A DNA stretch of 64,000 nt from Burkholderiales bacterium. Its GTDB lineage: Bacteria > Pseudomonadota > Gammaproteobacteria > Burkholderiales > Burkholderiaceae_C. The number at the start of each line of letters is the position of its first letter. Positions within the stretch are counted from its first letter, which is position 1. The position numbers and the translations under genes are program-made. Location of the stretch: NCBI GenBank assembly GCA_016185015.1, contig JACPOI010000036.1, positions 1 to 64,000 of the forward strand, read 5' to 3'. Positions 1-64,000 of the stretch are shown one piece after another. Below the pieces are notes generated by a model. It searched no databases. It was given only the letters and a program-made list of their open reading frames with translations, and had not been told where the DNA came from.

Positions 1-105
1 CACACCCGACTGCTCAAACCGATTGGGGGTATCCCTCCGGCAGAAGCTGAGGCAAACTACTGGCGGCAACTCGCCAGTGAGACCGCCGACGTGGTCTCAA
101 CTTAA
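1..105 (+). pseudogene. 3' end of an IS3-family transposase (OrfB), cut by the window edge
   Basis: The plus strand is open from base 1 to a TAA at 103-105. It encodes about 34 residues containing PIGGIPPAEAEANYW, the typical C-terminal tail of IS3-family OrfB integrases. The catalytic core would lie to the left of the window. The stop codon is followed within a few bases by an IS-like terminal repeat, as expected for the right end of such an element. Whether the complete gene is intact cannot be judged here. Confidence 0.75.
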
Positions 106-108
106 ACT

Positions 109-139
109 AACTGGCCTCCACGAAACCCGGGGCGGTTCA
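109..139. repeat. Right terminal inverted repeat of the IS3-family element
   Basis: Read on the minus strand this begins TGAACCGCCCCGGGTTTCG, a form common for IS3-family ends. It lies just after the transposase stop codon. The reading frame of a second, oppositely oriented transposase stops being homologous exactly at this point (after ...HYEWL). This is therefore the outer border of the inserted element. The matching left end lies outside the window. Confidence 0.65.
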
Positions 140-396
140 AGCCATTCGTAGTGCACGGTGCGATTGAACCGCTCCACATAGGCATTTTGCTGAGGCTTGC
201 CCGGTTGGATGCATTCAAACCGGATGTCCCACTGCTGCGCCCAGCGCTGGATGGTCGCATTGATGTTTTCCGGTCCGTTGTCGCAACGAATCACCTGCGG
301 CTTGCCGCGCCAGGCAATGATCTGTTTCAAGGACCGTATGACTCGCGCCGAGGGCAAGGAGAAGTCGATCTCGATGCCCAGCGCTTCGCGCACCAT
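140..396 (-). pseudogene. IS3-family OrfB fragment interrupted by another IS
   Basis: The minus strand encodes the last part of a DDE integrase core: RCDNGPE, then 35 residues between the Asp of DNGPE and the Glu of VERFN, which is the DD(35)E spacing. Homology stops after ...NRTVHYEWL, where the terminal repeat of the neighbouring IS begins. It also stops near REALGIE on the upstream side, about position 390. Both ends are therefore missing. The first catalytic Asp and the C-terminal tail are absent, so this is a dead remnant. A short open frame continues into the neighbouring IS end by chance. Confidence 0.8.
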
Positions 397-429
397 CGCT
401 GGCTGAGTAAGTTGGCGGGTCGGCTGCAG

Positions 430-447
430 ACTTTCCCGGGGGAAAGT
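430..447. repeat. 18-bp palindrome, copy 1 of 3
   Basis: Arms ACTTTCCC and GGGAAAGT flank a 2-bp centre (GG). It has the same architecture as the palindromes at 510 and 583. Function unknown; it could be a protein-binding site or a REP-like element. Confidence 0.7.
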
Positions 448-509
448 GTCGCCAGGTGTTTAACGGCCTGTCGCTATGCGTCGTGTTTTTCTCTCCGCAA
501 GAGTGCTGA

Positions 510-527
510 ACTTTCCCCGGGGAAAGA
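510..527. repeat. 18-bp palindrome, copy 2 of 3
   Basis: Arms ACTTTCCC and GGGAAAGA flank a CG centre. The inner 16 bp are perfectly self-complementary. It starts 80 bp after copy 1. Confidence 0.7.
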
Positions 528-582
528 TTTTTCCTTATTCGCGTCTGTGCGGCGGCTTCTGCATTGCCGTCACAAGATGAAA

Positions 583-600
583 ACTTTCTCCAGAGAAAGT
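583..600. repeat. 18-bp palindrome, copy 3 of 3
   Basis: Arms ACTTTCTC and GAGAAAGT flank a CA centre. It starts 73 bp after copy 2. Relative to copy 1 the arms carry a matched change (C to T on the left, G to A on the right), so the self-complementarity is kept. Confidence 0.7.
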
Positions 601-836
601 CCGCGTCTTCGTGTTGGCTGATTGGTCGATGGGGGTGGGGACGGCGCCTGACAGAAGCCTTTGCGCAGGACTAAACGCCTGCGCCTTTTGGTTGAAGAAT
701 CGAAACCACTTTTCCAGTGGCCATGCCTTTGAGTAAGGCCAATTCGTTATCAACACCTCAGAGTCAGATGGTTTGTCTGAACCCGCGGCTGTGTCTCTGC
801 TTTCATCTCTTGTGAACAATATAATTCAGCATAAAG

Positions 837-1673
837 CATGGATGCAGCTACTGTTACGCGCGGCCCACGCACAGCTACCTGGGCCTGTCGCCGGGGCTGG
901 ATTTCGAGCGCGTGATCATCGCCAAGCGCGGTCTGGCCGAACTGTTGCGGCAGGAACTTTCGGCCCGGGCCTACCAGCCCAGCATGATCGTCATCGGTTC
1001 GGTCACGGATGCCTACCAGCCGGTGGAGCGCGAGCTGAAGATCACGCGCTCGCTGATCGAAGTGCTGCGCGACACGCGCCACCCCTTCTCGCTGGTCACC
1101 AAGTCCAGCGGTGTGGAGCGTGATCTGGACCTGATCGCACCCATGGCGCAAGACCGCTTGGCCGCGGTCTACGTGACCATCACCACGCTGGATGGCGAAC
1201 TCGCGCGCCAGCTGGAGCCGCGCGCCGCCTCGCCGCAGCGCCGCCTGCGCACCATCCGCGCCCTGGCCGAGGCCGGCGTGCCGGTGGGCGTGAGCGTGGC
1301 GCCGCAGATCCCCTTCATCAACGAGGACATGGAGCAGGTGCTGGAGGCGGCCGCAGCGGCGGGCGCGCGAAGTGCCTTCTACACCGTGTTGCGCCTGCCC
1401 TGGGAACTCAACGAGGTGTTCCAGCAGTGGCTCAGCCTTCACTACCCGCAGCGCGCGGCGCGTGTGATGGCGCGCATCCAGGAGATGCGCGGCGGCAAGG
1501 ACTACGACAGCAACTACGCCACGCGCATGAAAGGCAGCGGCCTGTGGGCCGACCTGATACGCCAGCGCTTCCACAAGGCCTGCGCCCGCCACGGCCTGAA
1601 CCGCGGGCGCGTGGAACTCGACCTCTCCCTGTTCCGCCCCGGTCTGGCGCGCGGGCAGGGTTGCCTGTTCTAG
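837..1673 (+). pseudogene. 5'-truncated PA0069-type radical SAM protein
   Basis: The frame reads HGCSYCYARPTHSYLGLSPG and continues for about 250 residues of a SplB-like radical SAM protein (the PA0069 family), ending at TAG 1671-1673. In that family the Fe-S motif is CEHGCxYC. Here homology begins at HGC, so the first of the three cluster cysteines and everything before it are gone. An in-frame stop lies at 822-824. The first usable in-frame start, GTG at 912, would also exclude the two remaining cysteines. The rest of the frame is intact, suggesting recent truncation linked to the mobile DNA on the left. Any product could not bind a normal [4Fe-4S] cluster. Confidence 0.8.
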
Positions 1674-1696
1674 GGGCCTGCCTTGCGCCGTACGCC

Positions 1697-2041
1697 TTAC
1701 TTCTGTACCGGCTCGATGGTCAGCACCGTGTAGGCGCCTTTGATCTGGTCGGCGGTGAAGCGCACGTTGTCGCCGGGCTTGACCTTGTCCAGCAAGGCAG
1801 GGTCCTGGACCTGGAACACCATGGTCATCGGTCCCATGTCGAGGTTGGGGATCTCGCCGTGCCGCAGGGTGATCTTCTTCGCGGATTTGTCCACGGTGCG
1901 CACGACGGCTTCGACCAGGGGTTTGGCAGCCTTGCTGCTGGCAGCGGCATCGTGGCCGTGTGCACTACCGGTTTCGTGGGCCAGTGCGGGGCCGGCAACA
2001 GACAGCAGCAGGGAGAGGGTCAGGGTGGAGAGCTTGTTCAT
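1697..2041 (-). CDS. CusF-like periplasmic copper-binding protein
   Basis: A 114-residue protein with an N-terminal signal peptide (LSLLLSVAGPALA) and a His-rich linker, followed by a CusF-type OB fold. CusF binds Cu(I)/Ag(I) through one His and two Met residues with a capping Trp. Here His61, Met72 and Met74 are present in the DMGPMTM segment, but the capping position is Met69 rather than Trp. The start MNKLS was chosen because it begins directly at the signal peptide; an upstream in-frame ATG would add nine unlikely residues. It is the last gene of the copper operon. Confidence 0.85.
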   Translation of the reverse strand: MNKLSTLTLSLLLSVAGPALAHETGSAHGHDAAASSKAAKPLVEAVVRTVDKSAKKITLRHGEIPNLDMGPMTMVFQVQDPALLDKVKPGDNVRFTADQIKGAYTVLTIEPVQK

Positions 2042-2071
2042 GATGGGTCTCATCGTCAGGTGGAGCATCGA

Positions 2072-2545
2072 TTATCGGTAGGACTGGAACACACGGGCCG
2101 TGCCGCCGCGCTGCACCAGCAGCACGTCGTAAGGGTCCTTAAGACCGCCGTACTCGGGGCCGTCCATGCCGGGTGAACCCACGGGCATGCCCGGAACGGC
2201 CAGGCCCACGGCGACGGGCTGGTCTTTGAGCAGGCGCTGGATCTCGCGCGCCGGCACATGGCCTTCGAGCACATAACCGTTCACCAGGGCGGTGTGGCAG
2301 GAGCCGAACTTCTCGGCCAGGCCCAGGCGCTGGCGGACCTCGTTCTTGCGGTCATTGCTCACGTCATTCGTCTTCACGTCGAAGCCGCTGGCCTGCAGGT
2401 GCTTGATCCAGTCCTTGCAGCAGCCGCAGTTGGCGGTTTTCCAGACCTCGACCATGGGGCGCGGGGGCTGGGCGGCCAGGCCCAGGCCGCCCAGCGTTGC
2501 GGCCGCCAGGGCGACCGAGGTCTGCAAAAGCTTGCGTCGATTCAT
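2072..2545 (-). CDS. DUF411-domain protein, probable copper-related periplasmic protein
   Basis: A 157-residue protein starting MNRRKLLQTSVALAAATL, a twin-Arg-like signal, followed by a DUF411 domain with the conserved KTANCGCCKDWIKHL cysteine cluster near residues 36-48. DUF411 proteins are repeatedly found in copper-resistance loci and are thought to bind metal. The exact role is unknown. The ATG overlaps the stop codon of the upstream cupredoxin gene (ATGA), and AAGGAGT lies just upstream, so the two are translationally coupled. Confidence 0.85.
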   Translation of the reverse strand: MNRRKLLQTSVALAAATLGGLGLAAQPPRPMVEVWKTANCGCCKDWIKHLQASGFDVKTNDVSNDRKNEVRQRLGLAEKFGSCHTALVNGYVLEGHVPAREIQRLLKDQPVAVGLAVPGMPVGSPGMDGPEYGGLKDPYDVLLVQRGGTARVFQSYR

Positions 2546-3030
2546 GGTTGACTCCTTGTGACGTTGATCCGGCCTTTCATGCCGGCCTGGAAGTGCCCGG
2601 CGATCAGGCACGCGAATTCGAACTGGCCGGCGCGGTTGAAGGTCCAGATGAGCTCGCCGCGCTGGCCGGGCTGGACGTGGGCCATATAGGGCTCGTCATG
2701 TTCCATGCCCGGATGCTTGAGCATCTGCTCGGCGTGGGCGGCGAGCTCCGCGGGGGTGCCGATGACCAGTTCGTGCAGCAGCTGCCCCTTGTTCTGGATG
2801 CGCAGGCGCACGGTCTCGCCCTGCTTGACCTCGATGCGGTCGGGCGTGAAGCGCATGTTGTCGGTCATGACCAGGGTGATGGTGCGCCTGACGTCTTTGG
2901 CGTCGCCGGCGATGCCCCAGTCCTTCTGCTCCTTGACCACGGGGGCATGGGCGTCGGCTTTGTCGCCATGGGCCCAGGCCGGGCTGGCGCCCAGCAGGAT
3001 GGCGCCCAGGATGTAAACAATGTGTTTCAT
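2542..3030 (-). CDS. Cupredoxin-domain copper protein
   Basis: A 162-residue secreted protein (signal MKHIVYILGAILLGASPAWA) with a plastocyanin/azurin-like domain. Likely type 1 copper ligands are the His of LLHELVIG, the Cys and His of FACLIAGH, and the Met of FQAGMKG. The His-Met rich insert (HAEQMLKHPGMEHDEPYMAH) suits extra copper binding. It lies 7 bp downstream of the multicopper oxidase gene and overlaps the DUF411 gene by 4 bp. It probably carries copper or electrons for the oxidase in the periplasm. Confidence 0.85.
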   Translation of the reverse strand: MKHIVYILGAILLGASPAWAHGDKADAHAPVVKEQKDWGIAGDAKDVRRTITLVMTDNMRFTPDRIEVKQGETVRLRIQNKGQLLHELVIGTPAELAAHAEQMLKHPGMEHDEPYMAHVQPGQRGELIWTFNRAGQFEFACLIAGHFQAGMKGRINVTRSQP

Positions 3031-3037
3031 GGTGTCC

Positions 3038-4420
3038 TCAGTGATGCGTGTCGTGTGATGTGGGCTTGACCGCCTTGACTTCGACGGCGCCCTGGCCGCT
3101 GTCCGGTGCGGCAGCGCGGGGCGCCGCGGGGGGCTCGCCGTTCCACTCGTAGGCCTGTGTGCCGGCGGGCTGCTGGAACCAGCCCGGGTCGCTGTAGTCG
3201 CCGGCCTTCTGGGTGCGGCGGACCTTGAGCATCGAGAACATGCCACCCATTTCCACCGGGCCATAGGGGCCGGTGCCCGTCATCATGGGCAGGGTGTTCT
3301 CGGGCAGTGGCATCTCCATCTCGCCCATGTCGGCCATGCCGCGCTCGCCCATGACCATGTAGTCGGGCACCAGTTTCTGCAGCTTCTGCACCAGGCCGCG
3401 GTGGTCCACGCCGATCATGGTGGGCACGGCGTGACCCATGGGGTTCATGGTGTGGTGACTCTTGTGGCAGTGGAAGGCCCAGTCGCCCTCTTCGTCGGCG
3501 ACGAACTCCACCTGCCGCATCTGGCCCACGGCCACGTCGGTGGTCACCTCCGGTGCGCGCGCCGCCAGCGGCCAGGGGCCGCCATCGCTGCCGGTCACCA
3601 CGAACTCGTGGCCGTGCAGGTGGATGGGGTGGTTGGTCATGGTCAGGTTGCCCACGCGGATGCGCACCTTGTCGCCCAGGCGCACGTTGAGCGTGTCGAT
3701 GCCGGGGAAGGCGCGGCTGTTCCAGGTCCAGAGGTTGAAGTCCAGCATGGTGTTGATCTTCGGCGTAGCGCTGCCGGGCTCGATGTCGAAGGCATTGAGC
3801 AGGAAGCAGAAGTCGCGCTGCACCTCGCTGATCAGCGGATGTTTCGCCTTCGGGTGCGTGACCCAGAAGCCCATCATGCCCATGGCCATCTGCGTCATCT
3901 CGTCGGCGTGCGGGTGGTACATGAAGGTGCCGGGGCGGCGCGCCACGAACTCGTAGACAAAGGTCTTGCCCACGGGGATCTGCGGCTGGTTCAGCCCGCC
4001 CACGCCGTCCATGCCGTTGGGTAATCGCTGGCCATGCCAGTGGATGGTGGTGTGCTCGGGCAGCCGGTTGGTGACGAAGATGCGCACGCGGTCGCCTTCC
4101 ACCACCTCGATGGTCGGGCCCGGGCTCTGGCCGTTGTAGCCCCACAGGTGGGCCTTCATGCCCGGCGCGATCTCGCGCACCACGGGCTCGGCCACCAGGT
4201 GGAATTCCTTGACGCCATTGTTCATGCGCCATGGGCAGGTCCAGCCGTTGAGCGTGACGACCGGGTTGTAGGGGCGGCCACTTGTCGGCTGCAGCGGGGG
4301 TGCGGTGTCTGGCGTCTCGCGTGACACCGGTTCGGGCAGCGCGGCCATGGCCACCTTGCTGACCGAGGCCGCCGCCACGGCCGTGAGGGCGGCTCCGCTG
4401 AAGAAGTTACGTCGGTTCAT
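3038..4420 (-). CDS. Multicopper oxidase, CopA-like copper-resistance enzyme
   Basis: A 460-residue periplasmic oxidase with a Tat signal (MNRRNFFSGA). All four copper motifs are present: HWHG at 127-130, HPH at 169-171, HPIHLHGHEF at 264-273 and HCHKSHHTMNPM at 317-328, which gives the HCHxxxHxxxxM type 1 site. A Met-rich tail around residues 355-400 is typical of enzymes acting on Cu(I). It probably oxidises Cu(I) to the less toxic Cu(II). The ATG lies 2 bp after the TolC-family stop codon with AGAGGA upstream; a TTG six bases earlier is a less likely start. Confidence 0.9.
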   Translation of the reverse strand: MNRRNFFSGAALTAVAAASVSKVAMAALPEPVSRETPDTAPPLQPTSGRPYNPVVTLNGWTCPWRMNNGVKEFHLVAEPVVREIAPGMKAHLWGYNGQSPGPTIEVVEGDRVRIFVTNRLPEHTTIHWHGQRLPNGMDGVGGLNQPQIPVGKTFVYEFVARRPGTFMYHPHADEMTQMAMGMMGFWVTHPKAKHPLISEVQRDFCFLLNAFDIEPGSATPKINTMLDFNLWTWNSRAFPGIDTLNVRLGDKVRIRVGNLTMTNHPIHLHGHEFVVTGSDGGPWPLAARAPEVTTDVAVGQMRQVEFVADEEGDWAFHCHKSHHTMNPMGHAVPTMIGVDHRGLVQKLQKLVPDYMVMGERGMADMGEMEMPLPENTLPMMTGTGPYGPVEMGGMFSMLKVRRTQKAGDYSDPGWFQQPAGTQAYEWNGEPPAAPRAAAPDSGQGAVEVKAVKPTSHDTHH

Positions 4421-4422
4421 GT

Positions 4423-5838
4423 TCAATGTCCTCTTGCGGCCGGGGCCACAGCGGCGTTGCCGCGCAGTTGGGTGAGCGCGCCAGGCGAGGTCGCGGTCAG
4501 GGTGAGTTGCAGGTCGGCGTCGGCCAGCCAGAAGTCGCGCTGGGCTTCCAGCGCCTGGTTCACGCTCAGGCTTTGCTGGCGGATCTCGCCCAGCAGGTCC
4601 CAGACGCTGGAGAGCATGCCGTTGTAGCGCAGCAGCATCTCGTCACCGATGAAGCGCCGCAGCGGCACCACTTCCTCGCGGTAGTGGCGTGCCAGGTCAT
4701 AGGCGGTGCGCCAGCCGAAGTAGGCTTCGCGCGCCTCGCTGCGCGCCAGCACGGCCACGTTGCGCACGCGCACGGCCGACTGCAGGTAGAGCGCCTCGGC
4801 CCGCGCATTGCGTGCGCTGCCCCAGTCGAAGATCGGCAGCGGCAGCTCCAGCTCCCAGCCGTGCTTCTGTTCGCGCTCGCCGGCGCCGTCCACGGTGCTG
4901 GTGTGCTTGTAGGCCAGCGTCATGCCGTCCAGATACCCCGCGGCCTTCACCAGGCCCAGGGAGTCGGCGACCCAGCCGGTCTCGGTGACGGCCAGGCGCA
5001 CGTCCAGGCGCTCGCGCAGCGCGCGGGCTTCCACGTCGTTCTGCGCCGGCGGCCTGGCGGGCAGCTCGGGCAGGCGGGGGCTGAGGGTGAACTGGGCCTG
5101 CGCGCCCCACAGGCCGAGCAGGCGCGTGAGCTTCTCGCGCTCGCCATGGGCGCGCTGCTGTGCGCGTGCCACCTGGGCCGCAGCGTCGGCTACCAGCACC
5201 TGTTCGCGCGCCTGTTGCAGTTTGCTGAAGTTGCCCACGCGGGTCATGCGCCGCGCCAGCTCGGCGCCGGCTTCGGCAGCGTCCTGGACGTCGCGCAGAT
5301 AACGCAGGCTCTGCTCGGCTGCGACGGCGTTGATCCAGGCCTTGCGCACTTCGGTGGCCAGGCGCGCGATGTCCTGGGCGGCCTGCAGCTTGGCCAGTTC
5401 GTGCTGGCGGCTCTGCCACTGGCTCTTCCAGGGCAGGAAGAGCAGGCCCACCAGATCAAAGCGCAGCGCGCGTTCGATCTCGCGCTTGTCGCCTTCGGCC
5501 AGCTCGGCGATGGAGAAGTGTGGGTTGGGCACACGGCCGGCCTGCACGCGCAGCGCGTCGCTGAGGTCCAGCGTGACCAGCGCCTGCTGCACGGCCGGGC
5601 TGTTGAGCAGTGCGATGCGCACGGCGTTTTCGGCGCTGAGCGGCTGCCTGAGCAGTTCGTCCACCGCGGCGTCGGGGTCCCGGCCGGGGCGTTGCAGCTC
5701 CACCGCCACACCGGCGGTGCGACCCTCGGTAAGCTGCTGCACGTCGGCCAGGTTCTTTTCGGGCGCCAGCGTGGCGCAGCCGGACAGCAGCAAGGCGGCC
5801 AGGGCCAGGCTGCTGTGGCGTAAATGGCGGCGTTTCAT
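4423..5838 (-). CDS. TolC-family outer-membrane lipoprotein of the copper operon
   Basis: A 471-residue protein with a lipoprotein signal (ALAALLLSGCATL, lipid Cys near residue 19) and an outer-membrane efflux protein fold made of long helical repeats. It resembles CusC-type channels, but no RND pump or adaptor gene is adjacent. It could serve a pump encoded elsewhere or act with the copper proteins here. The start MKRRH was chosen because the lipoprotein signal begins there and the ATG overlaps the stop of the upstream small gene by 4 bp. Confidence 0.85.
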   Translation of the reverse strand: MKRRHLRHSSLALAALLLSGCATLAPEKNLADVQQLTEGRTAGVAVELQRPGRDPDAAVDELLRQPLSAENAVRIALLNSPAVQQALVTLDLSDALRVQAGRVPNPHFSIAELAEGDKREIERALRFDLVGLLFLPWKSQWQSRQHELAKLQAAQDIARLATEVRKAWINAVAAEQSLRYLRDVQDAAEAGAELARRMTRVGNFSKLQQAREQVLVADAAAQVARAQQRAHGEREKLTRLLGLWGAQAQFTLSPRLPELPARPPAQNDVEARALRERLDVRLAVTETGWVADSLGLVKAAGYLDGMTLAYKHTSTVDGAGEREQKHGWELELPLPIFDWGSARNARAEALYLQSAVRVRNVAVLARSEAREAYFGWRTAYDLARHYREEVVPLRRFIGDEMLLRYNGMLSSVWDLLGEIRQQSLSVNQALEAQRDFWLADADLQLTLTATSPGALTQLRGNAAVAPAARGH

Positions 5839-6125
5839 CGCGGTGCCTCCGGCGTCGGCGTCGCTGCGGCAGGGGCCTGCGCCTTTTCCCACTTGACGAT
5901 GTCCCTGTGGCCGCGCGGGTACTGGCCGACCGCCGCATTGGCGGCCTTCCAGTCCTGCAGCTCCTGGACCAGCGCGCTGGCGCCCACGGGCTCCAGGGGC
6001 TGGTAGGCGACAGCCGGCACTGGCACATCCGCCGTGGCGGCCGCGGCCGCCTGCTGCGGCAGGGTCTGGGACGGGCCCAGCACCGGCCAGCCCAGCACCG
6101 CCAACAGCATCCATTTCTTCTTCAT
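5835..6125 (-). CDS. Small secreted protein of unknown function in the copper operon
   Basis: A 96-residue product starting MKKKWMLLAVLGWPVLGPSQ, a signal peptide, then an Ala/Pro-rich segment and a short conserved-looking part (LVQELQDWKAANAAVGQYP, then GHRDIVKWEKAQ). I do not recognise the family. It overlaps the TolC-family gene by 4 bp, so it is almost certainly co-expressed with the copper genes and is probably periplasmic. Confidence 0.7.
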   Translation of the reverse strand: MKKKWMLLAVLGWPVLGPSQTLPQQAAAAATADVPVPAVAYQPLEPVGASALVQELQDWKAANAAVGQYPRGHRDIVKWEKAQAPAAATPTPEAPR

Positions 6126-6214
6126 GAAAGACTCCTCGACAACCTGAAAAACAGGGTTCGCGTATGCAGCGCTGCGACCATCGGCCGGCTGCGGACGCAC
6201 CTCGGGTAGGAGGG

Positions 6215-6601
6215 TCAGGAAATGGGCGGTTTGAAGCCGGGGACGGGTTCGGCGCTGGCGTACAGGCGTGCCTGCGATGGCGGCAGGGCCGTAGGCAACG
6301 CGGCGGTACTGGCTGGCACGGGGGCGCTGGCCAGGACGACCGAATGGCAGATCTGGCAGACCGTGCAGCCGGAGCAGTCGGCCTGGGCATGGCCGCTGGC
6401 CTGCCCGGCAGGGTGGCTCATGTGCTCGTGCGCAGTGTCATGGCCGTGGTGTGCCTGCGCCTCATGGCATTCGCTGTGAACGGCCGCTGCCGCCGGGGCG
6501 GTCGGGAGGGCCTGCCCCAGCCGCTCCATGGCCATGACGTCACCGACCCAGCCGCGCAGGGGCAGCAGGGCGATCATCAGGGCCAGGAAGAGGACGCGCA
6601 T
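6215..6601 (-). CDS. His/Cys-rich DUF2946-like membrane protein, first gene of the copper operon
   Basis: A 128-residue protein with one N-terminal membrane helix (MRVLFLALMIALLPLRGW), a His-rich stretch (HSECHEAQAHHGHDTAHEH) and a CSGCTVCQICH cluster. This composition suits metal binding and resembles DUF2946-type proteins found beside copper genes. The start at 6601 puts the helix at the N-terminus; an ATG at 6622 is possible. It is divergent from the hybrid kinase gene, so the operon promoter should lie between 6602 and 6711. Confidence 0.65.
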   Translation of the reverse strand: MRVLFLALMIALLPLRGWVGDVMAMERLGQALPTAPAAAAVHSECHEAQAHHGHDTAHEHMSHPAGQASGHAQADCSGCTVCQICHSVVLASAPVPASTAALPTALPPSQARLYASAEPVPGFKPPIS

Positions 6602-6711
6602 GGCGGTAGGGGGGCGGGCCATCCCTGAATGATACGGGCTCAGGGAAGAAAGTTCCGATCGTGAAAAAATGGACAGCGCGACCGTCAGCCTTGGGACATA
6701 CTTGAATACCC

Positions 6712-8541
6712 ATGACGCAGACACAGATTTCCAAGGCACGCATCCTGGTGGTGGACGACACCCCCGAGATCCGCCTGCTGGTGACGACCATCCTGGAGCA
6801 CGCCGGCTACCAGACCCTGCAGGCGCCTGGCGGGGAGCGCGCGCTGGAGATGGTGCGGCAGGAGCCGCCCGACCTCATCCTGCTGGACGTGATGATGCCC
6901 GGCCTGGACGGCTACGAGGTCTGCGCCCGGCTCAAGTCGGACGAAACCACCCGCGCCATCCCCGTCATTTTCCTCAGCGCCCTGGACGATAGCGAGGCGC
7001 AGACCCGCGGCTTCGAGGCCGGAGCGGCCGATTTCGTGACCAAGCCCATCAGCGTCCCCGTGTTGCTGGCGCGGGTGAACACCCACCTGGCCCTTTACGC
7101 GCAACGGCGTAGCCTGGAAGGCAAGTTCCGCGACGTGATCGAATTTGCACCGGATGCCATCATCCTGGCCGATCAGGAGGGGAGCATCGTGCAGGCCAAC
7201 GCCCGCACCCTGGAGCTGTTCGGTTATGCCCGCGAGGACTTGCTGGGTCATCCGGCGGCGATGCTGTTGACCCCGCCAGAGCGCGCTGCGCATCACGAGC
7301 GCCGCGCGTGGATGCTCGGGCAACCCCGGGGTTTGCGCATCGAATCGCAAACCCGTTGTATCCGCAAGGATGGCAGCGAGTTCGTGGCGGACGTCAGCGT
7401 CAGCGCCTTGCATGCCAGCCGCGGGCCCCTGCTGCTGGCCATGGTGCGCGACGCCACGAACCGGATCGCGCAGCAGGAGAAGTTGCGCGAGGCGGCGCGT
7501 TATGCGCGCAGCCTGATCGAGACCAGCATGGACCCGATGGTCCTGATCGACCTGACCGGCAAGGTGCAGGATGCCAACGATGCGGCCTGCCAGATCACGG
7601 GTCTCGCGCGCGAGGCGCTGATCGGCAGCGATGCGCCCAGCCGGTTCACGCAGCCCGAGAAGCTTCATGAAGGCTACAAGCAGGTCATGGCCGAGGGGCA
7701 GGCGCTCAATTACCAGCTCACCATCAAGCACGCCAGCGGCCGGACTTACGACGTGCTGTGCAATGCCAAGGCCTTTCGCAATGAGCAAGGCGAGGTGGTT
7801 GGCCTGTTTGCCACGGCGCACGACATTACCGAGAGTCGCCGCATCCAGCAGGAAATCAGCATGTCACGCCAGCGCCTGCGCGAGATGGCGGCTCAGGGCG
7901 AGGCCATGCGCGAATACGAGCGCAAGAACATCGCGCGGGAGGTCCACGACGAACTGGGCCAGGTGCTGACGGCGCTGCGCATGGACCTGACCTTCACGGA
8001 GATGCGTCACGGCAGTGTGTCGCCCGAGCTGACGGACAAGCTGCGGGAAATGCGTGGCCTGGTGGACCGCGCCATCCAGGGCGTGCGCAATGTGGCGGCC
8101 AATCTGCGGCCCGCCGCGCTGGACATGGGGCTGGTGCCGGCCATCGAGTGGTTGTGCAGCGAGCTGACCCGGCATGCCGCCATTCCCTGCGATTTTCGCG
8201 GCGCCCCGCTGTCGGTCGAACTGCCCGAAGACCGGGCCATCGGCCTGTTTCGCATCGTGCAGGAATCGCTGACCAACATCACGCGCTACGCGCGAGCCAG
8301 CCGGGTGCTGGTGACGCTGCAGGAGCAGGGCGCTGACCTGGTGCTGGAGGTGGTCGACGACGGCCAGGGCTTCGACCCGGTGCAGGTCCGCACGCGCCGC
8401 TCCTTCGGCCTGCTGGGCATGGAAGAGCGGGCGCTGGCCCTGGGCGGCCGCGTCGACATCAGCAGTGCGCCGGACCAGGGCGCGCGCGTGCGCGTGGTGG
8501 TGCCCCTGCGCCAGGCCAGCCAGTGGCGGGGGGACGCATGA
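6712..8541 (+). CDS. Hybrid sensor kinase: receiver, two PAS domains, NarL-type histidine kinase
   Basis: A 609-residue cytoplasmic protein with no membrane segment. The order is a receiver domain (residues 8-125, phospho-acceptor Asp59 in LLDVMMPGLDG), PAS at about 140-255, PAS at about 265-385, then a HisKA_3 domain (phospho-His412 in REVHDELGQVL) and an HATPase domain (DDGQGF). Having the receiver at the N-terminus suggests input from another kinase as well as PAS-sensed signals. The TGA overlaps the ATG of the next response-regulator gene (ATGA), so the two form a pair. Confidence 0.9.
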   Translation: MTQTQISKARILVVDDTPEIRLLVTTILEHAGYQTLQAPGGERALEMVRQEPPDLILLDVMMPGLDGYEVCARLKSDETTRAIPVIFLSALDDSEAQTRGFEAGAADFVTKPISVPVLLARVNTHLALYAQRRSLEGKFRDVIEFAPDAIILADQEGSIVQANARTLELFGYAREDLLGHPAAMLLTPPERAAHHERRAWMLGQPRGLRIESQTRCIRKDGSEFVADVSVSALHASRGPLLLAMVRDATNRIAQQEKLREAARYARSLIETSMDPMVLIDLTGKVQDANDAACQITGLAREALIGSDAPSRFTQPEKLHEGYKQVMAEGQALNYQLTIKHASGRTYDVLCNAKAFRNEQGEVVGLFATAHDITESRRIQQEISMSRQRLREMAAQGEAMREYERKNIAREVHDELGQVLTALRMDLTFTEMRHGSVSPELTDKLREMRGLVDRAIQGVRNVAANLRPAALDMGLVPAIEWLCSELTRHAAIPCDFRGAPLSVELPEDRAIGLFRIVQESLTNITRYARASRVLVTLQEQGADLVLEVVDDGQGFDPVQVRTRRSFGLLGMEERALALGGRVDISSAPDQGARVRVVVPLRQASQWRGDA

Positions 8542-9170
8542 TCAAGCTGATGCTCGCCGACGATCACGCCATTGTGCGCAGTGGCCTGAAGCAGCTCTTC
8601 ACGCTGGCCCCGGATATCGAGGTCGTGGCCGAGGCAGTCGATGGCGCCACGGTGCTGGACGCGCTGCGCCGCCAGCAGCCCGACCTGCTCCTGCTGGACC
8701 TCAACATGCCGGGCCTGAGCGGCCCCGACCTCATCGTCCGCATCCGCTCGCACTGGGGCGACCTGCCCATCCTGGTGCTGAGCATGCACAACGAGCCGCA
8801 AGTGGCCGCCCGGGTGCTCAAGGCCGGCGCCAGCGGTTATGTCACCAAGGACAGCGAGATGGAGGTTCTGCTGGGCGCGATCCGCAAAGTGGCCGGAGGC
8901 GGCAAGTACATCGTGCCGGAACTGGCCGAGAAACTGGTGTTCGACGTCTCCCTGGGCAGCGACAAGCTGCCACACCAGTCCCTCTCGGACCGGGAGCTCG
9001 AGGTGCTGCGCCTGCTGGTGGCGGGCAAGGGCGTGAACGAGATTGCCGACCAGCTCTGCATCAGCAACAAGACAGTGAGCACGCACAAGACGCGCCTGCT
9101 GGAGAAGATGAACCTCAGCGGCACCGCCGAACTGGTGCGCTACGCGATGCAGCACGGGCTGCTGGACTGA
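8538..9170 (+). CDS. NarL/LuxR-family response regulator
   Basis: A 210-residue regulator. The receiver domain carries phospho-acceptor Asp54 (LLLDLNMPGLSG) and the C-terminal LuxR-type helix-turn-helix reads LSDRELEVLRLLVAGKGVNE followed by IADQLCISNKTVSTHKTRLL. It is the probable output partner of the kinase encoded immediately upstream. The internal ATG at 8538 is the natural start because it opens the receiver domain and overlaps the kinase stop codon. Confidence 0.92.
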   Translation: MIKLMLADDHAIVRSGLKQLFTLAPDIEVVAEAVDGATVLDALRRQQPDLLLLDLNMPGLSGPDLIVRIRSHWGDLPILVLSMHNEPQVAARVLKAGASGYVTKDSEMEVLLGAIRKVAGGGKYIVPELAEKLVFDVSLGSDKLPHQSLSDRELEVLRLLVAGKGVNEIADQLCISNKTVSTHKTRLLEKMNLSGTAELVRYAMQHGLLD

Positions 9171-9281
9171 GGTTTCGATGGCCGGCGGGTAGGAATCGCC
9201 CTACACCGACCAGCCGATTCCGACACCCGAACCGGGCGCGTCCGATGGCGGCGCCGGCCTTGCGCCGGCACCATCTCGGAC

Positions 9282-9650
9282 ATGAAAGTGCTGGTCGTTG
9301 ACGACTCCGAACTCATCCGCTCCCGTCTGGTCGGGCTGATCGAACGCATTCCGGGCATCCAGCCGGTGGCGATCGCAGGCAGCCTGCACCAGGCCTTGTA
9401 CGAGGGTTCCTACTTCCAGCCCGACCTGATCGTGCTGGACCTGAACCTCCCGGACGGCAACGCCGTGCGCATCATCCCGCTGCTCAAGCGCATGCGCGAG
9501 GGCCTGCGCATCGCCGTGCTGACCAACGACGCCAATGACTACAACCGGCAGCGCTGCGCCCAGGCGGGCGCCGACTGGTTCTTCGACAAGTCCACCGAAT
9601 TCGAGCCCCTGTTGGCGCTGCTCCATGAGCAGGCGGCAGCCACCCACTGA
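9282..9650 (+). CDS. Single-domain response regulator (CheY-like)
   Basis: A 122-residue receiver domain without an output domain: acidic pocket VVDDSE, phospho-acceptor Asp53 in LIVLDLNLPDG, and a C-terminal Lys in DKSTEF. It sits between the two-component pair and cheW. It could relay phosphate to the receiver of the hybrid kinase or modulate chemotaxis output. It does not look like the flagellar-motor CheY itself, which has a different conserved sequence. Confidence 0.85.
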   Translation: MKVLVVDDSELIRSRLVGLIERIPGIQPVAIAGSLHQALYEGSYFQPDLIVLDLNLPDGNAVRIIPLLKRMREGLRIAVLTNDANDYNRQRCAQAGADWFFDKSTEFEPLLALLHEQAAATH

Positions 9651-9681
9651 ACCCTTCATCCTCAACCTTCAGGAGATTGCC

Positions 9682-10167
9682 ATGAGCATCGAACTGACCT
9701 CTGCGACGCGCGAGTTTCTCGCCTTCAAGCTGGGCCGCGAAGAGTACGGCGTGGACATTCTGCGCGTGCAGGAAATCCGCTCCTTCGAGCAGCCCACCCG
9801 CATGGCGAATGCGCCGGCCTTCATCCTGGGGGTGGTGAACCTGCGCGGCGTGATCGTGCCCATCATCGACATGCGCATCAAGTTCGGCATGGCAGAGGTG
9901 AAGTACGACAGCTTCACCGTGGTGATCGTGCTCAACATCGGCAAGCAGGTGATCGGCATGGTGGTCGACGGCGTGTCCGACGTGATGACACTCACGCCCG
10001 AGCAGCTGCGCCCGGTACCCGAGTTCTCCGGGGTGATCGACAACAACCATGTGCTGGCCATCGGTTCGGTGGGCGACCGCATGCTGATCCTGCTGGACAT
10101 CGAACGCGTCATGAGCAGCGCCGAGCTGGGCCTCGTTTCGCAGGCCAGCACCGCAAGCGCCGGCTGA
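9682..10167 (+). CDS. cheW: Chemotaxis coupling protein CheW
   Basis: A 161-residue CheW domain (EFLAFKLGREEYGVDILRVQ, then VNLRGVIVPIIDMR), which links MCPs to the CheA kinase. AGGAG lies 6 bp upstream of the ATG. Three MCP genes follow directly. No cheA, cheR, cheB or flagellar genes are in the window, so this is a satellite chemotaxis cluster that must use a CheA encoded elsewhere. Confidence 0.93.
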   Translation: MSIELTSATREFLAFKLGREEYGVDILRVQEIRSFEQPTRMANAPAFILGVVNLRGVIVPIIDMRIKFGMAEVKYDSFTVVIVLNIGKQVIGMVVDGVSDVMTLTPEQLRPVPEFSGVIDNNHVLAIGSVGDRMLILLDIERVMSSAELGLVSQASTASAG

Positions 10168-10194
10168 TCAACAGCTTAGACAAGGAATCACGTC

Positions 10195-11907
10195 ATGAAA
10201 CTCACCATCGCCAAACGCCTGTACCTCGCGGCCGGGTCCGTCGTCGTCCTGCTGATCATCAGCTCTGCCTTCGTGTGGCAACTGGGCCAGGTCAGCGACC
10301 AGCGCCTCCAGGAAGGCCGCATCAGCACCTTGCAGACCGCATCGCTGGCCGATGCGCAGAGCCATCTCTGGGCCCTGCGCTGGGGCGTGGCCCAGATGAC
10401 GGCCCTGAGCGACCCCGAGGCACGGGCCAAGGTCGCGGCGACCGGCCCCAAGCTGCGTGAGGAGGCCGAGAAGGCATTGGTCGATTTCGAAAGCCGCGTG
10501 AGCGCCGACGATCAGCGCCAGGCGATCAAAGCCCTGCGTGAAACCTTCGGTAACTACGCCTCCTGGCGGGAGAAGTGGGCAACGGCCCTGGCCGCGGGCC
10601 AAATGGAAGAAGCCGCCAAGATCCGCGCGGAACACACGACCCCGCTGGGCGCTGCGACCGTCAAGGGCTTTGCCGATCTGATTGCCATGCAGCGCAAGGC
10701 CGCCGCCGACAGTGCACAAGCGGCGATCACGTCCGTGGACAATCTGCGCGTCACGATCGTGAGCTTCATGCTGATTGCCGCGCTGGTGGCCAGCGTCATG
10801 GTGGTGCTGAGCGTGCGCGCCATCGTCACGCCCCTCAAGGAGGCCTCTCGCATGGCCGAAGCCGTGGCCGGCGGTGACCTGACGGTGCAGATCGTAGCCA
10901 AGGGCGGCGATGAGGTGTCCGAGGTGCTGCTGGGCCTGCAGCACATGCAGGCCAGCCTGTCCAAGGTGGTGTCCAACGTGCGCCAGTCTTCCGAAAGCCT
11001 GGCCACGGCCAGTGCGGAGATTGCCCAGGGCAACCAGGACCTGAGTGCGCGCACCGAAACCCAGGCCAGTGCCCTGGAAGAGACTGCGGCCTCGATGGAA
11101 GAGCTGGGCTCTACCGTCAAGCAGAACGCCGACAACGCCAAACAAGCCAACCAGCTGGCGCAGAACGCCAGCACCGTGGCCGTCCAGGGCGGCGAGGTGG
11201 TGGCCCAGGTGGTGGACACCATGAAGGGCATCAATGATTCGAGCAAGAAGATCGCCGACATCATCAGCGTGATCGACGGCATCGCCTTCCAGACCAACAT
11301 CCTGGCGTTGAACGCGGCCGTGGAAGCGGCACGCGCGGGCGAGCAGGGCCGCGGCTTCGCAGTGGTAGCGGGCGAGGTGCGCAACCTGGCCAGCCGCTCG
11401 GCCGAAGCGGCCAAGGAAATCAAGACCCTGATCACGGAGAGCGTGGAGCGTGTCGGCCACGGCACCACCCTGGTGGACCAGGCCGGCGCCACCATGAGCG
11501 AAGTGGTGGCCAGCATCCGCCGCGTGACGGACATCATGGGCGAGATCAGTGCCGCCAGCGCCGAGCAGAGTTCCGGTGTGTCCCAGGTGGGCGAAGCCGT
11601 GACGCAGATGGACCACGCCACGCAGCAGAACGCTGCGCTGGTGGAGGAGATGGCGGCAGCGGCCGGCAGCCTCAAGGGCCAGGCCCAGGAGCTGGTGCAG
11701 GCGGTGGCCGTGTTCAAGCTGGCCCAAGGCGCCGGTGCCGTGTCCCAGCCGTCAGACAGCCGCCCGAAGATGCCGCTGAAGGCGACGACGCAAACCAGGC
11801 CCCAGGCCGGCAAGCCCGCCCTCGCGCCCAGGCTGAATGCACCTGCCGTGTCCAAGCCCACCACTGCCAAGGCCGGGCCGGCCGATGGCGATTGGGAAAA
11901 CTTCTGA
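10195..11907 (+). CDS. Methyl-accepting chemotaxis protein, tandem copy 1
   Basis: A 570-residue MCP: TM1 about 10-30, a four-helix-bundle type periplasmic region, TM2 about 184-204, HAMP, then the signalling domain with hairpin motif [20 protein letters not shown]. The C-terminus ends DWENF, similar to the NWETF pentapeptide that tethers CheR/CheB. The signalling domain is nearly identical to those of the next two genes, while the sensory parts differ. Confidence 0.93.
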
Positions 11908-11970
11908 CGCCAGGCGCGCAGAAGCTCCCTGAGCCCCTCCTCCATTGTTTAAAAAATTTTCGGGAATCGT

Positions 11971-13680
11971 ATGAACGAAATGAAACTATCGACCCGTCTC
12001 GGGCTGGGTTTTGGCGCGCTGATCGTCTTGCTGGTGATCGTCATCGGCTTGACGCTGGTGCGCATGAGCGGCATCAATGCAGAGGTCGACACGCTGGTGA
12101 ACAACCGTGGCCCCAAGGTCGAAAAACTCAACGACATCGCCTTCCGGGCCATGGACAACGCACGGATCGTGCGCAATGTCATCCTGCTGACCGACGAAAA
12201 AGGCATGGCGTCCAACAAGGAGGCCTACGAGCGCAATGCTGCTGCCGTAACCGAGCATGTGGCCTATCTGGAGAAAACCATTGCGTCCCAGAGCGACAAG
12301 GAAAGCCTGCAAGCATTCAAGGCCGCACGGGTGGTCTATACCGGCTATACCGGGGAAGTGCTGAAGTTGGCGTTGCAGAATCACAATGAAGAAGCCACCC
12401 GGGTGCTGTATGGCCCTGGCTACGCCACGCAGGCTAGCTATTTCGGGGCGATCTCCAAGCTGCGCGACAGCCAAGTGGCCAAGATGGCCGCGGCTGGCCT
12501 GGACGCCGAAGCAAGCTACAGCAGCACGCGCAACATCATCGTTGCCGCCGGCGCCCTGGCCATCCTGCTGGGGCTGGTGCTGGCGATCCTGATCACGCGC
12601 AGCGTCGGCAGGCAGCTCGGTGGCGAGCCTTCGGTCGCAGCGGCGGTGGCACAGGCCGTGGCGCAAGGTGACTTGAGCCAGCGCATCGACGTGCGCGCCG
12701 GTGACACCACCAGCCTGCTGGCGCAGCTCAAGACCATGCAGGAAAGCCTGGCCAAGGTCGTGACCAATGTACGCCAGGGCAGCGAGTCGGTCTCCACCGC
12801 CAGCGCCGAAATTGCCCAGGGCAACCAGGACCTGTCGGCCCGTACCGAAAGCCAGGCCAGTGCGCTGGAAGAAACCGCCGCCTCGATGGAGGAGTTGGGC
12901 TCCACCGTCAAGCAGAACGCCGACAACGCCAAACAAGCCAACCAGCTGGCGCAGAACGCCAGCACCGTGGCCGTCCAGGGCGGTGAGGTGGTGGCCCAGG
13001 TGGTCGACACCATGAAGGGCATCAACGACAGTTCCAGGAAGATCGCGGACATCATCAGCGTGATCGACGGCATCGCCTTCCAGACCAACATCCTGGCGCT
13101 CAATGCCGCGGTGGAAGCGGCGCGGGCCGGTGAGCAGGGCCGCGGCTTTGCCGTGGTGGCCTCCGAGGTGCGATCGCTGGCCGGACGCAGTGCTGACGCC
13201 GCCAAGGAGATCAAGACCCTGATCACGGACAGTGTCGCCCGCGTGGAACAGGGCACGGTGCTGGTCGATCAGGCCGGTACCACCATGAATGAAGTGGTGG
13301 CCAGCATCCGCCGCGTGACCGACATCATGGGCGAGATCAGCGCAGCCAGCGCCGAGCAGAGCGCCGGCGTGGCCCAGGTGGGCGAGGCCGTGGTGCAGAT
13401 GGACCAGGCCACACAGCAGAACGCGGCGCTGGTGGAAGAGATGGCCGCGGCGGCCTCCAGCCTCAATGGCCAGTCCCAGGAACTGGTGCAGGCTGTGGCC
13501 GTTTTCAAGCTGGCGCAAGGCACGGGCGCTGCAGTGCGCGCGTCGGTGCCACGCGCTCCTGCCGTCAGCCCGTCCAGGACGCTGGCCGCGCCGCGCGCAC
13601 CGGCGAAGGCTGGGGCGCTTGCCACCATCCCGGCCCCCGTGAAGGCCAGTGATGCCGGCAAGGAGTGGGAGAGTTTCTAA
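11971..13680 (+). CDS. Methyl-accepting chemotaxis protein, tandem copy 2
   Basis: A 569-residue MCP with TM1 about 12-34, a periplasmic four-helix bundle, TM2 about 189-210, HAMP and a signalling domain with [20 protein letters not shown]. It ends EWESF, a CheR-docking-like tail. Bases 12904-12983 are identical to 11113-11192 in copy 1, including third codon positions. This points to recent duplication or gene conversion of the signalling half. Confidence 0.93.
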
Positions 13681-13736
13681 GGGTTTTCGCAGGGTCTGAT
13701 TGTGAGCCGGCCAGGTCAGCCGTGCGCGGGCAGAAC

Positions 13737-13750
13737 TTGACTTGGGTCAT
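13737..13750. promoter_or_regulatory. Possible FNR/Anr-type site upstream of MCP copy 3
   Basis: TTGAC, four bases, then GTCAT, against the FNR-type pattern TTGAY-N4-RTCAA with one mismatch. It lies about 150 bp upstream of the MCP start, in the 220-bp gap between MCP copies 2 and 3. A chance match is possible. Confidence 0.3.
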
Positions 13751-13900
13751 GTATCTCGGAGCCAGGCCGCCCTGGTGTGGATTAGTGCATTGACGGCCTG
13801 CTGCCGGTGCCTTAGGCTGGGAACACTGAGTCGATACGGGCCCACCCGTGCACGCCAGTGCTCTCAGGGAGAGCTCATCCAGTTGGAGTTTCCATTTCTC

Positions 13901-15517
13901 ATGAACCATACAGAATCAAGCTCGTTCACGAGTCCCTCAGGCAGTTCGGCGCAAGGCCTGCTGGGCGACAAGATCATGCTGGCGGCCATCGCCCTGAGCG
14001 CTTTGGCGGCCATCATCCTGGGGTTCAGCTTTGTCGAATCGGGCGTGGCCTGGGGCGCATCGGCCCTGCTGGTGGTGCTGGCCGGCCTGGTCTACGTGAC
14101 AAGCAAGGGCACTCTGACCTCGCGGCTGGCGCTGGCCGTGATCCAGTCCCTTTTTGTGGCCTTGCACATCGACCTGGCGCGCGGCATGACCGAACTCCAC
14201 TTCGGTGTGTTTGTCACGCTGGCGCTGCTGCTGGTCTACCTGGACTGGCGGCCCATCGTGCTGTCGGCGGTGACCTTTGCCGTGCACCACGTTCTGTTCG
14301 ATCGCCTGCAGGCCGCCGGTTTTGGCCTGTACTGCCTGACCCAGCCCAATTTCGGTGTCGTCGTGATCCATGCGGTGTATGTGGTGATCCAGACCGCGCT
14401 GGAGGTGGTGTTGGCCGTGAGCATGGGCCGCACGGCGCGCCAGGGGCTTGAACTCGGGCAACTGGTCGCAGCGGTGGATCGCACGGACGGGATCGCTCTG
14501 GACAGCGTGCATCAGGTGCCGGTCAGCACCCCCGTGGCCCAGACGCTCAAGACGACACTCCAGCGCATGGAGTCCGCGGTGGCGTCCGTTCGGACCTCGG
14601 CCAGCAGCATGGACGTGGCCTGTGCCGAGATTGCCTCCGGCAACCAGGACCTCAGTGCGCGCACCGAGAACCAGGCCAGTGCGCTGGAGGAAACAGCCGC
14701 GTCCATGGAAGAGCTTTCTTCCACGGTGAAGCAGAACGCCGACAACGCCCGTCAGGCCAACCAGTTGGCGCAGAGTGCGTCCACGGTGGCCGTCCAGGGC
14801 GGCGAAGTGGTGGCCCAGGTGGTGGACACCATGAAGGGCATCAATGATTCGAGCAAGAAGATTGCCGACATCATCAGCGTGATCGACGGCATCGCCTTCC
14901 AGACCAATATCCTGGCGCTCAATGCCGCGGTGGAAGCGGCGCGAGCCGGTGAGCAGGGCCGGGGTTTCGCCGTGGTGGCCTCCGAGGTGCGCAGCCTGGC
15001 CGGACGCAGTGCTGACGCCGCCAAGGAGATCAAGACTCTGATCACCGACAGCGTGGGCCGGGTGGAGCAGGGCAGCGCCCTGGTGGACCAGGCGGGCAGC
15101 ACCATGAGCGAAGTGGTGGCCAGCATCCGGCGCGTGACCGACATCATGGGCGAGATCAGCGCGGCCAGCAGCGAGCAGAACAAGGGCGTGTCGCAAGTGG
15201 GTGAAGCCGTCACGCAGATCGACCAGGCCACGCAGCAGAATGCCGCGCTGGTGGAAGAGATGGCGGCAGCGGCCAGCAGCCTCAAGAGCCAGGCCCAGGA
15301 GCTGGTGCAGGCGGTCAGCGTGTTCAAGGTGTCCCAGGGCCAGTCCGCCGCCGTTGCCCCGGCCTCGGCGCCGCGCTACAGCCCGCCCGCAGCCCGTGCG
15401 GTTGCGGCGCCGCGCCGCGTGGCCGCAGCACCGGCACCGGTCGCCCGGCCGGCGCTGGCCCCGGCCGCCAAGCCAGCGGCCACACCGGCGGGTGGCGACG
15501 ACTGGGAGACTTTCTAA
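13901..15517 (+). CDS. MCP with multi-spanning membrane sensor, tandem copy 3
   Basis: A 538-residue MCP. Its first ~180 residues form about six closely spaced membrane helices instead of a periplasmic loop and contain several His residues ([30 protein letters not shown]), so the input is probably sensed in or at the membrane. The signalling domain matches copies 1 and 2, and the protein ends DWETF. The start MNHTESS was preferred to upstream in-frame ATGs because the upstream residues look non-coding. The stop overlaps that of the convergent GGDEF/EAL gene. Confidence 0.88.
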
Positions 15518-18282
15518 GTCGCTGTCCGCAGCAGGCGCTCGATGTCCTGGGCAGGGAGCGGCTGCGAGTACAGGTAACCCTGGGCGGCATCGCAGCCGAA
15601 GGCCTGCAGGCGGCGGCGGATGTCGTCGGTCTCCACGCCTTCGGCGATGGTCTTGAGGTTCAGGCTGCGCGCCATCTGGATGACGGCGCGCACGATGGCC
15701 TCGTCGTCCGGATCGGTGGCCAGGTCGCGCACGAAACTCTGATCGATCTTGAGCTTGTCGATGTCCAGGCGCTTGAGGTAGGACAGGCTGGAGTAGCCGG
15801 TGCCGAAATCGTCGATCGCCAGCTTCACCCCCAGCTGCTTGAGCTGACGCACGCTCGTGAGCACGCTCTCCACGTTCTGCAGCAGGATGGACTCGGTCAG
15901 TTCGAGCTCCAGCAGCTGTGGCGCCAGGCCGGATTCGGCCAGCGCGCGTGACACGGACTGTTCGACATTGCCACGCTTGAACTGGATGGCCGAGAGGTTG
16001 ACCGACATGGTCAGCGCCGGCAGGCCGGCCTGCTGCCACAACATGGCCTGCCCGCAGGCCTGGCGCAGCACCCAGTCGCCGATGGGCACGATCAGGCCGC
16101 TTTCTTCGGCCACGCCGATGAAGCGGCCGGGTGCCACCAGGCCGAGCTCGGGGTGCAACCAGCGGATCAGCGCTTCCACGCCTATCAGGCGCCCGCTGGC
16201 CAGGTCGTATTGGGGTTGGTAGTACAGGACGAACTCCTGCCGCTCCAGCGCACGGCGCAGGCCGTTGCGCATGAGCAGGTGCTCGCCGGCTTCGGCATCC
16301 ATGGTGGGATCGAAGAAATGGTAGGTGTTGCGGCCGGACTCCTTGGAGCGGTACATCGCGAGATCGGCCTTCTTGCGCAGGGTCTCGAAGTCGCGGCCGT
16401 CGTCCGGTGCGAGGGCCACGCCCAGGGAGGCGGAGGAGGCCAGGTCCTGGTTGTCGATCCGCAGGGGTTCCTGCAGCCGTTCCATGATCTTCATGACGAT
16501 GGCCAGGACGACTTCGCTGTCGGGCAGGTCGCGCAGGACCAGCAGGAATTCGTCGCCACCCTGGCGGCTGATGGTGTCGCTGTCGCGCACGCAGCTGCGC
16601 AGGCGGCGCGCCACCTCCTTGAGGAACTCGTCGCCTGCCGCGTGGCCCAGGGTGTCGTTGATGGACTTGAAGTTGTCCAGGTCCAGGTAGACCAGGGCCA
16701 CTTTGCTGTGGCTGCGTTCGGCCTGGGCCATGGCCTGCTCGAAGCGGTCCTGCACCAGCAGGCGGTTGGGCAGGCCGGTCAGGGTGTCGTGGTAGGCCAG
16801 GTACTCGATGCGCTGCTCTGCACTCTGGCGGTCGGTGATGTCCGAGCCGATGCCGCGGTAGCCGGTGAAGACGCCCTGTGCGTCGAACATGGGTACGCCG
16901 CTGACGGAGAAGGTCCGCAGCTCGCCATTCATGGCGCGGACCTGGTAGATGAAGTTGCGGAAGGGTTCGTGGCGGTCGAGCATGGCGCGATGCTCTGCCC
17001 ATTGCGCATCGCTGACACCGACGATGGGCATTTCCCAGCGTGTCCAGCCCAGGTAGGTGTCCACCCCGGTCTTGTCCAAGCCCCGTGACATGAGGCTGAA
17101 GCGGTAGCGGGTGTCCTGCTCCCAGTACCAGTCGGTCGACATTTCCGCCAGGCTGCGAAAGCGTGTCTCGCTTTCCTGCAGGTGCTGGCGCTGCTCGTCC
17201 TGCGCCCGGACCATGGTGTTGAAGGTCTGGACCAGGGCGCCGATTTCGCCGCTGGCGGGCAGCCGGAGCTGACGGGCCTCGCCCTGCTTGTGATGCAGCT
17301 CACGCACATGCTGTGTCAGTGCGCCCAGCGGGGCCAGGACCGTGCGCATGACCAGCCAGATCAGCACCACGACCACCACCGTGCCCGCGGCAATGGCCAG
17401 CAGCAGGAAGTCGCGTGCCTGCTGCAGCGGTTCAGTGGCCTCGTGGACGGGCAGGTTCATGCTGAGGATCCAGGGCACGGTGCTCAGGTGCTTGAAGCTG
17501 CTCACCACCTCTTCGCCGCGCGAGGTCACGGTCGTGTCGCTGCCCTCAAAACCTGCGACAGCGCGATCGACCAGCGGGTTGAGTCCCGGCAGGACGATGG
17601 GCTGGAGGATGCGCTGGGGATTGCGATTGGAGATGAAGATCCGGTCCTTGGTGAACAGCGAAACGTAGCCGGTCTGGCCCAGCTTGAAGTCATTGAGGTC
17701 GGAGAGGAAGTTGCGCCCCAGCAGCTCGATGCTGCCATGCAGGCGGCCGACCATCTCGCCCTGGGTGTTGAACAGGGGCAGCGCCATGGTGATGACCGGC
17801 CGTCCCATGGCCCGCACCGAGGCAAAGGGTTTGGAAATATAGGGCTGGCGGGTTTCGCTCACCACCTTGAAGACTTCCAGGCTGGACACATCCCGCCCGC
17901 GCCGACCGGGCAGGTAGGGGGATTCGGCCACGATGCGGCCCCGCGCATCGATGATCAGGATGCCATTGGTGAAGAACGTCTTCAGGTTGCTCTTCTGGTC
18001 CAGGAAATCCTGTGCCAGCTGCGAGTTTTGCAGGGCCTGTGGCGGCACTTGCGCCGCCACCTGGGTCAACAAGGTCTGGCTCTGGCGTATCTTGTCGTCG
18101 ATGTTGTCGGCCAGGGTGGTCGCCAGGACGAACTGCTCGTGGTACAGGTTCTCGCGAAAACTCTGGTCGAAATGGCGCAGGATCAGCCAGGTCAGCAGGC
18201 TGGCAAAGCCCACGAAGAGCAGCGCAACGGCCAGCACCACGCGGGTCTTGAGGCTGGACTGTCGAAACCGGTTCAGAGGCAT
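15514..18282 (-). CDS. Membrane Cache-HAMP-PAS-GGDEF-EAL protein (c-di-GMP turnover)
   Basis: A 922-residue protein: TM1 about 12-34, a periplasmic double-Cache region to about 285, TM2 about 298-318, HAMP, PAS at about 385-500, then GGDEF with intact GGDEF at 575-579 and an RDSD I-site five residues before it, then EAL (EALIRW, 703-708; ELTES, DDFGTG and EGVET motifs present). Both catalytic domains look active, so it could make or degrade cyclic di-GMP. It lies 34 bp downstream of soxA on the same strand and could be part of that transcript. Confidence 0.92.
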
Positions 18283-18294
18283 GGCCTATATATA

Positions 18295-18308
18295 CCCCGA
18301 TTCCGGGG
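18295..18308. repeat. Short GC hairpin between soxA and the GGDEF/EAL gene
   Basis: Arms CCCCG and CGGGG with a 4-base loop, next to TATATATA at 18287-18294. On the minus strand the hairpin precedes the AT run and the ATG of the GGDEF/EAL gene. It may separate that gene from the sox-like operon or form part of its own promoter. Confidence 0.35.
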
Positions 18309-18316
18309 CTCGGCGC

Positions 18317-19084
18317 TCAGGGCCTGACGCCAGGGGCCTCCAAAGGCATGCCGCGGGCGCGAACTCCGAGGAAAAGTTCCAGCTCCACCAGTTCGGTGGC
18401 GCCCAGCGGCCAGGCCTGGGCGCGCACGCCGCTCAGGCAGTTGCGCAGGCGGCGCTGCAGCGAACCCAGGCCCTGCCATTCGAGCCGGTACTGCGGGTAG
18501 CTGGTGGGATGTCCCTGCGGGATGGTGGTGCCGCCCAGGCGCTGGCCCCAGCGCTGGTCATGGCACTGCGCACAGGACAGGTCGAGCTGGCCCAGGCGTT
18601 GCGCATACAGCTGGCGGCCGCGCTCGATGTGGGGCAACAGCCGTGGGTCTGCCGGCGGCGCAACAGGCAGGCCGCGCGATTGCAGGGCCACCAGGCTTTC
18701 CAGGGCCAGCAGCTCCTCGCTTTCCAGCTTCCAGGGCGTGGCCTGCTGCTGCGACTGCCGGCAGCGGTTGATGCGCTGGGCCAAATTGATGGGCCCCTGC
18801 GTGGGCGGGTCGAAGGCCGGGTAGCGGGTCGCAGCGCCGCGCAGGCTGGCCACCTCGCCGTGGCAGCTGGCGCAGGACTTGTTGCTGGTGCCCGCGCCTT
18901 GTTGCCACAGGCTCGCACCCTGCTGGACCCAGAGCATGGCCGGGTTGCGCGCGTCGTCGCGCTGCATGGCCTGCACGGCCGGCCCCATGAACTCGAAGTC
19001 GGAGCGGCGCTGCGCCTCGGGGATCTGCGCGTGCAGGGTGGGGGCCAGCAGCAGCGCCAACAGCAGGGCGCCGTACCGCTTCAT
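18317..19084 (-). CDS. soxA: SoxA-like dihaem cytochrome c
   Basis: A 255-residue secreted protein (signal peptide ending ...TLHAQ) with two haem-binding motifs, CASCH at 71-75 and CAQCH at 171-175. Cys108 (RINRCRQ) and Cys216 (RLRNCLSG) sit where SoxA proteins have their cysteine haem ligands; Cys216 is at the active-site cysteine position. With SoxX it should form a c-type cytochrome that couples a sulfur substrate to a carrier-protein cysteine. It overlaps soxZ by 4 bp. Because the operon lacks soxB and has an atypical SoxY, this is probably a paralogue of the thiosulfate-pathway SoxA. Confidence 0.88.
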   Translation of the reverse strand: MKRYGALLLALLLAPTLHAQIPEAQRRSDFEFMGPAVQAMQRDDARNPAMLWVQQGASLWQQGAGTSNKSCASCHGEVASLRGAATRYPAFDPPTQGPINLAQRINRCRQSQQQATPWKLESEELLALESLVALQSRGLPVAPPADPRLLPHIERGRQLYAQRLGQLDLSCAQCHDQRWGQRLGGTTIPQGHPTSYPQYRLEWQGLGSLQRRLRNCLSGVRAQAWPLGATELVELELFLGVRARGMPLEAPGVRP

Positions 19085-19404
19085 GCGACGCTGATCGCCA
19101 CGCTCTCGCTGTGACGCAGGCCCTGGTCACCTTCCCAGGTGAAGCGCAGCGTGCCGCTGGCCGTGGCTACGGTGTGAAAGGCGATCAGCGGGTTGGCCGC
19201 GATGGCGGCGGACAGCTCGGCGCTGAACACCAGTTCCTCGTTGTAGTGGCAGCTGAAGCGCTCGATGATGTTGCGCGGCAGGCGCTGGCCGTCGGCGCCG
19301 GGGCGAAAGCCGCTCTCCATCGGGTGGCCGATGATGGTGCTGATCTCGATCACCTCGCCGCGGCGTGCGGTCTTGGGAACCTTGATGAGGGTGCGCACGC
19401 TCAT
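19081..19404 (-). CDS. soxZ: SoxZ-like carrier subunit
   Basis: A 107-residue SoxZ family protein (RTLIKVPKTARRGEVIEIST, then IIGHPMESGFR). SoxZ is the partner of SoxY in the periplasmic SoxYZ carrier. It has no signal peptide, as usual, and would be exported as a complex with SoxY. It overlaps both neighbours by 4 bp (ATGA). Confidence 0.92.
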   Translation of the reverse strand: MSVRTLIKVPKTARRGEVIEISTIIGHPMESGFRPGADGQRLPRNIIERFSCHYNEELVFSAELSAAIAANPLIAFHTVATASGTLRFTWEGDQGLRHSESVAISVA

Positions 19405-19856
19405 TCGATCTCCTCCAGGCAGGCCGCCAGCGTGACGATCACCTCGATCGTGTGCTGCCAGTAGCTGCCATCATTCATGCGCGCCACGGCACTGAGCTTT
19501 TGCGTGGTGGCCAGCCGCATGCGCGTGGACACGCTGGCACGGCCGGCGCGCGGGCCCAGCGTGAAACGCACCACGTCGGGTTGCGGGTTCTTCTGGTTGA
19601 AGACGGCGATGGCCACCACGTGGTCGCTCGCCGTCATGGGGCTGTCCACCTGCACGGCCAGCGGCACGGTGTTGCCGTTGTCCACCAGGGGGGCGATGTC
19701 CAGCTTCACGCGTCCGGTCTGCACCGCAGCGCCGCCGGTCCAGGCACGGATGGCTTCTTCGAGCTGATCGCCCGCGTGGGCCGGGCGCAGCAGCAGCCAG
19801 CCGCCCAGGCCGCAGCCGGTGTGCAGCAACTGGCGACGTGTGGTGACAGGGCGCAT
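19401..19856 (-). CDS. SoxY paralogue with AAC-type arm instead of GGCGG
   Basis: A 151-residue SoxY-fold protein with a secretion signal starting near TTRRQLL (twin-Arg-like). True SoxY ends in a flexible GGCGG arm whose Cys carries the sulfur substrate. This protein ends VTLAACLEEIE: the Cys (146) is kept but Ala-Ala replaces Gly-Gly and an acidic LEEIE tail replaces the terminal Gly-Gly. I recall a named family, SoxY-related AACIE arm protein, for such paralogues. The substrate is unknown. The gene is coupled to soxZ by ATGA and lies 1 bp after soxX. Confidence 0.88.
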   Translation of the reverse strand: MRPVTTRRQLLHTGCGLGGWLLLRPAHAGDQLEEAIRAWTGGAAVQTGRVKLDIAPLVDNGNTVPLAVQVDSPMTASDHVVAIAVFNQKNPQPDVVRFTLGPRAGRASVSTRMRLATTQKLSAVARMNDGSYWQHTIEVIVTLAACLEEIE

Positions 19857-19857
19857 G

Positions 19858-20286
19858 TCAATCCTTCAGCGTGGTGAGATAGGCCACCACGTCCTCGACC
19901 TGCTGGGCGTTCAGGAGGGGCCGGCCTTCCCAGGCGCGGCCCACGCGTGTGAATCCATCGGTCCGGTAGTAGGCCGGCATGATGCTGTCCGGGTTGAGGC
20001 GGCGCGGATCGACCAGGCGCAGCCGCAGTTGCGCTGCGGTCCAGCGCTGGCCGGCGCCAGCCAGATCGGGCGCCAGATTGCCCTGGAAGCGTTCCTCCGG
20101 AATCGGTCCCGCATGGCACAGCAGGCACAGACCGGCCTGGCGGCTGGCGACGATGGCCCGGCCACGCGCGGCATCACCCACGGCGCCTTCCAGCGCTGCC
20201 GGAATGCCGTCGCCCACCACGGTCACGGCACCCGCCCCCAGGGGCAGGGCCAGGGCCGTGGCGGCCGCGAGCCGGCGCAGCATCAT
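19858..20286 (-). CDS. soxX: SoxX-like monohaem cytochrome c
   Basis: A 142-residue secreted cytochrome with signal peptide (LAAATALALPLGAGA), a CLLCH haem motif at 54-58 and a probable Met ligand in DSIMPAYYR. The segment PEERFQGNLAPDLAGAG is characteristic of SoxX. It should pair with SoxA. The ATG overlaps the stop codon of the molybdenum hydroxylase large subunit, and a second ATG follows immediately, so the start could be 20283. Confidence 0.9.
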   Translation of the reverse strand: MMLRRLAAATALALPLGAGAVTVVGDGIPAALEGAVGDAARGRAIVASRQAGLCLLCHAGPIPEERFQGNLAPDLAGAGQRWTAAQLRLRLVDPRRLNPDSIMPAYYRTDGFTRVGRAWEGRPLLNAQQVEDVVAYLTTLKD

Positions 20287-22484
20287 GCGCGCCGCAAGTC
20301 CTGGCTCTTGATCGGCAGGTCGCGGATACGTTTGCCGGTCGCGGCAAAGATGGCGTTGAGCACGGCCGGTGCTGCCACCGCGATGGTGGGCTCGCCCACA
20401 CCGCCCCAGAAGCCGCCCGAGGGCAGCACGATGGTTTCCACCGGCGGCATCTCGGCCAGGCGCATCACGGGGTAGCTGTCGAAGTTCTTCTGCTCGACGG
20501 CGCCGTCCTTGACGGTGATCTCCCCATACAGGGCGGCCGACAGGCCATAGACGAAGGAGCCTTCCACCTGCGCCTCGATCTGCTGCGGGTTGACGGCGTG
20601 GCCCGGGTCGGTGGCTGCCACGATGCGGTGGACCTTGAGCTTGCCTTCGGCGCTGACCGAGACCTCGGCGCAGGCCGCCACATAGCTGCCGAAGCCCATG
20701 GTCTGCGCCAGGCCGCGGAACACGCCGGCCGGGGCCGGTTTGTCCCAGCCCACGCGTTCGGCCACGGCGTTGAGCACGGCCAGGTGCTTGGGGTGCTTGT
20801 CCATGAGCTTGCGGCGCAGGGCCAGCGGGTCCTGGCCGGTGGCGTGCGCGATCTCGTCGATGAAGCACTCGAGGTAGATCGTGTTCTGGTTCAGGTTCAC
20901 GCCGCGCCAGAAGCCGGCCGGCACATGCGGGTTGCGCATGGCGTGGTCGATCAGCAGGTTGGGGAAGCTGTAGCCGATCGAGGCTTCGGGGCCGGAGGGC
21001 GCCAGCCCCTGGTAGACCACCATGTCCTTGCCGTCGCGCATGGACTGCGGCGCCACCGTGGCCAGGATGGACTGGCCCGAGATGCGCATGTGCAGGCCGC
21101 TGATGTTGCCCTGGGCATCCAGACCGGCGGTCAGCTTGGCGCTGGTGATCGGGTGGTAGAAGCAGTGCTGCATGTCCTCTTCGCGCGACCAGATCAGCTT
21201 GATCGGCGTGCCTGGCATGGCCTTGGCCAGCTGCACGGCCTGCGTAACGAAGTCGCTGCGCCCGCGTCGCCCGAAGCCGCCGCCGAGGTAGAGCTTGTAG
21301 ACCTCGCATTGCGCCGGCGGCAGGCCCGCGGCCTCGGCCGCGGCGGCCAGGGCCGCTTCGCCGTTCTGCGTGGGCACCCAGACATCGCAGCGCTCCGGCG
21401 TCCAGCGCGCCGTGGCGTTCATGGGCTCCATGGTTGCGTGGTTCTGGTGGGGGTAGCTGTAGATCGCCTCGATCCGGCGCGGCGCGGCGCTGATGGCCGC
21501 GGCGGCGTCGCCATTGCTGTTGCCCACCGAGGTCGCCGGTACCGACAGATCCAGTCCGCCCTTGACCATGGCCGCGATGTCGGCCTGCGAGATGGCCGCG
21601 TTGGGGCCGTAGTCCCACTCGATCGTCAGTGCGTCCAGCGCGGTCTTGGCCGCCCACCAGGTGGTGGCCACCACGGCCACGGCGCTTTCGCCAACCTTCA
21701 CCACCTTCTTCACGCCGGCGCGTCGCATGACAGGAGCGGCATTGAAGCTCTTGACCTTGCCGCCGAAGACCGGGCAGTCCCGGATGGCGGCGTTGAGCAT
21801 GCCGGGCAGGCGCAGGTCGATGCCGTAGTCCTGTGCACCCGTGGTCTTCTTGAAGGTATCGAGCCGCGCCATGCGCTGGCCGGCGATCTTCCAGGTCGAT
21901 GGGTCCTTGAGCGGCACGCTGGCCGGATCGGGCGGCGTGAGCTGCCCGGCCGCCGCGGCCACCCGGCCGTAGATGGTCTTGCGGCCCGTGGGCGTGTGGG
22001 TGATCACGCCGGCGGCGACGCTGCATTCGGCGACCGGCACGCCCCAGGCGTTGGCCGCGGCCTGCACCAGCATCACGCGCGCGATGGCGCCGCCCTTGCG
22101 CACGTAGTCATGCGATTCGCGGATGCCGCGGCTACCGCCGGTGGAGAAGTTGCCCCAGATGCGCTTGCGCGCCAGGTTCTGGCCCGGCGTGGGGTATTCG
22201 GTGGTCACGCGCGACCAGCTGCATTCCAGTTCCTCGGCCACCAGCTGCGCCAGGCCCGTCAGCGTGCCCTGGCCCATTTCGGAACGCGCGATGCGGATGA
22301 CCACGGTGTCGTCGGGCTTGATCACCACCCAGGCGTTGATCTCGGGTACGTCGGCACGCATCGCACTGGTCTGGGCCTGCGCCAGCGGCACGTGGAAGCC
22401 CACCATCAGGCCGCCGGCGGCAGCACCCGCGCTGGCCAGGAAACCACGGCGCGAGAGTTCGGGGTTCGGCAAAGCGGTGCTCAT
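20283..22484 (-). CDS. Molybdenum hydroxylase large subunit (xanthine dehydrogenase / IorB-like)
   Basis: A 733-residue protein with a Tat signal ([16 protein letters not shown]), so it is exported. It has the features of the IorB-type molybdopterin-binding subunits: [18 protein letters not shown], and the catalytic-Glu motif GGVGEPTIA near the C-terminus. The usual activity is hydroxylation of an aromatic heterocycle or oxidation of an aldehyde. It overlaps the 2Fe-2S subunit gene upstream and soxX downstream by 4 bp each, which ties it to the Sox-like proteins. No FAD subunit is present; electrons probably go to cytochromes. Confidence 0.9.
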
Positions 22485-22984
22485 GTTGCGCTCCCTTCGG
22501 GATGCTGGATGTTCAGCTCGGCCTTGCGGGCGCCGCCGCCGCGCGCCGCGGTGTGGATGGCGGCGCGCACCCGGTTGTAGGTGCCGCAGCGGCAGATGTT
22601 GGTGACGGCCGCATCGATGTCGGCGTCCGTGGGCTGGGGATTGGTCTTGAGCAGGGCGGAGACAGCCATGATCATGCCGCTCTGGCAGAAGCCGCACTGC
22701 GGCACGTCCAGCGTCTGCCAGGCGCGCTGCACCGGGTGCGTGCCATTGCGCGACAGGCCCTCGATGGTCACCACCGTCTGGGTGGCCTTGACGGCGCGCA
22801 GCGGCATCACGCAGCTGCGTACCGCGTTGCCGTCGATGTGCACGGTGCAGGCGCCACACTGCGCGATGCCGCAACCGTATTTGGTGCCCGTGAGGTTGAG
22901 CTGCTCGCGCAGCACCCACAGCAGGGGGGTGTCGGGGGCCGCGTCGAATTCGCGGTCCTTGCCGTTGACGTTGAGTTTCGCCAT
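22481..22984 (-). CDS. 2Fe-2S subunit of the molybdenum hydroxylase (IorA-like)
   Basis: A 167-residue protein with the two iron-sulfur motifs of this family: [15 protein letters not shown] with a fourth Cys (RSC), and CGFCQSGM with CRCGTY. It transfers electrons from the molybdenum centre. The start MAKLNVNGK fits the family; upstream sequence is not conserved-looking. It is the first gene of the six-gene operon, so the promoter should lie in 22985-23094. Confidence 0.92.
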
Positions 22985-23094
22985 CGTATGTCTCCTCGAA
23001 GGTGTGGCGTGCTGGGCCGGGTGATGCCGGACCATGCTGTTTTATATGCCATTTCGCGCCAGCGTGCAGCGCGACGAGGAAGACAAGATGAGAT

Positions 23095-23544
23095 TCAGGC
23101 GGCCTTGATGGCCAGTGTGCGACGGCGGGACTTGCTGGCTACGGGTTTACCCGGAAGCAGATCGGCCAGGGTGTGCGCATCCAGATGCGCCATGAAGCCC
23201 TGGAGCGCGCCGCGCATCACGGTCGTGAGCCGGCACCCGCGTGTGATGGTGCATTCGTTGCCGGGGCCGAAGCACTCGACCAGCTTGAAGTCGCTTTCCA
23301 TGCTGCGCACCACCTTGCCCACGTTGATGGTCTCGGGCGGTGCGGCCAGGCGCATGCCCCCGCCCTTGCCGCGCACGGTCTCGATCCAACCGGCCAGGGC
23401 CAGCTGGTGCGTGATTTTCATCAGATGCGCTTCGGAGATGCCGTGCACCGTGGCGATTTCCGCAATGGTGCACAGGCGGTCGGGCTGCTGCGCCAGGTAC
23501 ATCAGCAGGCGCAGCGCGTAATCGGTCATGCTGGTCAGGCGCAT
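23095..23544 (-). CDS. nsrR: Rrf2-family regulator, probably NsrR (nitric oxide sensor)
   Basis: A 149-residue Rrf2 regulator with an N-terminal winged helix (MRLTSMTDYALRLLMYLAQQ) and three cysteines at 91, 98 and 104 (ECFGPGNEC...TRGC), matching the [2Fe-2S] or [4Fe-4S] ligand pattern of NsrR proteins. NsrR represses NO-detoxification genes and releases DNA when NO attacks the cluster. The neighbours nnrS and a truncated globin, preceded by an NsrR-like operator, support this. IscR is an alternative, but its context and cysteine spacing differ. Confidence 0.8.
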   Translation of the reverse strand: MRLTSMTDYALRLLMYLAQQPDRLCTIAEIATVHGISEAHLMKITHQLALAGWIETVRGKGGGMRLAAPPETINVGKVVRSMESDFKLVECFGPGNECTITRGCRLTTVMRGALQGFMAHLDAHTLADLLPGKPVASKSRRRTLAIKAA

Positions 23545-23571
23545 GGAACACAGTCTTTCTCGTTGTCAGCA

Positions 23572-23584
23572 CGTTCGTCGAACG
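23572..23584. repeat. Small perfect palindrome in the nsrR promoter region
   Basis: CGTTCG and CGAACG flank a single T. It lies 28 bp upstream of the nsrR start, close to a possible -10 hexamer TAGAAT on the minus strand. Possibly an operator, but no known regulator can be named from it. Confidence 0.3.
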
Positions 23585-23647
23585 ATTTCATTCTAGTCGT
23601 CCCATCCGTCGTTATTGGGCGGATGCGGGTTTCGGTGACGCCATGGC

Positions 23648-24877
23648 TCATGTCCGCTGGCCCAGCGTGACCGTGGCCACCTGCGGTTTGTGGTCCGGCC
23701 GCGGGCGGATCATCCACGGAAAGAAGCGCCAGAGATAGAGCGCGAGGGCCGCGATCCAGCACAGGGCTGCGCCCTGCAAGAGCAGCAGCACGGGGCCCGA
23801 CGGGAACAGGCCGGCCAGACGCAGCGCCACAGCGATGACCATCAGCCAGTAGCTGGCCACCATGCTGCGGTCCGTCGCCAGCGGCCGGCCCAGGTGGCCC
23901 AGCGCCGTGCGCGTGACCATGCCGATGATCATCAGCGAGAAGCCGCCCATGGCGATCACGTGCACATGCACCGCATTGCGCAGCGGTGCACCGGCGGCCT
24001 GGGCCGCGGCCACCAGCAGGCCGGCGCCCAGGCCCGCATACCCGGCGTACAGGATCCACAGCAGCGGCCGGCTGCGCACCGCCAGGGGTTTCCAGCCCAA
24101 CAACTGCCACAGTGGAATGGCACCACACACCAGCAAGGCCAGCGCCAGTGGCCACCGCCACTGCAGCAGCACGAACAACACGGCCAGCGCGCCGGCACCC
24201 AGCTGCACCAGACCGCTGCGTTCGTGCATGGGGATCGTCAGGCCCGGCACGGCACGCATGGCAAAGAAGGGGATGACACGCCGCCCCACCAGCAGGGCGA
24301 CGACGGCCATGCACAGCAGGCCGGCGTTGAAGCGCTGCATCAGCAGGGTGTGATCGCCGCCCAGCGCGGCCAGCAGGTACAGCACGTCGGTGATGCCCAG
24401 GGCCAGCAGCAGCAGCGGCACGGCGTAGTTGCGCCGGTTGCGGGTGCCGTAGATCGCGCGTGCCATGGCGGCGGCCGACAGCAGGAAGAACGCCCCCTCG
24501 GCGCCGAAGCCAAGCCAGAACAAGGCGTGGCTGGGGAAGAGCAGACCGATGCGCGCCAGCAGCCAAAGGGCGCAGACGGCCAGCAGCGTGCCCGGTGGCG
24601 TGGGGTTCACGCCGGTCCAGTTGGCGCCGGCCGTCATCAGGAAGCCCACCGCGATGGTGGCGACGAAGCCCCACATCATCTCGTGCGCGTGCCAGGCCAC
24701 CCCACCCAGCGGCCCGTGCAGCCACTGCGGTGCAAAGATCCACAGCGCCACCGCCAGCAGGGCCCAGGTTGTGCCAGCCAGATAGAGCGGGCGAAAGCCC
24801 ATTTCCAGGAAAGCCCGCAGCGAAGGCCGGGGGCGGGCCGATGCGGCCGGTTCGTCGATCTGCAGCAGCGTGCTCAT
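23648..24877 (-). CDS. nnrS: NnrS-family haem-copper membrane protein
   Basis: A 409-residue protein with about 12 membrane helices and NnrS hallmarks: WHAHEMMWGF near residue 62 and HVHVIAMGGFSLMIIGMVTR late in the protein. NnrS proteins contain haem and copper and protect against nitrosative stress. The start MSTLLQI overlaps the stop of the truncated-globin gene by 4 bp, so the two form an operon under the NsrR-like site. A second, diverged copy lies at 56468-57787. Confidence 0.9.
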   Translation of the reverse strand: MSTLLQIDEPAASARPRPSLRAFLEMGFRPLYLAGTTWALLAVALWIFAPQWLHGPLGGVAWHAHEMMWGFVATIAVGFLMTAGANWTGVNPTPPGTLLAVCALWLLARIGLLFPSHALFWLGFGAEGAFFLLSAAAMARAIYGTRNRRNYAVPLLLLALGITDVLYLLAALGGDHTLLMQRFNAGLLCMAVVALLVGRRVIPFFAMRAVPGLTIPMHERSGLVQLGAGALAVLFVLLQWRWPLALALLVCGAIPLWQLLGWKPLAVRSRPLLWILYAGYAGLGAGLLVAAAQAAGAPLRNAVHVHVIAMGGFSLMIIGMVTRTALGHLGRPLATDRSMVASYWLMVIAVALRLAGLFPSGPVLLLLQGAALCWIAALALYLWRFFPWMIRPRPDHKPQVATVTLGQRT

Positions 24878-25284
24878 GGGGTCAGCTCCTGCAGTCCCGT
24901 GGTCGTCTCGGGGGCCGGGTTGGCCAGCTGGTAGCCGTACCACAGGCTGCCGGCGATGCGGTGCGCCAGATGGCTCACCCGTTCCCGCAGGGCTGTGTTG
25001 GGCAGCGTGGCGGCCGTTTCATCAAAGAGCTGCAACCAGTGCTGGAACAGCGCCGCCGTCAGTCCGGGCAGGGCCGCATGCAAGGGCATGGGCGTGCCGT
25101 GAAAACGTCGTGTGCCGCGCAGCGCCGACGACCAGAAATCGCACAGCTTGGCCTCATGCGCGGGCCAGTCATGGATGCGGGCGCTGAAGATGGGGCCCAG
25201 CTGCGCATCGCGGCGCACGCGCGCATAAAAACGCTGCACTAGCGTGGCGATCTCTTCTTCGCTGCACAGTTGCGGGTCGGGCAT
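24874..25284 (-). CDS. Group III truncated haemoglobin
   Basis: A 136-residue globin-like protein (LVQRFYARVRRDAQLGPIF, DFWSSALRGTRRFHG, PMPLHAAL) matching group III truncated haemoglobins. These bind haem, O2 and NO, and are often in NO-stress operons. The gene is first in the operon with nnrS. Its start codon lies only 12 bp from the NsrR-like palindrome, so repression would be direct. Confidence 0.85.
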   Translation of the reverse strand: MPDPQLCSEEEIATLVQRFYARVRRDAQLGPIFSARIHDWPAHEAKLCDFWSSALRGTRRFHGTPMPLHAALPGLTAALFQHWLQLFDETAATLPNTALRERVSHLAHRIAGSLWYGYQLANPAPETTTGLQELTP

Positions 25285-25296
25285 GGCGATCTCTTT

Positions 25297-25319
25297 AAGA
25301 TGTAATATATATATATCTT
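25297..25319. promoter_or_regulatory. NsrR-type operator
   Basis: A 23-bp site beginning AAGATGTA and ending ATATCTT with an AT-rich centre. It matches the NsrR consensus (AAGATGTATTT, one base, AAATACATCTT) at roughly 18 of 22 defined positions. It overlaps the likely -10 region of the truncated-globin gene and lies upstream of an operon typical of the NsrR regulon. Confidence 0.75.
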
Positions 25320-25361
25320 AACGAGAAAGTCTTCCCCCGTCGAACCCTGACGGGCACAGGG

Positions 25362-25646
25362 TCATGTGGGGGCGCTGGCGCGCAGCTGTTGCGCGGCCTT
25401 GTCCAGCCAGAGCTGCAGGCTGTCGAGCAGACCGGCCTGGCTGAACGAGCAGCTTTCCTCGGCGAACAGCGCACTCGACTCCAGGCGGTCGAGCAGGTCC
25501 AGCAGCACCTCGGTGTAGCGCGGCGGCAGGGCATCCAGCAGGGCCTGCTGGGCGCGGGCCTGGCGGCTGAAGTCGGCCGGGCGGATGCTGCTGCGGCGCA
25601 GCGCGTCGAGTCCGTCCTGCAGGGGGGCGAGCAGGGCGTGGGTCAT
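25362..25646 (-). CDS. Small conserved-looking protein of unknown function
   Basis: A 94-residue, mostly helical, soluble product (MTHALLAPLQDGLDALRRSS, PPRYTEVLLDLLDRLESSAL, FAEESCSFSQAGLLDSLQLW). I do not recognise a named family. It overlaps the upstream membrane-protein gene by 4 bp. The AUG at 25646 is supported by that overlap. Confidence 0.65.
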   Translation of the reverse strand: MTHALLAPLQDGLDALRRSSIRPADFSRQARAQQALLDALPPRYTEVLLDLLDRLESSALFAEESCSFSQAGLLDSLQLWLDKAAQQLRASAPT

Positions 25647-26038
25647 CGCTTGTAGCGGACCATGGTCCGGTTCAGGCCGGTGCGGGCGCATTCGTACTGC
25701 CCGGCTTCGCAGGGCGCCCGGTAGTTCAGGCGGCCGGCGTGCAGCAGCCAGTGGGTGCCGAGCGTGCAGGCCAAGCCCAGCAGGGCGACGGCCAGCGCCT
25801 CGCCGGGCCGTCGCGTGAACAGGGCATAGGGCGCGCACAGGGCCAGGCTGAGGACCGCGGCGGCAATGGCCAGGGAACCCATGTCCGGGTTGCTGAAGTG
25901 TTTCCACTCGGCGAACAGCAGGTAGGCAGCATCCACCGCCGCGACCAGCACGATCAGGATGGTCAGGCCCAATTGCCAGATGGCGCCCGGCGCAGCGGCT
26001 CGGCCCTGGGGGGCGCTCTTCTTCTTGTCTTTGCTCAA
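25643..26038 (-). CDS. Small membrane protein of unknown function
   Basis: A 131-residue protein with a basic N-terminus (MSKDKKKSAPQ), three membrane helices at about 20-42, 55-73 and 80-97, and a C-terminal tail with two cysteines (RAPCEAGQYECARTGLNR). The family is not recognised. It is coupled to the following small gene by a 4-bp overlap. Confidence 0.65.
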   Translation of the reverse strand: MSKDKKKSAPQGRAAAPGAIWQLGLTILIVLVAAVDAAYLLFAEWKHFSNPDMGSLAIAAAVLSLALCAPYALFTRRPGEALAVALLGLACTLGTHWLLHAGRLNYRAPCEAGQYECARTGLNRTMVRYKR

Positions 26039-26096
26039 CTTGTCCTCGGCAGGGGGGCGTCAGGTGGTGCGGGTCGGTGGCTGCGGGCGGAAGTCT

Positions 26097-27059
26097 TCAG
26101 TCCAGCCGGGCGCCGGATTTTTGCACGGCGGCGGCCCAGCGCGGCATCTCGGCGCCCAGGAACCTGGCGAAGTCATCGGCGCCCAGGAAGGCCGGGTCGG
26201 CGCCCTGGCTGATCATGCGGCTGCGCAGCTCAGGCTGGGTCATCACCTGGCGGAAAGCCTCACTGAGTTTGGCCACCACGTCCTTGGGGGTGCCGGCGGG
26301 CGCCAGAAAGCCGTAGAAGCCCACCACCTCGAAACCCTTGAGGCCGCTTTCGATGACGGTCGGGATGTCGGGCAGGGCTGGGTTGCGCTCGCGGCTGGTC
26401 ACGGCCAGCGCGCGCACCTTGCCCTGCTTGTGGTACGCCGCAGCCTGCGGAATGCTCTCGGCCATGAACTGCACCTGGCCGCCCATCAGGTCGGTGAAGG
26501 CCGGGGCGCTGCCGCGGTAGGGGATGTGCACCATGAAGAGCCCGGTGGCGTTCTTGAACATCTCCGGCACCAGGTGGCTGATGCCGCCATTGCCTGCCGA
26601 GCCGTAGTTGACCTGGCCCGGGCGGGCGCGCGCGTAGTCCATGAACTCGCGCAGGCTGTTCACTGGCACCTTGGGGTTGACCAGCAGGGCCAGGGGCTGC
26701 ATGGCGGTGCGCGCCACCGGCACGAAGTCCCGCAGCGTGGCATAGGGCAGCTTGCTGTACAGCGCAGGGTTGATGACCATCACGCCGGTGTTGGCCAGCA
26801 TCAGGGTGTGGCCGTCGGGCGCTGCCTTCATGACCTCCTGCGCGCCCACGGTGCCGCCGGCACCGGCCTTGTAGTCGATCAGGACAGGCTGGCCCAGCAC
26901 GGCCTGCAGCCGGTCGCTGAGCAGGCGCGCGTGCTGGTCCAGCGGGCCGCCGGCCGGGAAGCCGATCACGATGCGCACAGGCTTGCTGGGAAAGGTCTGG
27001 GCTGTGGCCGCCAGTGAAAGCAACAGGCCTGCGAGCAGCAGGCCGAGGGTCTTGCGCAT
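26097..27059 (-). CDS. Bug/TctC-family periplasmic solute-binding protein
   Basis: A 320-residue protein with signal peptide (MRKTLGLLLAGLLLSLAATA) and Bug-family features (PVRIVIGFPAGGPLDQHARL; YGSAGNGGISHLV; VHIPYRGSAP). These proteins bind carboxylates for tripartite tricarboxylate transporters or for sensing, and Burkholderiales encode many without adjacent permeases, as here. The ligand cannot be predicted. Divergent from the acyl-CoA ligase gene. Confidence 0.9.
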   Translation of the reverse strand: MRKTLGLLLAGLLLSLAATAQTFPSKPVRIVIGFPAGGPLDQHARLLSDRLQAVLGQPVLIDYKAGAGGTVGAQEVMKAAPDGHTLMLANTGVMVINPALYSKLPYATLRDFVPVARTAMQPLALLVNPKVPVNSLREFMDYARARPGQVNYGSAGNGGISHLVPEMFKNATGLFMVHIPYRGSAPAFTDLMGGQVQFMAESIPQAAAYHKQGKVRALAVTSRERNPALPDIPTVIESGLKGFEVVGFYGFLAPAGTPKDVVAKLSEAFRQVMTQPELRSRMISQGADPAFLGADDFARFLGAEMPRWAAAVQKSGARLD

Positions 27060-27181
27060 GGTGAACTCCGTCAGTGATGAAGGGCCCGGGCGGGCAGGGG
27101 CGAGGTTCGCACGGAAGTGCATGGCCCTATCGTAACGGCCCGATCCGCGCCGCGACATCCGGGTAAGTCTTGAGGGCATGG

Positions 27182-27215
27182 GGTCGCGTGCGCGACCTGG
27201 TATCGGGTGCGACCC
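27182..27215. promoter_or_regulatory. Palindromic elements in a divergent promoter
   Basis: Arms GGTCGCG and CGCGACC around a TG centre at 27182-27197 are followed by GGGTGCGACCC at 27205-27215, which is itself palindromic. The pair sits between the divergent Bug gene and acyl-CoA ligase gene, a good place for a shared operator. The regulator is not known. Confidence 0.4.
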
Positions 27216-27270
27216 GGATGCCGGATCAATGGGCCCGCGTTAGGCTGCCAGCCTGGAGGTAGAGATTCCC

Positions 27271-28977
27271 ATGCGTTCCCACTACAAATTCTGGCCCCAC
27301 CGTCTGCCGCATTCGATCACGCCGCCGGCCACCTCGCTGTGGGACAACCTGGCCGTGAGCGCGCGGCGTTACCCGGACAAACCGGCCCTCGTGTTCTTCG
27401 GTCGCACCTGGTCCTACGCCGAGGTGCTGCACAAGGCGGAACGCCTGGCGGCCAGGCTGCATGAGATGGGCGTCCGCAAGGGCGACCGTGTGGTGCTGAA
27501 CCTGCAGAACTGCCCGCAGCTGGTCATTGCGCACTTCGCCATCCTGCGCGCCAATGCCGTGGTGGTGCCGGTCAACCCGATGAACCGCAGCGAGGAGCTC
27601 AAGCACTACATCAGCGATCCGCAGGCGAAGGTGGCCATCACCAGCGCAGACCTGGCCGCGGGCCTGACGCGCGCCAGCGACGAGCTGCCGCCGGGCCAGG
27701 GCCTGGCGCATCTGGTGGTGACACACCTCACGGAGGCCTTCGACCCGGCGCGCTCCGGCAAGGAGGCGCCACCCGAGGCCTGGCGCGACTGGCTGCTCAC
27801 GCAACACCCGCTGCCCGCGCTCCAGGGCGGGCAGGTGCATGCCTGGGCGCAGGCCCTGGCGTCGCCGGCGCCGTTGCCGGAGCTGCAGGTGGGGCCGGCG
27901 GACCTGGCCCTGCTGCCCTACACCAGCGGCACCACGGGCCTGCCCAAGGGCTGCATGCACACGCACGCCAGCATCATGCACAACGCGGTGGCCAGTGGCC
28001 TCTGGGGCAATGGCACGGCCGAGAACGTGACGCTGGCCGTGGTGCCCATGTTCCACATCACCGGCATGGTCAGCGTGATGCACGCGAGCATCTACGTCGG
28101 CGCCACATTGGTCGTGATGCCGCGCTGGGACCGTGACCTTGCAGGGCGGCTGATCTCTGCGCGCCGCGTGACGCACTGGACCAACATCCCGACCATGGTG
28201 ATCGACCTGCTGGGCAGTCCGAGTTTCGAGCAGTACGACCTCTCCAGCCTGGTCAACATCGGTGGCGGCGGCGCGGCCATGCCGCAGGCGGTGGCGCAGC
28301 GCCTGTACGAACAGTTCGGCCTGCGTTACGTGGAAGGCTACGGCCTGACCGAGACGGCGGCGCCCTCGCACACCAACCCGCCGGACGCGCCGAAGCAGCA
28401 GTGCCTGGGCATCCCCTTCATGAGCACCGATGCGCGCGTGATCGACCCGCTGACGCTGGCCGAAATGCCCCAGGGCGAGCAGGGCGAGATCATCATCCAC
28501 GGCCCCGAGGTTTTCCAGGGCTACTGGCGCCAGCCCGAGGCCACGGCGCGGGCCTTCATCGAACTGGACGGCAAGCGTTTCTTTCGCAGCGGCGACATGG
28601 GCCGCATCGACGAGGACGGCTACTTCTTCATGACCGACCGCCTCAAGCGCATGATCAACGCCTCGGGCTTCAAGGTCTGGCCGGCCGAGGTGGAGGCATT
28701 GATGTTCAGGCACCCGGCCATCCAGGAGGCCTGCATCATCGCCACCAAAGACAGCTACCGGGGCGAATCGGTCAAGGCTGTGGTGGTGGTGCGCGCCAGT
28801 CACAAGGGGCAGGTCAGCGGGGAGGACGTCATGGCCTGGTGCCGCGAAAACATGGCCGTGTACAAGGTGCCGCGCGTGGTGCAGTTCGTCGAAGCGCTGC
28901 CCAAGAGCGGCACCGGAAAGGTGATGTGGCGCGCGTTGCAGGAGGCCGAACAGGCACAATTGCCCCCATCGTCCTGA
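27271..28977 (+). CDS. AMP-forming acyl-CoA ligase
   Basis: A 568-residue ANL-superfamily enzyme that adenylates a carboxylic acid and forms its CoA thioester. Motifs: YTSGTTGLPKGCMHTH (P-loop), YGLTETAAP, FFRSGDMGRIDEDGYFFMTD with the hinge DRLKRMINASG, and the catalytic Lys in PKSGTGKVMW. GGAGGT precedes the ATG. The closest named groups are medium/long-chain fatty-acyl or aryl-acid ligases; the substrate is not clear from sequence. Confidence 0.9.
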   Translation: MRSHYKFWPHRLPHSITPPATSLWDNLAVSARRYPDKPALVFFGRTWSYAEVLHKAERLAARLHEMGVRKGDRVVLNLQNCPQLVIAHFAILRANAVVVPVNPMNRSEELKHYISDPQAKVAITSADLAAGLTRASDELPPGQGLAHLVVTHLTEAFDPARSGKEAPPEAWRDWLLTQHPLPALQGGQVHAWAQALASPAPLPELQVGPADLALLPYTSGTTGLPKGCMHTHASIMHNAVASGLWGNGTAENVTLAVVPMFHITGMVSVMHASIYVGATLVVMPRWDRDLAGRLISARRVTHWTNIPTMVIDLLGSPSFEQYDLSSLVNIGGGGAAMPQAVAQRLYEQFGLRYVEGYGLTETAAPSHTNPPDAPKQQCLGIPFMSTDARVIDPLTLAEMPQGEQGEIIIHGPEVFQGYWRQPEATARAFIELDGKRFFRSGDMGRIDEDGYFFMTDRLKRMINASGFKVWPAEVEALMFRHPAIQEACIIATKDSYRGESVKAVVVVRASHKGQVSGEDVMAWCRENMAVYKVPRVVQFVEALPKSGTGKVMWRALQEAEQAQLPPSS

Positions 28978-28992
28978 GCCGGTCCGACATCC

Positions 28993-29886
28993 ATGAGCAC
29001 TGACACCCCTGCTGCCAGCAGCACGCATGAAAACGACGCAGGGCGTCCCCAGACCGGCTGGCGTCTCAGTCTTTACACCGTCATCTTCGAGTCCGACACC
29101 CGGGCCGGGCGCCTGTTCGACATCTGGCTCATCGTCTTCATCCTGGCCAGCGTGCTGGCCGTGGTGCTGGGCAGCCTGCCGGGCCTGCCCGCCGGGCAGC
29201 GCAACATCCTCGACCGCCTCGAATGGCTGTTCACCGCGCTCTTTACCCTGGAATACCTGGCGCGCCTGGCCTGCGTGCGCCAGCCGCTGCGTTATGCGCT
29301 GAGCTTCTACGGCATCATCGACCTGCTGGCCCTGCTGCCCACCTGGCTGGCCCTTCTGGTGCCCGAGGTGCACGCGCTGATCGACGTGCGTGTGCTGCGC
29401 CTGCTGCGGGTGTTCCGCATCTTCAAGCTCACCGCCTACCTGGCCGAGTTCCAGGCCCTGGGCGCCGCGCTGCGCGCCAGCCGGCGCAAGGTGATGGTCT
29501 TCATCTCGGCCGTGCTGATGATCGTGGTGGTGATGGGTACGCTCATGTACGTGGTGGAGGGGCCGGCCAACGGTTTCACCAGCATCCCCACCGCGGTCTA
29601 CTGGGCCATCACCACCATGACCACGGTGGGTTTTGGCGACATCACGCCCAAGACCGATCTGGGCCGTTTCATCGCCTCTTTCATGATGCTGCTGGGCTGG
29701 GGCACGCTGGCCGTGCCCACCGGCATCGTCACCGCCGAGATGACGGCGCGCCGCCTGGGCAGCCAGCCGGTTTCGCGCACCTGCCCCGAGTGCCTGAAAG
29801 AGGGCCATGCCCCCGAGGCGCACTACTGCCTGCACTGCGGCACGGCCCTGCCGCAGCTGGCGCGGGACGGGGAGGGTGTCAAATAA
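28993..29886 (+). CDS. Voltage-gated K+ channel with C-terminal zinc ribbon
   Basis: A 297-residue ion-transport protein. Six membrane segments span about residues 35-240, with an S4-like basic helix (DVRVLRLLRVFRIFK) and the K+ filter TTMTTVGFGD. The cytoplasmic tail ends in two CxxC pairs (TCPECLKEG, YCLHCGTALP), a zinc-ribbon fold. It starts 15 bp after the acyl-CoA ligase, so the two are probably co-transcribed. Confidence 0.9.
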   Translation: MSTDTPAASSTHENDAGRPQTGWRLSLYTVIFESDTRAGRLFDIWLIVFILASVLAVVLGSLPGLPAGQRNILDRLEWLFTALFTLEYLARLACVRQPLRYALSFYGIIDLLALLPTWLALLVPEVHALIDVRVLRLLRVFRIFKLTAYLAEFQALGAALRASRRKVMVFISAVLMIVVVMGTLMYVVEGPANGFTSIPTAVYWAITTMTTVGFGDITPKTDLGRFIASFMMLLGWGTLAVPTGIVTAEMTARRLGSQPVSRTCPECLKEGHAPEAHYCLHCGTALPQLARDGEGVK

Positions 29887-29906
29887 GTCACGCCGCTGGC
29901 CGCTTT

Positions 29907-29929
29907 TTTGCTATCAAATTTGTACCTGC
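29907..29929. repeat. Possible copy of a dispersed short repeat
   Basis: The sequence TTTTGCTATCAAATTTGTA after the channel gene resembles a short repeat that I recall being scattered through intergenic regions of Comamonadaceae genomes. The run of T after a GC-rich stretch could also help terminate transcription. Only one copy was noticed in this window. Confidence 0.3.
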
Positions 29930-29981
29930 CGGCCGGACTGGGGCACAATCCGGTCATCTTCCCCAGGAATACGGAGTTCCC

Positions 29982-30476
29982 ATGAAAAAGCTGCAAAAAG
30001 GTTTCACGCTGATCGAACTGGTCATCGTCATCACCATCATCGCCATCCTGGCGGCCATTGCGTTGCCGCGTTATATCCAGCTGCAATCGGACGCGCGCCT
30101 CGCCAAGGTTCAGTCCATTTCGGGTACGCTGAAGTCGGCCGCCGCCTTGGCCAAAGCCCAGTGCTTGACTCAACAGGCGACCGGGCAGACCACATTTGCC
30201 AGCGCCACCTGCAATACAGCCGCTGGTACTGTGACCATGGATGGTACGGCGGTCAACGTTGCCTTCGCCTACCCGACCGCCGCTGCCACAGGCATTCAGG
30301 CCGCATCCCAGATTCTGGCGACGGACTTCACGGTAACTACGGCGGGTAACACGATTACCTTCCAGGCCATCGGCGCGTCCAACGCAGCCAATTGCCAGGT
30401 GGCCTACACTTGGGCACCTGTTGCCAATGGCGCACCGACGGTCACCGTCACTGCTTCTACGACGAACGGCTGCTGA
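29982..30476 (+). CDS. Type IV pilin-like protein
   Basis: A 164-residue prepilin: the processing site is MKKLQKG followed by FTLIELVIVITIIAILAA, with Glu at position +5 of the mature protein and the hydrophobic helix after it. Four cysteines (AQCL, ATCN, ANCQ, NGC) could form two disulfides. Ser/Thr/Ala-rich composition and lower GC than its neighbours suggest surface-exposed, variable sequence. There is no pilus assembly gene nearby, so this is an orphan pilin gene. Confidence 0.88.
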   Translation: MKKLQKGFTLIELVIVITIIAILAAIALPRYIQLQSDARLAKVQSISGTLKSAAALAKAQCLTQQATGQTTFASATCNTAAGTVTMDGTAVNVAFAYPTAAATGIQAASQILATDFTVTTAGNTITFQAIGASNAANCQVAYTWAPVANGAPTVTVTASTTNGC

Positions 30477-30503
30477 TCGCAGACCCCCGGTTTCCGTCAG
30501 GGG

Positions 30504-30538
30504 CTGGTCACGGCAGGCACAATGCCTGTCATGACCAG
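30504..30538. promoter_or_regulatory. 35-bp inverted repeat covering the dioxygenase start codon
   Basis: Left arm 30504-30519 (CTGGTCACGGCAGGCA) and right arm 30523-30538 (TGCCTGTCATGACCAG) pair at 14 of 16 positions around a 3-base loop. Both candidate start codons (30522 and 30531) fall in it. It could be an operator or an RNA hairpin that limits translation. Confidence 0.5.
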
Positions 30539-31280
30539 CCCCTTGTTTTTGCCCCCCGTCATTTCGCCCGGCGCTCTGGACGCCACCTTGCAGCGCCAGG
30601 GCCATGCCGTGCTCGACGCGGCCGGCGTCTGCGCCCTGAGCGCCTGCCGGCTGGATGACTTGCTGGCCCTGCGCCCCCATTGGGATGACCTGCCCCCGGA
30701 CAACTTCCTGAAGGACGGCGGGCGTTACCGCCGCCGTCGCCATTCCTGTTTCGTGCTCGACGGTGACAAGCTCACGCAGGTGCCGCACCGCGCCCACTGG
30801 CAGCCGCTGGAATACAACGCCCTGCATGGTGGCATGCAGCGCCTGTTCGAGCCCATGGCGCCGGCCATGCTGCAAGAGCCGGCCTGGGCGCAGCTGCTGC
30901 GCTGGCTGGGGCGCGTGGCCTCGGCGCTCAAGGGGCAGCAGCCCTGGTACATCGAGGCACACCCCTTTCGCATTGACACCACCGATGGCATCGGACGGCC
31001 CACGCCCGAGGGCGCGCACCGCGACGGCGTGGACCTGGTGGCGGTGTTCCTGGTGGAGCGGCGCGGTGTGAAAGGCGGCGAGACCCGGGTGTTCGAGGCC
31101 GTCGGCCCCAACGGCCAGCGCTTCACGCTGAGCGAACCCTGGTCGCTGCTGCTGCTGGACGATGCCCGGGTGGTCCACGAGACCACGCCCATCCAGCCGG
31201 TGGCGCAGCCGGCCTACCGTGATACGCTGGTGATCACGCTGCGCGCCGGCGCCTTCCAGGGCGAAGACGCCGCCAGCTGA
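30522..31280 (+). CDS. 2-oxoglutarate/Fe(II) dioxygenase-family protein
   Basis: A 252-residue protein with the feature of the 2OG-Fe dioxygenase family (PF10014-like): an HxD-type iron motif in EGAHRDGVDLVAVFLV, a later His in ARVVHETTPIQP, and an Arg further on (AYRDTLVITLR) that could bind 2-oxoglutarate. Relatives hydroxylate free amino acids; the substrate here is not known. The start may be 30522 or 30531. No clear ribosome binding site is visible because a large inverted repeat covers the region. Confidence 0.75.
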   Translation: MPVMTSPLFLPPVISPGALDATLQRQGHAVLDAAGVCALSACRLDDLLALRPHWDDLPPDNFLKDGGRYRRRRHSCFVLDGDKLTQVPHRAHWQPLEYNALHGGMQRLFEPMAPAMLQEPAWAQLLRWLGRVASALKGQQPWYIEAHPFRIDTTDGIGRPTPEGAHRDGVDLVAVFLVERRGVKGGETRVFEAVGPNGQRFTLSEPWSLLLLDDARVVHETTPIQPVAQPAYRDTLVITLRAGAFQGEDAAS

Positions 31281-31299
31281 CACACCACAAGGAGTCGCC

Positions 31300-31737
31300 A
31301 TGTTCAAGCACATCCTGGTTCCCGTCGATGGTTCGCCCACGGCACAGAAAGCGGTGGAGAAGGCCGCGGGCCTGGCCAAGGCCTTCGGCAGTCAGGTCAC
31401 GGCCATCTACGTGATCGATCCCTATCCTTTCACCGGCCTGGGCAGCGACTTCGCCTACGGCCAGGCTGAATACCTGAGCGCGGCCACGGCCGAGGCCAGG
31501 GAGGCCACCGAGGCGGCGCAGGCCACCCTGGTCCAGGCCGGCGTGCCGGTCACCACGCAGGTGATCGAGGCGCATGCGCCCTGGCGCGGCATCCTGGACA
31601 CGGCCAAGGCCGTGGGGGCCGACCTCATCGTCATGGGCTCGCATGGCCGACGCGGGCTGGAGAAGGTGGTGCTGGGCAGCGTGGCCCAGCGTGTGCTCTC
31701 GCACGCCCACCTCTCGGTGTTCGTCGTGCGCGACTGA
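31300..31737 (+). CDS. Universal stress protein A family
   Basis: A 145-residue UspA protein (MFKHILVPVDGSPTAQKAVE) with the ATP-binding signature GSHGRRGLEKVVLGSVAQRV (G-x2-G-x9-G-S). Stand-alone single-domain form. AAGGAG lies upstream of the ATG. It lies 19 bp after the dioxygenase gene and could share its transcript. Confidence 0.93.
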   Translation: MFKHILVPVDGSPTAQKAVEKAAGLAKAFGSQVTAIYVIDPYPFTGLGSDFAYGQAEYLSAATAEAREATEAAQATLVQAGVPVTTQVIEAHAPWRGILDTAKAVGADLIVMGSHGRRGLEKVVLGSVAQRVLSHAHLSVFVVRD

Positions 31738-31766
31738 GCACAGCGTTCCCTCTCCCCTGCTGGTCG

Positions 31767-31791
31767 TAAGCATGCATAACATGCATGCTTA
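31767..31791. repeat. 25-bp perfect palindrome downstream of the universal stress gene
   Basis: Arms TAAGCATGCAT and ATGCATGCTTA flank AAC. It sits in a 284-bp gap between the stress-protein gene and an MCP gene. A further TGCATGCG follows at about 31807. It has no T-run, so an operator is more likely than a terminator. Confidence 0.55.
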
Positions 31792-31946
31792 TGGTTTGCA
31801 AGGTTGTGCATGCGCTGAGGGGTATGAGGTGTCGCATCGGCACATCGACACTCCCCGGGCGCGCTGTCCACCGGCGGCACTAGTTGTCGACTCCTGAGAA
31901 TATTTGAGCGGGCGCCGCGCAGGCCGCTTCATTGCATACCAGGCGC

Positions 31947-31954
31947 GCCGATAA
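31947..31954 (+). promoter_or_regulatory. Possible sigma-28 -10 element of the Cache MCP gene
   Basis: GCCGATAA, the textbook -10 box of flagellar sigma-28 promoters, lies 67 bp upstream of the MCP start. A convincing -35 (TAAA) at the right spacing is not visible, so this is only a weak call. Confidence 0.25.
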
Positions 31955-32021
31955 TTTTCCCGGTGTTGTCGCCCTGGGCGATTCCCATAACAATCGAACC
32001 AAAATCAGAGGAGTTGCCTGG

Positions 32022-33671
32022 ATGAGCAACAGTGTCATGTCGGCCGTGCGCCCCATGCCGACGAACGCGCGCGTCGGTCAAGAGGGATTCTTCACCTTTC
32101 ACGGCTTCTGGGCCCCGGGTGTGCGGCTGTTCCGCCAGATGCGTTTCATGTCCAAGGCCCTGGTGATCTCGCTGGCCTTTGTGCTGCCCCTGCTGCTCAT
32201 GCTGGGTTTCCAGGTCAACAACCAGTACCTCAAGACCATGCGTGATCGCGAGGCCGCGACGCGCCAGCACGTCGAGATCGCGCACGGGCTGCTGGTCTGG
32301 GCGCAGGCCCAGGAGCAGGCTGGAAAGCTCAGCCGCGAACAGGCCCAGGAACAGGCGCGCGAATCGATCAGCCGGCTGCGCTACGAGCGCGAGGAATACT
32401 TCTGGATCAACGACATGCACCCGCGTGTCGTCATGCACCCGATCAAGCCCGAACTCAACGGCCAGGACGTCTCGGACCTCAAGGACCCCAACGGCCTCAA
32501 GCTGTTCCAGGCCTTCGTCGCCAAGGTGCGGGCCGAGGGCAAGGGGTTTGTCACCTACCAGTGGCCCAAGCCGGGCGAGAGCCGGCCCGTGGACAAGCTC
32601 TCCTATGTGATGGGCTTCGAGCCCTGGGGCTGGGTGATCGGCTCCGGCATCTACGTCAACGATGTGCAGAACGAACTCAGGCAGCAGGTGCTGCTCGACG
32701 CAGGCATCACCCTGTGTGCCCTGCTGTTCGCCGGCTACCTCTTCTTCTGCTTCTACCGGGTGATGGATGGCGGCCTGCGTGAAACACGCCGCCACCTGCG
32801 TGCCATGACCAGCGGTGACCTGACCACAACCCCCTCGCCCTGGGGTCGCGACGAGGCGGCGCAGCTGATGATCGAGCTGCGCTACATGCAGGATTCGCTG
32901 CGCGACATGGTGGTGCAGGTGCGCCACGCCAGCGACGAGATCGTGCGCTCCAGCTCCGAGTCGGCCCATGGCGCCACCGACCTGTCCGCGCGCACCGAGC
33001 AGGCCGCCGCCAGCCTGGAGGAGTCGGCCGCGTCGATGGAGCAGATCTCGGCCACCGTCAAGACCACGCAGTCGCACACCGAAGAGGCCTCGGGCGAGGC
33101 CCGGCGCAACGCCGAGTCTGCCGCCCAGGGCGGACGCATCATGCAGGAGGTGGTGAGCACCATGGAGCGCATCCGCCAGTCCTCGGCCGAGATTGCCGAG
33201 ATCATCGGCACCATCGACGGCATCGCTTTCCAGACCAACATTCTGGCGCTCAACGCCGCGGTGGAAGCGGCACGTGCCGGCGAGCAGGGCAAGGGGTTTG
33301 CCGTGGTGGCCGGCGAGGTGCGCATGCTGGCGCAGCGCAGCGCCGAGGCCGCGCGCGAGATCAAGACGCTGATCGGCGGTAGCGTCGAGCAGGTGGCCAT
33401 TGGCGCTGGCGTGGTGCAGCGCGCCGGAACCACCATCGAGGAGATCGTGGTGTCGGCCCGGCGCGTCAGCGAACTGCTGGCCTCGATCGCGATCAGCGCG
33501 CGCGAGGAACGGGTGGGCATCGGCCAGGTGGGCGAGGCCATCCAGGAGCTGGACCGCATGACCCAGCAGAACGCTGCCCTCGTGGAGGAGACGGTGGGCA
33601 CGGCCCACACCCTGAACGAACAGGCGCGGCACCTGGCAGACCAGGTGGCAAGGTTCCGCCTGCCGGCCTGA
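32022..33671 (+). CDS. Methyl-accepting chemotaxis protein with single Cache domain
   Basis: A 549-residue MCP. TM1 is about 38-60, followed by an sCache_2 sensory domain (YFWINDMHPRVVMHPIKPEL, GWVIGSGIYV), TM2 about 222-242, HAMP and a signalling domain with [20 protein letters not shown]. It has no C-terminal WExF pentapeptide. sCache_2 MCPs often sense small organic acids. The start MSNSVMS has AGAGGAG 8 bp upstream. Confidence 0.92.
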   Translation: MSNSVMSAVRPMPTNARVGQEGFFTFHGFWAPGVRLFRQMRFMSKALVISLAFVLPLLLMLGFQVNNQYLKTMRDREAATRQHVEIAHGLLVWAQAQEQAGKLSREQAQEQARESISRLRYEREEYFWINDMHPRVVMHPIKPELNGQDVSDLKDPNGLKLFQAFVAKVRAEGKGFVTYQWPKPGESRPVDKLSYVMGFEPWGWVIGSGIYVNDVQNELRQQVLLDAGITLCALLFAGYLFFCFYRVMDGGLRETRRHLRAMTSGDLTTTPSPWGRDEAAQLMIELRYMQDSLRDMVVQVRHASDEIVRSSSESAHGATDLSARTEQAAASLEESAASMEQISATVKTTQSHTEEASGEARRNAESAAQGGRIMQEVVSTMERIRQSSAEIAEIIGTIDGIAFQTNILALNAAVEAARAGEQGKGFAVVAGEVRMLAQRSAEAAREIKTLIGGSVEQVAIGAGVVQRAGTTIEEIVVSARRVSELLASIAISAREERVGIGQVGEAIQELDRMTQQNAALVEETVGTAHTLNEQARHLADQVARFRLPA

Positions 33672-33677
33672 AGCGCT

Positions 33678-34217
33678 TCAGGTCCGGCGCCGGGCCTGCA
33701 TTTCGGCGCCCATGGCGCCCAGCGTGGCCGCGCTCATGGCTGCGTGTGCCGCGGGAAACACCTGGCCTTCCTCGGCCTGGATATGGCCTGCATAGAGGCC
33801 GCGAAAGCGGGCGATGGTTTCCCGGGTGTCGGCGCTGATTTGTTCCTGACAGTCGGGTTCGGACCAGCGCAGCAGCGCCTCGCGGGCATCGGCCCACAGG
33901 GCCTCCATCTGCCGGTGGTCCGCCTGCAGGCGCTGCACCGTGGCGCGCAGCGAAACATCGCCTTGCGTCAGCAGCAGCGGGAAGACGTGTTGCTCTTCGT
34001 CCTGGTGGTGCAGCGGTGCGGCGAGGTCGAAATAGCGCAGCACATCGGCTGCGGCCGAGCGCGTCTGGGCATCGTGGCCCTGCTTACCGATGTAGTCGAC
34101 CAGCCGGCCCAGCAGGTCCAGGCTGCGCTGCACCCGCTCGTGGCAGGCGGCCAGCATCTCGTAGGGCGCTTCGAAACCCACGGCCGGGGCGTCGAAGCCG
34201 GGCAGGGCGGTGCCCAT
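33678..34217 (-). CDS. Hemerythrin-domain protein
   Basis: A 179-residue four-helix HHE protein; the metal-ligand pattern is seen as CHERVQRSL, PLHHQDEEQHVFPLL, QADHRQMEALW and YAGHIQAEEGQVFPA. Such proteins bind O2 or NO at a di-iron site. It starts 4 bp after the PAS-protein stop on the same strand, so both are one operon preceded by an NsrR-like palindrome. Confidence 0.85.
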   Translation of the reverse strand: MGTALPGFDAPAVGFEAPYEMLAACHERVQRSLDLLGRLVDYIGKQGHDAQTRSAAADVLRYFDLAAPLHHQDEEQHVFPLLLTQGDVSLRATVQRLQADHRQMEALWADAREALLRWSEPDCQEQISADTRETIARFRGLYAGHIQAEEGQVFPAAHAAMSAATLGAMGAEMQARRRT

Positions 34218-34221
34218 GGGC

Positions 34222-34665
34222 TCAGCCGGCGGGCTTGGCTGTGAGGTCGGCCAGCTGCTTGCGCAGGGCCTTTTCGTCGTTGAAACGCTTGGTGGCGTCA
34301 CGTGCCACAGCCATGGAGCCCAGCATCTCGCCGGCTTCGTCGCGCACCATCTCGAAGCTCATGTCCACGTAGATGAACTCTTCGCTCTTGTGCAGCGAGC
34401 GTGTGATCATGGAGGTGCGGCCCGGCTTGACGCCGCCGCGCTCCAGTGCCTGGTTGAAACCGTCCCAGTGCGCCTTGCGCATGCGCTCGGGAATGATGAG
34501 GTCCAGGCTGTGGCCCACGGCCTCGGCCGCGCTCCAGCCGAAGACCTTCTCGGCGCCGCCGTTCCAGACGCGGATGATGCCTTCGAGATCGCAGAAGATC
34601 AGGGCCTCGGGCATGCAACGCAGGATATGCGCGGCCGAGGATTCAAGGGTGGGGGTTGAGGTCAT
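34222..34665 (-). CDS. Single PAS-domain protein
   Basis: A 147-residue protein consisting of one PAS fold (AALIFCDLEGIIRVWNGGAE-like core, here EALIFCDLEGIIRVWNGGAE, then KVFGWSAAEAVGHSLDLIIP) with no output domain. It may act as a stand-alone sensor for a partner kinase. The start MTSTPT was preferred because the upstream in-frame residues look like promoter DNA. Confidence 0.85.
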   Translation of the reverse strand: MTSTPTLESSAAHILRCMPEALIFCDLEGIIRVWNGGAEKVFGWSAAEAVGHSLDLIIPERMRKAHWDGFNQALERGGVKPGRTSMITRSLHKSEEFIYVDMSFEMVRDEAGEMLGSMAVARDATKRFNDEKALRKQLADLTAKPAG

Positions 34666-34675
34666 GGCTGTACTA

Positions 34676-34698
34676 AAGAAATATCTGAGGAATATCTT
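34676..34698. promoter_or_regulatory. Possible NsrR-like site upstream of PAS-hemerythrin genes
   Basis: A 23-bp AT-rich imperfect palindrome, read on the minus strand as starting AAGATATT and ending TATTTCTT. It matches the NsrR consensus at about 15 of 22 positions, less well than the site at 25297. It lies 10 bp from the PAS gene start. Hemerythrin genes are common NsrR targets. Confidence 0.4.
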
Positions 34699-34734
34699 AA
34701 AGACGGCTATAGCGTAGCCCAAGCCACGCCAACA

Positions 34735-34778
34735 GCCAATACTCCGGGAGAACTATGCTCCCGGCCAGGGCTATTGGC
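34735..34778. repeat. Nested inverted repeat downstream of the tannase gene
   Basis: Inner arms CCGGGAG (34744) and CTCCCGG (34758) lie inside outer arms GCCAATA (34735) and TATTGGC (34772). It is in the intergenic space after the esterase operon and before the PAS promoter. It could terminate the long upstream transcript, although no T-run follows. Confidence 0.45.
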
Positions 34779-34804
34779 GCCGGCTGTGCCGGTCGGGGCC
34801 GGCT

Positions 34805-36637
34805 TCAGCGGCAGGCGTAGCTGGCCGCTTCCCGGGTCGGGCCCGTGCCGTTCCAGATGATCTTTTTCGGGTAAACGCAGGCCGGGTAGCTGGTGCTCTT
34901 GTCGCGCGACTGGAGGACGATGCTCTCGGGCGCGGCGCCGCGCTCCACCCAGTCCACCAGGGCGCTGAACAGCGTGTCCTGCTCGCGGGTGGGGTTCTGG
35001 TTGCTGTTGCCCGGCAGCATGGGCATGGGCACGGTGTTGTTGACGTTGCCAACGGTCCAGGCGCGGCCTTGCGAGCTGTGCGCCATGCCGGGCAGGTTGT
35101 ACATGCGCAGGAACTGCTGTACCTGCGCCTCACCACCGGCCACGGCCTTGACGCGCTCGTAGTAGTGGACGGCGCCCTGGGCGGGGATCACGTCCTCGGC
35201 CAGGCCGTTCCACAGGATCATCTTGCGCTGCAGGCTGGCGAACTTCGTCGCCGCGGCGGCGTTGTCGGTCTGGTAGTCGCGCAGCAGGGGCTGGTCCAGG
35301 CCCTGCGTGAGGGCCTGCGCGTAGCTCGCATAACTGAGTTCCTGCCAGCGGTTGCGCATCGGGGTGGAGGTGTTGCGCGTCGCCATGCCTGAGACCACGG
35401 CTGCGTCGGCCGCATAGCGCACGTCGCGTTGGGCCAGCGTCAGCATGTCGGTGCTGGCACGTGTGATCTGCCCGCCAAAATTGGAGCCACGCGTCAGGCT
35501 CCACCACAGCTGCTTGCTGCCACGCACCTGGCCGCTGCGGCCGGCGTCGGTCTGCTGCGGGTCGTAGCTGCCGTCGGTGGTCGGGCCGTACCAGATCTTG
35601 TTGAGGGCCACGGCTTCCCTGGCGTTCATGCAGGTCGCGGCGTCGGCATTGCTGCCTGTCACACCTTGCCCTGCCACACCGGTGCACAGCGCGGCCGCGT
35701 CACGCAGCGGGTCGTAGCTGCAGGCAAAGGGGTCGAGCAGGAAGCCGAGCTTTTCCTTGTCGCAAGCGGCTACGGCACGGGCGTTGACCGCGGCCACCTT
35801 GCGAGCGAAGGCGGCGGCCGCGTCCTTGTCCAGCGCGGTGAAACCCAGCTCGCTTTTCATCACCACCTGGGGATAGAGGCTGGTCAGGCCGAAGCTCGGT
35901 GCGTTGATCGCTGGCTGGCCGATCAGGTAGCCGTCGTAGAGCTCGGGGTGTTTTTGTGCCATCTGCAGGCCCTGGCGGCCGCCCTGCGAGTGACCGTCGT
36001 AATAGCTGTAGCGCGGCGCGCGGCCGTAGTACAGGTCCACCAGCGCGCGCGTCTTCAGCGCCTGCTGCAGAATGGAGCGGTAGCTCATGTCGTTCAGACT
36101 GGGCTCGTTGACCTGGCCGTTGGACAGGAAGGTGAAGGACGGGTCCTGGTAGGCCGGCTGGCCGCCGTCGTGGGTGCCCGTGGCGTAACCCATATTGGCG
36201 TTGACGATGGCGGGCAGCTTGCTGCCGATCTTCTGCGGGTCGTGATGGCCACCACCCACCCAGCCGCCGCCGCCGTAGTTGCGGATGCGTTCGTTCCAGC
36301 TGGCGTGCGCGGGGAGCCAGATCTCCATGCCTATGCCCTCGGTGTAGGACGGCGCGCTGCGGTCCTTTTCCACTTCGGTTGAACCCGGACCGACCAGCAG
36401 CTTGACCAGGCACATGTCCACCGCAGTCGTGACCGCTTGCGGTGAATCCACGGCCACGAGGGCCGTGCCCTTGGGGATGGCGCGCACCGATACGACGCGG
36501 GTCTGGGTATCGGGCTGGAAGGCGGTCTTGAGGCTGTCGTCACAGGCCAGGGGTCGGGGCGTGGGGCTGAGGCTGGCGCAGCCGGCCAGGAGAGCGGCCA
36601 CGGTCAGGCCGCCCAGGGTCATGGGCATGGTTCTCAT
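34805..36637 (-). CDS. Tannase/feruloyl esterase-family lipoprotein
   Basis: A 610-residue esterase with a lipoprotein signal (LTVAALLAGC, lipid Cys20). The nucleophile elbow GHSQGG at 215-220 (Ser217) and the family segment LVDLYYGRAPRYSYYDGHSQ identify it as a tannase/feruloyl esterase. These enzymes cleave esters of gallate or hydroxycinnamates. Located in a cluster for quinate/shikimate-type acids, it may cleave chlorogenate-like quinate esters outside or at the cell surface; this is inference. It is the last gene of the minus-strand cluster, 38 bp after the dehydratase gene. Confidence 0.88.
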   Translation of the reverse strand: MRTMPMTLGGLTVAALLAGCASLSPTPRPLACDDSLKTAFQPDTQTRVVSVRAIPKGTALVAVDSPQAVTTAVDMCLVKLLVGPGSTEVEKDRSAPSYTEGIGMEIWLPAHASWNERIRNYGGGGWVGGGHHDPQKIGSKLPAIVNANMGYATGTHDGGQPAYQDPSFTFLSNGQVNEPSLNDMSYRSILQQALKTRALVDLYYGRAPRYSYYDGHSQGGRQGLQMAQKHPELYDGYLIGQPAINAPSFGLTSLYPQVVMKSELGFTALDKDAAAAFARKVAAVNARAVAACDKEKLGFLLDPFACSYDPLRDAAALCTGVAGQGVTGSNADAATCMNAREAVALNKIWYGPTTDGSYDPQQTDAGRSGQVRGSKQLWWSLTRGSNFGGQITRASTDMLTLAQRDVRYAADAAVVSGMATRNTSTPMRNRWQELSYASYAQALTQGLDQPLLRDYQTDNAAAATKFASLQRKMILWNGLAEDVIPAQGAVHYYERVKAVAGGEAQVQQFLRMYNLPGMAHSSQGRAWTVGNVNNTVPMPMLPGNSNQNPTREQDTLFSALVDWVERGAAPESIVLQSRDKSTSYPACVYPKKIIWNGTGPTREAASYACR

Positions 36638-36675
36638 CTCGTCTCCTCCTTGTTGTGGTTGAAAGCGTGGACGCT

Positions 36676-37581
36676 TCAGCGCGCGCGCAGCCTGAGCTGG
36701 TTGGGCAGGGGCAGCGAGCGGCGCAGGATGTCGTCGGCCAGCCAGAGCGCCGACTTGCGGGCGCGCTCGGCCACCATGGGCAGGGGCATCTGCACGAAGT
36801 CGTCGTTGAAGACCTCGAAGCTGTAGTCACCGGCATAACCGAGACTGTCGAGCTTCTGCACCAGGTCGATCAGTTCCGCGGTGTGCACACCTTCGCGCGG
36901 AAACACGCGGTAGGTGCGCGCCGTGGCCATGCGTTCCTCGAAGGTGGGCGTTTCGCGCCACATGAAGTCGGAGAGCTGGACCAGGAAGATCTTGGACGGG
37001 TCCAGATCCTGAATGGCATCCAGCGGGGTCTTGGCCGCCAGGATGTGGTACGAGTCGATGCAGACGCCCAGGTTGGGCGCGTCGGCGCGGTTGACCACGT
37101 CCCAGGCCGTGGTGTATTCGTTGATGGTGCGGCCCCAGGACAGGCCTTCGTAGGCGATGCGGATGCCGTGGGGAACTGCCAGCATGGCCAGCTTGCGCAG
37201 GTCGCGCGCGATGTGGTCCAGGTCCTGCGAGGCGTGGGCCGAGGTGGAGGAGCAGGCCAGCAGCACGTCGCAGCCGAGCTCGGCGCACATCTCCAGCATG
37301 GTCTTGGCGATGTCGACCTTGTACTCGTGCAGGTGGCCGCTCAGGCCTTCGAAGTCGCGCAGCACCTGGAAGCCCGTGCCGCGCAACCCGCTCTCGCGCA
37401 CTTCCTGCGCGGCGGCCTTCCAGCCGCCGGGGTGGCCGACCAGGTCGTTGGCCTTGAGCATGACCTGGCTGAAGCCGGCGTCCTTCATGGCCTGGAGCTT
37501 GGCCTGCAAGGGGCCGGCCAGGGTGATGGTGTCCATCCCGAAACCGCGGATGGCCTCTTCCATGCTGCGCCGGTCGTTCAT
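36676..37581 (-). CDS. TIM-barrel isomerase-like protein, probable 3-dehydroshikimate dehydratase half
   Basis: A 301-residue AP-endonuclease/sugar-phosphate-isomerase type barrel (DAGFSQVMLKANDLVGHPGG, IRIAYEGLSWGR, LGVCIDSYHILA, YAGDYSFEVFNDDF). Metal-binding Glu, Asp, His and Glu residues are present. In QuiC1 enzymes this domain, at the N-terminus, converts 3-dehydroshikimate to protocatechuate and is fused to an HPPD-like domain. Here the HPPD-like part is the gene just upstream, overlapping by 4 bp. A different barrel isomerase cannot be excluded, but the context favours the dehydratase. Confidence 0.7.
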   Translation of the reverse strand: MNDRRSMEEAIRGFGMDTITLAGPLQAKLQAMKDAGFSQVMLKANDLVGHPGGWKAAAQEVRESGLRGTGFQVLRDFEGLSGHLHEYKVDIAKTMLEMCAELGCDVLLACSSTSAHASQDLDHIARDLRKLAMLAVPHGIRIAYEGLSWGRTINEYTTAWDVVNRADAPNLGVCIDSYHILAAKTPLDAIQDLDPSKIFLVQLSDFMWRETPTFEERMATARTYRVFPREGVHTAELIDLVQKLDSLGYAGDYSFEVFNDDFVQMPLPMVAERARKSALWLADDILRRSLPLPNQLRLRAR

Positions 37582-38498
37582 GTCGGCTCCGCTGCGGAGT
37601 GCACGAGCTCGAACACCACGCTGCCCAAATAGGTCTTGCTGATCGCGCCGCGTTTCCCGCTGTGGGTGGCGGGGCTCTCGACGAACTCGACCCCCCGGGC
37701 GCGCAGGGCCTGCACCGCAGCCAGCACGTCCGGCACGCCCAGGCCGATGCGCTGCAACTGCTCGCGCGGATCGGGGGCGTCCACCGCCGGCTCGACCAGC
37801 TGGATCATGAAGGACTGGCCGGTGTGCAGGGCCGGCGTGCGCATGAGCTTGCCCGAGGGCATGATGCCGAAGCGCTGCTCGTCGGGGATCAGGGTGGCAC
37901 CCAGCAGGGTCTGGTAGAACTCGATCCAGTCGTAGCTGCGGCCGATGCCGATGTACTGGACGATGCCGAAGAAGTTCAGTCCCGCCAGCACAGGCGGCTG
38001 GGCCACCGCGCCGGGAATCGGGATGAAGTCGACGTCGTAGATCGAGAAGTCCTGGTAACGGTCGATCAGGTAGATGCGGCTGCCGCCCACGCCATGGATG
38101 GCGGGGATGTTGAGTTCCATCGCGTCCGGGTGGCTGGGCACTTCCCAGCCGCCGCGCTCCAGCACGTAGTCGCGCGCGGCACGCGCACTGCGCACCCGCA
38201 GCGCGATGGCGCTGATGCTGGGGTGGTCGGCACCGTGGCTGGCGCCCAGGGCGTCCAGCGGGTGGGCGTTGACCACGATGTTCAGCGGGCCCTGGCGGTA
38301 GAGCGTGACTTCACGCGAGCGGTGGCGCGCCACGGGCCGAAAGCCCATCATCTCCAGCACCTGGCCCAGAGCCTGGGGCTTGAGCGTGGCGTATTCGATG
38401 AACTCGATGCCGTCCAGCCCGATGGGGTTGGACGCATCGCTGAAAGAATCCTGCAGCGGTTCGCGTGCATGTTCGGGGTTCAGCAACAGGTCGCTCAT
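37578..38498 (-). CDS. HPPD-like (VOC) protein, homologous to the C-terminal half of QuiC1
   Basis: A 306-residue protein of the 4-hydroxyphenylpyruvate dioxygenase-like type. It is made of vicinal-oxygen-chelate repeats: GIEFIEYATLKPQALGQVLE and FFGIVQYIGIGRSYDWIEFY. Probable metal ligands are the His of ADHPSISAIALRV, the His of LHTGQSFMIQLVEP and the Glu of VVFELVHS. In QuiC1 this module follows the dehydratase barrel in one chain; here it is a separate gene and comes first. True HPPD of tyrosine breakdown is an alternative, but the neighbours argue against it. Confidence 0.75.
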   Translation of the reverse strand: MSDLLLNPEHAREPLQDSFSDASNPIGLDGIEFIEYATLKPQALGQVLEMMGFRPVARHRSREVTLYRQGPLNIVVNAHPLDALGASHGADHPSISAIALRVRSARAARDYVLERGGWEVPSHPDAMELNIPAIHGVGGSRIYLIDRYQDFSIYDVDFIPIPGAVAQPPVLAGLNFFGIVQYIGIGRSYDWIEFYQTLLGATLIPDEQRFGIMPSGKLMRTPALHTGQSFMIQLVEPAVDAPDPREQLQRIGLGVPDVLAAVQALRARGVEFVESPATHSGKRGAISKTYLGSVVFELVHSAAEPT

Positions 38499-38528
38499 GG
38501 GCTTCTCCGGCAGGGGTGTGGGGGGCGG

Positions 38529-39389
38529 TCAGTTGTGCAAGCGGGCCACGGTGCGCAGCTGGTCGGCCGTCGCGGTCGGGTAGCCGAAAAATTCCAGATA
38601 GGCCGGGATCATCTCGAACAGCATGTCCGAACCGATCTGGACGCGGCAGCCGCGCGCCTGCGCGGCGGCCAGAAAGGCAGTCATCTCGGTGCGCATGACG
38701 ACTTCGCCGACGAAGGTCTGGGGCGACAGGCGCTCGACATCCACTGGCAGCGGATCACCGGGGTTCATGCCCAGAGGTGTGCCGTTGACGACCAGGTCGA
38801 AGCCGGCGGGGTCCTTGCTGCCGGTCGTGACCTTGAGCTGCGGGTATTCGGTGCGCAGGCGCTGGGCCAGGGCCAGGGCGGAAGCGTCCTGCACATCGAA
38901 GAGCGCGAGCTCGGTCACATCGGCCGCGGCCAGCGAGGCCGCAATGGCCGAACCCACGCCGCCGCAACCGACCACCAGGGCCCGCGCGCCGGCCAGCACC
39001 AGGCCCTTGCGGCGCACGCCGCGCACGAAACCTTCGCCGTCGAACATGTCACCGACCAGGCGGCCATCCGGCAGGCGCTTGACGGCATTGCAGGCGCCGG
39101 CCACGCGCGCGGTGCGCGTGACTTCGTCCAGCAGGCCCACGGTGCTCACCTTGTGCGGCATCGTGATCAGCGCGCCCCGGATGTTCTCCAGGCGGAACAG
39201 GTTGCGCAGCACCTCGGCGAACGCATCGGGCTTGCAGCCCATGGGCACCACCACCGCATTGACCCCGACCGACTCGAAGTAGGGGTTGTAGATCAGCGGT
39301 GCCTTGAAGGCGTGCGTGGGGAAACCCAGATGGGCGATCAGCTCCGTATCGCCGTTGATCAGGGTGCCCTGGAAAGCTCGTGCGTTCAT
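38529..39389 (-). CDS. AroE-like shikimate/quinate dehydrogenase family protein
   Basis: A 286-residue shikimate dehydrogenase fold: catalytic Lys in TMPHK, catalytic Asp in GDMFDGEGF, Rossmann motif VVGCGGVGSA. The usual N-terminal substrate loop HSxSPxxHN is HAFKAPLIYN here, so both serines that hold the shikimate carboxylate are changed. It is therefore probably not the housekeeping AroE but a catabolic dehydrogenase for quinate, shikimate or a related acid. It lies 30 bp upstream of the HPPD-like gene in the same operon. Confidence 0.82.
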   Translation of the reverse strand: MNARAFQGTLINGDTELIAHLGFPTHAFKAPLIYNPYFESVGVNAVVVPMGCKPDAFAEVLRNLFRLENIRGALITMPHKVSTVGLLDEVTRTARVAGACNAVKRLPDGRLVGDMFDGEGFVRGVRRKGLVLAGARALVVGCGGVGSAIAASLAAADVTELALFDVQDASALALAQRLRTEYPQLKVTTGSKDPAGFDLVVNGTPLGMNPGDPLPVDVERLSPQTFVGEVVMRTEMTAFLAAAQARGCRVQIGSDMLFEMIPAYLEFFGYPTATADQLRTVARLHN

Positions 39390-39408
39390 CGCGGTGCTGC
39401 GTTTCTCT

Positions 39409-40407
39409 TTACTTGCGGATGCGGGCGAGCTCGGCCATCATCGCGTTGACGGTCGCTTCACCCACGGTGGCCGAATGCTTGGCGATCACGGGCTTCATCT
39501 TCTCGCGCAGCTTGGCCACTTCGGCCGCCGGCAGTTCGGTGACCTGCATGCCGTTCTGCTTGAGCGTGGCCAGCAGGCTTCCGGCCAGGGCGCGCGATTG
39601 CTCGCGCTGGAACTTGATGGACTCGTTGACGGCGTCCTGGACGATCTTCTTCTCGCCGGCCGACAGACCGTCCCAGAACTTCTTGCTGACCACGATGGAC
39701 TGCGGGTTGTACTGGTGGTTGCTCAGGACCAGGTGCTTCTGCACTTCATAGAGCTTGGCGCCGTTGATGGTGGCGACCGGATTTTCCTGGCCGTCCACGG
39801 CCTTCTGCTCCAGTGCGGCGTACAGCTCGGGGAAGGGCAGCGGGGTGGGGTTGGCGCCCAGGGCGGAGACCCAGTCCACATTGATCGGGTTGGGGATCAC
39901 GCGCAGCTTCAGGCCGGCAATGTCTTCCACCTTGTTGATCGGGCGCTTGCTGTTGCTGATGTGGCGGAAGCCCAGCTCGTAATAACCCAGGCCGACCAGG
40001 CCCTTCTCTTCGAGCTTGGCGTGCAGGCTCTTGCCGAAGGAACCGTCGACCACGGCGTCGGCTTCTGCCGGGTTGGCGAACAGGAAGGGGAAGTCGTAGA
40101 TCGCGAAGTCCTTCACCAGGCTGGCGAAGATGCCGGAGTTCATGGACGCCATCTCCAGCGTGCCGCCTTGCAGGGCCGACACATTGGCCTGGTCGCTGCC
40201 CAGGGCGCCGCCGGGATAGACGGTGACCTTGAGCTTGCCGCCGGACTTGGCTTCGATGATCTCGGCAAACTTGTCCATGCCCAGCACGATGGGGTGGCCC
40301 TTGGCGTTCTGGTTGACGAACTTGAGGGTCTTGGTCTGGGCCTGGGCCAGGCCAAAGGCCGTGACACAGATGGCGGCTACCAGGGTCTTGAGGACGAGTC
40401 GTTTCAT
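39409..40407 (-). CDS. TRAP transporter solute-binding protein (DctP family)
   Basis: A 332-residue periplasmic protein with signal peptide (LVAAICVTAFGLAQAQ). DctP-family features: GKLKVTVYPGGALGSDQAN, and KLRVIPNPINVDWVSALGAN with the carboxylate-binding Arg. It presents an organic acid to the TRAP permease encoded upstream. A second DctP paralogue lies at 43661-44668. Confidence 0.92.
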   Translation of the reverse strand: MKRLVLKTLVAAICVTAFGLAQAQTKTLKFVNQNAKGHPIVLGMDKFAEIIEAKSGGKLKVTVYPGGALGSDQANVSALQGGTLEMASMNSGIFASLVKDFAIYDFPFLFANPAEADAVVDGSFGKSLHAKLEEKGLVGLGYYELGFRHISNSKRPINKVEDIAGLKLRVIPNPINVDWVSALGANPTPLPFPELYAALEQKAVDGQENPVATINGAKLYEVQKHLVLSNHQYNPQSIVVSKKFWDGLSAGEKKIVQDAVNESIKFQREQSRALAGSLLATLKQNGMQVTELPAAEVAKLREKMKPVIAKHSATVGEATVNAMMAELARIRK

Positions 40408-40492
40408 GGTTTGTCTCCGTGGATATCTGCGGGACGCCCTTGTAAGGAACGACTGCGGTGGCGTGCCCTTGAGCCGCAGTCGTGTGAAAACA

Positions 40493-41770
40493 TCAGTAGA
40501 ACCAGCGGGCCGGCACCATCACCAGGGACGGGAACAACACCAGCAGGAACATCAGTGCGAACTGCGCCAGCATGAAGGGCCACACCCCCTTGGTGACCTC
40601 GTCCATGCTGATCTTGCCCACGCCGGCCACCGTGCTCAGCACGGTGCCCACCGGAGGGGTGATCAGCCCGATCGCGTTGTTGATCATGAAGAGCACGCCG
40701 AAGTACACCGGGTCGATGCCCGCAGCCTTGATCAGCGGCATGAACACCGGCGTGAGGATCACGATGGTGGGCGTCATGTCCATGGCCGTGCCCACCAGCA
40801 TGGTGATCAGCATGATCACGATCAGCAGCAGTGTGGGCTGGTCCAGCAGGGGTTTGAGCAGCGCGATCAGTTCACCCGGCAGGTTGGCCACGGTGATCAG
40901 CCAGGCCGAGACCATGGCAGCGGCCACCAGGAACATGATCACGGCCGTGGTCTGGGCGGCGGCCAGGAACAGGCCAAAGAGCTGGTTGAGCTTGAGTTCC
41001 TTGTAGACCAGGGTGGAAATCAGCAGGGCGTAGACGGCGGCGACCACGGCCGCTTCGGTCGGCGTGAAGACGCCGAACTTCAGCCCCACGATCACGATGA
41101 CCGGCAGCCCCAGGGCCAGGGTGGCGTCCTTCAGGGCGCTGAGCACCTGCGCGCGGCTGGCGCGCGGCGTGATCGTGGCGTCGCTCTTGCGCGAGAGCCA
41201 CCACCAGGTCAGGGCCAGGGCGACACCCAGCATGAGACCCGGCGCGATGCCGGCGAGGAAGAGCTTGGAGATCGAGACATTGGCCGTCACCCCGAAGATG
41301 ACGAAGCCGATGCTGGGCGGGATGATGGGCGCAATGATGCTGCCCGCGGCGATCAGGCCGGCCGAGCGGGCCTTGTCATACCCGGCGCGGTTCATCACGG
41401 GCAATAGCAAGGCGGCCAGGGCGGCGGCGTCGGCCACTGCCGAGCCAGAGAGCGCGCCCATGATGACGGCCGCCATGATGCCCACGTAGCCCAGGCCGCC
41501 GCGCAGGTGGCCCACCAGGGAGGTGGCGAAGGTCACGATGCGCTTGGACAGGCCGCCGGCGTTCATGATCTCGCCGGCCAGCATGAAGAAGGGCACGGCC
41601 AGCAGGGGGAAGCTGTTGGCGCCCTCGATCATGTTCTGCGCCAGGATCTGGGCGTCGAACATGTTCAGGTGCCACATCAGGGCCGCACCGGTGACCAGCA
41701 GCGAGAAGGCGATGGGCACACCCAAGGCCATGGCGCCCAGCAGGGCAGCGAGGAAAATGGCGATGGTCAT
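40493..41770 (-). CDS. TRAP transporter large permease (DctM family)
   Basis: A 425-residue protein with about 12 membrane helices and DctM motifs (GVPIAFSLLVTGAAL, MTPTIVILTPVFMPL, NNAIGLITPPVGTVL). It is the Na+- or H+-coupled permease subunit. It overlaps the small permease gene by 4 bp and precedes the binding-protein gene. Confidence 0.95.
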   Translation of the reverse strand: MTIAIFLAALLGAMALGVPIAFSLLVTGAALMWHLNMFDAQILAQNMIEGANSFPLLAVPFFMLAGEIMNAGGLSKRIVTFATSLVGHLRGGLGYVGIMAAVIMGALSGSAVADAAALAALLLPVMNRAGYDKARSAGLIAAGSIIAPIIPPSIGFVIFGVTANVSISKLFLAGIAPGLMLGVALALTWWWLSRKSDATITPRASRAQVLSALKDATLALGLPVIVIVGLKFGVFTPTEAAVVAAVYALLISTLVYKELKLNQLFGLFLAAAQTTAVIMFLVAAAMVSAWLITVANLPGELIALLKPLLDQPTLLLIVIMLITMLVGTAMDMTPTIVILTPVFMPLIKAAGIDPVYFGVLFMINNAIGLITPPVGTVLSTVAGVGKISMDEVTKGVWPFMLAQFALMFLLVLFPSLVMVPARWFY

Positions 41771-42339
41771 GTGCGCTCCTTGGCTTGTGCGGCGTCCGTG
41801 CCCGGGGCGACCGGGCTCAGGCCATGCGGCATGTCATCGGAGCCGACGATGCCGATCAGCTCCGCGTCCGGCAGCTGACCGGTGAAGAACTTCCAAAGTT
41901 CATGGACGATGACCAGGGCGGCCAGCACGGAGAACAGCAGGCCCGAGCCATAGAGCCAGGCCATCGAGACTTCCATGACGGCGCTGGTGGACTGCAGGTT
42001 GATGATGGTCTGCTGGCGGGCGCCGTCGAACATGAACCAGCACATGGCCAGCATCAGCCCGTGCGCCAGCACGAAGCAGACCTTGCGGCCCACCGCCGGC
42101 AGGCGCGAGACCAGGGCGTCGGTGCCCAGATGGGCGTGCTGGATCAGGCCGACCACGGCGCCCAGGAAAGTCATCCAGACGAAGAGCCAGCGCGACAGCT
42201 CTTCCGACATGGTGATGCTGGAGTTGAAGCCGTAGCGCAGCACCACATTGCCGAAGACCATGAGCACCATCAGGCCCAGGCAGACGACCATCAGCAGACC
42301 GAAGGCGCGGCCGATGAGGTTGATGAAGGTTTGAATCAC
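41767..42339 (-). CDS. TRAP transporter small permease (DctQ family)
   Basis: A 190-residue protein with four membrane helices (LLMVVCLGLMVLMVFGNVVL first; WLFVWMTFLGAVVGLIQHAH second), typical of DctQ. It is the first gene of the transporter and catabolic operon; its promoter region carries a TetR-type palindrome. Confidence 0.92.
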   Translation of the reverse strand: MIQTFINLIGRAFGLLMVVCLGLMVLMVFGNVVLRYGFNSSITMSEELSRWLFVWMTFLGAVVGLIQHAHLGTDALVSRLPAVGRKVCFVLAHGLMLAMCWFMFDGARQQTIINLQSTSAVMEVSMAWLYGSGLLFSVLAALVIVHELWKFFTGQLPDAELIGIVGSDDMPHGLSPVAPGTDAAQAKERT

Positions 42340-42366
42340 GAAGGTGTCTCCTTGTCTGTATTTTGT

Positions 42367-42380
42367 ACGAACTGGTTAGT
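42367..42380. promoter_or_regulatory. Candidate TetR-type operator in the TRAP operon promoter
   Basis: ACGAACTGGTTAGT, whose halves are near-palindromic around TG (ACGAAC and GTTAGT). The core ACTGGTTnGTT recurs over the start codon of the adjacent TetR-family gene, suggesting that one regulator controls both. Confidence 0.5.
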
Positions 42381-42431
42381 TTTTATTTAAGGGAAAACCC
42401 TGATCCCTGCGCCGTCGGGGATGCGCCGAAC

Positions 42432-43121
42432 TCAGATCTTGCGCACGAAACGCACGATCATTTCCACCACGTTCTCGCGCCGCTGGGCGATGTAGGCGCG
42501 CGAAGTCATGTCCAGCTTGAAGATGATGCCGAAGGTGTGCCGGTTGGACACATTGAAGAAGCTCAAGGCCGAGATCGAGGCATGGATATCGACGGCATCC
42601 AGGCCCTTGCGGAACTGGCCGGCCTTGACGCCGCGTTCGTAGAGGTTGCGGATGGCGGCGATGGCCGGCACGTTGAGTTCCTGGATGCGCTGGCTCTGCG
42701 CCAGGTACTGGCCGCGGTGGATGTTCTCGGACATCACCAGGCGGATGTAGCTCTCGTGGTGCAGGTGGTGGTCGAAGGTGAAGGCCACCAGGCGGCGCAG
42801 GCCCTCCTCGGGTTCCAGGTCCTGCAGCTTGAGTTCGGACTCGACGTCGCGCACCCGGCGGTAGGCTTCCTCCAGCACGGCCAGGTACAGGCCTTCCTTG
42901 CTGCCGAAGTAGTAATAGATCATGCGCTTGCTGGTGCGCGTGGCCTCGGCGATCTCGTCGATGCGCGCACCCGCCAGGCCCTTTTCGCCGAACTCGGTTT
43001 CGGCCACCTGCAGGATGTTGGCCTTGGTGCGCTCGGGGTCGTTGGTGCGGCTGGTGGCTTTGCGGGCCGGTGCCGCGGCGCGGGTTGTTCGTGTCCGGGC
43101 CTTTTGTACTGGTTCGTTCAT
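42432..43121 (-). CDS. TetR/AcrR-family transcriptional regulator
   Basis: A 229-residue regulator with a basic N-terminal tail, a TetR helix-turn-helix (FGEKGLAGARIDEIAEATRT, SKRMIYYYFGSKEGLYLAVL) and a larger C-terminal ligand-binding domain. It lies directly upstream of the TRAP/catabolic operon on the same strand and probably responds to the transported acid or a breakdown product. The start MNEPVQ is chosen; an upstream ATG at 43157 would add residues unlike the family. Confidence 0.9.
   Translation of the reverse strand: MNEPVQKARTRTTRAAAPARKATSRTNDPERTKANILQVAETEFGEKGLAGARIDEIAEATRTSKRMIYYYFGSKEGLYLAVLEEAYRRVRDVESELKLQDLEPEEGLRRLVAFTFDHHLHHESYIRLVMSENIHRGQYLAQSQRIQELNVPAIAAIRNLYERGVKAGQFRKGLDAVDIHASISALSFFNVSNRHTFGIIFKLDMTSRAYIAQRRENVVEMIVRFVRKI
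43106..43118. promoter_or_regulatory. Second copy of the TetR-type half-palindrome at the regulator's own start
   Basis: GTACTGGTTCGTT compared with GAACTGGTTAGTT at 42369: 11 of 13 bases match. It lies against the ATG of the TetR-family gene, consistent with autoregulation. It partly encodes the N-terminal residues, so similarity by chance is possible. Confidence 0.35.
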
Positions 43122-43200
43122 TCGCGAAGTATAGGCCGGCCCCAGGCCCGGCGGCAATGTCGCGCGCCGGCCATGGCCTCATGGACATGGCTGACCCGTT

Positions 43201-43664
43201 TCAGGCGCGTGGCGCCTGTGCTTCACGGACCAGCTCGACCAGCGCCCGCAAGGCCGCCGTGTACGAACGCCAGCCCAGTCCCTGCACCGTGGCCTTGACG
43301 GCCGGGCTGATGATGGAGTGCTGCGCCAGGCCTCGCGTGCGGCGATATTGCTCATGTGTACCTCGACCACCGGGAAAGGCATGGCCTTGATCGCGTCGTG
43401 CAGGCTCACGCCGTGCTGCGTGAGCCCGGCGGGGTTGATCAGCGCACCGGCCGCGCTGTCGATGACCTCGTGCAGCCTGTCGACCAGGGCCCCTTCATGG
43501 TTGGACTGGAAGGTCACGAGCTGCACGCCCAGCTCGGCCGCCAGCGTGTCCAGGTAGGCATTGATTTGGGCCAGCGTGGTCGTACCGTAGATGTGCGGCT
43601 CGCGGCGGCCGAAGAGGTTCAGGTTGGGGCCATGCAGCACCAGGAAGGTCGGCTGTGCGCTCAT
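43201..43664 (-). pseudogene. aroQ: Type II 3-dehydroquinate dehydratase, frameshifted
   Basis: The first ~112 residues are typical AroQ (FLVLHGPNLNLFGRREPHIY, FQSNHEGALVDRLHE, VVEVHMSNIAAREAW), including the catalytic Tyr of HIYG, the His of EVHM and the Arg of AREAW. At about 43323 one base is missing. In the +1 frame the expected C-terminus follows: HSIISPAVKATVQGLGWRSY, then TAALRALVELVREAQAPRA and a stop at 43201. Restoring one G (plus strand) gives 154 residues, the normal length. Either a recent mutation or a sequencing error. The start codon overlaps the DctP stop (ATGA). It would make 3-dehydroshikimate for the cluster's dehydratase. Confidence 0.85.
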
Positions 43665-44668
43665 TTGCTCACCCGGGCCAGTTCGTCGCGGTACAGCTTC
43701 ACGATGGCGGGGTCGTAGCTGGCCGCAAATTTCTCGGCCACGGGCGCTGCGACGGTGCGCATGCGTGCCTGCTCGGCGGGGCTGAGCTCGTTGTACAGCA
43801 TGCCCTTGGCCTGCAGCTCGGCCACGGCCTTCTGTGCCGCGGCGCGGCTGACCTGGCGCTGGTAGGCGCGCGATTCGTTGGCCGCGTCGTTCATGATCTT
43901 CTGCTCGACCGGCGAAAGGCGGTCCCAGAAACGCTTGCTCACCAGCATGATGTTGGCCGCGTAGACGTGGTTGGTCGCGCTGACGTACTTGTTCACTTCA
44001 TAGAACTTGTTGGAGAGGATCACGGCAAACGGGTTCTCCTGGCCGTCTACCGCCTTGGCCTCCAGCGCACCGTATAGCTCGGCAAAGGGCATGGGCACGG
44101 GGTTGGCCTTGAAGGCCTTGAAGGTGTCCAGGAACACCGGGTTGGGGATCACGCGCAGCTTCAGGCCGTCCAGGTCTTCGGGTTTGGTGATGGGGCGCTT
44201 GCTGTTGGTCACGTTGCGGAAACCCAGGTCCCAGTAGCCCAGGGCCACCAGGCCCTTTTCCGGCAGCCGGGCCAGCAGGGCCTGGCCGAAGGGGCCGTCG
44301 AGCAGAGCGTCGGCCTGGGCAAAGTTGCTGACGGCAAAGGGAAAGTCGACCAGGCCGAACTCCTTGACGATGCCCGCCAGCGAGGTGGTGGCCGGGGCCG
44401 ACATCTCCTGCACGCCGCCTTGCAGGGCGGACTGCTGCTGCATCTCGTTGCCCAGCTGCGAGGCGGGGAACTCCTGCACCTTGAGCTTGCCGCCGCTCTT
44501 GGCCGCCAGCAGTTCGGCGAAGCGCTTGACGCCCAGGCTGACCGGGTGATCGGCATTGTTCAGGTGGCCGAACTTGATCACGCGGTCCTGGATGTCCTGT
44601 GCCAAGGTGGCGCTTGCCGCCAGCGCGAGCGCGACGCCGATCAGGCCGGTCATGAGTTTCTGTTTCAC
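43661..44668 (-). CDS. TRAP transporter solute-binding protein, second copy (DctP family)
   Basis: A 335-residue DctP protein starting with GTG (VKQKLMTGLIGVALALAASA), with AGGAGA upstream; an ATG start further upstream would read through the promoter. Family motifs: GKLKVQEFPASQLGNEMQQQ and KLRVIPNPVFLDTFKAFKAN. It has no permease genes of its own and may share those at 40493-42339. It is divergent from the IclR regulator and overlaps aroQ. Confidence 0.9.
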   Translation of the reverse strand: MKQKLMTGLIGVALALAASATLAQDIQDRVIKFGHLNNADHPVSLGVKRFAELLAAKSGGKLKVQEFPASQLGNEMQQQSALQGGVQEMSAPATTSLAGIVKEFGLVDFPFAVSNFAQADALLDGPFGQALLARLPEKGLVALGYWDLGFRNVTNSKRPITKPEDLDGLKLRVIPNPVFLDTFKAFKANPVPMPFAELYGALEAKAVDGQENPFAVILSNKFYEVNKYVSATNHVYAANIMLVSKRFWDRLSPVEQKIMNDAANESRAYQRQVSRAAAQKAVAELQAKGMLYNELSPAEQARMRTVAAPVAEKFAASYDPAIVKLYRDELARVSK

Positions 44669-44735
44669 GTGTGTCTCCTGTAGGAATGGGGCCACCCGTC
44701 GATGCGGGTGTGTCGCCATGGTAGAAAGCCGTTTT

Positions 44736-44763
44736 GAATCCCGTTCCAGACAGGAATCCCGTT
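44736..44763. promoter_or_regulatory. Direct repeats between dctP2 and the IclR gene
   Basis: GAATCCCGTT occurs at 44736-44745 and again at 44754-44763, with centres 18 bp apart, almost two helical turns. The pair lies just upstream of the IclR start at 44769 and within the divergent promoter region. A likely IclR binding site for control of both genes. Confidence 0.5.
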
Positions 44764-44768
44764 TCACC

Positions 44769-45584
44769 ATGTCAAATGACACCGGGCGCTTGGCCGTCGG
44801 CGCGGTCGACCGCGCGCTGCTCATCCTCGAAACCCTGGCTGCCCAGCCCGAGGGCCTGGCCCTGGCCGCGCTGGCCGACGACCTGGCCCTGCCGCGCAGC
44901 GCCTGCCACCGCCTGTTGCAGGAACTGGTGCGCTGCGGTTATGTGCGGCAGTTGCGCGAGCAGGGTGAGTACGCGCTGACGACCAAGCTGCCAGCCCTGG
45001 GGCTGAGCTTTCTGGGCAGCTCGGGCATCGTCGACCTGGCCCAGCCCGTGATCGACCGGCTGGCCGCCACCTCGGGTGAACTGGTGCGCCTGGCCCTGGT
45101 GGACGGCGACCGGCTCACCTTCGTGGCCAAGGCGCAGGGCGCCCGTGCGGGCCTGCGTTACGACCCGGACATGGGCATGGCCGTGCCCCTGTCCTGCAGT
45201 GCGGGCGGGCACGCCTGGCTGATGACCCAAAGCGAGGAGCGCGCCACGGCGCTGGTGGCGGCACAGGGCTTCGCCAACCCGAAGCAATACGGTCCGAAGG
45301 CCCCCACGACCTACAAGGCCCTGATGAAGATCCTCGACGAGGATCGGCGGCGCGGCTACAGCCTGATCGTCGAGTCTTACGCGCCGGGCATGACGGCCAT
45401 GGCCGCGCCCATCCTGCGCCGAGGCGCGCAGACCGTGGGGGTGATCACCATTGCCGGGCCGTTGCAGCGGCTCACCTTGCAGCGCATGCAGGAACTCGGC
45501 CCGGCGTTGCAGCAGGCCGCGGCCGACCTGGCGCTGGTCAGCGCGTCCTCGCCCTTGTTTGCGCGTAGCGGCCGATTGAGCTGA
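44769..45584 (+). CDS. IclR-family transcriptional regulator
   Basis: A 271-residue regulator. It has a winged helix at the N-terminus (AVDRALLILETLAAQPEGLA, RSACHRLLQELVRCGYVRQL) and an effector-binding IclR domain (MGMAVPLSCSAGGHAWLMTQ, GMTAMAAPILRRGAQTVGVI). IclR proteins often control aromatic and quinate/protocatechuate catabolism (PobR, PcaR, QuiR-type). It is divergent from the dctP2-aroQ genes. An in-frame ATG at 44718 is possible, but it would place the direct repeats inside the coding region. Confidence 0.9.
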   Translation: MSNDTGRLAVGAVDRALLILETLAAQPEGLALAALADDLALPRSACHRLLQELVRCGYVRQLREQGEYALTTKLPALGLSFLGSSGIVDLAQPVIDRLAATSGELVRLALVDGDRLTFVAKAQGARAGLRYDPDMGMAVPLSCSAGGHAWLMTQSEERATALVAAQGFANPKQYGPKAPTTYKALMKILDEDRRRGYSLIVESYAPGMTAMAAPILRRGAQTVGVITIAGPLQRLTLQRMQELGPALQQAAADLALVSASSPLFARSGRLS

Positions 45585-48500
45585 TCAGCCGCACTGCCCC
45601 ACGTAGCCGCAGGCGGTGCAGAAGTCGCAGCCGTCCTTCTTGATCACCGTGGGGTTGCCGCACTCGGGGCAGGGGCGTCCGGCCATGGCGGCGGGCTCCT
45701 CGCCTTCGGCGTGTTCGCCCGGGCTCTCCAGCACGCCCATCTCGCGCAGCGGGAAACCCTCTTCGTCCAGCACGCCCAGCATGGCGTAGCGGTGGATGAT
45801 GAGGCGTGCCATGTAGGCGACGGTGGAGGGCCAGGTCTGCTGGCGACGTTCGCCGTGCGGCAGGCCGGGCACGAAGGCCATGAACTGGCCCAGGGGCTCG
45901 GCGTAGTTGAGCAGCTTGCGCAGCTTCATGCCGATCCAGGCCGGGTCCACCACGCGCATGTCCAGCGAGAGGATGCGCGCCAATCCGTCGAGCGCACGCG
46001 GGTAGTTGCCCGAGAAGCCCACCGCGCACGGCCGCGTGACGCTGCCGCCTTCAGGCGCGGGCAGCGTGACTTCCTTGAGCGTGAGCGTGAAGACCTCGCC
46101 CGTGGCCGGGTTGTCGATGTCCACCGCCCAGGCCAGCGTACCCGAGGGGCCGGTCAGCGGTTCCTCGCGGCTGAACATGGCGTCCAGCACCGGCGTGGCC
46201 GCTGCCTGCGCGCGTTCGCGCCACACGCCTAGCTGTTCGCAGCGCCAGCGGATCACCGCGGCGGTTGCGGCCACCACGCCGGGGAAGAGGCGGCGTTCGC
46301 CGTGCGGTGGGAAGGGCATCTCGAAGGAGCGCTCTTCGGCCACCGTGGCCAGCGCATCGAGCTTGAGGCGCAGCCAGGCCGGGTCGTTGGAGCGCAGGTC
46401 CATGGACAGGGTCTTGGCCAGCGCGCCCAGGCCACGCGGCTGCTCGGCGCCGTTGACCCAGACCTCGAAGGGCTGCGGCGGCCCGCCTTCCTCGCCCGGC
46501 AGCTCACCCACGAACAGCGCGAACTCACCGTAGGGGTGGTGCACCATGAAACTCCAGGCCAGGTTGCCGCCGGGCAGCTCGGGCCGGCCCGGCCAGCGCA
46601 GCGAGGACAGCACGGGCGCGGGCAGGCGCTCCAGCGCCAGGCGCTGGTTGGCGTCGTCCAGCTGCAGCGGCGCAGCGGGCGTGGGCGTCACGCTGAGCAC
46701 CGAGCCCAGCACGCTGTTGGGTCGGTAGGTGGCCAGGCCCTTGAGGCCGGATTGCCAGGCCTGCAGGTAGAGGTCCTGGAAATCGGCGTAGGGGTAGTCG
46801 GCCGGCACGTTGACGGTCTTGGAGATGGCCGTGTCGATATAGGGCGCCACCGCCGCCACCATGCTTGCGTGGGCCTGCGCGCTCATCTCCAGCGCGGTCA
46901 CAAAAGCGGGGGTCAGCGGCGCGGCCGCGCCCTTGAGGTGACGGTACAGGCGCCACGCGTGGTCTTCCACCGCGTATTCCTTGAAGCCGCCGTCGGGCAT
47001 GCGCTTCTTGCGTGTGTAGTGCCAGCTGAAGGCCGGCTCGATGCCGTTGCTCGCGTTGTCGGCAAAGGCCAGGCTGATGGTGCCTGTGGGGGCGATGGAC
47101 AGCAGGTGCGAATTGCGCAGGCCGTGCGCACGGATCTTGTCTTTCAGCGCCGCAGGCAGGCGCGAGGCGAAGCGCGGGCTGCTCAGGTACATATCGGCGT
47201 TGAAGAGGGGAAACGCGCCGCGCTCGCGCGCCAGTTCGCACGAGGCATCGTAGGACGCATCGCGCAGCGCTTCCGAAATTTTGCGCGCCATCTCGCGCGC
47301 TTCCGCGGTGTCGTAGCGCAGGTTCAGCATCACCAGCGCGTCACCCAGGCCGGTGTAACCCAGGCCCACACGGCGCTTGCTGCGCATCTCCTGCTCCTGC
47401 TGCGGCAGCGGCCAGACGGTAGCGTCCAGCACGTTGTCGAGCATGCGCACCGCGGTGCGGCACAACTCGGCGAAACCGGCGAAGTCGAAGTGTGTTTTCT
47501 CCTCGAACGGTTCGCGCACAAAGCGCGTGAGGTCGATGGAGCCCAGGCAGCAGCAGCCGTAGGGCGGCAGGGGCTGCTCGGCGCAATTGTGGACGTACAG
47601 GCCGTTGGCATCAAAGGCATGCAGGTCGGCGATCGTGACGTCATAGACGGGCTCAGTGCCGTCGTCCTCCAGGGACTCGATGGTGGCGACAAACCGCTCG
47701 CGGTTCAGCTGGCGCTTGTAGCTGCCCAGCAGAGAAGCCAGCTTCTCGGCCTTGGCCGTATCAGCAAAGCCGACGCGCTCGGCATACACGGTCAGGTTGT
47801 CAGCGCTGATCACGAGCTCGTGCGAAGCCTGTTGCGGGTACTCACGCTGACCGCCCCTGCCGTCGGGCATGAGCGTGCTGCCGGCCGGGCGACGTTCACG
47901 GTAGAGCGTGCTGGCGATGCCCAGCCGCAGCAGCATGCGCTGGGCAGTTTCGAGCAGGGCCAGGTCAGATTGCGACAGGCGCACGCTCACGCCCTTGTCC
48001 TGCGTGCCTTGTACCGAGCCGTCGGCATCGAAGAGGCCGCGCAACAAGGCCGCACAAAAGTCGGAGGAGCCCGCTTCCATCTGCGACGTGATGGTCTTGT
48101 GCTCGGGCGTGGCGCCCATGGAAAAAGCCAGATCGCGCAGTGCAGCCGAGGCCATGCGACATTCACCCCGGCCCTCGATCGGCCTTTGCCAGCCACGGAA
48201 ATCGGCACGGTGGGGCAGAGTGCTGATCGCCTCAGCCGCCGCCGCCATGATGCCGCTGGCGCTGTGGTTACCCACGCGTGTGTCGCTGCCCACGACCTTG
48301 AGTTCCGGGGCCCAGACCGAAAGCACGGCCTTGGTCGCACCCAGGCGGCCATCACCGATCAGCAAGCCCAGCAGATAGCCTTCCTGGCTCGTCCCCTGGC
48401 CTTCCCAGCCTTCGAGCGAGCGGTGGTTGTTCAGGACGATTTCATCGCCTGGCTTGAGCTCGCCGGCAGCGCACCAGTCGCTGTGCGTCTGGTAGCGTGT

Positions 48501-49613
48501 GCGTTGCGTCACCTTGCGCACCGGGTGGTCTGCCGTCAGGCGCAAGGCATGGCCTTCCTGCGTGCGCAGTTGCAAAACGGGCTTGGTGCCCGTGGCAAAG
48601 AAACCGGCGGATTCGGAGCGATAGGGCTTGCCATCGACGATGGCATCGAACGGCACACCGATGAGCCCACGCACCTGACGGGCACCGCCAGCTGTCATGA
48701 CCCAGGCATCGGCCGTCACACAGGGGTTGGTGCTGGCGATGCTCTCGCAGTACGAGAGGTTGTTGTCGCGGTTGATCGTGTCCAGGAACAGCACGCCGGG
48801 TTCGGCGTGGTCGTAGGTGGAGCGCATGACCTGTTCCCACAGGTCGCGCGCGCGCAGCTTGCGGTAGACCCACAGGCCCGTGTCCTTGCTCAGGTAGGCG
48901 CCCTCGGATTTCTGGGTCGCGCCGGCTTCGGCGTGGTGCACCAGCTCGATCTCGCCATCGGCCACCACGGCTTTCATGAAGGCGTCCGTCACGCCGACCG
49001 AGATGTTGAAGTTGCGCAGGTCGCCGGAATCCTTGGCGTGGATGAACTCCTCGATGTCCGGGTGGTCGCAACGCAGCACGCCCATCTGCGCGCCGCGCCG
49101 GCTGCCGGCCGATTCCACCGTCTCGCAGGAGCGGTCGTACACGCGCATATAGCTCACCGGGCCCGAGGCGCTGCTCTGCGTGCTGCCCACCCAGGCGCCG
49201 CGTGGGCGGATGCGCGAGAAGTCGTAGCCCACGCCGCCGCCACGGCGCATGGTCTCGGCGGCTTCCATCAGCGCCACGTAGATGCCGGGGTGGCCCTCGT
49301 CGTCGTGCGCGATGGAGTCGCCCACCGGTTGCACGAAGCAGTTGATCAGGGTGGCGGTGAGATCGGTGCCCGCGGCGGACTGGATGCGCCCGGCCGGCAG
49401 GAAACCCTGCTGCAGCGCGTGCAGGAAACGGCCCTCCCAGTGCGTGCGCTGGTCGGGGGCTTCCTGGGCGGCCAGGGCGCGTTCCACGCGCTGGTTTACC
49501 TGCAGGATGCTCTGTTCATCGCCCTTGGCGTATTTCTCCAGCAGCACCTCCTCGCTGATGCTCTGCGGGGCCAGGGCCTGGAGGGCCGGTGTCGGGTGCG
49601 TTGTATCGCTCAT
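45585..49613 (-). CDS. nrdJ: Adenosylcobalamin-dependent (class II) ribonucleotide reductase with intein
   Basis: A 1342-residue precursor. Without the intein (residues 298-676) the enzyme has 963 residues. It reduces ribonucleotides to deoxyribonucleotides using vitamin B12. Visible features: [12 protein letters not shown] with the redox Cys, [18 protein letters not shown], the catalytic loop STNP + [31 protein letters not shown], and a C-terminal zinc ribbon ([20 protein letters not shown]). The start MSDTTH has GTGGAG 6 bp upstream. Its stop abuts that of the convergent IclR gene. Active enzyme requires protein splicing. Confidence 0.95.
47586..48722 (-). mobile_element. Intein with LAGLIDADG homing endonuclease inside nrdJ
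   Basis: A 379-residue in-frame insertion between ...IASTNP and CAEQPLPP. It starts with Cys1 ([10 protein letters not shown]), has block B TADHPV with His66, LAGLIDADG dodecapeptides LLGLLIGDG at about 117-125 and [10 protein letters not shown] at about 226-235, block [13 protein letters not shown], and ends GLYVHN (His378, Asn379) before extein Cys. All splicing residues and both endonuclease motifs are present, so it should splice and may still be mobile. It interrupts the enzyme directly before its thiyl-radical cysteine. Confidence 0.95.
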
Positions 49614-49762
49614 GCATGACTCCACGTTGTTCTGAACGGGATGCTAGGGAAGTGCCGTTTAGAGGGTTTGCGGCAAATCAAACCCTGGCGCCATCCCCTT
49701 CGGGCGTTGTTTCGAGGGGAACGCACTTGCCAGTGTGGCACGGTCTTGAGGAAAATCAAGCC

Positions 49763-50167
49763 ATGACCATTTCCACCTTTGATGACCTGCTGGCCACCGC
49801 GCGCCAGCAACGCGAGCCCCAGCGCCTGCTCTTTGTCTTTGCCGCTGCCGAACTGCCCGAGGGCAGCACGCCCGAGCAGGCTGCCCGTTTTGAGGCAGGT
49901 CAAGGCGGCGCACTGGTGCCGCAGATGTGCGTGGACAAGACGCCCGAAGAAATTGCCTCGTTCGCGGCCCTGGCCGGTGAAGCGCAACAGTTCGGCCAGG
50001 CCTGGAAGCTGGTCTTCGTGGCCGCGCTGGGCGGCCGTGACGGCCTCGCCCCCAGCAGCCAGGATGCCGATGCCCCCTTGCAGCGCATGGTGGAAGACAT
50101 CAAACGCGGGGCGCTGGAAAACTACATTCCGTTCAACGCCCGGGGCGAGGCGGTGTCCCTGGGCTAG
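49763..50167 (+). CDS. Small ribonucleotide-reductase-associated protein
   Basis: A 134-residue soluble protein (MTISTFDDLLATARQQREPQ, RLLFVFAAAELPEGSTPEQA). Homologues in Burkholderiales are often labelled ribonucleotide reductase subunit alpha because they sit next to nrdJ, but nothing in the sequence resembles a reductase catalytic domain. It is divergent from nrdJ with a 149-bp gap. The function is unknown. GAGGA lies upstream of the ATG. Confidence 0.75.
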   Translation: MTISTFDDLLATARQQREPQRLLFVFAAAELPEGSTPEQAARFEAGQGGALVPQMCVDKTPEEIASFAALAGEAQQFGQAWKLVFVAALGGRDGLAPSSQDADAPLQRMVEDIKRGALENYIPFNARGEAVSLG

Positions 50168-50302
50168 GGCCGGCGGGTGCTTCGCCACCTGATATAAAAC
50201 GAAGTCCCGCAGACATCGGGACGGGGGTCCATCGGGCATCTACGACCATGCCATGTCGCGTTCCCGGGATCATCGTGACCGTTCAACCTCAGACGCAAGC
50301 TC

Positions 50303-50764
50303 ATGCGGTTTCTTGAAACCAGAATCCCCGCTCCTTTTGTGGCCATCGCGATCGCCGCTGGCATGTGGTTGCTGCCCCGCGCGCAGGCCCTGCCCGATGC
50401 CATCGATGTGCTGCGCCTGGCCACCATCGACCTCAGCATGAACCTGAGTGCCGTCGTTGCGCTGGCCGCCTTTGCCAGTTTCTGGAAGGCCCGCACCACC
50501 ATCAACCCGCTCCAGCCGGATCGCGCATCGGTGCTGGTCACGCACGGCATTTACCGCTTCACGCGCAATCCCATGTACCTCAGCCTGCTGCTGCTGCTCG
50601 TGGCCTATGCCGGTGAACTGGGCTCGTGGGTGGCCTTCGCCGGGCCTGCCGCGTACGTGGCCTACATCACCCGCTTCCAGATCGTGCCCGAGGAGCGGAT
50701 CCTGGCCTCGAAATTCGGCGAAGAGTTTGTCGCCTACAAACGCCGTGTGCGCCGGTGGATCTGA
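50303..50764 (+). CDS. Isoprenylcysteine carboxyl methyltransferase-like membrane protein
   Basis: A 153-residue membrane protein with about four helices and the ICMT/PEMT-type motif THGIYRFTRNPMYLSLLLLL followed by RFQIVPEERILASKFGEEF and VAYKRRVRRWI. Members bind S-adenosylmethionine and methylate lipids or other membrane substrates; the bacterial substrate is rarely known. Confidence 0.88.
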   Translation: MRFLETRIPAPFVAIAIAAGMWLLPRAQALPDAIDVLRLATIDLSMNLSAVVALAAFASFWKARTTINPLQPDRASVLVTHGIYRFTRNPMYLSLLLLLVAYAGELGSWVAFAGPAAYVAYITRFQIVPEERILASKFGEEFVAYKRRVRRWI

Positions 50765-50792
50765 GGCCCAGGCCAACCATCGAGAGCATCCC

Positions 50793-51317
50793 ATGACACG
50801 CTACCTGCTCCCTGTTCTGCTGGCTGCCAGTCTGCTGCTTGCTGCCTGCGCCGGACCGGCGCCCGGCGCGGCTGGCACGCAAACCGTGCTGCCCCTGAAC
50901 CGCGCCTGGGTCGATGGCCGGCCGGTGGAGTACGTGACCACCGACATCTCCGACGCCGGCATGGCGCGGGAGGCGGGTGCGAATTTCGTGCCGCGCCTGG
51001 CCCTGGCCATCCCGGCGCCGGGTCGGCCGTCCATCGTGGAGCGGGTCTACAAGTTCCCGGGCAAGGAGCAGATCAGCGTCTTCCAGTCGGCGCCGCTGCC
51101 CACGGGCGGGGCCAACGCCGACCGCAGCTACAGCCCGTTGTGGCGCATCGTCATGGTGCGCTGGCTCCAGCCCGCCGCCGTGCGCGAGTTGCGTTCCGAA
51201 GAAGAGGTGCTGGCCGCGCAGGAGCGTGGTGAGCTGGCGCTGCAGATCACCGACATCGTGGCCAACTGCCCCATCACCCGTTCGGTGGACGGGTTGACGC
51301 TCAAGGGCGTGCGCTGA
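50793..51317 (+). CDS. Putative lipoprotein of unknown function
   Basis: A 174-residue protein with a lipoprotein signal (LPVLLAASLLLAACAG, lipid Cys near 19). The mature part (VLPLNRAWVDGRPVEYVTTD, AGANFVPRLALAIP) ends with VANCPITRSVDG. I do not recognise a characterised family. It lies 28 bp after the methyltransferase gene and may be co-transcribed. Confidence 0.7.
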   Translation: MTRYLLPVLLAASLLLAACAGPAPGAAGTQTVLPLNRAWVDGRPVEYVTTDISDAGMAREAGANFVPRLALAIPAPGRPSIVERVYKFPGKEQISVFQSAPLPTGGANADRSYSPLWRIVMVRWLQPAAVRELRSEEEVLAAQERGELALQITDIVANCPITRSVDGLTLKGVR

Positions 51318-51393
51318 GCCTGTCGAAACCGAACCGGCTCGTTCGTCGTACAGTCTGAGGAACTTCCTCGGATTTTGAAGAAGGGAACGACAC

Positions 51394-51840
51394 ATGAGTA
51401 CCAACACCGTCCGCATCCACCGCGTGCTGCGCGCCCCGGCCGAGCGCGTCTACCGCGCCTTCCTGGACCCCGATGCCATGGCCAAGTGGCTGCCGCCGCA
51501 CGGCTTCACGGGCAAGGTGCACCAGATGGACGCCAGGGTGGGCGGCAGCTTCCGGATGTCGTTCACCAACTTCGGCAACGGGCAGAGCCATTCTTTCGGT
51601 GGCAAGTACCTCGAGCTGGTGCCGGGTGAGCGCATCGTGCACACCGACAGCTTCGACGACCCGAATCTGCCCGGGGAGATGCGCGTGACCGTCACATTCA
51701 AGGCCGTCTTCTGCGGCACCGAGCTCAACGTGGTGCAGGAGGGCATCCCCGCCGTCATTCCCGCCGAAGCCTGTTACCTGGGCTGGCAGGAATCGCTGGT
51801 GCTGCTGGGCCAGCTGGTCGAGGCGGAGATCCCCGGCTGA
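51394..51840 (+). CDS. SRPBCC / AHSA1-type START-fold protein
   Basis: A 148-residue protein of the AHSA1-like START superfamily (IHRVLRAPAERVYRAFLDPD, AMAKWLPPHGFTGKVH, GGSFRMSFTNFG, VQEGIPAVIPAEACYLGWQE). The fold has a ligand-binding cavity; function is not predictable. A single-gene unit. Confidence 0.88.
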   Translation: MSTNTVRIHRVLRAPAERVYRAFLDPDAMAKWLPPHGFTGKVHQMDARVGGSFRMSFTNFGNGQSHSFGGKYLELVPGERIVHTDSFDDPNLPGEMRVTVTFKAVFCGTELNVVQEGIPAVIPAEACYLGWQESLVLLGQLVEAEIPG

Positions 51841-51924
51841 GCCTGCGCGCCGGTTTCCCCTGCGTGGGCAAGTCCCACTGAGCATGAACAGGCCCTAGCC
51901 CACCCCACGCCTACAGGAGTTTTC

Positions 51925-52341
51925 ATGAATCCCCACGAGTTCAACCAGCGTGCCGCGGCCATGCTGCCGGGCCACCTTGGCATCGTCATCACCCGCGTGG
52001 AGCCGGGTGAGGTGCACGCGGAGATGCGGGTGCGGCACGAGCTGATGGCACCCAACGGTTTCCTGCACGCGGGCAGCGTGGTGACGCTGGCCGACACCAG
52101 CGCGGGCTGCGGCGCGCTCGCCAGCCTGCCCGAGGGGGCCAACGGCTTCACCACCATCGAGCTCAAGTCCAACCACCTGGGTACCGTGCGCGACGGGGTG
52201 GTGCAAAGCGTGGCCAAGGCCGTGCACCTCGGTCGCACCACCCAGGTCTGGGACGCCACGGTGACGCACCGCGAAAGCGGCAAGACACTGGCGCTGTTCC
52301 GCTGCACGCAGATGGTGCTCTACCCCAAGGTCGTTGCTTGA
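51925..52341 (+). CDS. PaaI-family hot-dog thioesterase
   Basis: A 138-residue hot-dog protein with the PaaI signature APNGFLHAGSVVTLADTSAG and VRHELM at the other side of the active site. These enzymes hydrolyse aryl- or acyl-CoA thioesters. Its stop overlaps the probable TTG start of the next gene. Confidence 0.9.
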   Translation: MNPHEFNQRAAAMLPGHLGIVITRVEPGEVHAEMRVRHELMAPNGFLHAGSVVTLADTSAGCGALASLPEGANGFTTIELKSNHLGTVRDGVVQSVAKAVHLGRTTQVWDATVTHRESGKTLALFRCTQMVLYPKVVA

Positions 52342-53048
52342 GCCTGCCACGGTCCATCGCGGGTGTCGATGGATGCCCGGCGGGCTGGTATGCCGTGCAT
52401 CTGCCTGCGGATGGCCAGGTGATCGAGGGCCGCGTGTTTGCGCGCTTTGCTGATTTGCTGCAGGCCTGCCCGGCGCCGGCCTGCATGGCGGTGGATATCC
52501 CGATCGGTCTGGGTGAGTCCGGCGAGCGCGCCTGTGACCAGGCCGCGCGTCGCCTGCTCGGGCCGCGCGCCAGCTCGGTGTTTGCGGCCCCGCTGCGCGG
52601 CGTCCTGGGTGCGACCAGCCACGCGCAGGCCTCGGCGCGCCGTCAGGCCATCGAGGGCAAGGGCATGTCCATCCAGGCCTACAACATCCTGCGCAAGGTC
52701 GAAGAGGTCGACGCTGCCTTGCGCGCCTCGGCCGCGCAGGCGCAGCGGGTCCATGAGGTCCATCCCGAGGTCTGCTTCATGCAGATGAACGAGGGCCAGC
52801 CGCTGGCCCATGGCAAGAAGAGCGCCGAAGGGCGCGCGTTGCGCATCAGCCTGCTGGCGCCGCATTTTCCGGATCAGGCGCAGCGATTGCTGGACGAGTT
52901 TCCCCGGCGGGAGGTGCAGGCCGACGACGTGCTGGACGCACTGGCCTGCCTGTGGACCGCGCGGCGCCTGGCGCTGGCGCGGGCGATCAGCCTGCCGGCT
53001 ACGCAGCCCCATGATGCCTGCGGCCTGCGCATGGCCATCCACTACTGA
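52338..53048 (+). CDS. DUF429-domain protein
   Basis: A 236-residue protein with a DUF429 ribonuclease-H-like fold (SIAGVDGCPAGWYAVHLP; ACMAVDIPIGLGESGERACD; VHEVHPEVCFMQMN; DDVLDALACLWTAR). Acidic residues suggest a nuclease-like active site, but no function is established. The apparent start is TTG, overlapping the thioesterase stop (TTGA). Its end overlaps the convergent YqjK-like gene by 7 bp. Confidence 0.8.
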   Translation: MSLPRSIAGVDGCPAGWYAVHLPADGQVIEGRVFARFADLLQACPAPACMAVDIPIGLGESGERACDQAARRLLGPRASSVFAAPLRGVLGATSHAQASARRQAIEGKGMSIQAYNILRKVEEVDAALRASAAQAQRVHEVHPEVCFMQMNEGQPLAHGKKSAEGRALRISLLAPHFPDQAQRLLDEFPRREVQADDVLDALACLWTARRLALARAISLPATQPHDACGLRMAIHY

Positions 53049-53347
53049 GGCTTGGCGGGGCCCTGAAGCCAGTCGCGCAGCCGCAGGTAGAGCTGCCAGC
53101 CGCCCAGCAGGCGGGGCAGCCAGCGCAGGATGATGCGTGGGCGCCTGAACACCAGCAGCCCCAGCCCGGCCAGTGACCAGACCGGATGCCGGCGCAGCCA
53201 GTGCCCCCCGGCGCGCAGCTGATCGGCCAGCGCCAGCGGCGATTGCAGGGCCCCGGCCTGCTGGGCCAGCGTCTTGCGCAACGCGGCGCTGCGCAGCAGC
53301 AGTTGCTGCTGTCGCTGCAGGAGCAGCTGGTGTTGTCGCCGGTGCAT
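53042..53347 (-). CDS. YqjK-like protein
   Basis: A 101-residue basic protein, Gln/Arg-rich at its N-terminus (MHRRQHQLLLQRQQQLLLRS), with a hydrophobic segment (WSLAGLGLLVFRRPR). By composition and as the third gene after YqjD- and YqjE-like genes it matches YqjK. The role is unknown, probably envelope-related. Confidence 0.7.
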   Translation of the reverse strand: MHRRQHQLLLQRQQQLLLRSAALRKTLAQQAGALQSPLALADQLRAGGHWLRRHPVWSLAGLGLLVFRRPRIILRWLPRLLGGWQLYLRLRDWLQGPAKPQ

Positions 53348-53369
53348 GGTGCGGGCGCCGGGGCCGGGC

Positions 53370-53756
53370 CTATTCGCCCGTATCCAGACCGGCACGGTCG
53401 CGCCCGAGTTCGGCCACGCTGCTGTTGAACAGGCCACCGGGGCTTTGCAACCGGGTGCGGGCCATGAACAGCACGGCGATGCCGGCACCCAGGAACAGCA
53501 GCGTGAGCGTGCCCAGGGCCAGCAGGCGGTGGCTGTCCCAGAACAGCACGACGATGAAAGCGCAGAGCAGCAAGGCGCCCAGGCCCAGCAGCAGCAGGGC
53601 CAGCCCGGCCCAGAGCAGGCCGTCGAACAGCCGCAGTTTCTCCTGCTCGATCTCGTTGCTCAGCAGGGCCAGCCGCACCTGCAGGGCTTCCACTGCCGTG
53701 CCCAGCAACTGGCGCAGGGAGGCGAAAACCCCCGGTTCCTTGGCAGCTTCGCTCAT
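53370..53756 (-). CDS. YqjE-like (phage holin family fold) membrane protein
   Basis: A 128-residue protein with an amphipathic N-terminal half (LRQLLGTAVEALQVRLALLS) and two membrane helices (LLWAGLALLLLGLGALLLCA; LLALGTLTLLFLGAGIAVLF). The YqjE family is grouped with phage holin fold proteins in databases but is a chromosomal envelope protein. It lies between YqjD- and YqjK-like genes. Confidence 0.8.
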   Translation of the reverse strand: MSEAAKEPGVFASLRQLLGTAVEALQVRLALLSNEIEQEKLRLFDGLLWAGLALLLLGLGALLLCAFIVVLFWDSHRLLALGTLTLLFLGAGIAVLFMARTRLQSPGGLFNSSVAELGRDRAGLDTGE

Positions 53757-53769
53757 GGCAGGCCCGCGC

Positions 53770-54081
53770 TCAGCGGCGTGCGACCAGCAGGCCGACCACC
53801 AGACCGATGGCGGCAGCGATGCCGATGGATTTCCAGGGGTTCTCGTGCACGAACTCGTCTGTGGCGTGGCCCACGGCCTTGAGCCGGGCGGCGGCTTCGT
53901 CCTGCAGGCTGGCCAGTTCGGCGCGCGCCGCCTGCAGCCGCTCCCGGATGCGGCTGCGCACTTCGGCGGTGCCGTTGCCGACCTGATCGGCCGTCATGCG
54001 CAGCAGCTCCTCGGCATCGGCGATGACCAGCTGGAGGTCGTGGAGCAACTTGTCCCGTTGGGGCGCGGTGGATTCAAACAT
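53770..54081 (-). CDS. DUF883 / YqjD-ElaB family protein
   Basis: A 103-residue protein, helical with heptad-like repeats (LLHDLQLVIADAEELLRMTA; LQAARAELASLQDEAAARLK), then the ENPWKSIGIAAAIGLVVGLL membrane anchor. YqjD/ElaB proteins are inner-membrane proteins that associate with ribosomes in stationary phase. First gene of the three-gene cluster. Confidence 0.88.
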   Translation of the reverse strand: MFESTAPQRDKLLHDLQLVIADAEELLRMTADQVGNGTAEVRSRIRERLQAARAELASLQDEAAARLKAVGHATDEFVHENPWKSIGIAAAIGLVVGLLVARR

Positions 54082-54215
54082 GGCATCTCTCCCTTGTGGT
54101 CGACATGACCGAGAGACAGGATAGCCCTCTCACGGCGGAATGCAATCACTGCTTGCGCAGGGGGAAAGATCCCCAGGGGCGTGCCAGACGCGGCGGGCAG
54201 AGCGCCGCGCAAGGC

Positions 54216-55925
54216 TCAGAGTGTCACGACCCGGTTGCGCCCCAGCTGTTTGGCCGTGTACAGGGCCTTGTCGGCACGTGCCAACACCTCGGTGGCGGCC
54301 GCGTCGGTTGCGTGAGCGCAGCTCAGGCCCAGGCTGACGGTGATATGGTCCACCACCGGGAAGCGGGTGTCGGCCACGGCCCGCCTGATCTTCTCGGCCA
54401 CGGCCAGGCCTTCGGCTTCGCTCTGGAGGTCGGGCAGCAGCACGACGAACTCCTCGCCACCGTAACGCGCCACGAAGTCGGTGATGCGCGTGCACTGGCC
54501 CAGCAGGCGGCCCAGCTGGCGCAGTACCTCGTCGCCGGCCTGGTGGCCGTGGCTGTCGTTGATCTGCTTGAAGTGATCGGCATCGATGAGGATCAGGCCG
54601 AAGCCGCGGCCGCTGCGTTTGAGCAGTTGCTGGCTTTCGAGCAGGCGGCTGTCGAAACGACGGCGGTTGTTCAGTCCGGTGAGGGCGTCGATGGTGGCCA
54701 GGCGCTCGAGTTCCTGGTTGGCCTGGGAGAGGGCTTCGGTGCGTTCTGCGACCTGTTGTTCCAGCGTGGCGTTGAGCGTTTCGAGCGCGTGTTCATGCTC
54801 CAGCAAGGTTTCGGTCATGGACTGGATGGAGCGACTCAGCTGCCCGATTTCCTGCACCGCATCACCCGCCGGATAGACCGGGGCTGCATCACGGCGCTCG
54901 ACATGGCGCACCGCCTCGACCAATTGCTCGATGGGGCGACTGATGCGGGTGGCAAAGCGGTAGGCGATGGCGGCAAAGACCAGGGCCATCAGCAGGCCGA
55001 GCAGCAGCAGCCGGTTGCGCAGGGTCTCGATCGGTTGCAGGGCGGCTGCGAGCGGCTGGCGCAGGACGATCTGCCAGCCCAGGTCGGTGCTGGTTTCGGC
55101 CTGCACCCGCACGACGCTGGTGAGGTAGTCCTGGCCGTCGTTCCAGCGCAGGGTCTCGAACTGGGCTAGGCCCCCCGTTCGCGCCGGCAGCTGCAGCCGG
55201 CCGATCTGCTGGTAGGGGTAGAGGATGTTGCCGGCACGATCGGCGATCAGGACTTCGACCTTGGCCTGCGTGCTGCTCTGGCTGACCACGGAGTCGACCG
55301 TCTGCGTGATCCTGGACCAGTGCACATGCGCGCCCAGTACCCCGCGCAAGCGTCCCTGGTCGTCCAGTATCGGAGCGGCAAAGTCGATGAAGCGCGCGGG
55401 CTCGTCCGTGCGCTGCTGCGGCATGAGCTTGGCCAGCAGCAGGGCTTCGTGCACATCCCCCATGTGGGGACCGTTGCGCGCCGCCTGGAACCAGGGGCGC
55501 TGGCTCACGTCCATGCCCAGCAGCAGCCCGCCGGTGGCCTGCAGGACCCGGCCCTGGGGGTCGGTCACGCCGATCCAGGCGTATTCCCGACTGGCCTGCT
55601 GGCGCAGTTGCAGGGCGCGGCGCATGTCCGCGCCCTGGAGGTCGCCGCGCATGAAGAAGGGAGACTGACGCAGCAGCCGGATCTCGGTGTCGCGCTCGCG
55701 CAGGTTGGTGGCCAGCAGGTCGGCGGCGGAACGTGCGCTGCTGTAGAGCGACAGGCCGCCGAAGGTGGCCAGTTCCTGGGTTGCGATCTTGCCGACATAG
55801 ATGCCGGCGCTCAGCAGCGTGAGCAGCGACAGCCCGCCGAACCAGAGGGTCAGCTGCCCGCGCAAACTGCTCAGGCTGCGGAAGAAACCTTGCGGGGTGG
55901 GCATGGGGTGGCGATCCAGAGGCAT
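54216..55925 (-). CDS. Membrane diguanylate cyclase with periplasmic Cache domain
   Basis: A 569-residue protein: TM1 about 28-48, a double-Cache sensor (QASREYAWIGVTDPQGRVLQ, GMDVSQRPWFQAARNGPHMG), TM2 about 300-320, HAMP, a coiled-coil linker rich in Glu/Gln and a GGDEF domain with GGEEF at 489-493. An RITD I-site five residues before it predicts product inhibition by cyclic di-GMP. Start 55925 or 55904 (MPTPQG). Confidence 0.92.
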   Translation of the reverse strand: MPLDRHPMPTPQGFFRSLSSLRGQLTLWFGGLSLLTLLSAGIYVGKIATQELATFGGLSLYSSARSAADLLATNLRERDTEIRLLRQSPFFMRGDLQGADMRRALQLRQQASREYAWIGVTDPQGRVLQATGGLLLGMDVSQRPWFQAARNGPHMGDVHEALLLAKLMPQQRTDEPARFIDFAAPILDDQGRLRGVLGAHVHWSRITQTVDSVVSQSSTQAKVEVLIADRAGNILYPYQQIGRLQLPARTGGLAQFETLRWNDGQDYLTSVVRVQAETSTDLGWQIVLRQPLAAALQPIETLRNRLLLLGLLMALVFAAIAYRFATRISRPIEQLVEAVRHVERRDAAPVYPAGDAVQEIGQLSRSIQSMTETLLEHEHALETLNATLEQQVAERTEALSQANQELERLATIDALTGLNNRRRFDSRLLESQQLLKRSGRGFGLILIDADHFKQINDSHGHQAGDEVLRQLGRLLGQCTRITDFVARYGGEEFVVLLPDLQSEAEGLAVAEKIRRAVADTRFPVVDHITVSLGLSCAHATDAAATEVLARADKALYTAKQLGRNRVVTL

Positions 55926-56051
55926 AAGCTGTCTGCCGGGCAGTGTATGTCGAAATGCGGGGGCACTGCGCATCACCCCTGTAGGACAATCTCCCCGGCG
56001 ACCGGCGCCGTCCGTCAGGGGCGAGGCCGAATTTTCAAGAGAGGTTCAATC

Positions 56052-56450
56052 ATGGCGACAGGCCTGTTTTCCGTGCTGCGACTGGTGCCCTGGGGCGAGG
56101 TGATCCGCAACGCCCCCAAGGTGGCTGAAGGGGCGAAGGGTCTCTGGGACAAGGTCTCGGGCCGGCCGGTGCCTGCGCCGCCGCCCGTGGACGACAAGGT
56201 GCAGGGCCAGCTGCAGGCCGAGGCCCACGCGATTGCGAAGCTGCGCTCGGAACTGCAGGCCACTGAAACCGCGGTGTCCGAACTGCAGGCGCAGATGCTG
56301 GCGGCCACCGAGCTGATCAACGACCTGGCCGACCAGAACGCCCAGCTGGTGCAGGGCGTGGAAGCCCTGCGCCGGCGCCTGCTCTGGCTGGCCGCTGTCA
56401 CCGTGCTGCTGGGCGCAGCCGCCGTGGCCGCACTGCTGCTGCGCGGCTGA
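56052..56450 (+). CDS. Coiled-coil protein with C-terminal membrane anchor
   Basis: A 132-residue protein: N-terminal part WGEVIRNAPKVAEGAKGLWD, a central coiled coil (LQAEAHAIAKLRSELQATET, ELQAQMLAATELINDLADQN), then a C-terminal membrane helix (LLWLAAVTVLLGAAAVAALL). No known function. Probably a tail-anchored inner-membrane protein. Confidence 0.75.
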   Translation: MATGLFSVLRLVPWGEVIRNAPKVAEGAKGLWDKVSGRPVPAPPPVDDKVQGQLQAEAHAIAKLRSELQATETAVSELQAQMLAATELINDLADQNAQLVQGVEALRRRLLWLAAVTVLLGAAAVAALLLRG

Positions 56451-56467
56451 AACGGGCGTGCGCGGCC

Positions 56468-57787
56468 TCAGCCCGGCCGGCCGTCCGCCCGTGGCCGGCC
56501 GAACCAGCCGCCGTAGCGCAGGGCCCAGCCCGTGGTGGCGGCGGTCCAGGCCAGCACGGCCAGCAGCGTGAGGGCCGTGACGACGCTGGTTTGGGCGGTG
56601 GGCCACAGCGCGGCCAGCACGCGCAACAGCACGGCGACCTGCAGCAGCCAGTAGAGGGCCCAGGCCGTGTTGTCGGCCGCCAGCGGGCGGCCGCCGTGGC
56701 CGCTGCTCACGCGCGTGGCCATGGCGATCAGCGTGGCGCCCAGGTAACCCATGGTCAGCGCGTGCAGCGGCGCCAGGCCGAGGGAGAGTTCGTGGCCGCT
56801 CAAGGCCATGAGCGTGTGCGACGCTGCATTCAGGGCGTAGGCCAGGCCCAGCCAGAAGAAGCCGCCATGCAACATGGCCAGCAAGCGGATCTTCAGGCTC
56901 TGCACCAGGCCCCAGCGTACCGCCAGCCACAGCAGCAGAACGCTGGCGGGAATTTCCACCGCCACCTGCAGCCAGCGCACAGCGGCGGGCAGAGGCCACC
57001 ACCAGGGCTCCACCAGGGCCGGCAGCAGTTCGAACCACAGCAGGCCCAGCAGCACCCACAGCAGCCAGGTGGGGCTCCAGGCGTCGAGCCGCGGCACGGC
57101 ACTGGCGCCGAAGAAGGGGATCATGCGGTGCGAGACCGCGGCGAACACGGAGGCGGCAAAGCCCCACAGCGCAAGCTGGGTGGCCGAACGCAGCAGCGGC
57201 TCCAGGTCCAGCGCCAGCGCTGCAGTGGCCAGCCAGAGTGCGAGCGCGCCCACGCCACAGGCCACGGCCACCACGCCGGGGTGCAGGCGGTCGTCCATGC
57301 GGCTGCGGCGCACCAGGCCCATGAACATCCAGCTGATGTGGCTCCAGCCGATGGCCACCAGCGCCAGGCCGGTGGCGGCCAGCAGGCCGTGCAGGTGAAA
57401 GCCGGTGATGGCCAGGGCCCAGCCGAGCAGCATGAGCACCACGGGGCGCAGCAGGCGCTGTGCCTTCTGCTCGCCCAGGCCCAGCCACTTCGGGCCGGCG
57501 GTGAACAGGAAACCCGCCATGAACAGGGGCATGAAACCCTGGCTCATGAGCAGGGCGTGGGCGGCGGGCGGCGGCACGGCCCAGGCGGGTGAGAGGCCCC
57601 AGGCGCGCGCCAGCAGCACGGCGCACCACCAGAGCGCGCTCGTCGCCAGCATGAGAGCGGCCGCGAAGAAGCCGAGGCGGTGCGGTGCCGCCAGCAGCCA
57701 GGCGGCGCGCCAGGGTGTGGGGGGCTGCGGGCCGCGGGGGCGGCGCGGCGGTGGCCCGTCGGGCGGGCGGATCGGGATCGTTTTCAC
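56468..57787 (-). CDS. NnrS-family membrane protein, second copy
   Basis: A 439-residue protein with about 12 helices, related to NnrS (FFAAALMLATSALWWCAVLL; FTAGPKWLGLG; SHRMIPFFGASAVPRLDAWS; LHALTMGYLGATLIAMATRV). The His-containing motifs differ from those of the copy at 23648. It may serve another branch of the response to nitrosative stress. It lies 14 bp after the nitronate monooxygenase-like gene on the same strand; no clear NsrR site was found upstream. Confidence 0.85.
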   Translation of the reverse strand: MKTIPIRPPDGPPPRRPRGPQPPTPWRAAWLLAAPHRLGFFAAALMLATSALWWCAVLLARAWGLSPAWAVPPPAAHALLMSQGFMPLFMAGFLFTAGPKWLGLGEQKAQRLLRPVVLMLLGWALAITGFHLHGLLAATGLALVAIGWSHISWMFMGLVRRSRMDDRLHPGVVAVACGVGALALWLATAALALDLEPLLRSATQLALWGFAASVFAAVSHRMIPFFGASAVPRLDAWSPTWLLWVLLGLLWFELLPALVEPWWWPLPAAVRWLQVAVEIPASVLLLWLAVRWGLVQSLKIRLLAMLHGGFFWLGLAYALNAASHTLMALSGHELSLGLAPLHALTMGYLGATLIAMATRVSSGHGGRPLAADNTAWALYWLLQVAVLLRVLAALWPTAQTSVVTALTLLAVLAWTAATTGWALRYGGWFGRPRADGRPG

Positions 57788-57801
57788 GATGCCGCGCGCA
57801 T

Positions 57802-59025
57802 TCAGGCGGGGACCAGCGCCTCCTGGCGCGTCAGCAGGCGTTCCACCAGATCGCGCACGCTGCGGATCTGCGCGCCGAAGGGCAGGGCCCCCACGCCGCG
57901 GAAGAACAGGCCTTTTTTCACATCACCGCGCAGGGCGGCGGCGAGCTGGTTGTCGATGCAGAACTGGCCCCAGCCGGGCAGGCCGTCGCGCAGGCCGCAC
58001 TGGGCCAGGCAGTCGAAGCTCTTGGTGCAGCGGTTCTTGTGGTGCACCACGGCCTGCAGCTTGTGCTCGATCTTCAGGTAGGCGCGCAGCCAGGGGGTGG
58101 CCACCGCGCGTGCGGGCAGGCCGGCGACGCTGGTGAACTCCAGCATCTCGTCTTCCTTGGCCTCGGCGAGGATGCGCTTGAACTCGGGGTGCGCGTCGCC
58201 TTCGCTGGTGACGGCAAAGGGCGTACCCAGCTGCACGCCCGCGGCGCCCAGGGCTTGCAGGCGCGCGATGTCGGCATGCGTGCGGATGCCGCCGGCGGCG
58301 ATCAGCGGGATCTCCTGCTCGATGCCGGCGCTGCGCAGGAAGGAGAGCGACTGCGGAATCACGTTCTCGAAATCGAAGCGCGGGTCGTTGAGGTCGGCAA
58401 TCTTGGCCGCGCCCAGGTGACCACCGGCCAGGCGCGGGTGCTCGATGACGATGGCGTCGGGCAGGCGCTTCTTCCGCTCCCACTTCTTCACGATGAGCTG
58501 TACACCGCGCGCGTCCGAGAGGATGGGGATGAGTGCGGCCTTGGGATGGTCCTGCGCCAGGTCGGGCAGGTCCAGCGGCAGGCCGGCGCCCACGACCACG
58601 GCGTCGATGCCGGCTTCCAGGGCGGTGGTGACGGAATGTGCGTATTCGCTCACGGCGCGCATGACGTTGATGGCCAGCAGGCCGCGGCCTTGCGAGAGCT
58701 CGCGCGCGGCCTGGATCTCGCGGCGCAGGGCGACCAGGTTGGCGGCGTCGATGGCGATCCGGGCGTCCTCGCCGGCTTCCAGGTGGCCGGTGGCGGCCAT
58801 CAGGTCCGGGTGGTGGCGGCGCAGGTCCACGGAAGAGAGCGTGCCCACGCCACCGAGCGCAGCCACGCTGCCGGCCAGGCCGTGTGCCGAAACGCCGATG
58901 CCCATGCCGCCTTGCACCAGCGGCAGCAGGGTGCGCCCGCCCAGGGCCAGCGGGCGCAGGCCGCTGCGTGCCAGCCAGAGGGCACTTTCGGCGGGAATGT
59001 GGGGCAGGGGGAGGGGAGCGTTCAT
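57802..59025 (-). CDS. Nitronate monooxygenase family flavoprotein
   Basis: A 407-residue TIM-barrel flavoenzyme (LVQGGMGIGVSAHGLAGSVA; DAVVVGAGLPLDLPDLAQDH; PLIAAGGIRTHADIARLQAL; GAAGVQLGTPFAVT). It belongs to the NMO/FabK group that uses FMN. It differs from FabK by a C-terminal extension with several cysteines (KNRCTKSFDCLAQCGL). Nitronate detoxification would fit its pairing with NnrS; substrate unproven. Confidence 0.82.
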   Translation of the reverse strand: MNAPLPLPHIPAESALWLARSGLRPLALGGRTLLPLVQGGMGIGVSAHGLAGSVAALGGVGTLSSVDLRRHHPDLMAATGHLEAGEDARIAIDAANLVALRREIQAARELSQGRGLLAINVMRAVSEYAHSVTTALEAGIDAVVVGAGLPLDLPDLAQDHPKAALIPILSDARGVQLIVKKWERKKRLPDAIVIEHPRLAGGHLGAAKIADLNDPRFDFENVIPQSLSFLRSAGIEQEIPLIAAGGIRTHADIARLQALGAAGVQLGTPFAVTSEGDAHPEFKRILAEAKEDEMLEFTSVAGLPARAVATPWLRAYLKIEHKLQAVVHHKNRCTKSFDCLAQCGLRDGLPGWGQFCIDNQLAAALRGDVKKGLFFRGVGALPFGAQIRSVRDLVERLLTRQEALVPA

Positions 59026-59114
59026 GACGGGCAGGCCGCCACGGCGGCCAGGAAAAAGACCAGCCGCCAGCTTAAGGACGATGCCCGTGTCGTGTTTTGC
59101 GCTGTGTCAAGAAA

Positions 59115-60656
59115 TCAGCGCAGGCGCAGCGGCGCGCTGCCCAGGCGGTAGCCGCCCACGTTGCCGGCCAATTGGCGGGCCTGCTGCTCCAGGGCCTGGG
59201 CCGAGGCGGCCGAGCGGTCCAGCACGGCGGCGTTGTTGCTGACCATCTGCTCCAGCTGGGTGATGGCGTCCTGCAGCTGGCTGAAGCCCTGGTCCTGCGC
59301 CTGGCCGTCGCGTGTGATCTGCGCCATGGTCTCGGCCACCTGGCGCACCTGCCCCACCACCTCCTGCATGGTGCGGCCGGCCTGCTCGACCAGCTTGCCG
59401 CCTTCGGCCACGCTGCCGACCGAGGCATCGATGAGCTGCTTGATCTCCTTGGCCGCAGCGGCGCTGCGCCCGGCCAGGCTACGCACCTCACTGGCGACCA
59501 CGGCGAAGCCGCGGCCCTGCTCACCGGCACGCGCGGCTTCGACGGCGGCGTTGAGCGCGAGGATGTTGGTCTGGAAGGCGATGCCGTCGATCACACCGAT
59601 GATGTCGGCGATGCGGGCAGACGATTTGCGGATGTCCTGCATGGTGTCCACCACCTTGCCGACCACGGCGCCGCCGCGCTCGGCCACCTTGGCCGCTTCG
59701 GCTGCCAGCGCCTGGGCCTGGCGCCCGCTGTCATGGCTGTGTTTCAGGGTGCCGGCCAGGGCCTGCATGCTGCTCTGCGCCTGTTCCACGCGTGCCGCTT
59801 GCGGGCTGCGCCGGGACTCTTCCTGCTCAGGTGCCGCCAGCGCGCGGGTGCTGCTGGCTAATTCCTCGGCGTCCTGGTGCACCTGCGTGATCAGCTGCTG
59901 CACGCCCTGCTGGATGCGCAGCAGGGCGGCCTGTACCTGGCCGCTTTCGTCGTGTGTGCGCGCTTCGATCGGGGCGTCGAGCTCGCCTGCTGCCAGCTGT
60001 TGCGCCGCGCGCAGGTTCTCGCGCAGGCCGCGCGCGAGCGGCAGCAGCAGCCACAGGCCCCAGAGCGCTGCCAGCAGCACGGCGGCCGCGCCGCAGTAGA
60101 GCAGCAGGGTGCGCGCGGCGGCGATGCTGCCGCGCTCCACGCTCTTGCGCTGCAGGGCGGTCAGGGTCTGGATGGACTGCTGCAGCGCGTTGAGTGCGGG
60201 CAGGGTTTCGCCGATGAAGAGCAGCGAGGCTTCGGGCCGCAGGTTTTCCTCGACCAGCTTGACCACACGTTCGGCCGATTCCGCATGGGCGGAGCGGTGG
60301 CGCTTGAGATCGGTCAGCACCTGGGCGTCGCTGCGCGAACCCAGGCGCTCCAGCGTGGTCAGGGCCTGGTCGATCTGCCGGTTGGCGGCGGTCTGCTGCT
60401 CGCGGATCTGGCCGGTGGGGGCGGCGATGGGCGCGGTGATCTGCTGCTGGGTCAGGCGCGAGAGCTGATCGGTGCTGGTGGTGATCTGCAACGCAGCTTC
60501 GGTCTGGGCGCGGTCGCCGGCGCTCATGCGTTCGCTGGCAATGCCGACCTGCTGCAGCTGCTGCAAGGCTAGCAGGGTGAGGCCCGCCAGCAGCAGCAGG
60601 GGCAGGCCCAGGGCCAGCGTGAGGCGGGTCCGGATTTTCCAGTCAGCGATGCGCAT
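59115..60656 (-). CDS. Methyl-accepting chemotaxis protein
   Basis: A 513-residue MCP: TM1 about 12-32, a helical periplasmic domain, TM2 about 172-195, HAMP-like region, then a signalling domain with [20 protein letters not shown]. The methylation helix region ([18 protein letters not shown]) differs strongly from the other MCPs here, and there is no WExF tail. The last gene of a group with a bacteriohemerythrin and another MCP. Confidence 0.9.
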
Positions 60657-60782
60657 GCGGGTTGTCTCCTTGCACGGCCGCGGCCCGGGGGGGCGGTGGC
60701 GGTGGTCGATGCCATGGAACAGCGTTTGGCCCATTGTGGCATCAGCCCGCGCGCCCGGTCCACCCCGCCCGGGGTGCCGGTT

Positions 60783-61208
60783 TCAACCGCGGGGAGAGGT
60801 CGGTGCGCCGGGCTGCCGGCGCATGAAGTCCAGCAGTTCGCGATCGTTGCGGCGGATGTGGATCGACAGCCAGTCGCGCAGCACGCTGGAGAGCTGCGCG
60901 GCCACCGCGATGCTGCCTTCCTGGTAGCGGCGCTGCAGCTTGCCCAGCTGGTCGATGAAGGCCTGGTGGCCGATCTTGTGGCGCTCCAGGTTGGGGAAGC
61001 CGGCCTCGGCCATCACAGCTTCTTCCTTGCGCAGATGCTCGTTCGTGTAGCGGATCAGATCGTCCAGGATGCGGCCCACCACTTCGCGGCCGCGGCCTTC
61101 GGTGGTCGCGTCGTGCAGTTCGTTGACCAGGCGCACGAGGTGTTTGTGGTCGTCATCGATCGGTCCATCGTCGATGACCATGTCCCGGGCCCATTCAAAA
61201 TAAGCCAT
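60783..61208 (-). CDS. Bacteriohemerythrin
   Basis: A 141-residue single-domain hemerythrin: FEWARDMVIDDGPIDDDHKH, RYTNEHLRKEEAVMAEAGFP, ERHKIGHQAFIDQL and WLSIHIRRNDREL supply the five His, one Glu and one Asp ligands of a di-iron O2-binding centre. Encoded between two MCP genes on the same strand, it may deliver or buffer O2 for aerotaxis. Confidence 0.93.
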   Translation of the reverse strand: MAYFEWARDMVIDDGPIDDDHKHLVRLVNELHDATTEGRGREVVGRILDDLIRYTNEHLRKEEAVMAEAGFPNLERHKIGHQAFIDQLGKLQRRYQEGSIAVAAQLSSVLRDWLSIHIRRNDRELLDFMRRQPGAPTSPRG

Positions 61209-61220
61209 GGTGCTGCTGCC

Positions 61221-62825
61221 TCAGGCCGCCAGGGCCAGGATGGCTGGCGCCGGCAGGCGCGCCGGGCCCGGCCGATGGCCCTGGCCGAGGCGGAACACGC
61301 TGACCACCTGCACCAGACCCTGGGCCTGGTGTTCCAGGGATTGCGCGGCGGCGGCGGCTTCCTCCACCAGCGCGGCGTTCTGCTGCGTGACCTGGTCCAT
61401 CTGGCCGATGGCCTGGTTGATCTGTTCGACACCGGTGGTCTGTTCGCGGCTGGCCGTGCGGATCTCGCCCATCAGGTCGGCCACGCGGCGCACGTGCACC
61501 ACGATCTCGTCCATGGTGCTGCCGGCCTGTTCCACCAGCTTGCAGCCCTCGCTGACATTGCCCACCGACTCGTCGATCAGCTGCTTGATCTCCTTGGCGG
61601 CGGTGGCGCTGCGCCCGGCCAGGCTGCGCACCTCGCTGGCGACCACGGCAAAGCCGCGGCCCTGCTCGCCCGCGCGTGCCGCTTCGACGGCCGCGTTGAG
61701 CGCCAGGATGTTGGTCTGGAAGGCGATGCCGTCGATCAGGCCGATGATGTCGGAGATCTTGCGCGAGGAGGTGTTGATGGCTTCCATGGTGTGCACCACC
61801 TTGCCTACCACATCACCGCCCTTGACGGCCACCTGCGCGGCCGATTCGGCCAGCTCGTTGGCGTGGCGCCCGCTTTCGTAATTGTTCTTGATGGTGGCGG
61901 ACAACTGCTCCATGGAGGCGGCGGTTTCCTCCAGCGCGCTGGCCTGCTCCTCGGTGCGCGAGGACAGGTCCAGGTTGCCGGCGGCGATCTGGCTGGTGGC
62001 GGTGGACATGCTCTCCGAGCCTTGGCGTACCTCCTGCACGATGCGCGCCAGGCTGTCGGTCATCTCCTGCAGGGCTTGCAGCAGCTGGCCGGTCTCGTCG
62101 CTGCTCTCGACGCGGATGTGACTGCCCAGGTCGCCGCTGGCCACGGTGCGAGCCACCTGCACGGCTTCATTGAGGGGGCGCGTGATGGAGCGTGTGATCC
62201 ACCAGGCGAACAGCACGCCCAGCAGCAGGCCCAGCAGGCCCAGTGCCGTCATGAGGGTCCGGGCCGAGACGATGTCGCGCCGCACTTCATCGCTGCTGGC
62301 CACGACGATCTTCTTCTGCAGATCGGTCAGCTGGTTGATCGGTGCCTGCAGGGCGTCGAGCAGGGGCAGGGTCTCGGTGTTCATCACGCGCGTGGCTTCC
62401 TCCCGGTTGCCTTCCTCCATGAGCCTGGCCACCTTGCCGAAGGAGGCGACGTACTGGCTGCGTGTTTCCTTCAGGCGGGTCAGCAGCGCCTTGCCCTCGG
62501 GCAGGTAGATGAGCTGGTCCAGCGTCTCCAGCGCCACGTCGATGGTCTTCTTGTTCTCGGCGATGCGCTCCTTGATCCGGGCCAGCTGCGACACGTCGTC
62601 CACGATGATCAGTTCCATGGTGCGGCGCGCATTGGCCCGGGTGGTGGCGTTGATCACGTTGGCGGCCTCGGCCTTGACCCAGTCCTTCTCGATGATGCGG
62701 CTGTTGACCTCGCCGACCTGGCTGAAGCGCCACAGGGCCAGCAGGATGACAGCAAGCAGCATCACGATGAGCAGGCCGAAGCCCAGGCCCAGCCGGGTGC
62801 CGATTTTCAGGTTGGCGATGTTCAT
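61221..62825 (-). CDS. Methyl-accepting chemotaxis protein (Tar-like four-helix-bundle sensor)
   Basis: A 534-residue MCP: TM1 about 12-34, periplasmic four-helix bundle, TM2 about 190-212, HAMP (RSITRPLNEAVQVARTVASG), signalling domain with [20 protein letters not shown]. It lacks the WExF tail. It starts the MCP-hemerythrin group, 12 bp upstream of the hemerythrin gene. Confidence 0.93.
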   Translation of the reverse strand: MNIANLKIGTRLGLGFGLLIVMLLAVILLALWRFSQVGEVNSRIIEKDWVKAEAANVINATTRANARRTMELIIVDDVSQLARIKERIAENKKTIDVALETLDQLIYLPEGKALLTRLKETRSQYVASFGKVARLMEEGNREEATRVMNTETLPLLDALQAPINQLTDLQKKIVVASSDEVRRDIVSARTLMTALGLLGLLLGVLFAWWITRSITRPLNEAVQVARTVASGDLGSHIRVESSDETGQLLQALQEMTDSLARIVQEVRQGSESMSTATSQIAAGNLDLSSRTEEQASALEETAASMEQLSATIKNNYESGRHANELAESAAQVAVKGGDVVGKVVHTMEAINTSSRKISDIIGLIDGIAFQTNILALNAAVEAARAGEQGRGFAVVASEVRSLAGRSATAAKEIKQLIDESVGNVSEGCKLVEQAGSTMDEIVVHVRRVADLMGEIRTASREQTTGVEQINQAIGQMDQVTQQNAALVEEAAAAAQSLEHQAQGLVQVVSVFRLGQGHRPGPARLPAPAILALAA

Positions 62826-62843
62826 GGGGGTTCTCCGAAATAA

Positions 62844-63617
62844 TCAGCTGGATTGGGGCTTGGCGTAACTGCCGTCGATTTCATTGAACAGGGGGCTGGC
62901 CATGGTGTCGTCCGTGTCTGCGTAGGGGCCGGTGCCGCTGTGCGTGGCGCTGGAGGCCGGCACGAACTGGCCGGTTTTCACGTCGAACACATGCACCTCG
63001 CCGTCTTCGATCACGTAGTGCCAGCCGTGCAGGGCCAGCTGACCGGCTTCCACGCGCTCGCGCACCATGGGGTAGCCCATCAGGCGCTCCAGTTGCAGGA
63101 TCACGGCGCGCTGTTCGGTGCGGCGCAGCGCCTCGGCCGAGATCTGCACCGGCAACACGGCCTCGCGCCCGAGGTCCAGCCAGGCGGCCAGGTTGATGGC
63201 TTCCTTGGGCACGCCCTCGTAGAGTGCGCGGATGCCGCCGCAATGGCTGTGGCCGCAGACCACGATGCGCGAGACCTTGAGGCTGAGCACCGCGAACTCG
63301 ATGGCCGCGGCCGTGCCGTGGTAACCCGTCCAGCGTCGCGCGGCAGCCAGGTAGACGCCTTCGGGGGACATGTCGCCCGAGGGGACGTTGAGCATGCCGT
63401 CGTGCGGCGGCACGAAGGCCGCCACATTGCGCACGATGAAGAGGTCACCCGGGCCCGTGCCGGTGAGCAGGTAGGGCACCAGCCGCGAGTCAGAGCAGCC
63501 GATGAAGAGGATGGTGGGGTGCTGGCCGCGCTCCACCAGATCCTGGAACTGGTCCTGGATGCCGGGAAAGGTCTGGTCGTGAAAGCGCCGCAGACGCTCC
63601 AGCAGTTCGTCGGGCAT
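62844..63617 (-). CDS. Beta-class carbonic anhydrase
   Basis: A 257-residue enzyme with the beta-carbonic anhydrase zinc site: Cys41 in CSDSR (with the Asp43-Arg45 dyad), His123 and Cys126 in CGHSHCGG. It interconverts CO2 and bicarbonate. It lies 18 bp upstream of the MCP on the same strand and 14 bp after the isomerase gene, so it may be co-transcribed with both. Confidence 0.94.
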   Translation of the reverse strand: MPDELLERLRRFHDQTFPGIQDQFQDLVERGQHPTILFIGCSDSRLVPYLLTGTGPGDLFIVRNVAAFVPPHDGMLNVPSGDMSPEGVYLAAARRWTGYHGTAAAIEFAVLSLKVSRIVVCGHSHCGGIRALYEGVPKEAINLAAWLDLGREAVLPVQISAEALRRTEQRAVILQLERLMGYPMVRERVEAGQLALHGWHYVIEDGEVHVFDVKTGQFVPASSATHSGTGPYADTDDTMASPLFNEIDGSYAKPQSS

Positions 63618-63631
63618 CGGCGCGCTCTCGC

Positions 63632-64000
63632 TTACTGGACCAGTGGGGTGTCGGCGGCGTCCAGTTCCACGCCTTCGAGCTCGGCCTGCCCGGCCAGCAG
63701 GGCCAGGTACTGGCGCAGCGCGGTCACATAGGTCTGCTGGCGCAGGGTCATGGCGACGGCGCCGTGCACGGATTCGAAGGATTGGTCGGCACCGGCTTCG
63801 CGCTGGCGCACATCCACCACGTGCAGGCCGAAACGGCTGTGCACCAGGCGCGGCAGCACGCCCACTTCGGACTGGCCGAAGATCTCGCGCGCGAACTCGG
63901 GGGCGCAGTCCTGCGCCGTGAGCCAGCCCAGTTCGCCGCCTTCGGCGCCGCTGGGGCAGTTGGAGAGCTTGCGGGCGGCTTCGACGAAGGGGTCGCCCGT
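63632..64000 (-). CDS. Parvulin-type peptidyl-prolyl isomerase, 3' end (5' part outside the window)
   Basis: The minus strand is open from the window edge to the stop at 63632 (123 codons including the stop). DPFVEAARKLSNCPSGAEGG, ELGWLTAQDCAPEFA, and LVHSRFGLHVVDV are parvulin/rotamase signatures. The tail after the domain (TALRQYLALLAGQAELEG) is helical. Similar genes (NifM/PpiC-like) act as folding catalysts in the cell envelope. The start is not visible. Confidence 0.85.
   Translation of the reverse strand, partial: TGDPFVEAARKLSNCPSGAEGGELGWLTAQDCAPEFAREIFGQSEVGVLPRLVHSRFGLHVVDVRQREAGADQSFESVHGAVAMTLRQQTYVTALRQYLALLAGQAELEGVELDAADTPLVQ

Follow-up and report, generated by a model that had tools for sequence, protein, structure and literature searches.

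The question raised by the stretch of Burkholderiales DNA analysed here (the window; 64,000 nucleotides, contig JACPOI010000036.1 of assembly GCA_016185015.1) is what is done by an operon in which an IorAB-type molybdenum enzyme is joined to SoxX, SoxZ, SoxA and a SoxY-related carrier with an altered arm, here called SoxY*, but not to SoxB or SoxCD.

Gene content of the operon

Six genes lie on the minus strand in the order and with the tight coupling given in an earlier note on this DNA, with four ATGA overlaps of 4 bp and one gap of 1 bp, and the absence of SoxB and SoxCD from among them is borne out by the gene content. The features, with the region upstream, are as follows.

18317-22984, minus strand: operon IorA-IorB-SoxX-SoxY*-SoxZ-SoxA
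22481-22984, minus strand: IorA-like [2Fe-2S] subunit with Fer2 and Fer2_2 domains
20283-22484, minus strand: IorB-like molybdenum-cofactor subunit with MoCoBD_1 and MoCoBD_2 domains, a Tat-like signal and a predicted catalytic Glu698 in GVGEP
19858-20286, minus strand: SoxX-like monoheme cytochrome c (TIGR04485; structural relatives 2c1d_B and 1h31_B)
19401-19856, minus strand: SoxY* carrier with an AACLEEIE arm and Cys146 (TIGR04487)
19081-19404, minus strand: SoxZ-like carrier subunit (PF08770 and TIGR04490)
18317-19084, minus strand: SoxA-like diheme cytochrome c (TIGR04484) with heme ligand Cys216, Arg200 and Arg212
22985-23094, minus strand: intergenic leader separating IorA from the Rrf2-type regulator gene, a candidate promoter region
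23095-23544, minus strand: upstream Rrf2/NsrR-like regulator (TIGR00738, 117 bits; NsrR equivalog below cut-off)

No match to the sigma-70 consensus was found in the leader, so it is given here only as the probable promoter region of the operon. The regulator gene is a neighbour of the operon and its regulatory tie a candidate one; in a reference search such a regulator was found beside L076 only among the loci compared.

Carrier and cytochromes

SoxY* ends in VTLAACLEEIE, in which Cys146 aligns with the arm Cys of SoxY and is kept in 87/87 aligned rows. As the earlier note had observed, the GGCGG swinging arm of Kelly-Friedrich-type Sox is lacking, and the protein is over the curated threshold of TIGR04487 (206.4 bits, cut-off 172) and below that of the true-SoxY model TIGR04488 (91 bits, cut-off 125), while SoxZ is barely over that of TIGR04490 (76.5 bits, cut-off 76). 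SoxX scores 82 bits against TIGR04485 (cut-off 61), with CxxCH and Met103 kept in 64/64 rows. SoxA scores 218 bits against TIGR04484 (cut-off 110), its closest solved structure being 1h31_A (E 6e-43), with Cys216 in 63/64 rows and Arg200 and Arg212 in 64/64. The counterpart arginines of SoxA and TsdA are called invariant and related to thiosulfate in the accessible text of PMC4423706; the mapping of Arg200 and Arg212 to them, through the 1h31_A alignment, is our own. With both hemes, Cys216 and the two arginines retained SoxAX looks catalytically competent, and it has the Cys-ligated catalytic heme and the thiosulfate-placing arginines expected in the Kelly-Friedrich pathway. Because the heme ligands of SoxX and SoxA are conserved, the proposed electron output through these cytochromes is plausible. 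The retained arginines are as compatible with inorganic thiosulfate as with an organic thiol, if not more so.

The molybdenum enzyme

The first two genes had been read as an exported IorAB-type molybdenum enzyme, with which the domains agree, export being predicted from a match to a Tat-like motif only (SRRGFLAS). Eight Fe-S cysteines of IorA are found in 100-101 of 101 rows of relatives and Glu698 of IorB in 106/106. Molybdenum-cofactor domains, a conserved active-site Glu, a separate 2Fe-2S subunit and the Tat-like signal place the pair with the IorAB type of the XO family. The best solved relative of IorB is 8gy3_C (E 9e-80), the large subunit of an aldehyde dehydrogenase presumably from Gluconobacter. 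IorAB-like enzymes are described as oxidising deoxyribose and vanillin with a cytochrome c in the portion of PMC6365646 that was available. These dehydrogenases (deoxyribose in P. simiae, vanillin in P. putida) and 8gy3 share with the operon the 2Fe-2S and Tat-like molybdenum subunits, and IorAB-type dehydrogenases likewise have no FAD subunit in the operon and pass electrons to cytochrome c; the characterised enzymes, however, use a dedicated cytochrome c, whereas the operon here has SoxXYZA instead. The IorAB type does not by itself imply an N-heterocycle substrate. The IorAB-like enzymes of known substrate use free aldehydes and have a cytochrome c as their partner, an observation against a carrier-bound substrate.

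In a tree that excluded the deoxyribose dehydrogenase of Pseudomonas simiae and the vanillin dehydrogenase of P. putida, the operon IorB falls in a clade apart from the other IorB paralogs of the same genome. Nested within this clade are 17 solo Burkholderiales rows and five rhizobial or methanotroph rows in which SoxYZ is not nearby, so IorB of the clade does not always need a carrier close by; this too speaks against a carrier-bound substrate.

Distribution and linkage

It had been proposed that the altered arm marks a separate system, and a search for its co-occurrence with IorAB had been suggested. SoxY with an AACxE-like arm has IorB within 8 kb in 68/76 cases and SoxB in 0/76, as against 0/16 and 14/16 respectively for SoxY with a GGCGG arm, in agreement with the proposal. 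At the threshold chosen 68 of 399 genomes of the order score for SoxY*, and the operon-type IorB clade is present in 66 of these 68 compared with 8/331 of the others. SoxB is also enriched (50/68 versus 138/331), and there may be some link of the SoxY* system to the canonical Sox pathway. All six genes were found in 37 of the 74 regions of the order fetched around TIGR04487 matches and the genomes counted as full-form are spread over 17 genera, so that the arrangement exceeds chance. The six genes were thought to act together, and this is strengthened by an arrangement kept over many genera, by its survival of rearrangement (IorAB is divergent from SoxXYZA in L093-L095) and by the genome-wide co-occurrence.

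A short form, IorAB-SoxYZ with neither SoxX nor SoxA, occupies 21 of the 74 regions and points to the carrier, not the cytochromes, as the partner of IorAB. SoxXYZA occurs without IorB in eight of the 74, an observation against a carrier-bound substrate; in seven of the eight genomes IorB of the clade is encoded at another place, and only G382 lacks it. The short forms, which retain SoxYZ and drop SoxXA, are the opposite of what is predicted if two modules merely share an operon, with IorAB oxidising a free organic substrate, SoxXA as its cytochrome and SoxYZ* as a bystander. Although three annotated Sinorhizobium records have close IorAB relatives (65-66% identical) beside a lone c-type cytochrome, with Sox genes absent from the listed neighbourhood, the near-perfect partition by arm type is a further argument against such a bystander and it is very unlikely.

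A phylum sample, for which 20 of 32 new match places were read, gave IorA, IorB, FccB, SoxX, SoxY, SoxZ and SoxA in 9/9 AAC-tailed loci and IorAB in 0/11 GGCGG loci. Flavocytochrome c sulfide dehydrogenase (FCSD), whose identity PF09242 and PF21706 confirm for seven proteins, is part of the operon in those Alphaproteobacteria that were examined. In Burkholderiales it is mostly encoded at another place in the genome, and 39/41 genomes counted as full-form have it compared with 28/80 others. The window operon, unlike the alphaproteobacterial IorAB-FCSD-SoxXYZA form, is without FCSD genes, and one FCSD lies elsewhere in the source genome (G000:C60:33301). Because the alphaproteobacterial versions add FCSD, the IorAB-SoxYZ* system belongs to sulfur metabolism. 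In another route the Cys of SoxY* would trap a toxic aldehyde, for example formaldehyde; IorAB would then oxidise the thiohemiacetal to a thioester, and electrons would leave through SoxXA. This leaves unexplained why FCSD is in the operon and why the SoxAX active site is still suited to a sulfur substrate. This route is decidedly unlikely, even though the IorAB-like enzymes of known substrate are aldehyde or hemiacetal dehydrogenases, the nearest solved IorB relative is an aldehyde dehydrogenase and spontaneous capture would need no SoxXA, which the short forms lack.

Canonical sox genes in the same genome

The claim that SoxB is missing stands for the operon but not for the genome; joint action, a distinct arm-defined system and a plausible cytochrome output survive from the earlier interpretation without it. 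Contig C25 carries a complete soxCDYZAXB, in which SoxC, SoxD, SoxA and SoxX were named by eye from sequence, SoxY has a TLGGCGG arm and SoxB scores 854 bits. This SoxB, the only one found in the genome, lies beside its own SoxY, and the operon carrier is without the accompanying SoxB of Kelly-Friedrich Sox. The contamination rating of the assembly is 4.58%, but C25 matches the window in tetranucleotide composition (r 0.967, compared with 0.987-0.991 for three other contigs of the genome and 0.69-0.93 for six loci of other genomes).

IorAB could be a substitute for SoxCD, itself a molybdenum enzyme, acting as a sulfane dehydrogenase on the sulfur held by SoxY*, with sulfate released by SoxB in trans or by another hydrolase. 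The conserved thiosulfate-tied residues of SoxAX and the enrichment of SoxB in SoxY* genomes agree with such a role. It is nevertheless quite unlikely: canonical soxCD is in the same genome, SoxB is near none of the 76 AACxE-like-arm SoxY and is absent from 11 of the 41 genomes counted as full-form (all six genes being seen in seven of those 11), and oxidation of persulfide sulfur is not known to us from any member of the XO family.

A possible carrier cycle

The gene set, its linkage and co-occurrence, the partition by arm type and the conserved active-site residues are best accommodated, with rather less than even confidence, by a conserved sulfur-carrier system of the periplasm. This system would be a paralogous Sox branch, with IorAB standing in place of SoxB and SoxCD; SoxAX would load the carrier and IorAB would oxidise the substrate bound to it. 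The catalytic steps, substrate and docking that we infer are these. SoxAX would oxidatively attach a sulfur-containing anion, either thiosulfate or an organic thiol, to Cys146 of SoxY*. IorAB would dock the modified arm and oxidise the bound substrate, either at the carbon adjacent to sulfur or in the form of an aldehyde or thiohemiacetal adduct. Electrons would pass via IorA to SoxX/SoxA or to a different c-type cytochrome. FCSD, and canonical Sox enzymes where present, would then clear sulfur left as SoxY*-persulfide or sulfide. A previously undescribed periplasmic organosulfur pathway, in which SoxAX couples an organic thiol to SoxY*, IorAB cleaves the C-S bond by hydroxylating the carbon adjacent to sulfur and the remaining sulfur is oxidised by FCSD, is possible but doubtful; IorAB would then be the first member of the XO family, to our knowledge, whose substrate is carried on a protein thiol.

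The chief rival to this carrier cycle, itself unlikely, concerns the sulfido ligand that XO-family activity requires. SoxYZ* would receive sulfane sulfur, either from thiosulfate through SoxAX or from sulfide through FCSD, and would supply or repair this ligand in exported IorAB, as a periplasmic counterpart of the cytoplasmic XdhC. XdhC lies beside both unlinked IorB paralogs read in the same genome (L105, L119), whereas a search of the window gave none and L199 and L200 were the only Sox-linked loci that had it. Minimal IorAB-SoxYZ sets suit a carrier with one client. However, neither SoxYZ nor XdhC was found near the solo IorAB members of the operon-type clade (L139-L144, L147-L157), Moco sulfuration is normally complete before Tat export, and two cytochromes and FCSD are a large cost for one ligand. 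A parallel that favours ligand supply is the SoxYZ-like protein of PQQ alcohol dehydrogenases, suspected of a role in maturation or redox control in the section of PMC12997753 consulted.

Relation to known systems and significance

The operon resembles the Sox thiosulfate system (SoxXA, SoxYZ, SoxB, SoxCD) in that SoxX, SoxZ and SoxA exceed curated cut-offs, SoxY* is a homologue that has the carrier Cys, and heme and SoxA catalytic residues are retained; it differs in its AACxE-like rather than GGCGG arm and in having IorAB instead of SoxB/SoxCD. The quinoprotein-associated SoxYZ-like carrier (TIGR04557; P. putida PP_2677) is also a thiol carrier associated with a dehydrogenase that oxidises organic substrates in the periplasm, but with fused SoxYZ, PQQ enzymes, SoxH and rhodanese, whereas the operon has separate genes and a molybdenum-enzyme neighbour, and its SoxZ and SoxY* reach 38 and 52 bits where the cut-off is 140. 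SoxY* is a member of NCBIfam TIGR04487, SoxY_para_1 ('SoxY-related AACIE arm protein'), whose library entry names the carrier alone; as far as the library shows, the new part is the pairing with IorAB and FCSD added here, and no paper was found describing a molybdenum partner of this carrier. Polynucleobacter asymbioticus QLW-P1DMWA-1 has a small third SOX cluster of four genes, Pnuc_1154-1157 (PMC3308952), likewise an extra sox set in a planktonic Burkholderiaceae, presented as SOX genes with no mention of IorAB linkage in the part of that paper at hand; we infer that it is the same system. The earlier statement that the combination has no characterised function holds in that none was found in the literature, but the carrier was already named and an extra cluster already reported.

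The carrier family is found in about one sixth of the sampled genomes of the order (68/399) and in Alphaproteobacteria, including a Neorhizobium plasmid record. Annotation labels some proteins of the system as thiosulfate-oxidation SoxY or SoxZ (e.g. L162, L160), so that genome surveys may credit thiosulfate oxidation to it, and the arm motif is a simple discriminator from canonical Sox. If SoxY* carries the substrate of IorAB, the Sox carrier principle would reach a second molybdenum family, probably for carbon-sulfur chemistry; if it services the molybdenum centre, cofactors would be maintained in the periplasm in a new way. The gene set occurs in many bacteria and points to a second Sox branch able to work without the usual sulfate-releasing enzyme.

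Organisation of the operon

The assembly that holds the window (4.02 Mb, completeness 95.8%, contamination 4.58%) has Curvibacter sp. PAE-UM as the closest named relative found, with identities of 93% for SoxY* and 95% for IorB. SoxY* denotes the carrier with an AACLEEIE arm.

Genes of the operon in the window
22481-22984, minus strand: IorA-like, two 2Fe-2S domains
20283-22484, minus strand: IorB-like, two molybdopterin-binding domains; best solved relative 8gy3_C, an aldehyde dehydrogenase large subunit (E 9e-80)
19858-20286, minus strand: SoxX, above the NCBIfam cut-off; best solved relative 2c1d_B
19401-19856, minus strand: SoxY*, TIGR04487 'SoxY-related AACIE arm protein' (206 vs cut-off 172); best solved relative 2oxg
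19081-19404, minus strand: SoxZ, narrowly above the NCBIfam cut-off
18317-19084, minus strand: SoxA, above the NCBIfam cut-off; best solved relative the diheme SoxA 1h31

The tight coupling of the six genes claimed in the earlier note was borne out, the successive junctions being ATGA, ATGA, a 1-bp gap, ATGA and ATGA. These junctions, with no terminator-like site found inside the operon on its own strand, make a single transcript likely; no sigma-70-like promoter was found across 18200-25600. The claim that SoxY* lacks the GGCGG arm also stood, as the protein scored 91 bits against a cut-off of 125 with the true-SoxY profile and passed TIGR04487 instead.

Directly upstream (23095-25284) an Rrf2/NsrR-like regulator, NnrS and a truncated-haemoglobin-like gene lie in a row, likely a nitric-oxide module, a block that Curvibacter sp. 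PAE-UM (L076) also has ahead of its operon. Regulation of the operon by nitric oxide, an idea raised by this block, was rejected: among the loci of the first reference comparison the block recurs in L076 only, so the three genes are treated as neighbours. Downstream, a 922-aa protein that is GGDEF/EAL-like by eye is encoded at 15514-18282 on the same strand, beginning ~35 bases after soxA, and may be co-transcribed with the operon; a similar gene lies downstream in L076 and in a further locus, L077.

Carrier arm and partner gene

The arm type of SoxY predicts its partner gene. Among 109 SoxY rows from the loci examined, in which genera overlap and some genomes contribute two loci, 76 had an AACxE-like arm, a class defined by a pattern of our own that takes in two rows with no acidic residue (AACVIG; L199 and L200); IorB lay within 8 kb in 68 of these 76 and SoxB in none. 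GGCGG arms (16/109 rows) were accompanied by SoxB in 14 cases and by IorB in none, and the 17 rows with other tails by IorB in 12 and by SoxB in none. A search of a phylum-wide sample matched 34 of 299 genomes at E <= 1e-25, and 20 of the 32 new match places were read, mainly the better-scoring ones: all nine regions with AAC tails held IorA, IorB, FccB (the flavoprotein of flavocytochrome c sulfide dehydrogenase, FCSD), SoxX, SoxY, SoxZ and SoxA, while the 11 with GGCGG tails held SoxB in ten cases and IorAB in none.

Other arrangements were seen. Three loci (L097-L099) carry SoxYZ with SGCGM tails and two FCSD-like flavoproteins each (domain-checked in L097), no IorAB being found there, and may represent a further carrier system. 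On Sinorhizobium meliloti pSymA (L163, 5992-8433) and in L164, SoxYZ with an NGC-type tail adjoins a cytochrome c and FCSD; SoxXA, SoxB and IorAB were not found nearby.

Distribution and gene order in the order

The co-occurrence search proposed in the earlier note linked IorB closely with the modified SoxY: among 399 order genomes SoxY* occurred in 68, IorB of the Sox-linked clade in 74 and both in 66, counts that share phylogeny, so that Fisher p values serve only as a guide. The exceptions with SoxY* and no clade IorB were G382 and G368. The genome lists were compiled by hand from the search results, a SoxY* genome being one with TIGR04487 at E <= 2e-28, excluding G300 (match ~2 kb from SoxB). 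This is a score class, which takes in short forms (IorAB-SoxYZ without SoxXA) with tails outside the AACxE-like pattern, as well as genomes classed without a tail reading (e.g. G075, G114, G368, G386 and G393). Clade IorB meant ~646 bits or more with at most two candidates scored per genome; left out before the count were G045 (645 bits) and G313 (626 bits), both outside the clade in the expanded tree, and G245 (595 bits, a fragment cut by the end of its contig and a probable clade member).

TIGR04487 was above its cut-off in 25 of the 399 genomes. Around matches above and below the cut-off 74 regions were fetched, two flank-only regions being left out, and were searched with the window proteins by phmmer. 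All six genes were present in 37/74, IorAB being divergent in three of them (L093-L095), and the short form (IorB and SoxYZ, no SoxX, no SoxA) in 21/74. Three regions had partial sets (L075 and L087 end before soxA; L100 is without SoxX), eight had SoxXYZA without IorB, four had other SoxYZ and one a canonical cluster with SoxB. One of the IorB-less eight, L085, ends at a contig edge; of the seven genomes behind the others (L056, L064, L068, L096, L122-L124), six carry clade IorB elsewhere and G382 does not. Short-form tails were AACLEEL in L044-L046, L048 and L050 and varied in the remainder. The AACLEEL short form stands beside a separate SoxXYZA set in G131, G169, G263 and G349, and beside a second, full operon (L125) in G322. 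The stand-alone SoxXYZA sets of G131 and G263 (L122 and L124) have SoxC- and SoxD-like genes within a few kb.

Association with flavocytochrome c

On a plasmid of Methylobacterium sp. NMS14P the order is 2Fe-2S protein, Mo subunit, cytochrome c, FAD oxidoreductase, SoxX, AACIE SoxY, SoxZ and SoxA. The operon was also found on annotated alphaproteobacterial plasmid records of Roseomonas marmotae and Neorhizobium galegae, the Mo subunit gene of the latter being missing from the record's table and found in two frames. The FAD protein is FCSD, with PF21706 in 7/7 and PF09242 in 6/7 proteins tested (L160, L162, L163, L043, L042 and two of L097), other loci being assigned by similarity to these. In two Burkholderiales loci (L043, L042) FCSD genes are part of the operon or follow it immediately. 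At the genome level FCSD was present in 39/41 genomes counted as full-form (IorAB and SoxXYZA), including 10 of the 11 without SoxB, against 28/80 control genomes (Fisher p 3e-11, no phylogeny correction), the controls having been hand-picked from a random list of 150 among the 323 genomes outside the two study sets and including G245; the occurrence of FCSD clusters by lineage in its own right. The FCSD of the window's genome, on contig C60, has as neighbours a SoxH-like hydrolase, a TsuA/YeeE-like transporter (both matches below cut-offs) and, as judged by eye, an ArsR-type gene.

Relation to canonical Sox

The absence of SoxB and SoxCD proposed in the earlier note holds for the operon but not for the genome. 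Contig C25 has soxC, soxD, soxY (TLGGCGG), soxZ, soxA, soxX and soxB consecutively (SoxB and SoxZ by profile, the rest by reading the sequences), and contamination is an unlikely source since C25 resembles the window in composition. The operon is a second sox set, separate from the C25 cluster.

SoxB was present in 188/399 order genomes, 50/68 with SoxY* vs 138/331 others. Despite this enrichment, a general need for SoxB in trans was rejected, given its absence from 11 of the 41 genomes counted as full-form (G005, G012, G060, G100, G140, G181, G210, G242, G272, G330 and G357), a set of 41 in which G002, G137 and G175 have IorAB divergent. Four of the 41 are incomplete, namely G210 and G330 (contig stops short of soxA), G242 (IorB located on a different contig) and G357 (region not fetched, placed by genus), and all four belong to the SoxB-less eleven, so the six genes were seen in 7/11. 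The eleven fall into genus f13/g22, with all seven of its SoxY* genomes, f6/g15, with three, and f10, with G210; G055, of g15 and without SoxY*, does have SoxB. With SoxB in 30/41 full-form genomes and absent in 11, the system often coexists with canonical Sox yet seems independent of SoxB. The two lie ~10 kb apart in G354. The whole-genome match to IorB of L082 (G012 contig C11) contains a single in-frame TAG, reflecting either a broken gene or a sequencing error.

Phylogeny of IorB

A first tree placed 55 Sox-linked IorB rows in one clade against 20 paralogs. Exclusivity of this clade to Sox loci was dropped after 20 regions were added, chosen since most had no close TIGR04487 match (no SoxY found in 19/20): 17 solo copies (IorAB without SoxYZ nearby) fell inside it, a number that is not a rate, as the regions were chosen. 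The long-branched paralogs L114, L118, L120 and L121 were left out before the expanded tree, and mostly near-duplicates, with L113 and the solo L146, which fell outside the clade in the expanded tree, before the final one. The final tree of 109 rows placed 92 in one clade (SH-aLRT 100): 58 Sox-linked rows (57 from the order and one alphaproteobacterial MAG), a further 12 Sox-linked rows that came from plasmids of Alphaproteobacteria or from the phylum sample, 17 solo rows and five rhizobial or methanotroph rows. Outside it were 15 paralogs, one solo copy and the linked L126 (G143 contig C51). L126 is one more SoxYZ-linked IorAB of a genome that has several, and possibly stems from a separate recruitment.

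The mixing of alpha- and betaproteobacterial rows suggests transfer of IorB between these groups, and, since solo and rhizobial rows nest inside the clade, some copies have probably lost their Sox neighbours or are served in trans. A c-type cytochrome adjoins IorAB in place of Sox genes in three annotated Sinorhizobium records, and a multiheme cytochrome does so in Methylosinus; XdhC, the cytoplasmic factor for the Mo sulfido ligand of XO-family enzymes, is found in two of these four records. Two solo clade IorAB pairs have neighbours recognised by eye: two small membrane proteins like a split YeeE/YedE sulfur importer follow the pair in L153 (G002 contig C6), and SelA- and SelB-like genes follow that in L140 (G248 contig C8), with a formate-dehydrogenase-type subunit upstream.

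Conserved residues and possible mechanism

Active-site residues are strongly conserved. SoxY Cys146 was kept in 87/87 rows and IorB Glu698 in 106/106, the IorB and IorA rows taking in solo and rhizobial copies; SoxX kept CxxCH and Met103 in 64/64, and SoxA both CxxCH motifs, Arg200 and Arg212 in 64/64 and Cys216 in 63/64. The two arginines precede the SoxA cysteine by 16 and 4 residues, in an ungapped stretch of the alignment to 1h31, and by our own mapping correspond to Arg232 of SoxA from R. sulfidophilum and to Arg119 of TsdA, residues described as invariant and related to thiosulfate in a source that also treats the SoxAX mechanism as not settled (PMC4423706). From the conservation of the hemes and Cys216, and of Arg200 and Arg212 at the thiosulfate-linked places, SoxAX* is probably active as an enzyme that conjugates thiosulfate or some other anionic sulfur compound.

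The carrier subfamily is already known by name in NCBIfam (TIGR04487), and sox genes that may belong to the same kind of system have surfaced in earlier work: an extra four-gene SOX cluster is listed for Polynucleobacter (PMC3308952), and of the two soxY genes of Bradyrhizobium diazoefficiens only soxY1 is reported as essential for thiosulfate oxidation, the second being dispensable (PMC5748708). Judging by 7-9 Mb genomes of a single genus (L191-L196), soxY2 may be of the AACIE type. SoxY without GGC was excluded before analysis in one study (PMC11237559), and the available text of two others names both gene kinds, IorAB and Sox, not together (PMC2907700, PMC4782131). No description of the IorAB-SoxYZ pairing was found in the literature searched, whose coverage leaves out most subscription journals. 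The earlier note's view that the combination has no characterised function agrees with that literature, relative to which the pairing is new, the carrier being already catalogued.

The operon may be likened to the carrier system of canonical thiosulfate Sox, but has neither the GGCGG arm nor SoxB with the carrier. SoxAX would load SoxY*, which would present a sulfur-linked substrate to IorAB for oxidation on the carrier, and FCSD would clear leftover sulfide or persulfide; XO-family chemistry would favour as the target either a carbon adjacent to sulfur or an adduct with an aldehyde. Oxidation on the carrier by IorAB is proposed tentatively, as a real possibility. The main rival, a role of SoxYZ* in supplying or repairing the Mo sulfido ligand of IorAB, is favoured by the scarcity of XdhC beside Sox-linked IorAB and by a PQQ-linked SoxYZ-like protein suspected of a maturation role (PMC12997753), and is judged rather unlikely. 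The most persistent pairing across the loci is that of the Mo enzyme with the thiol carrier, SoxXA and FCSD being frequent additions.
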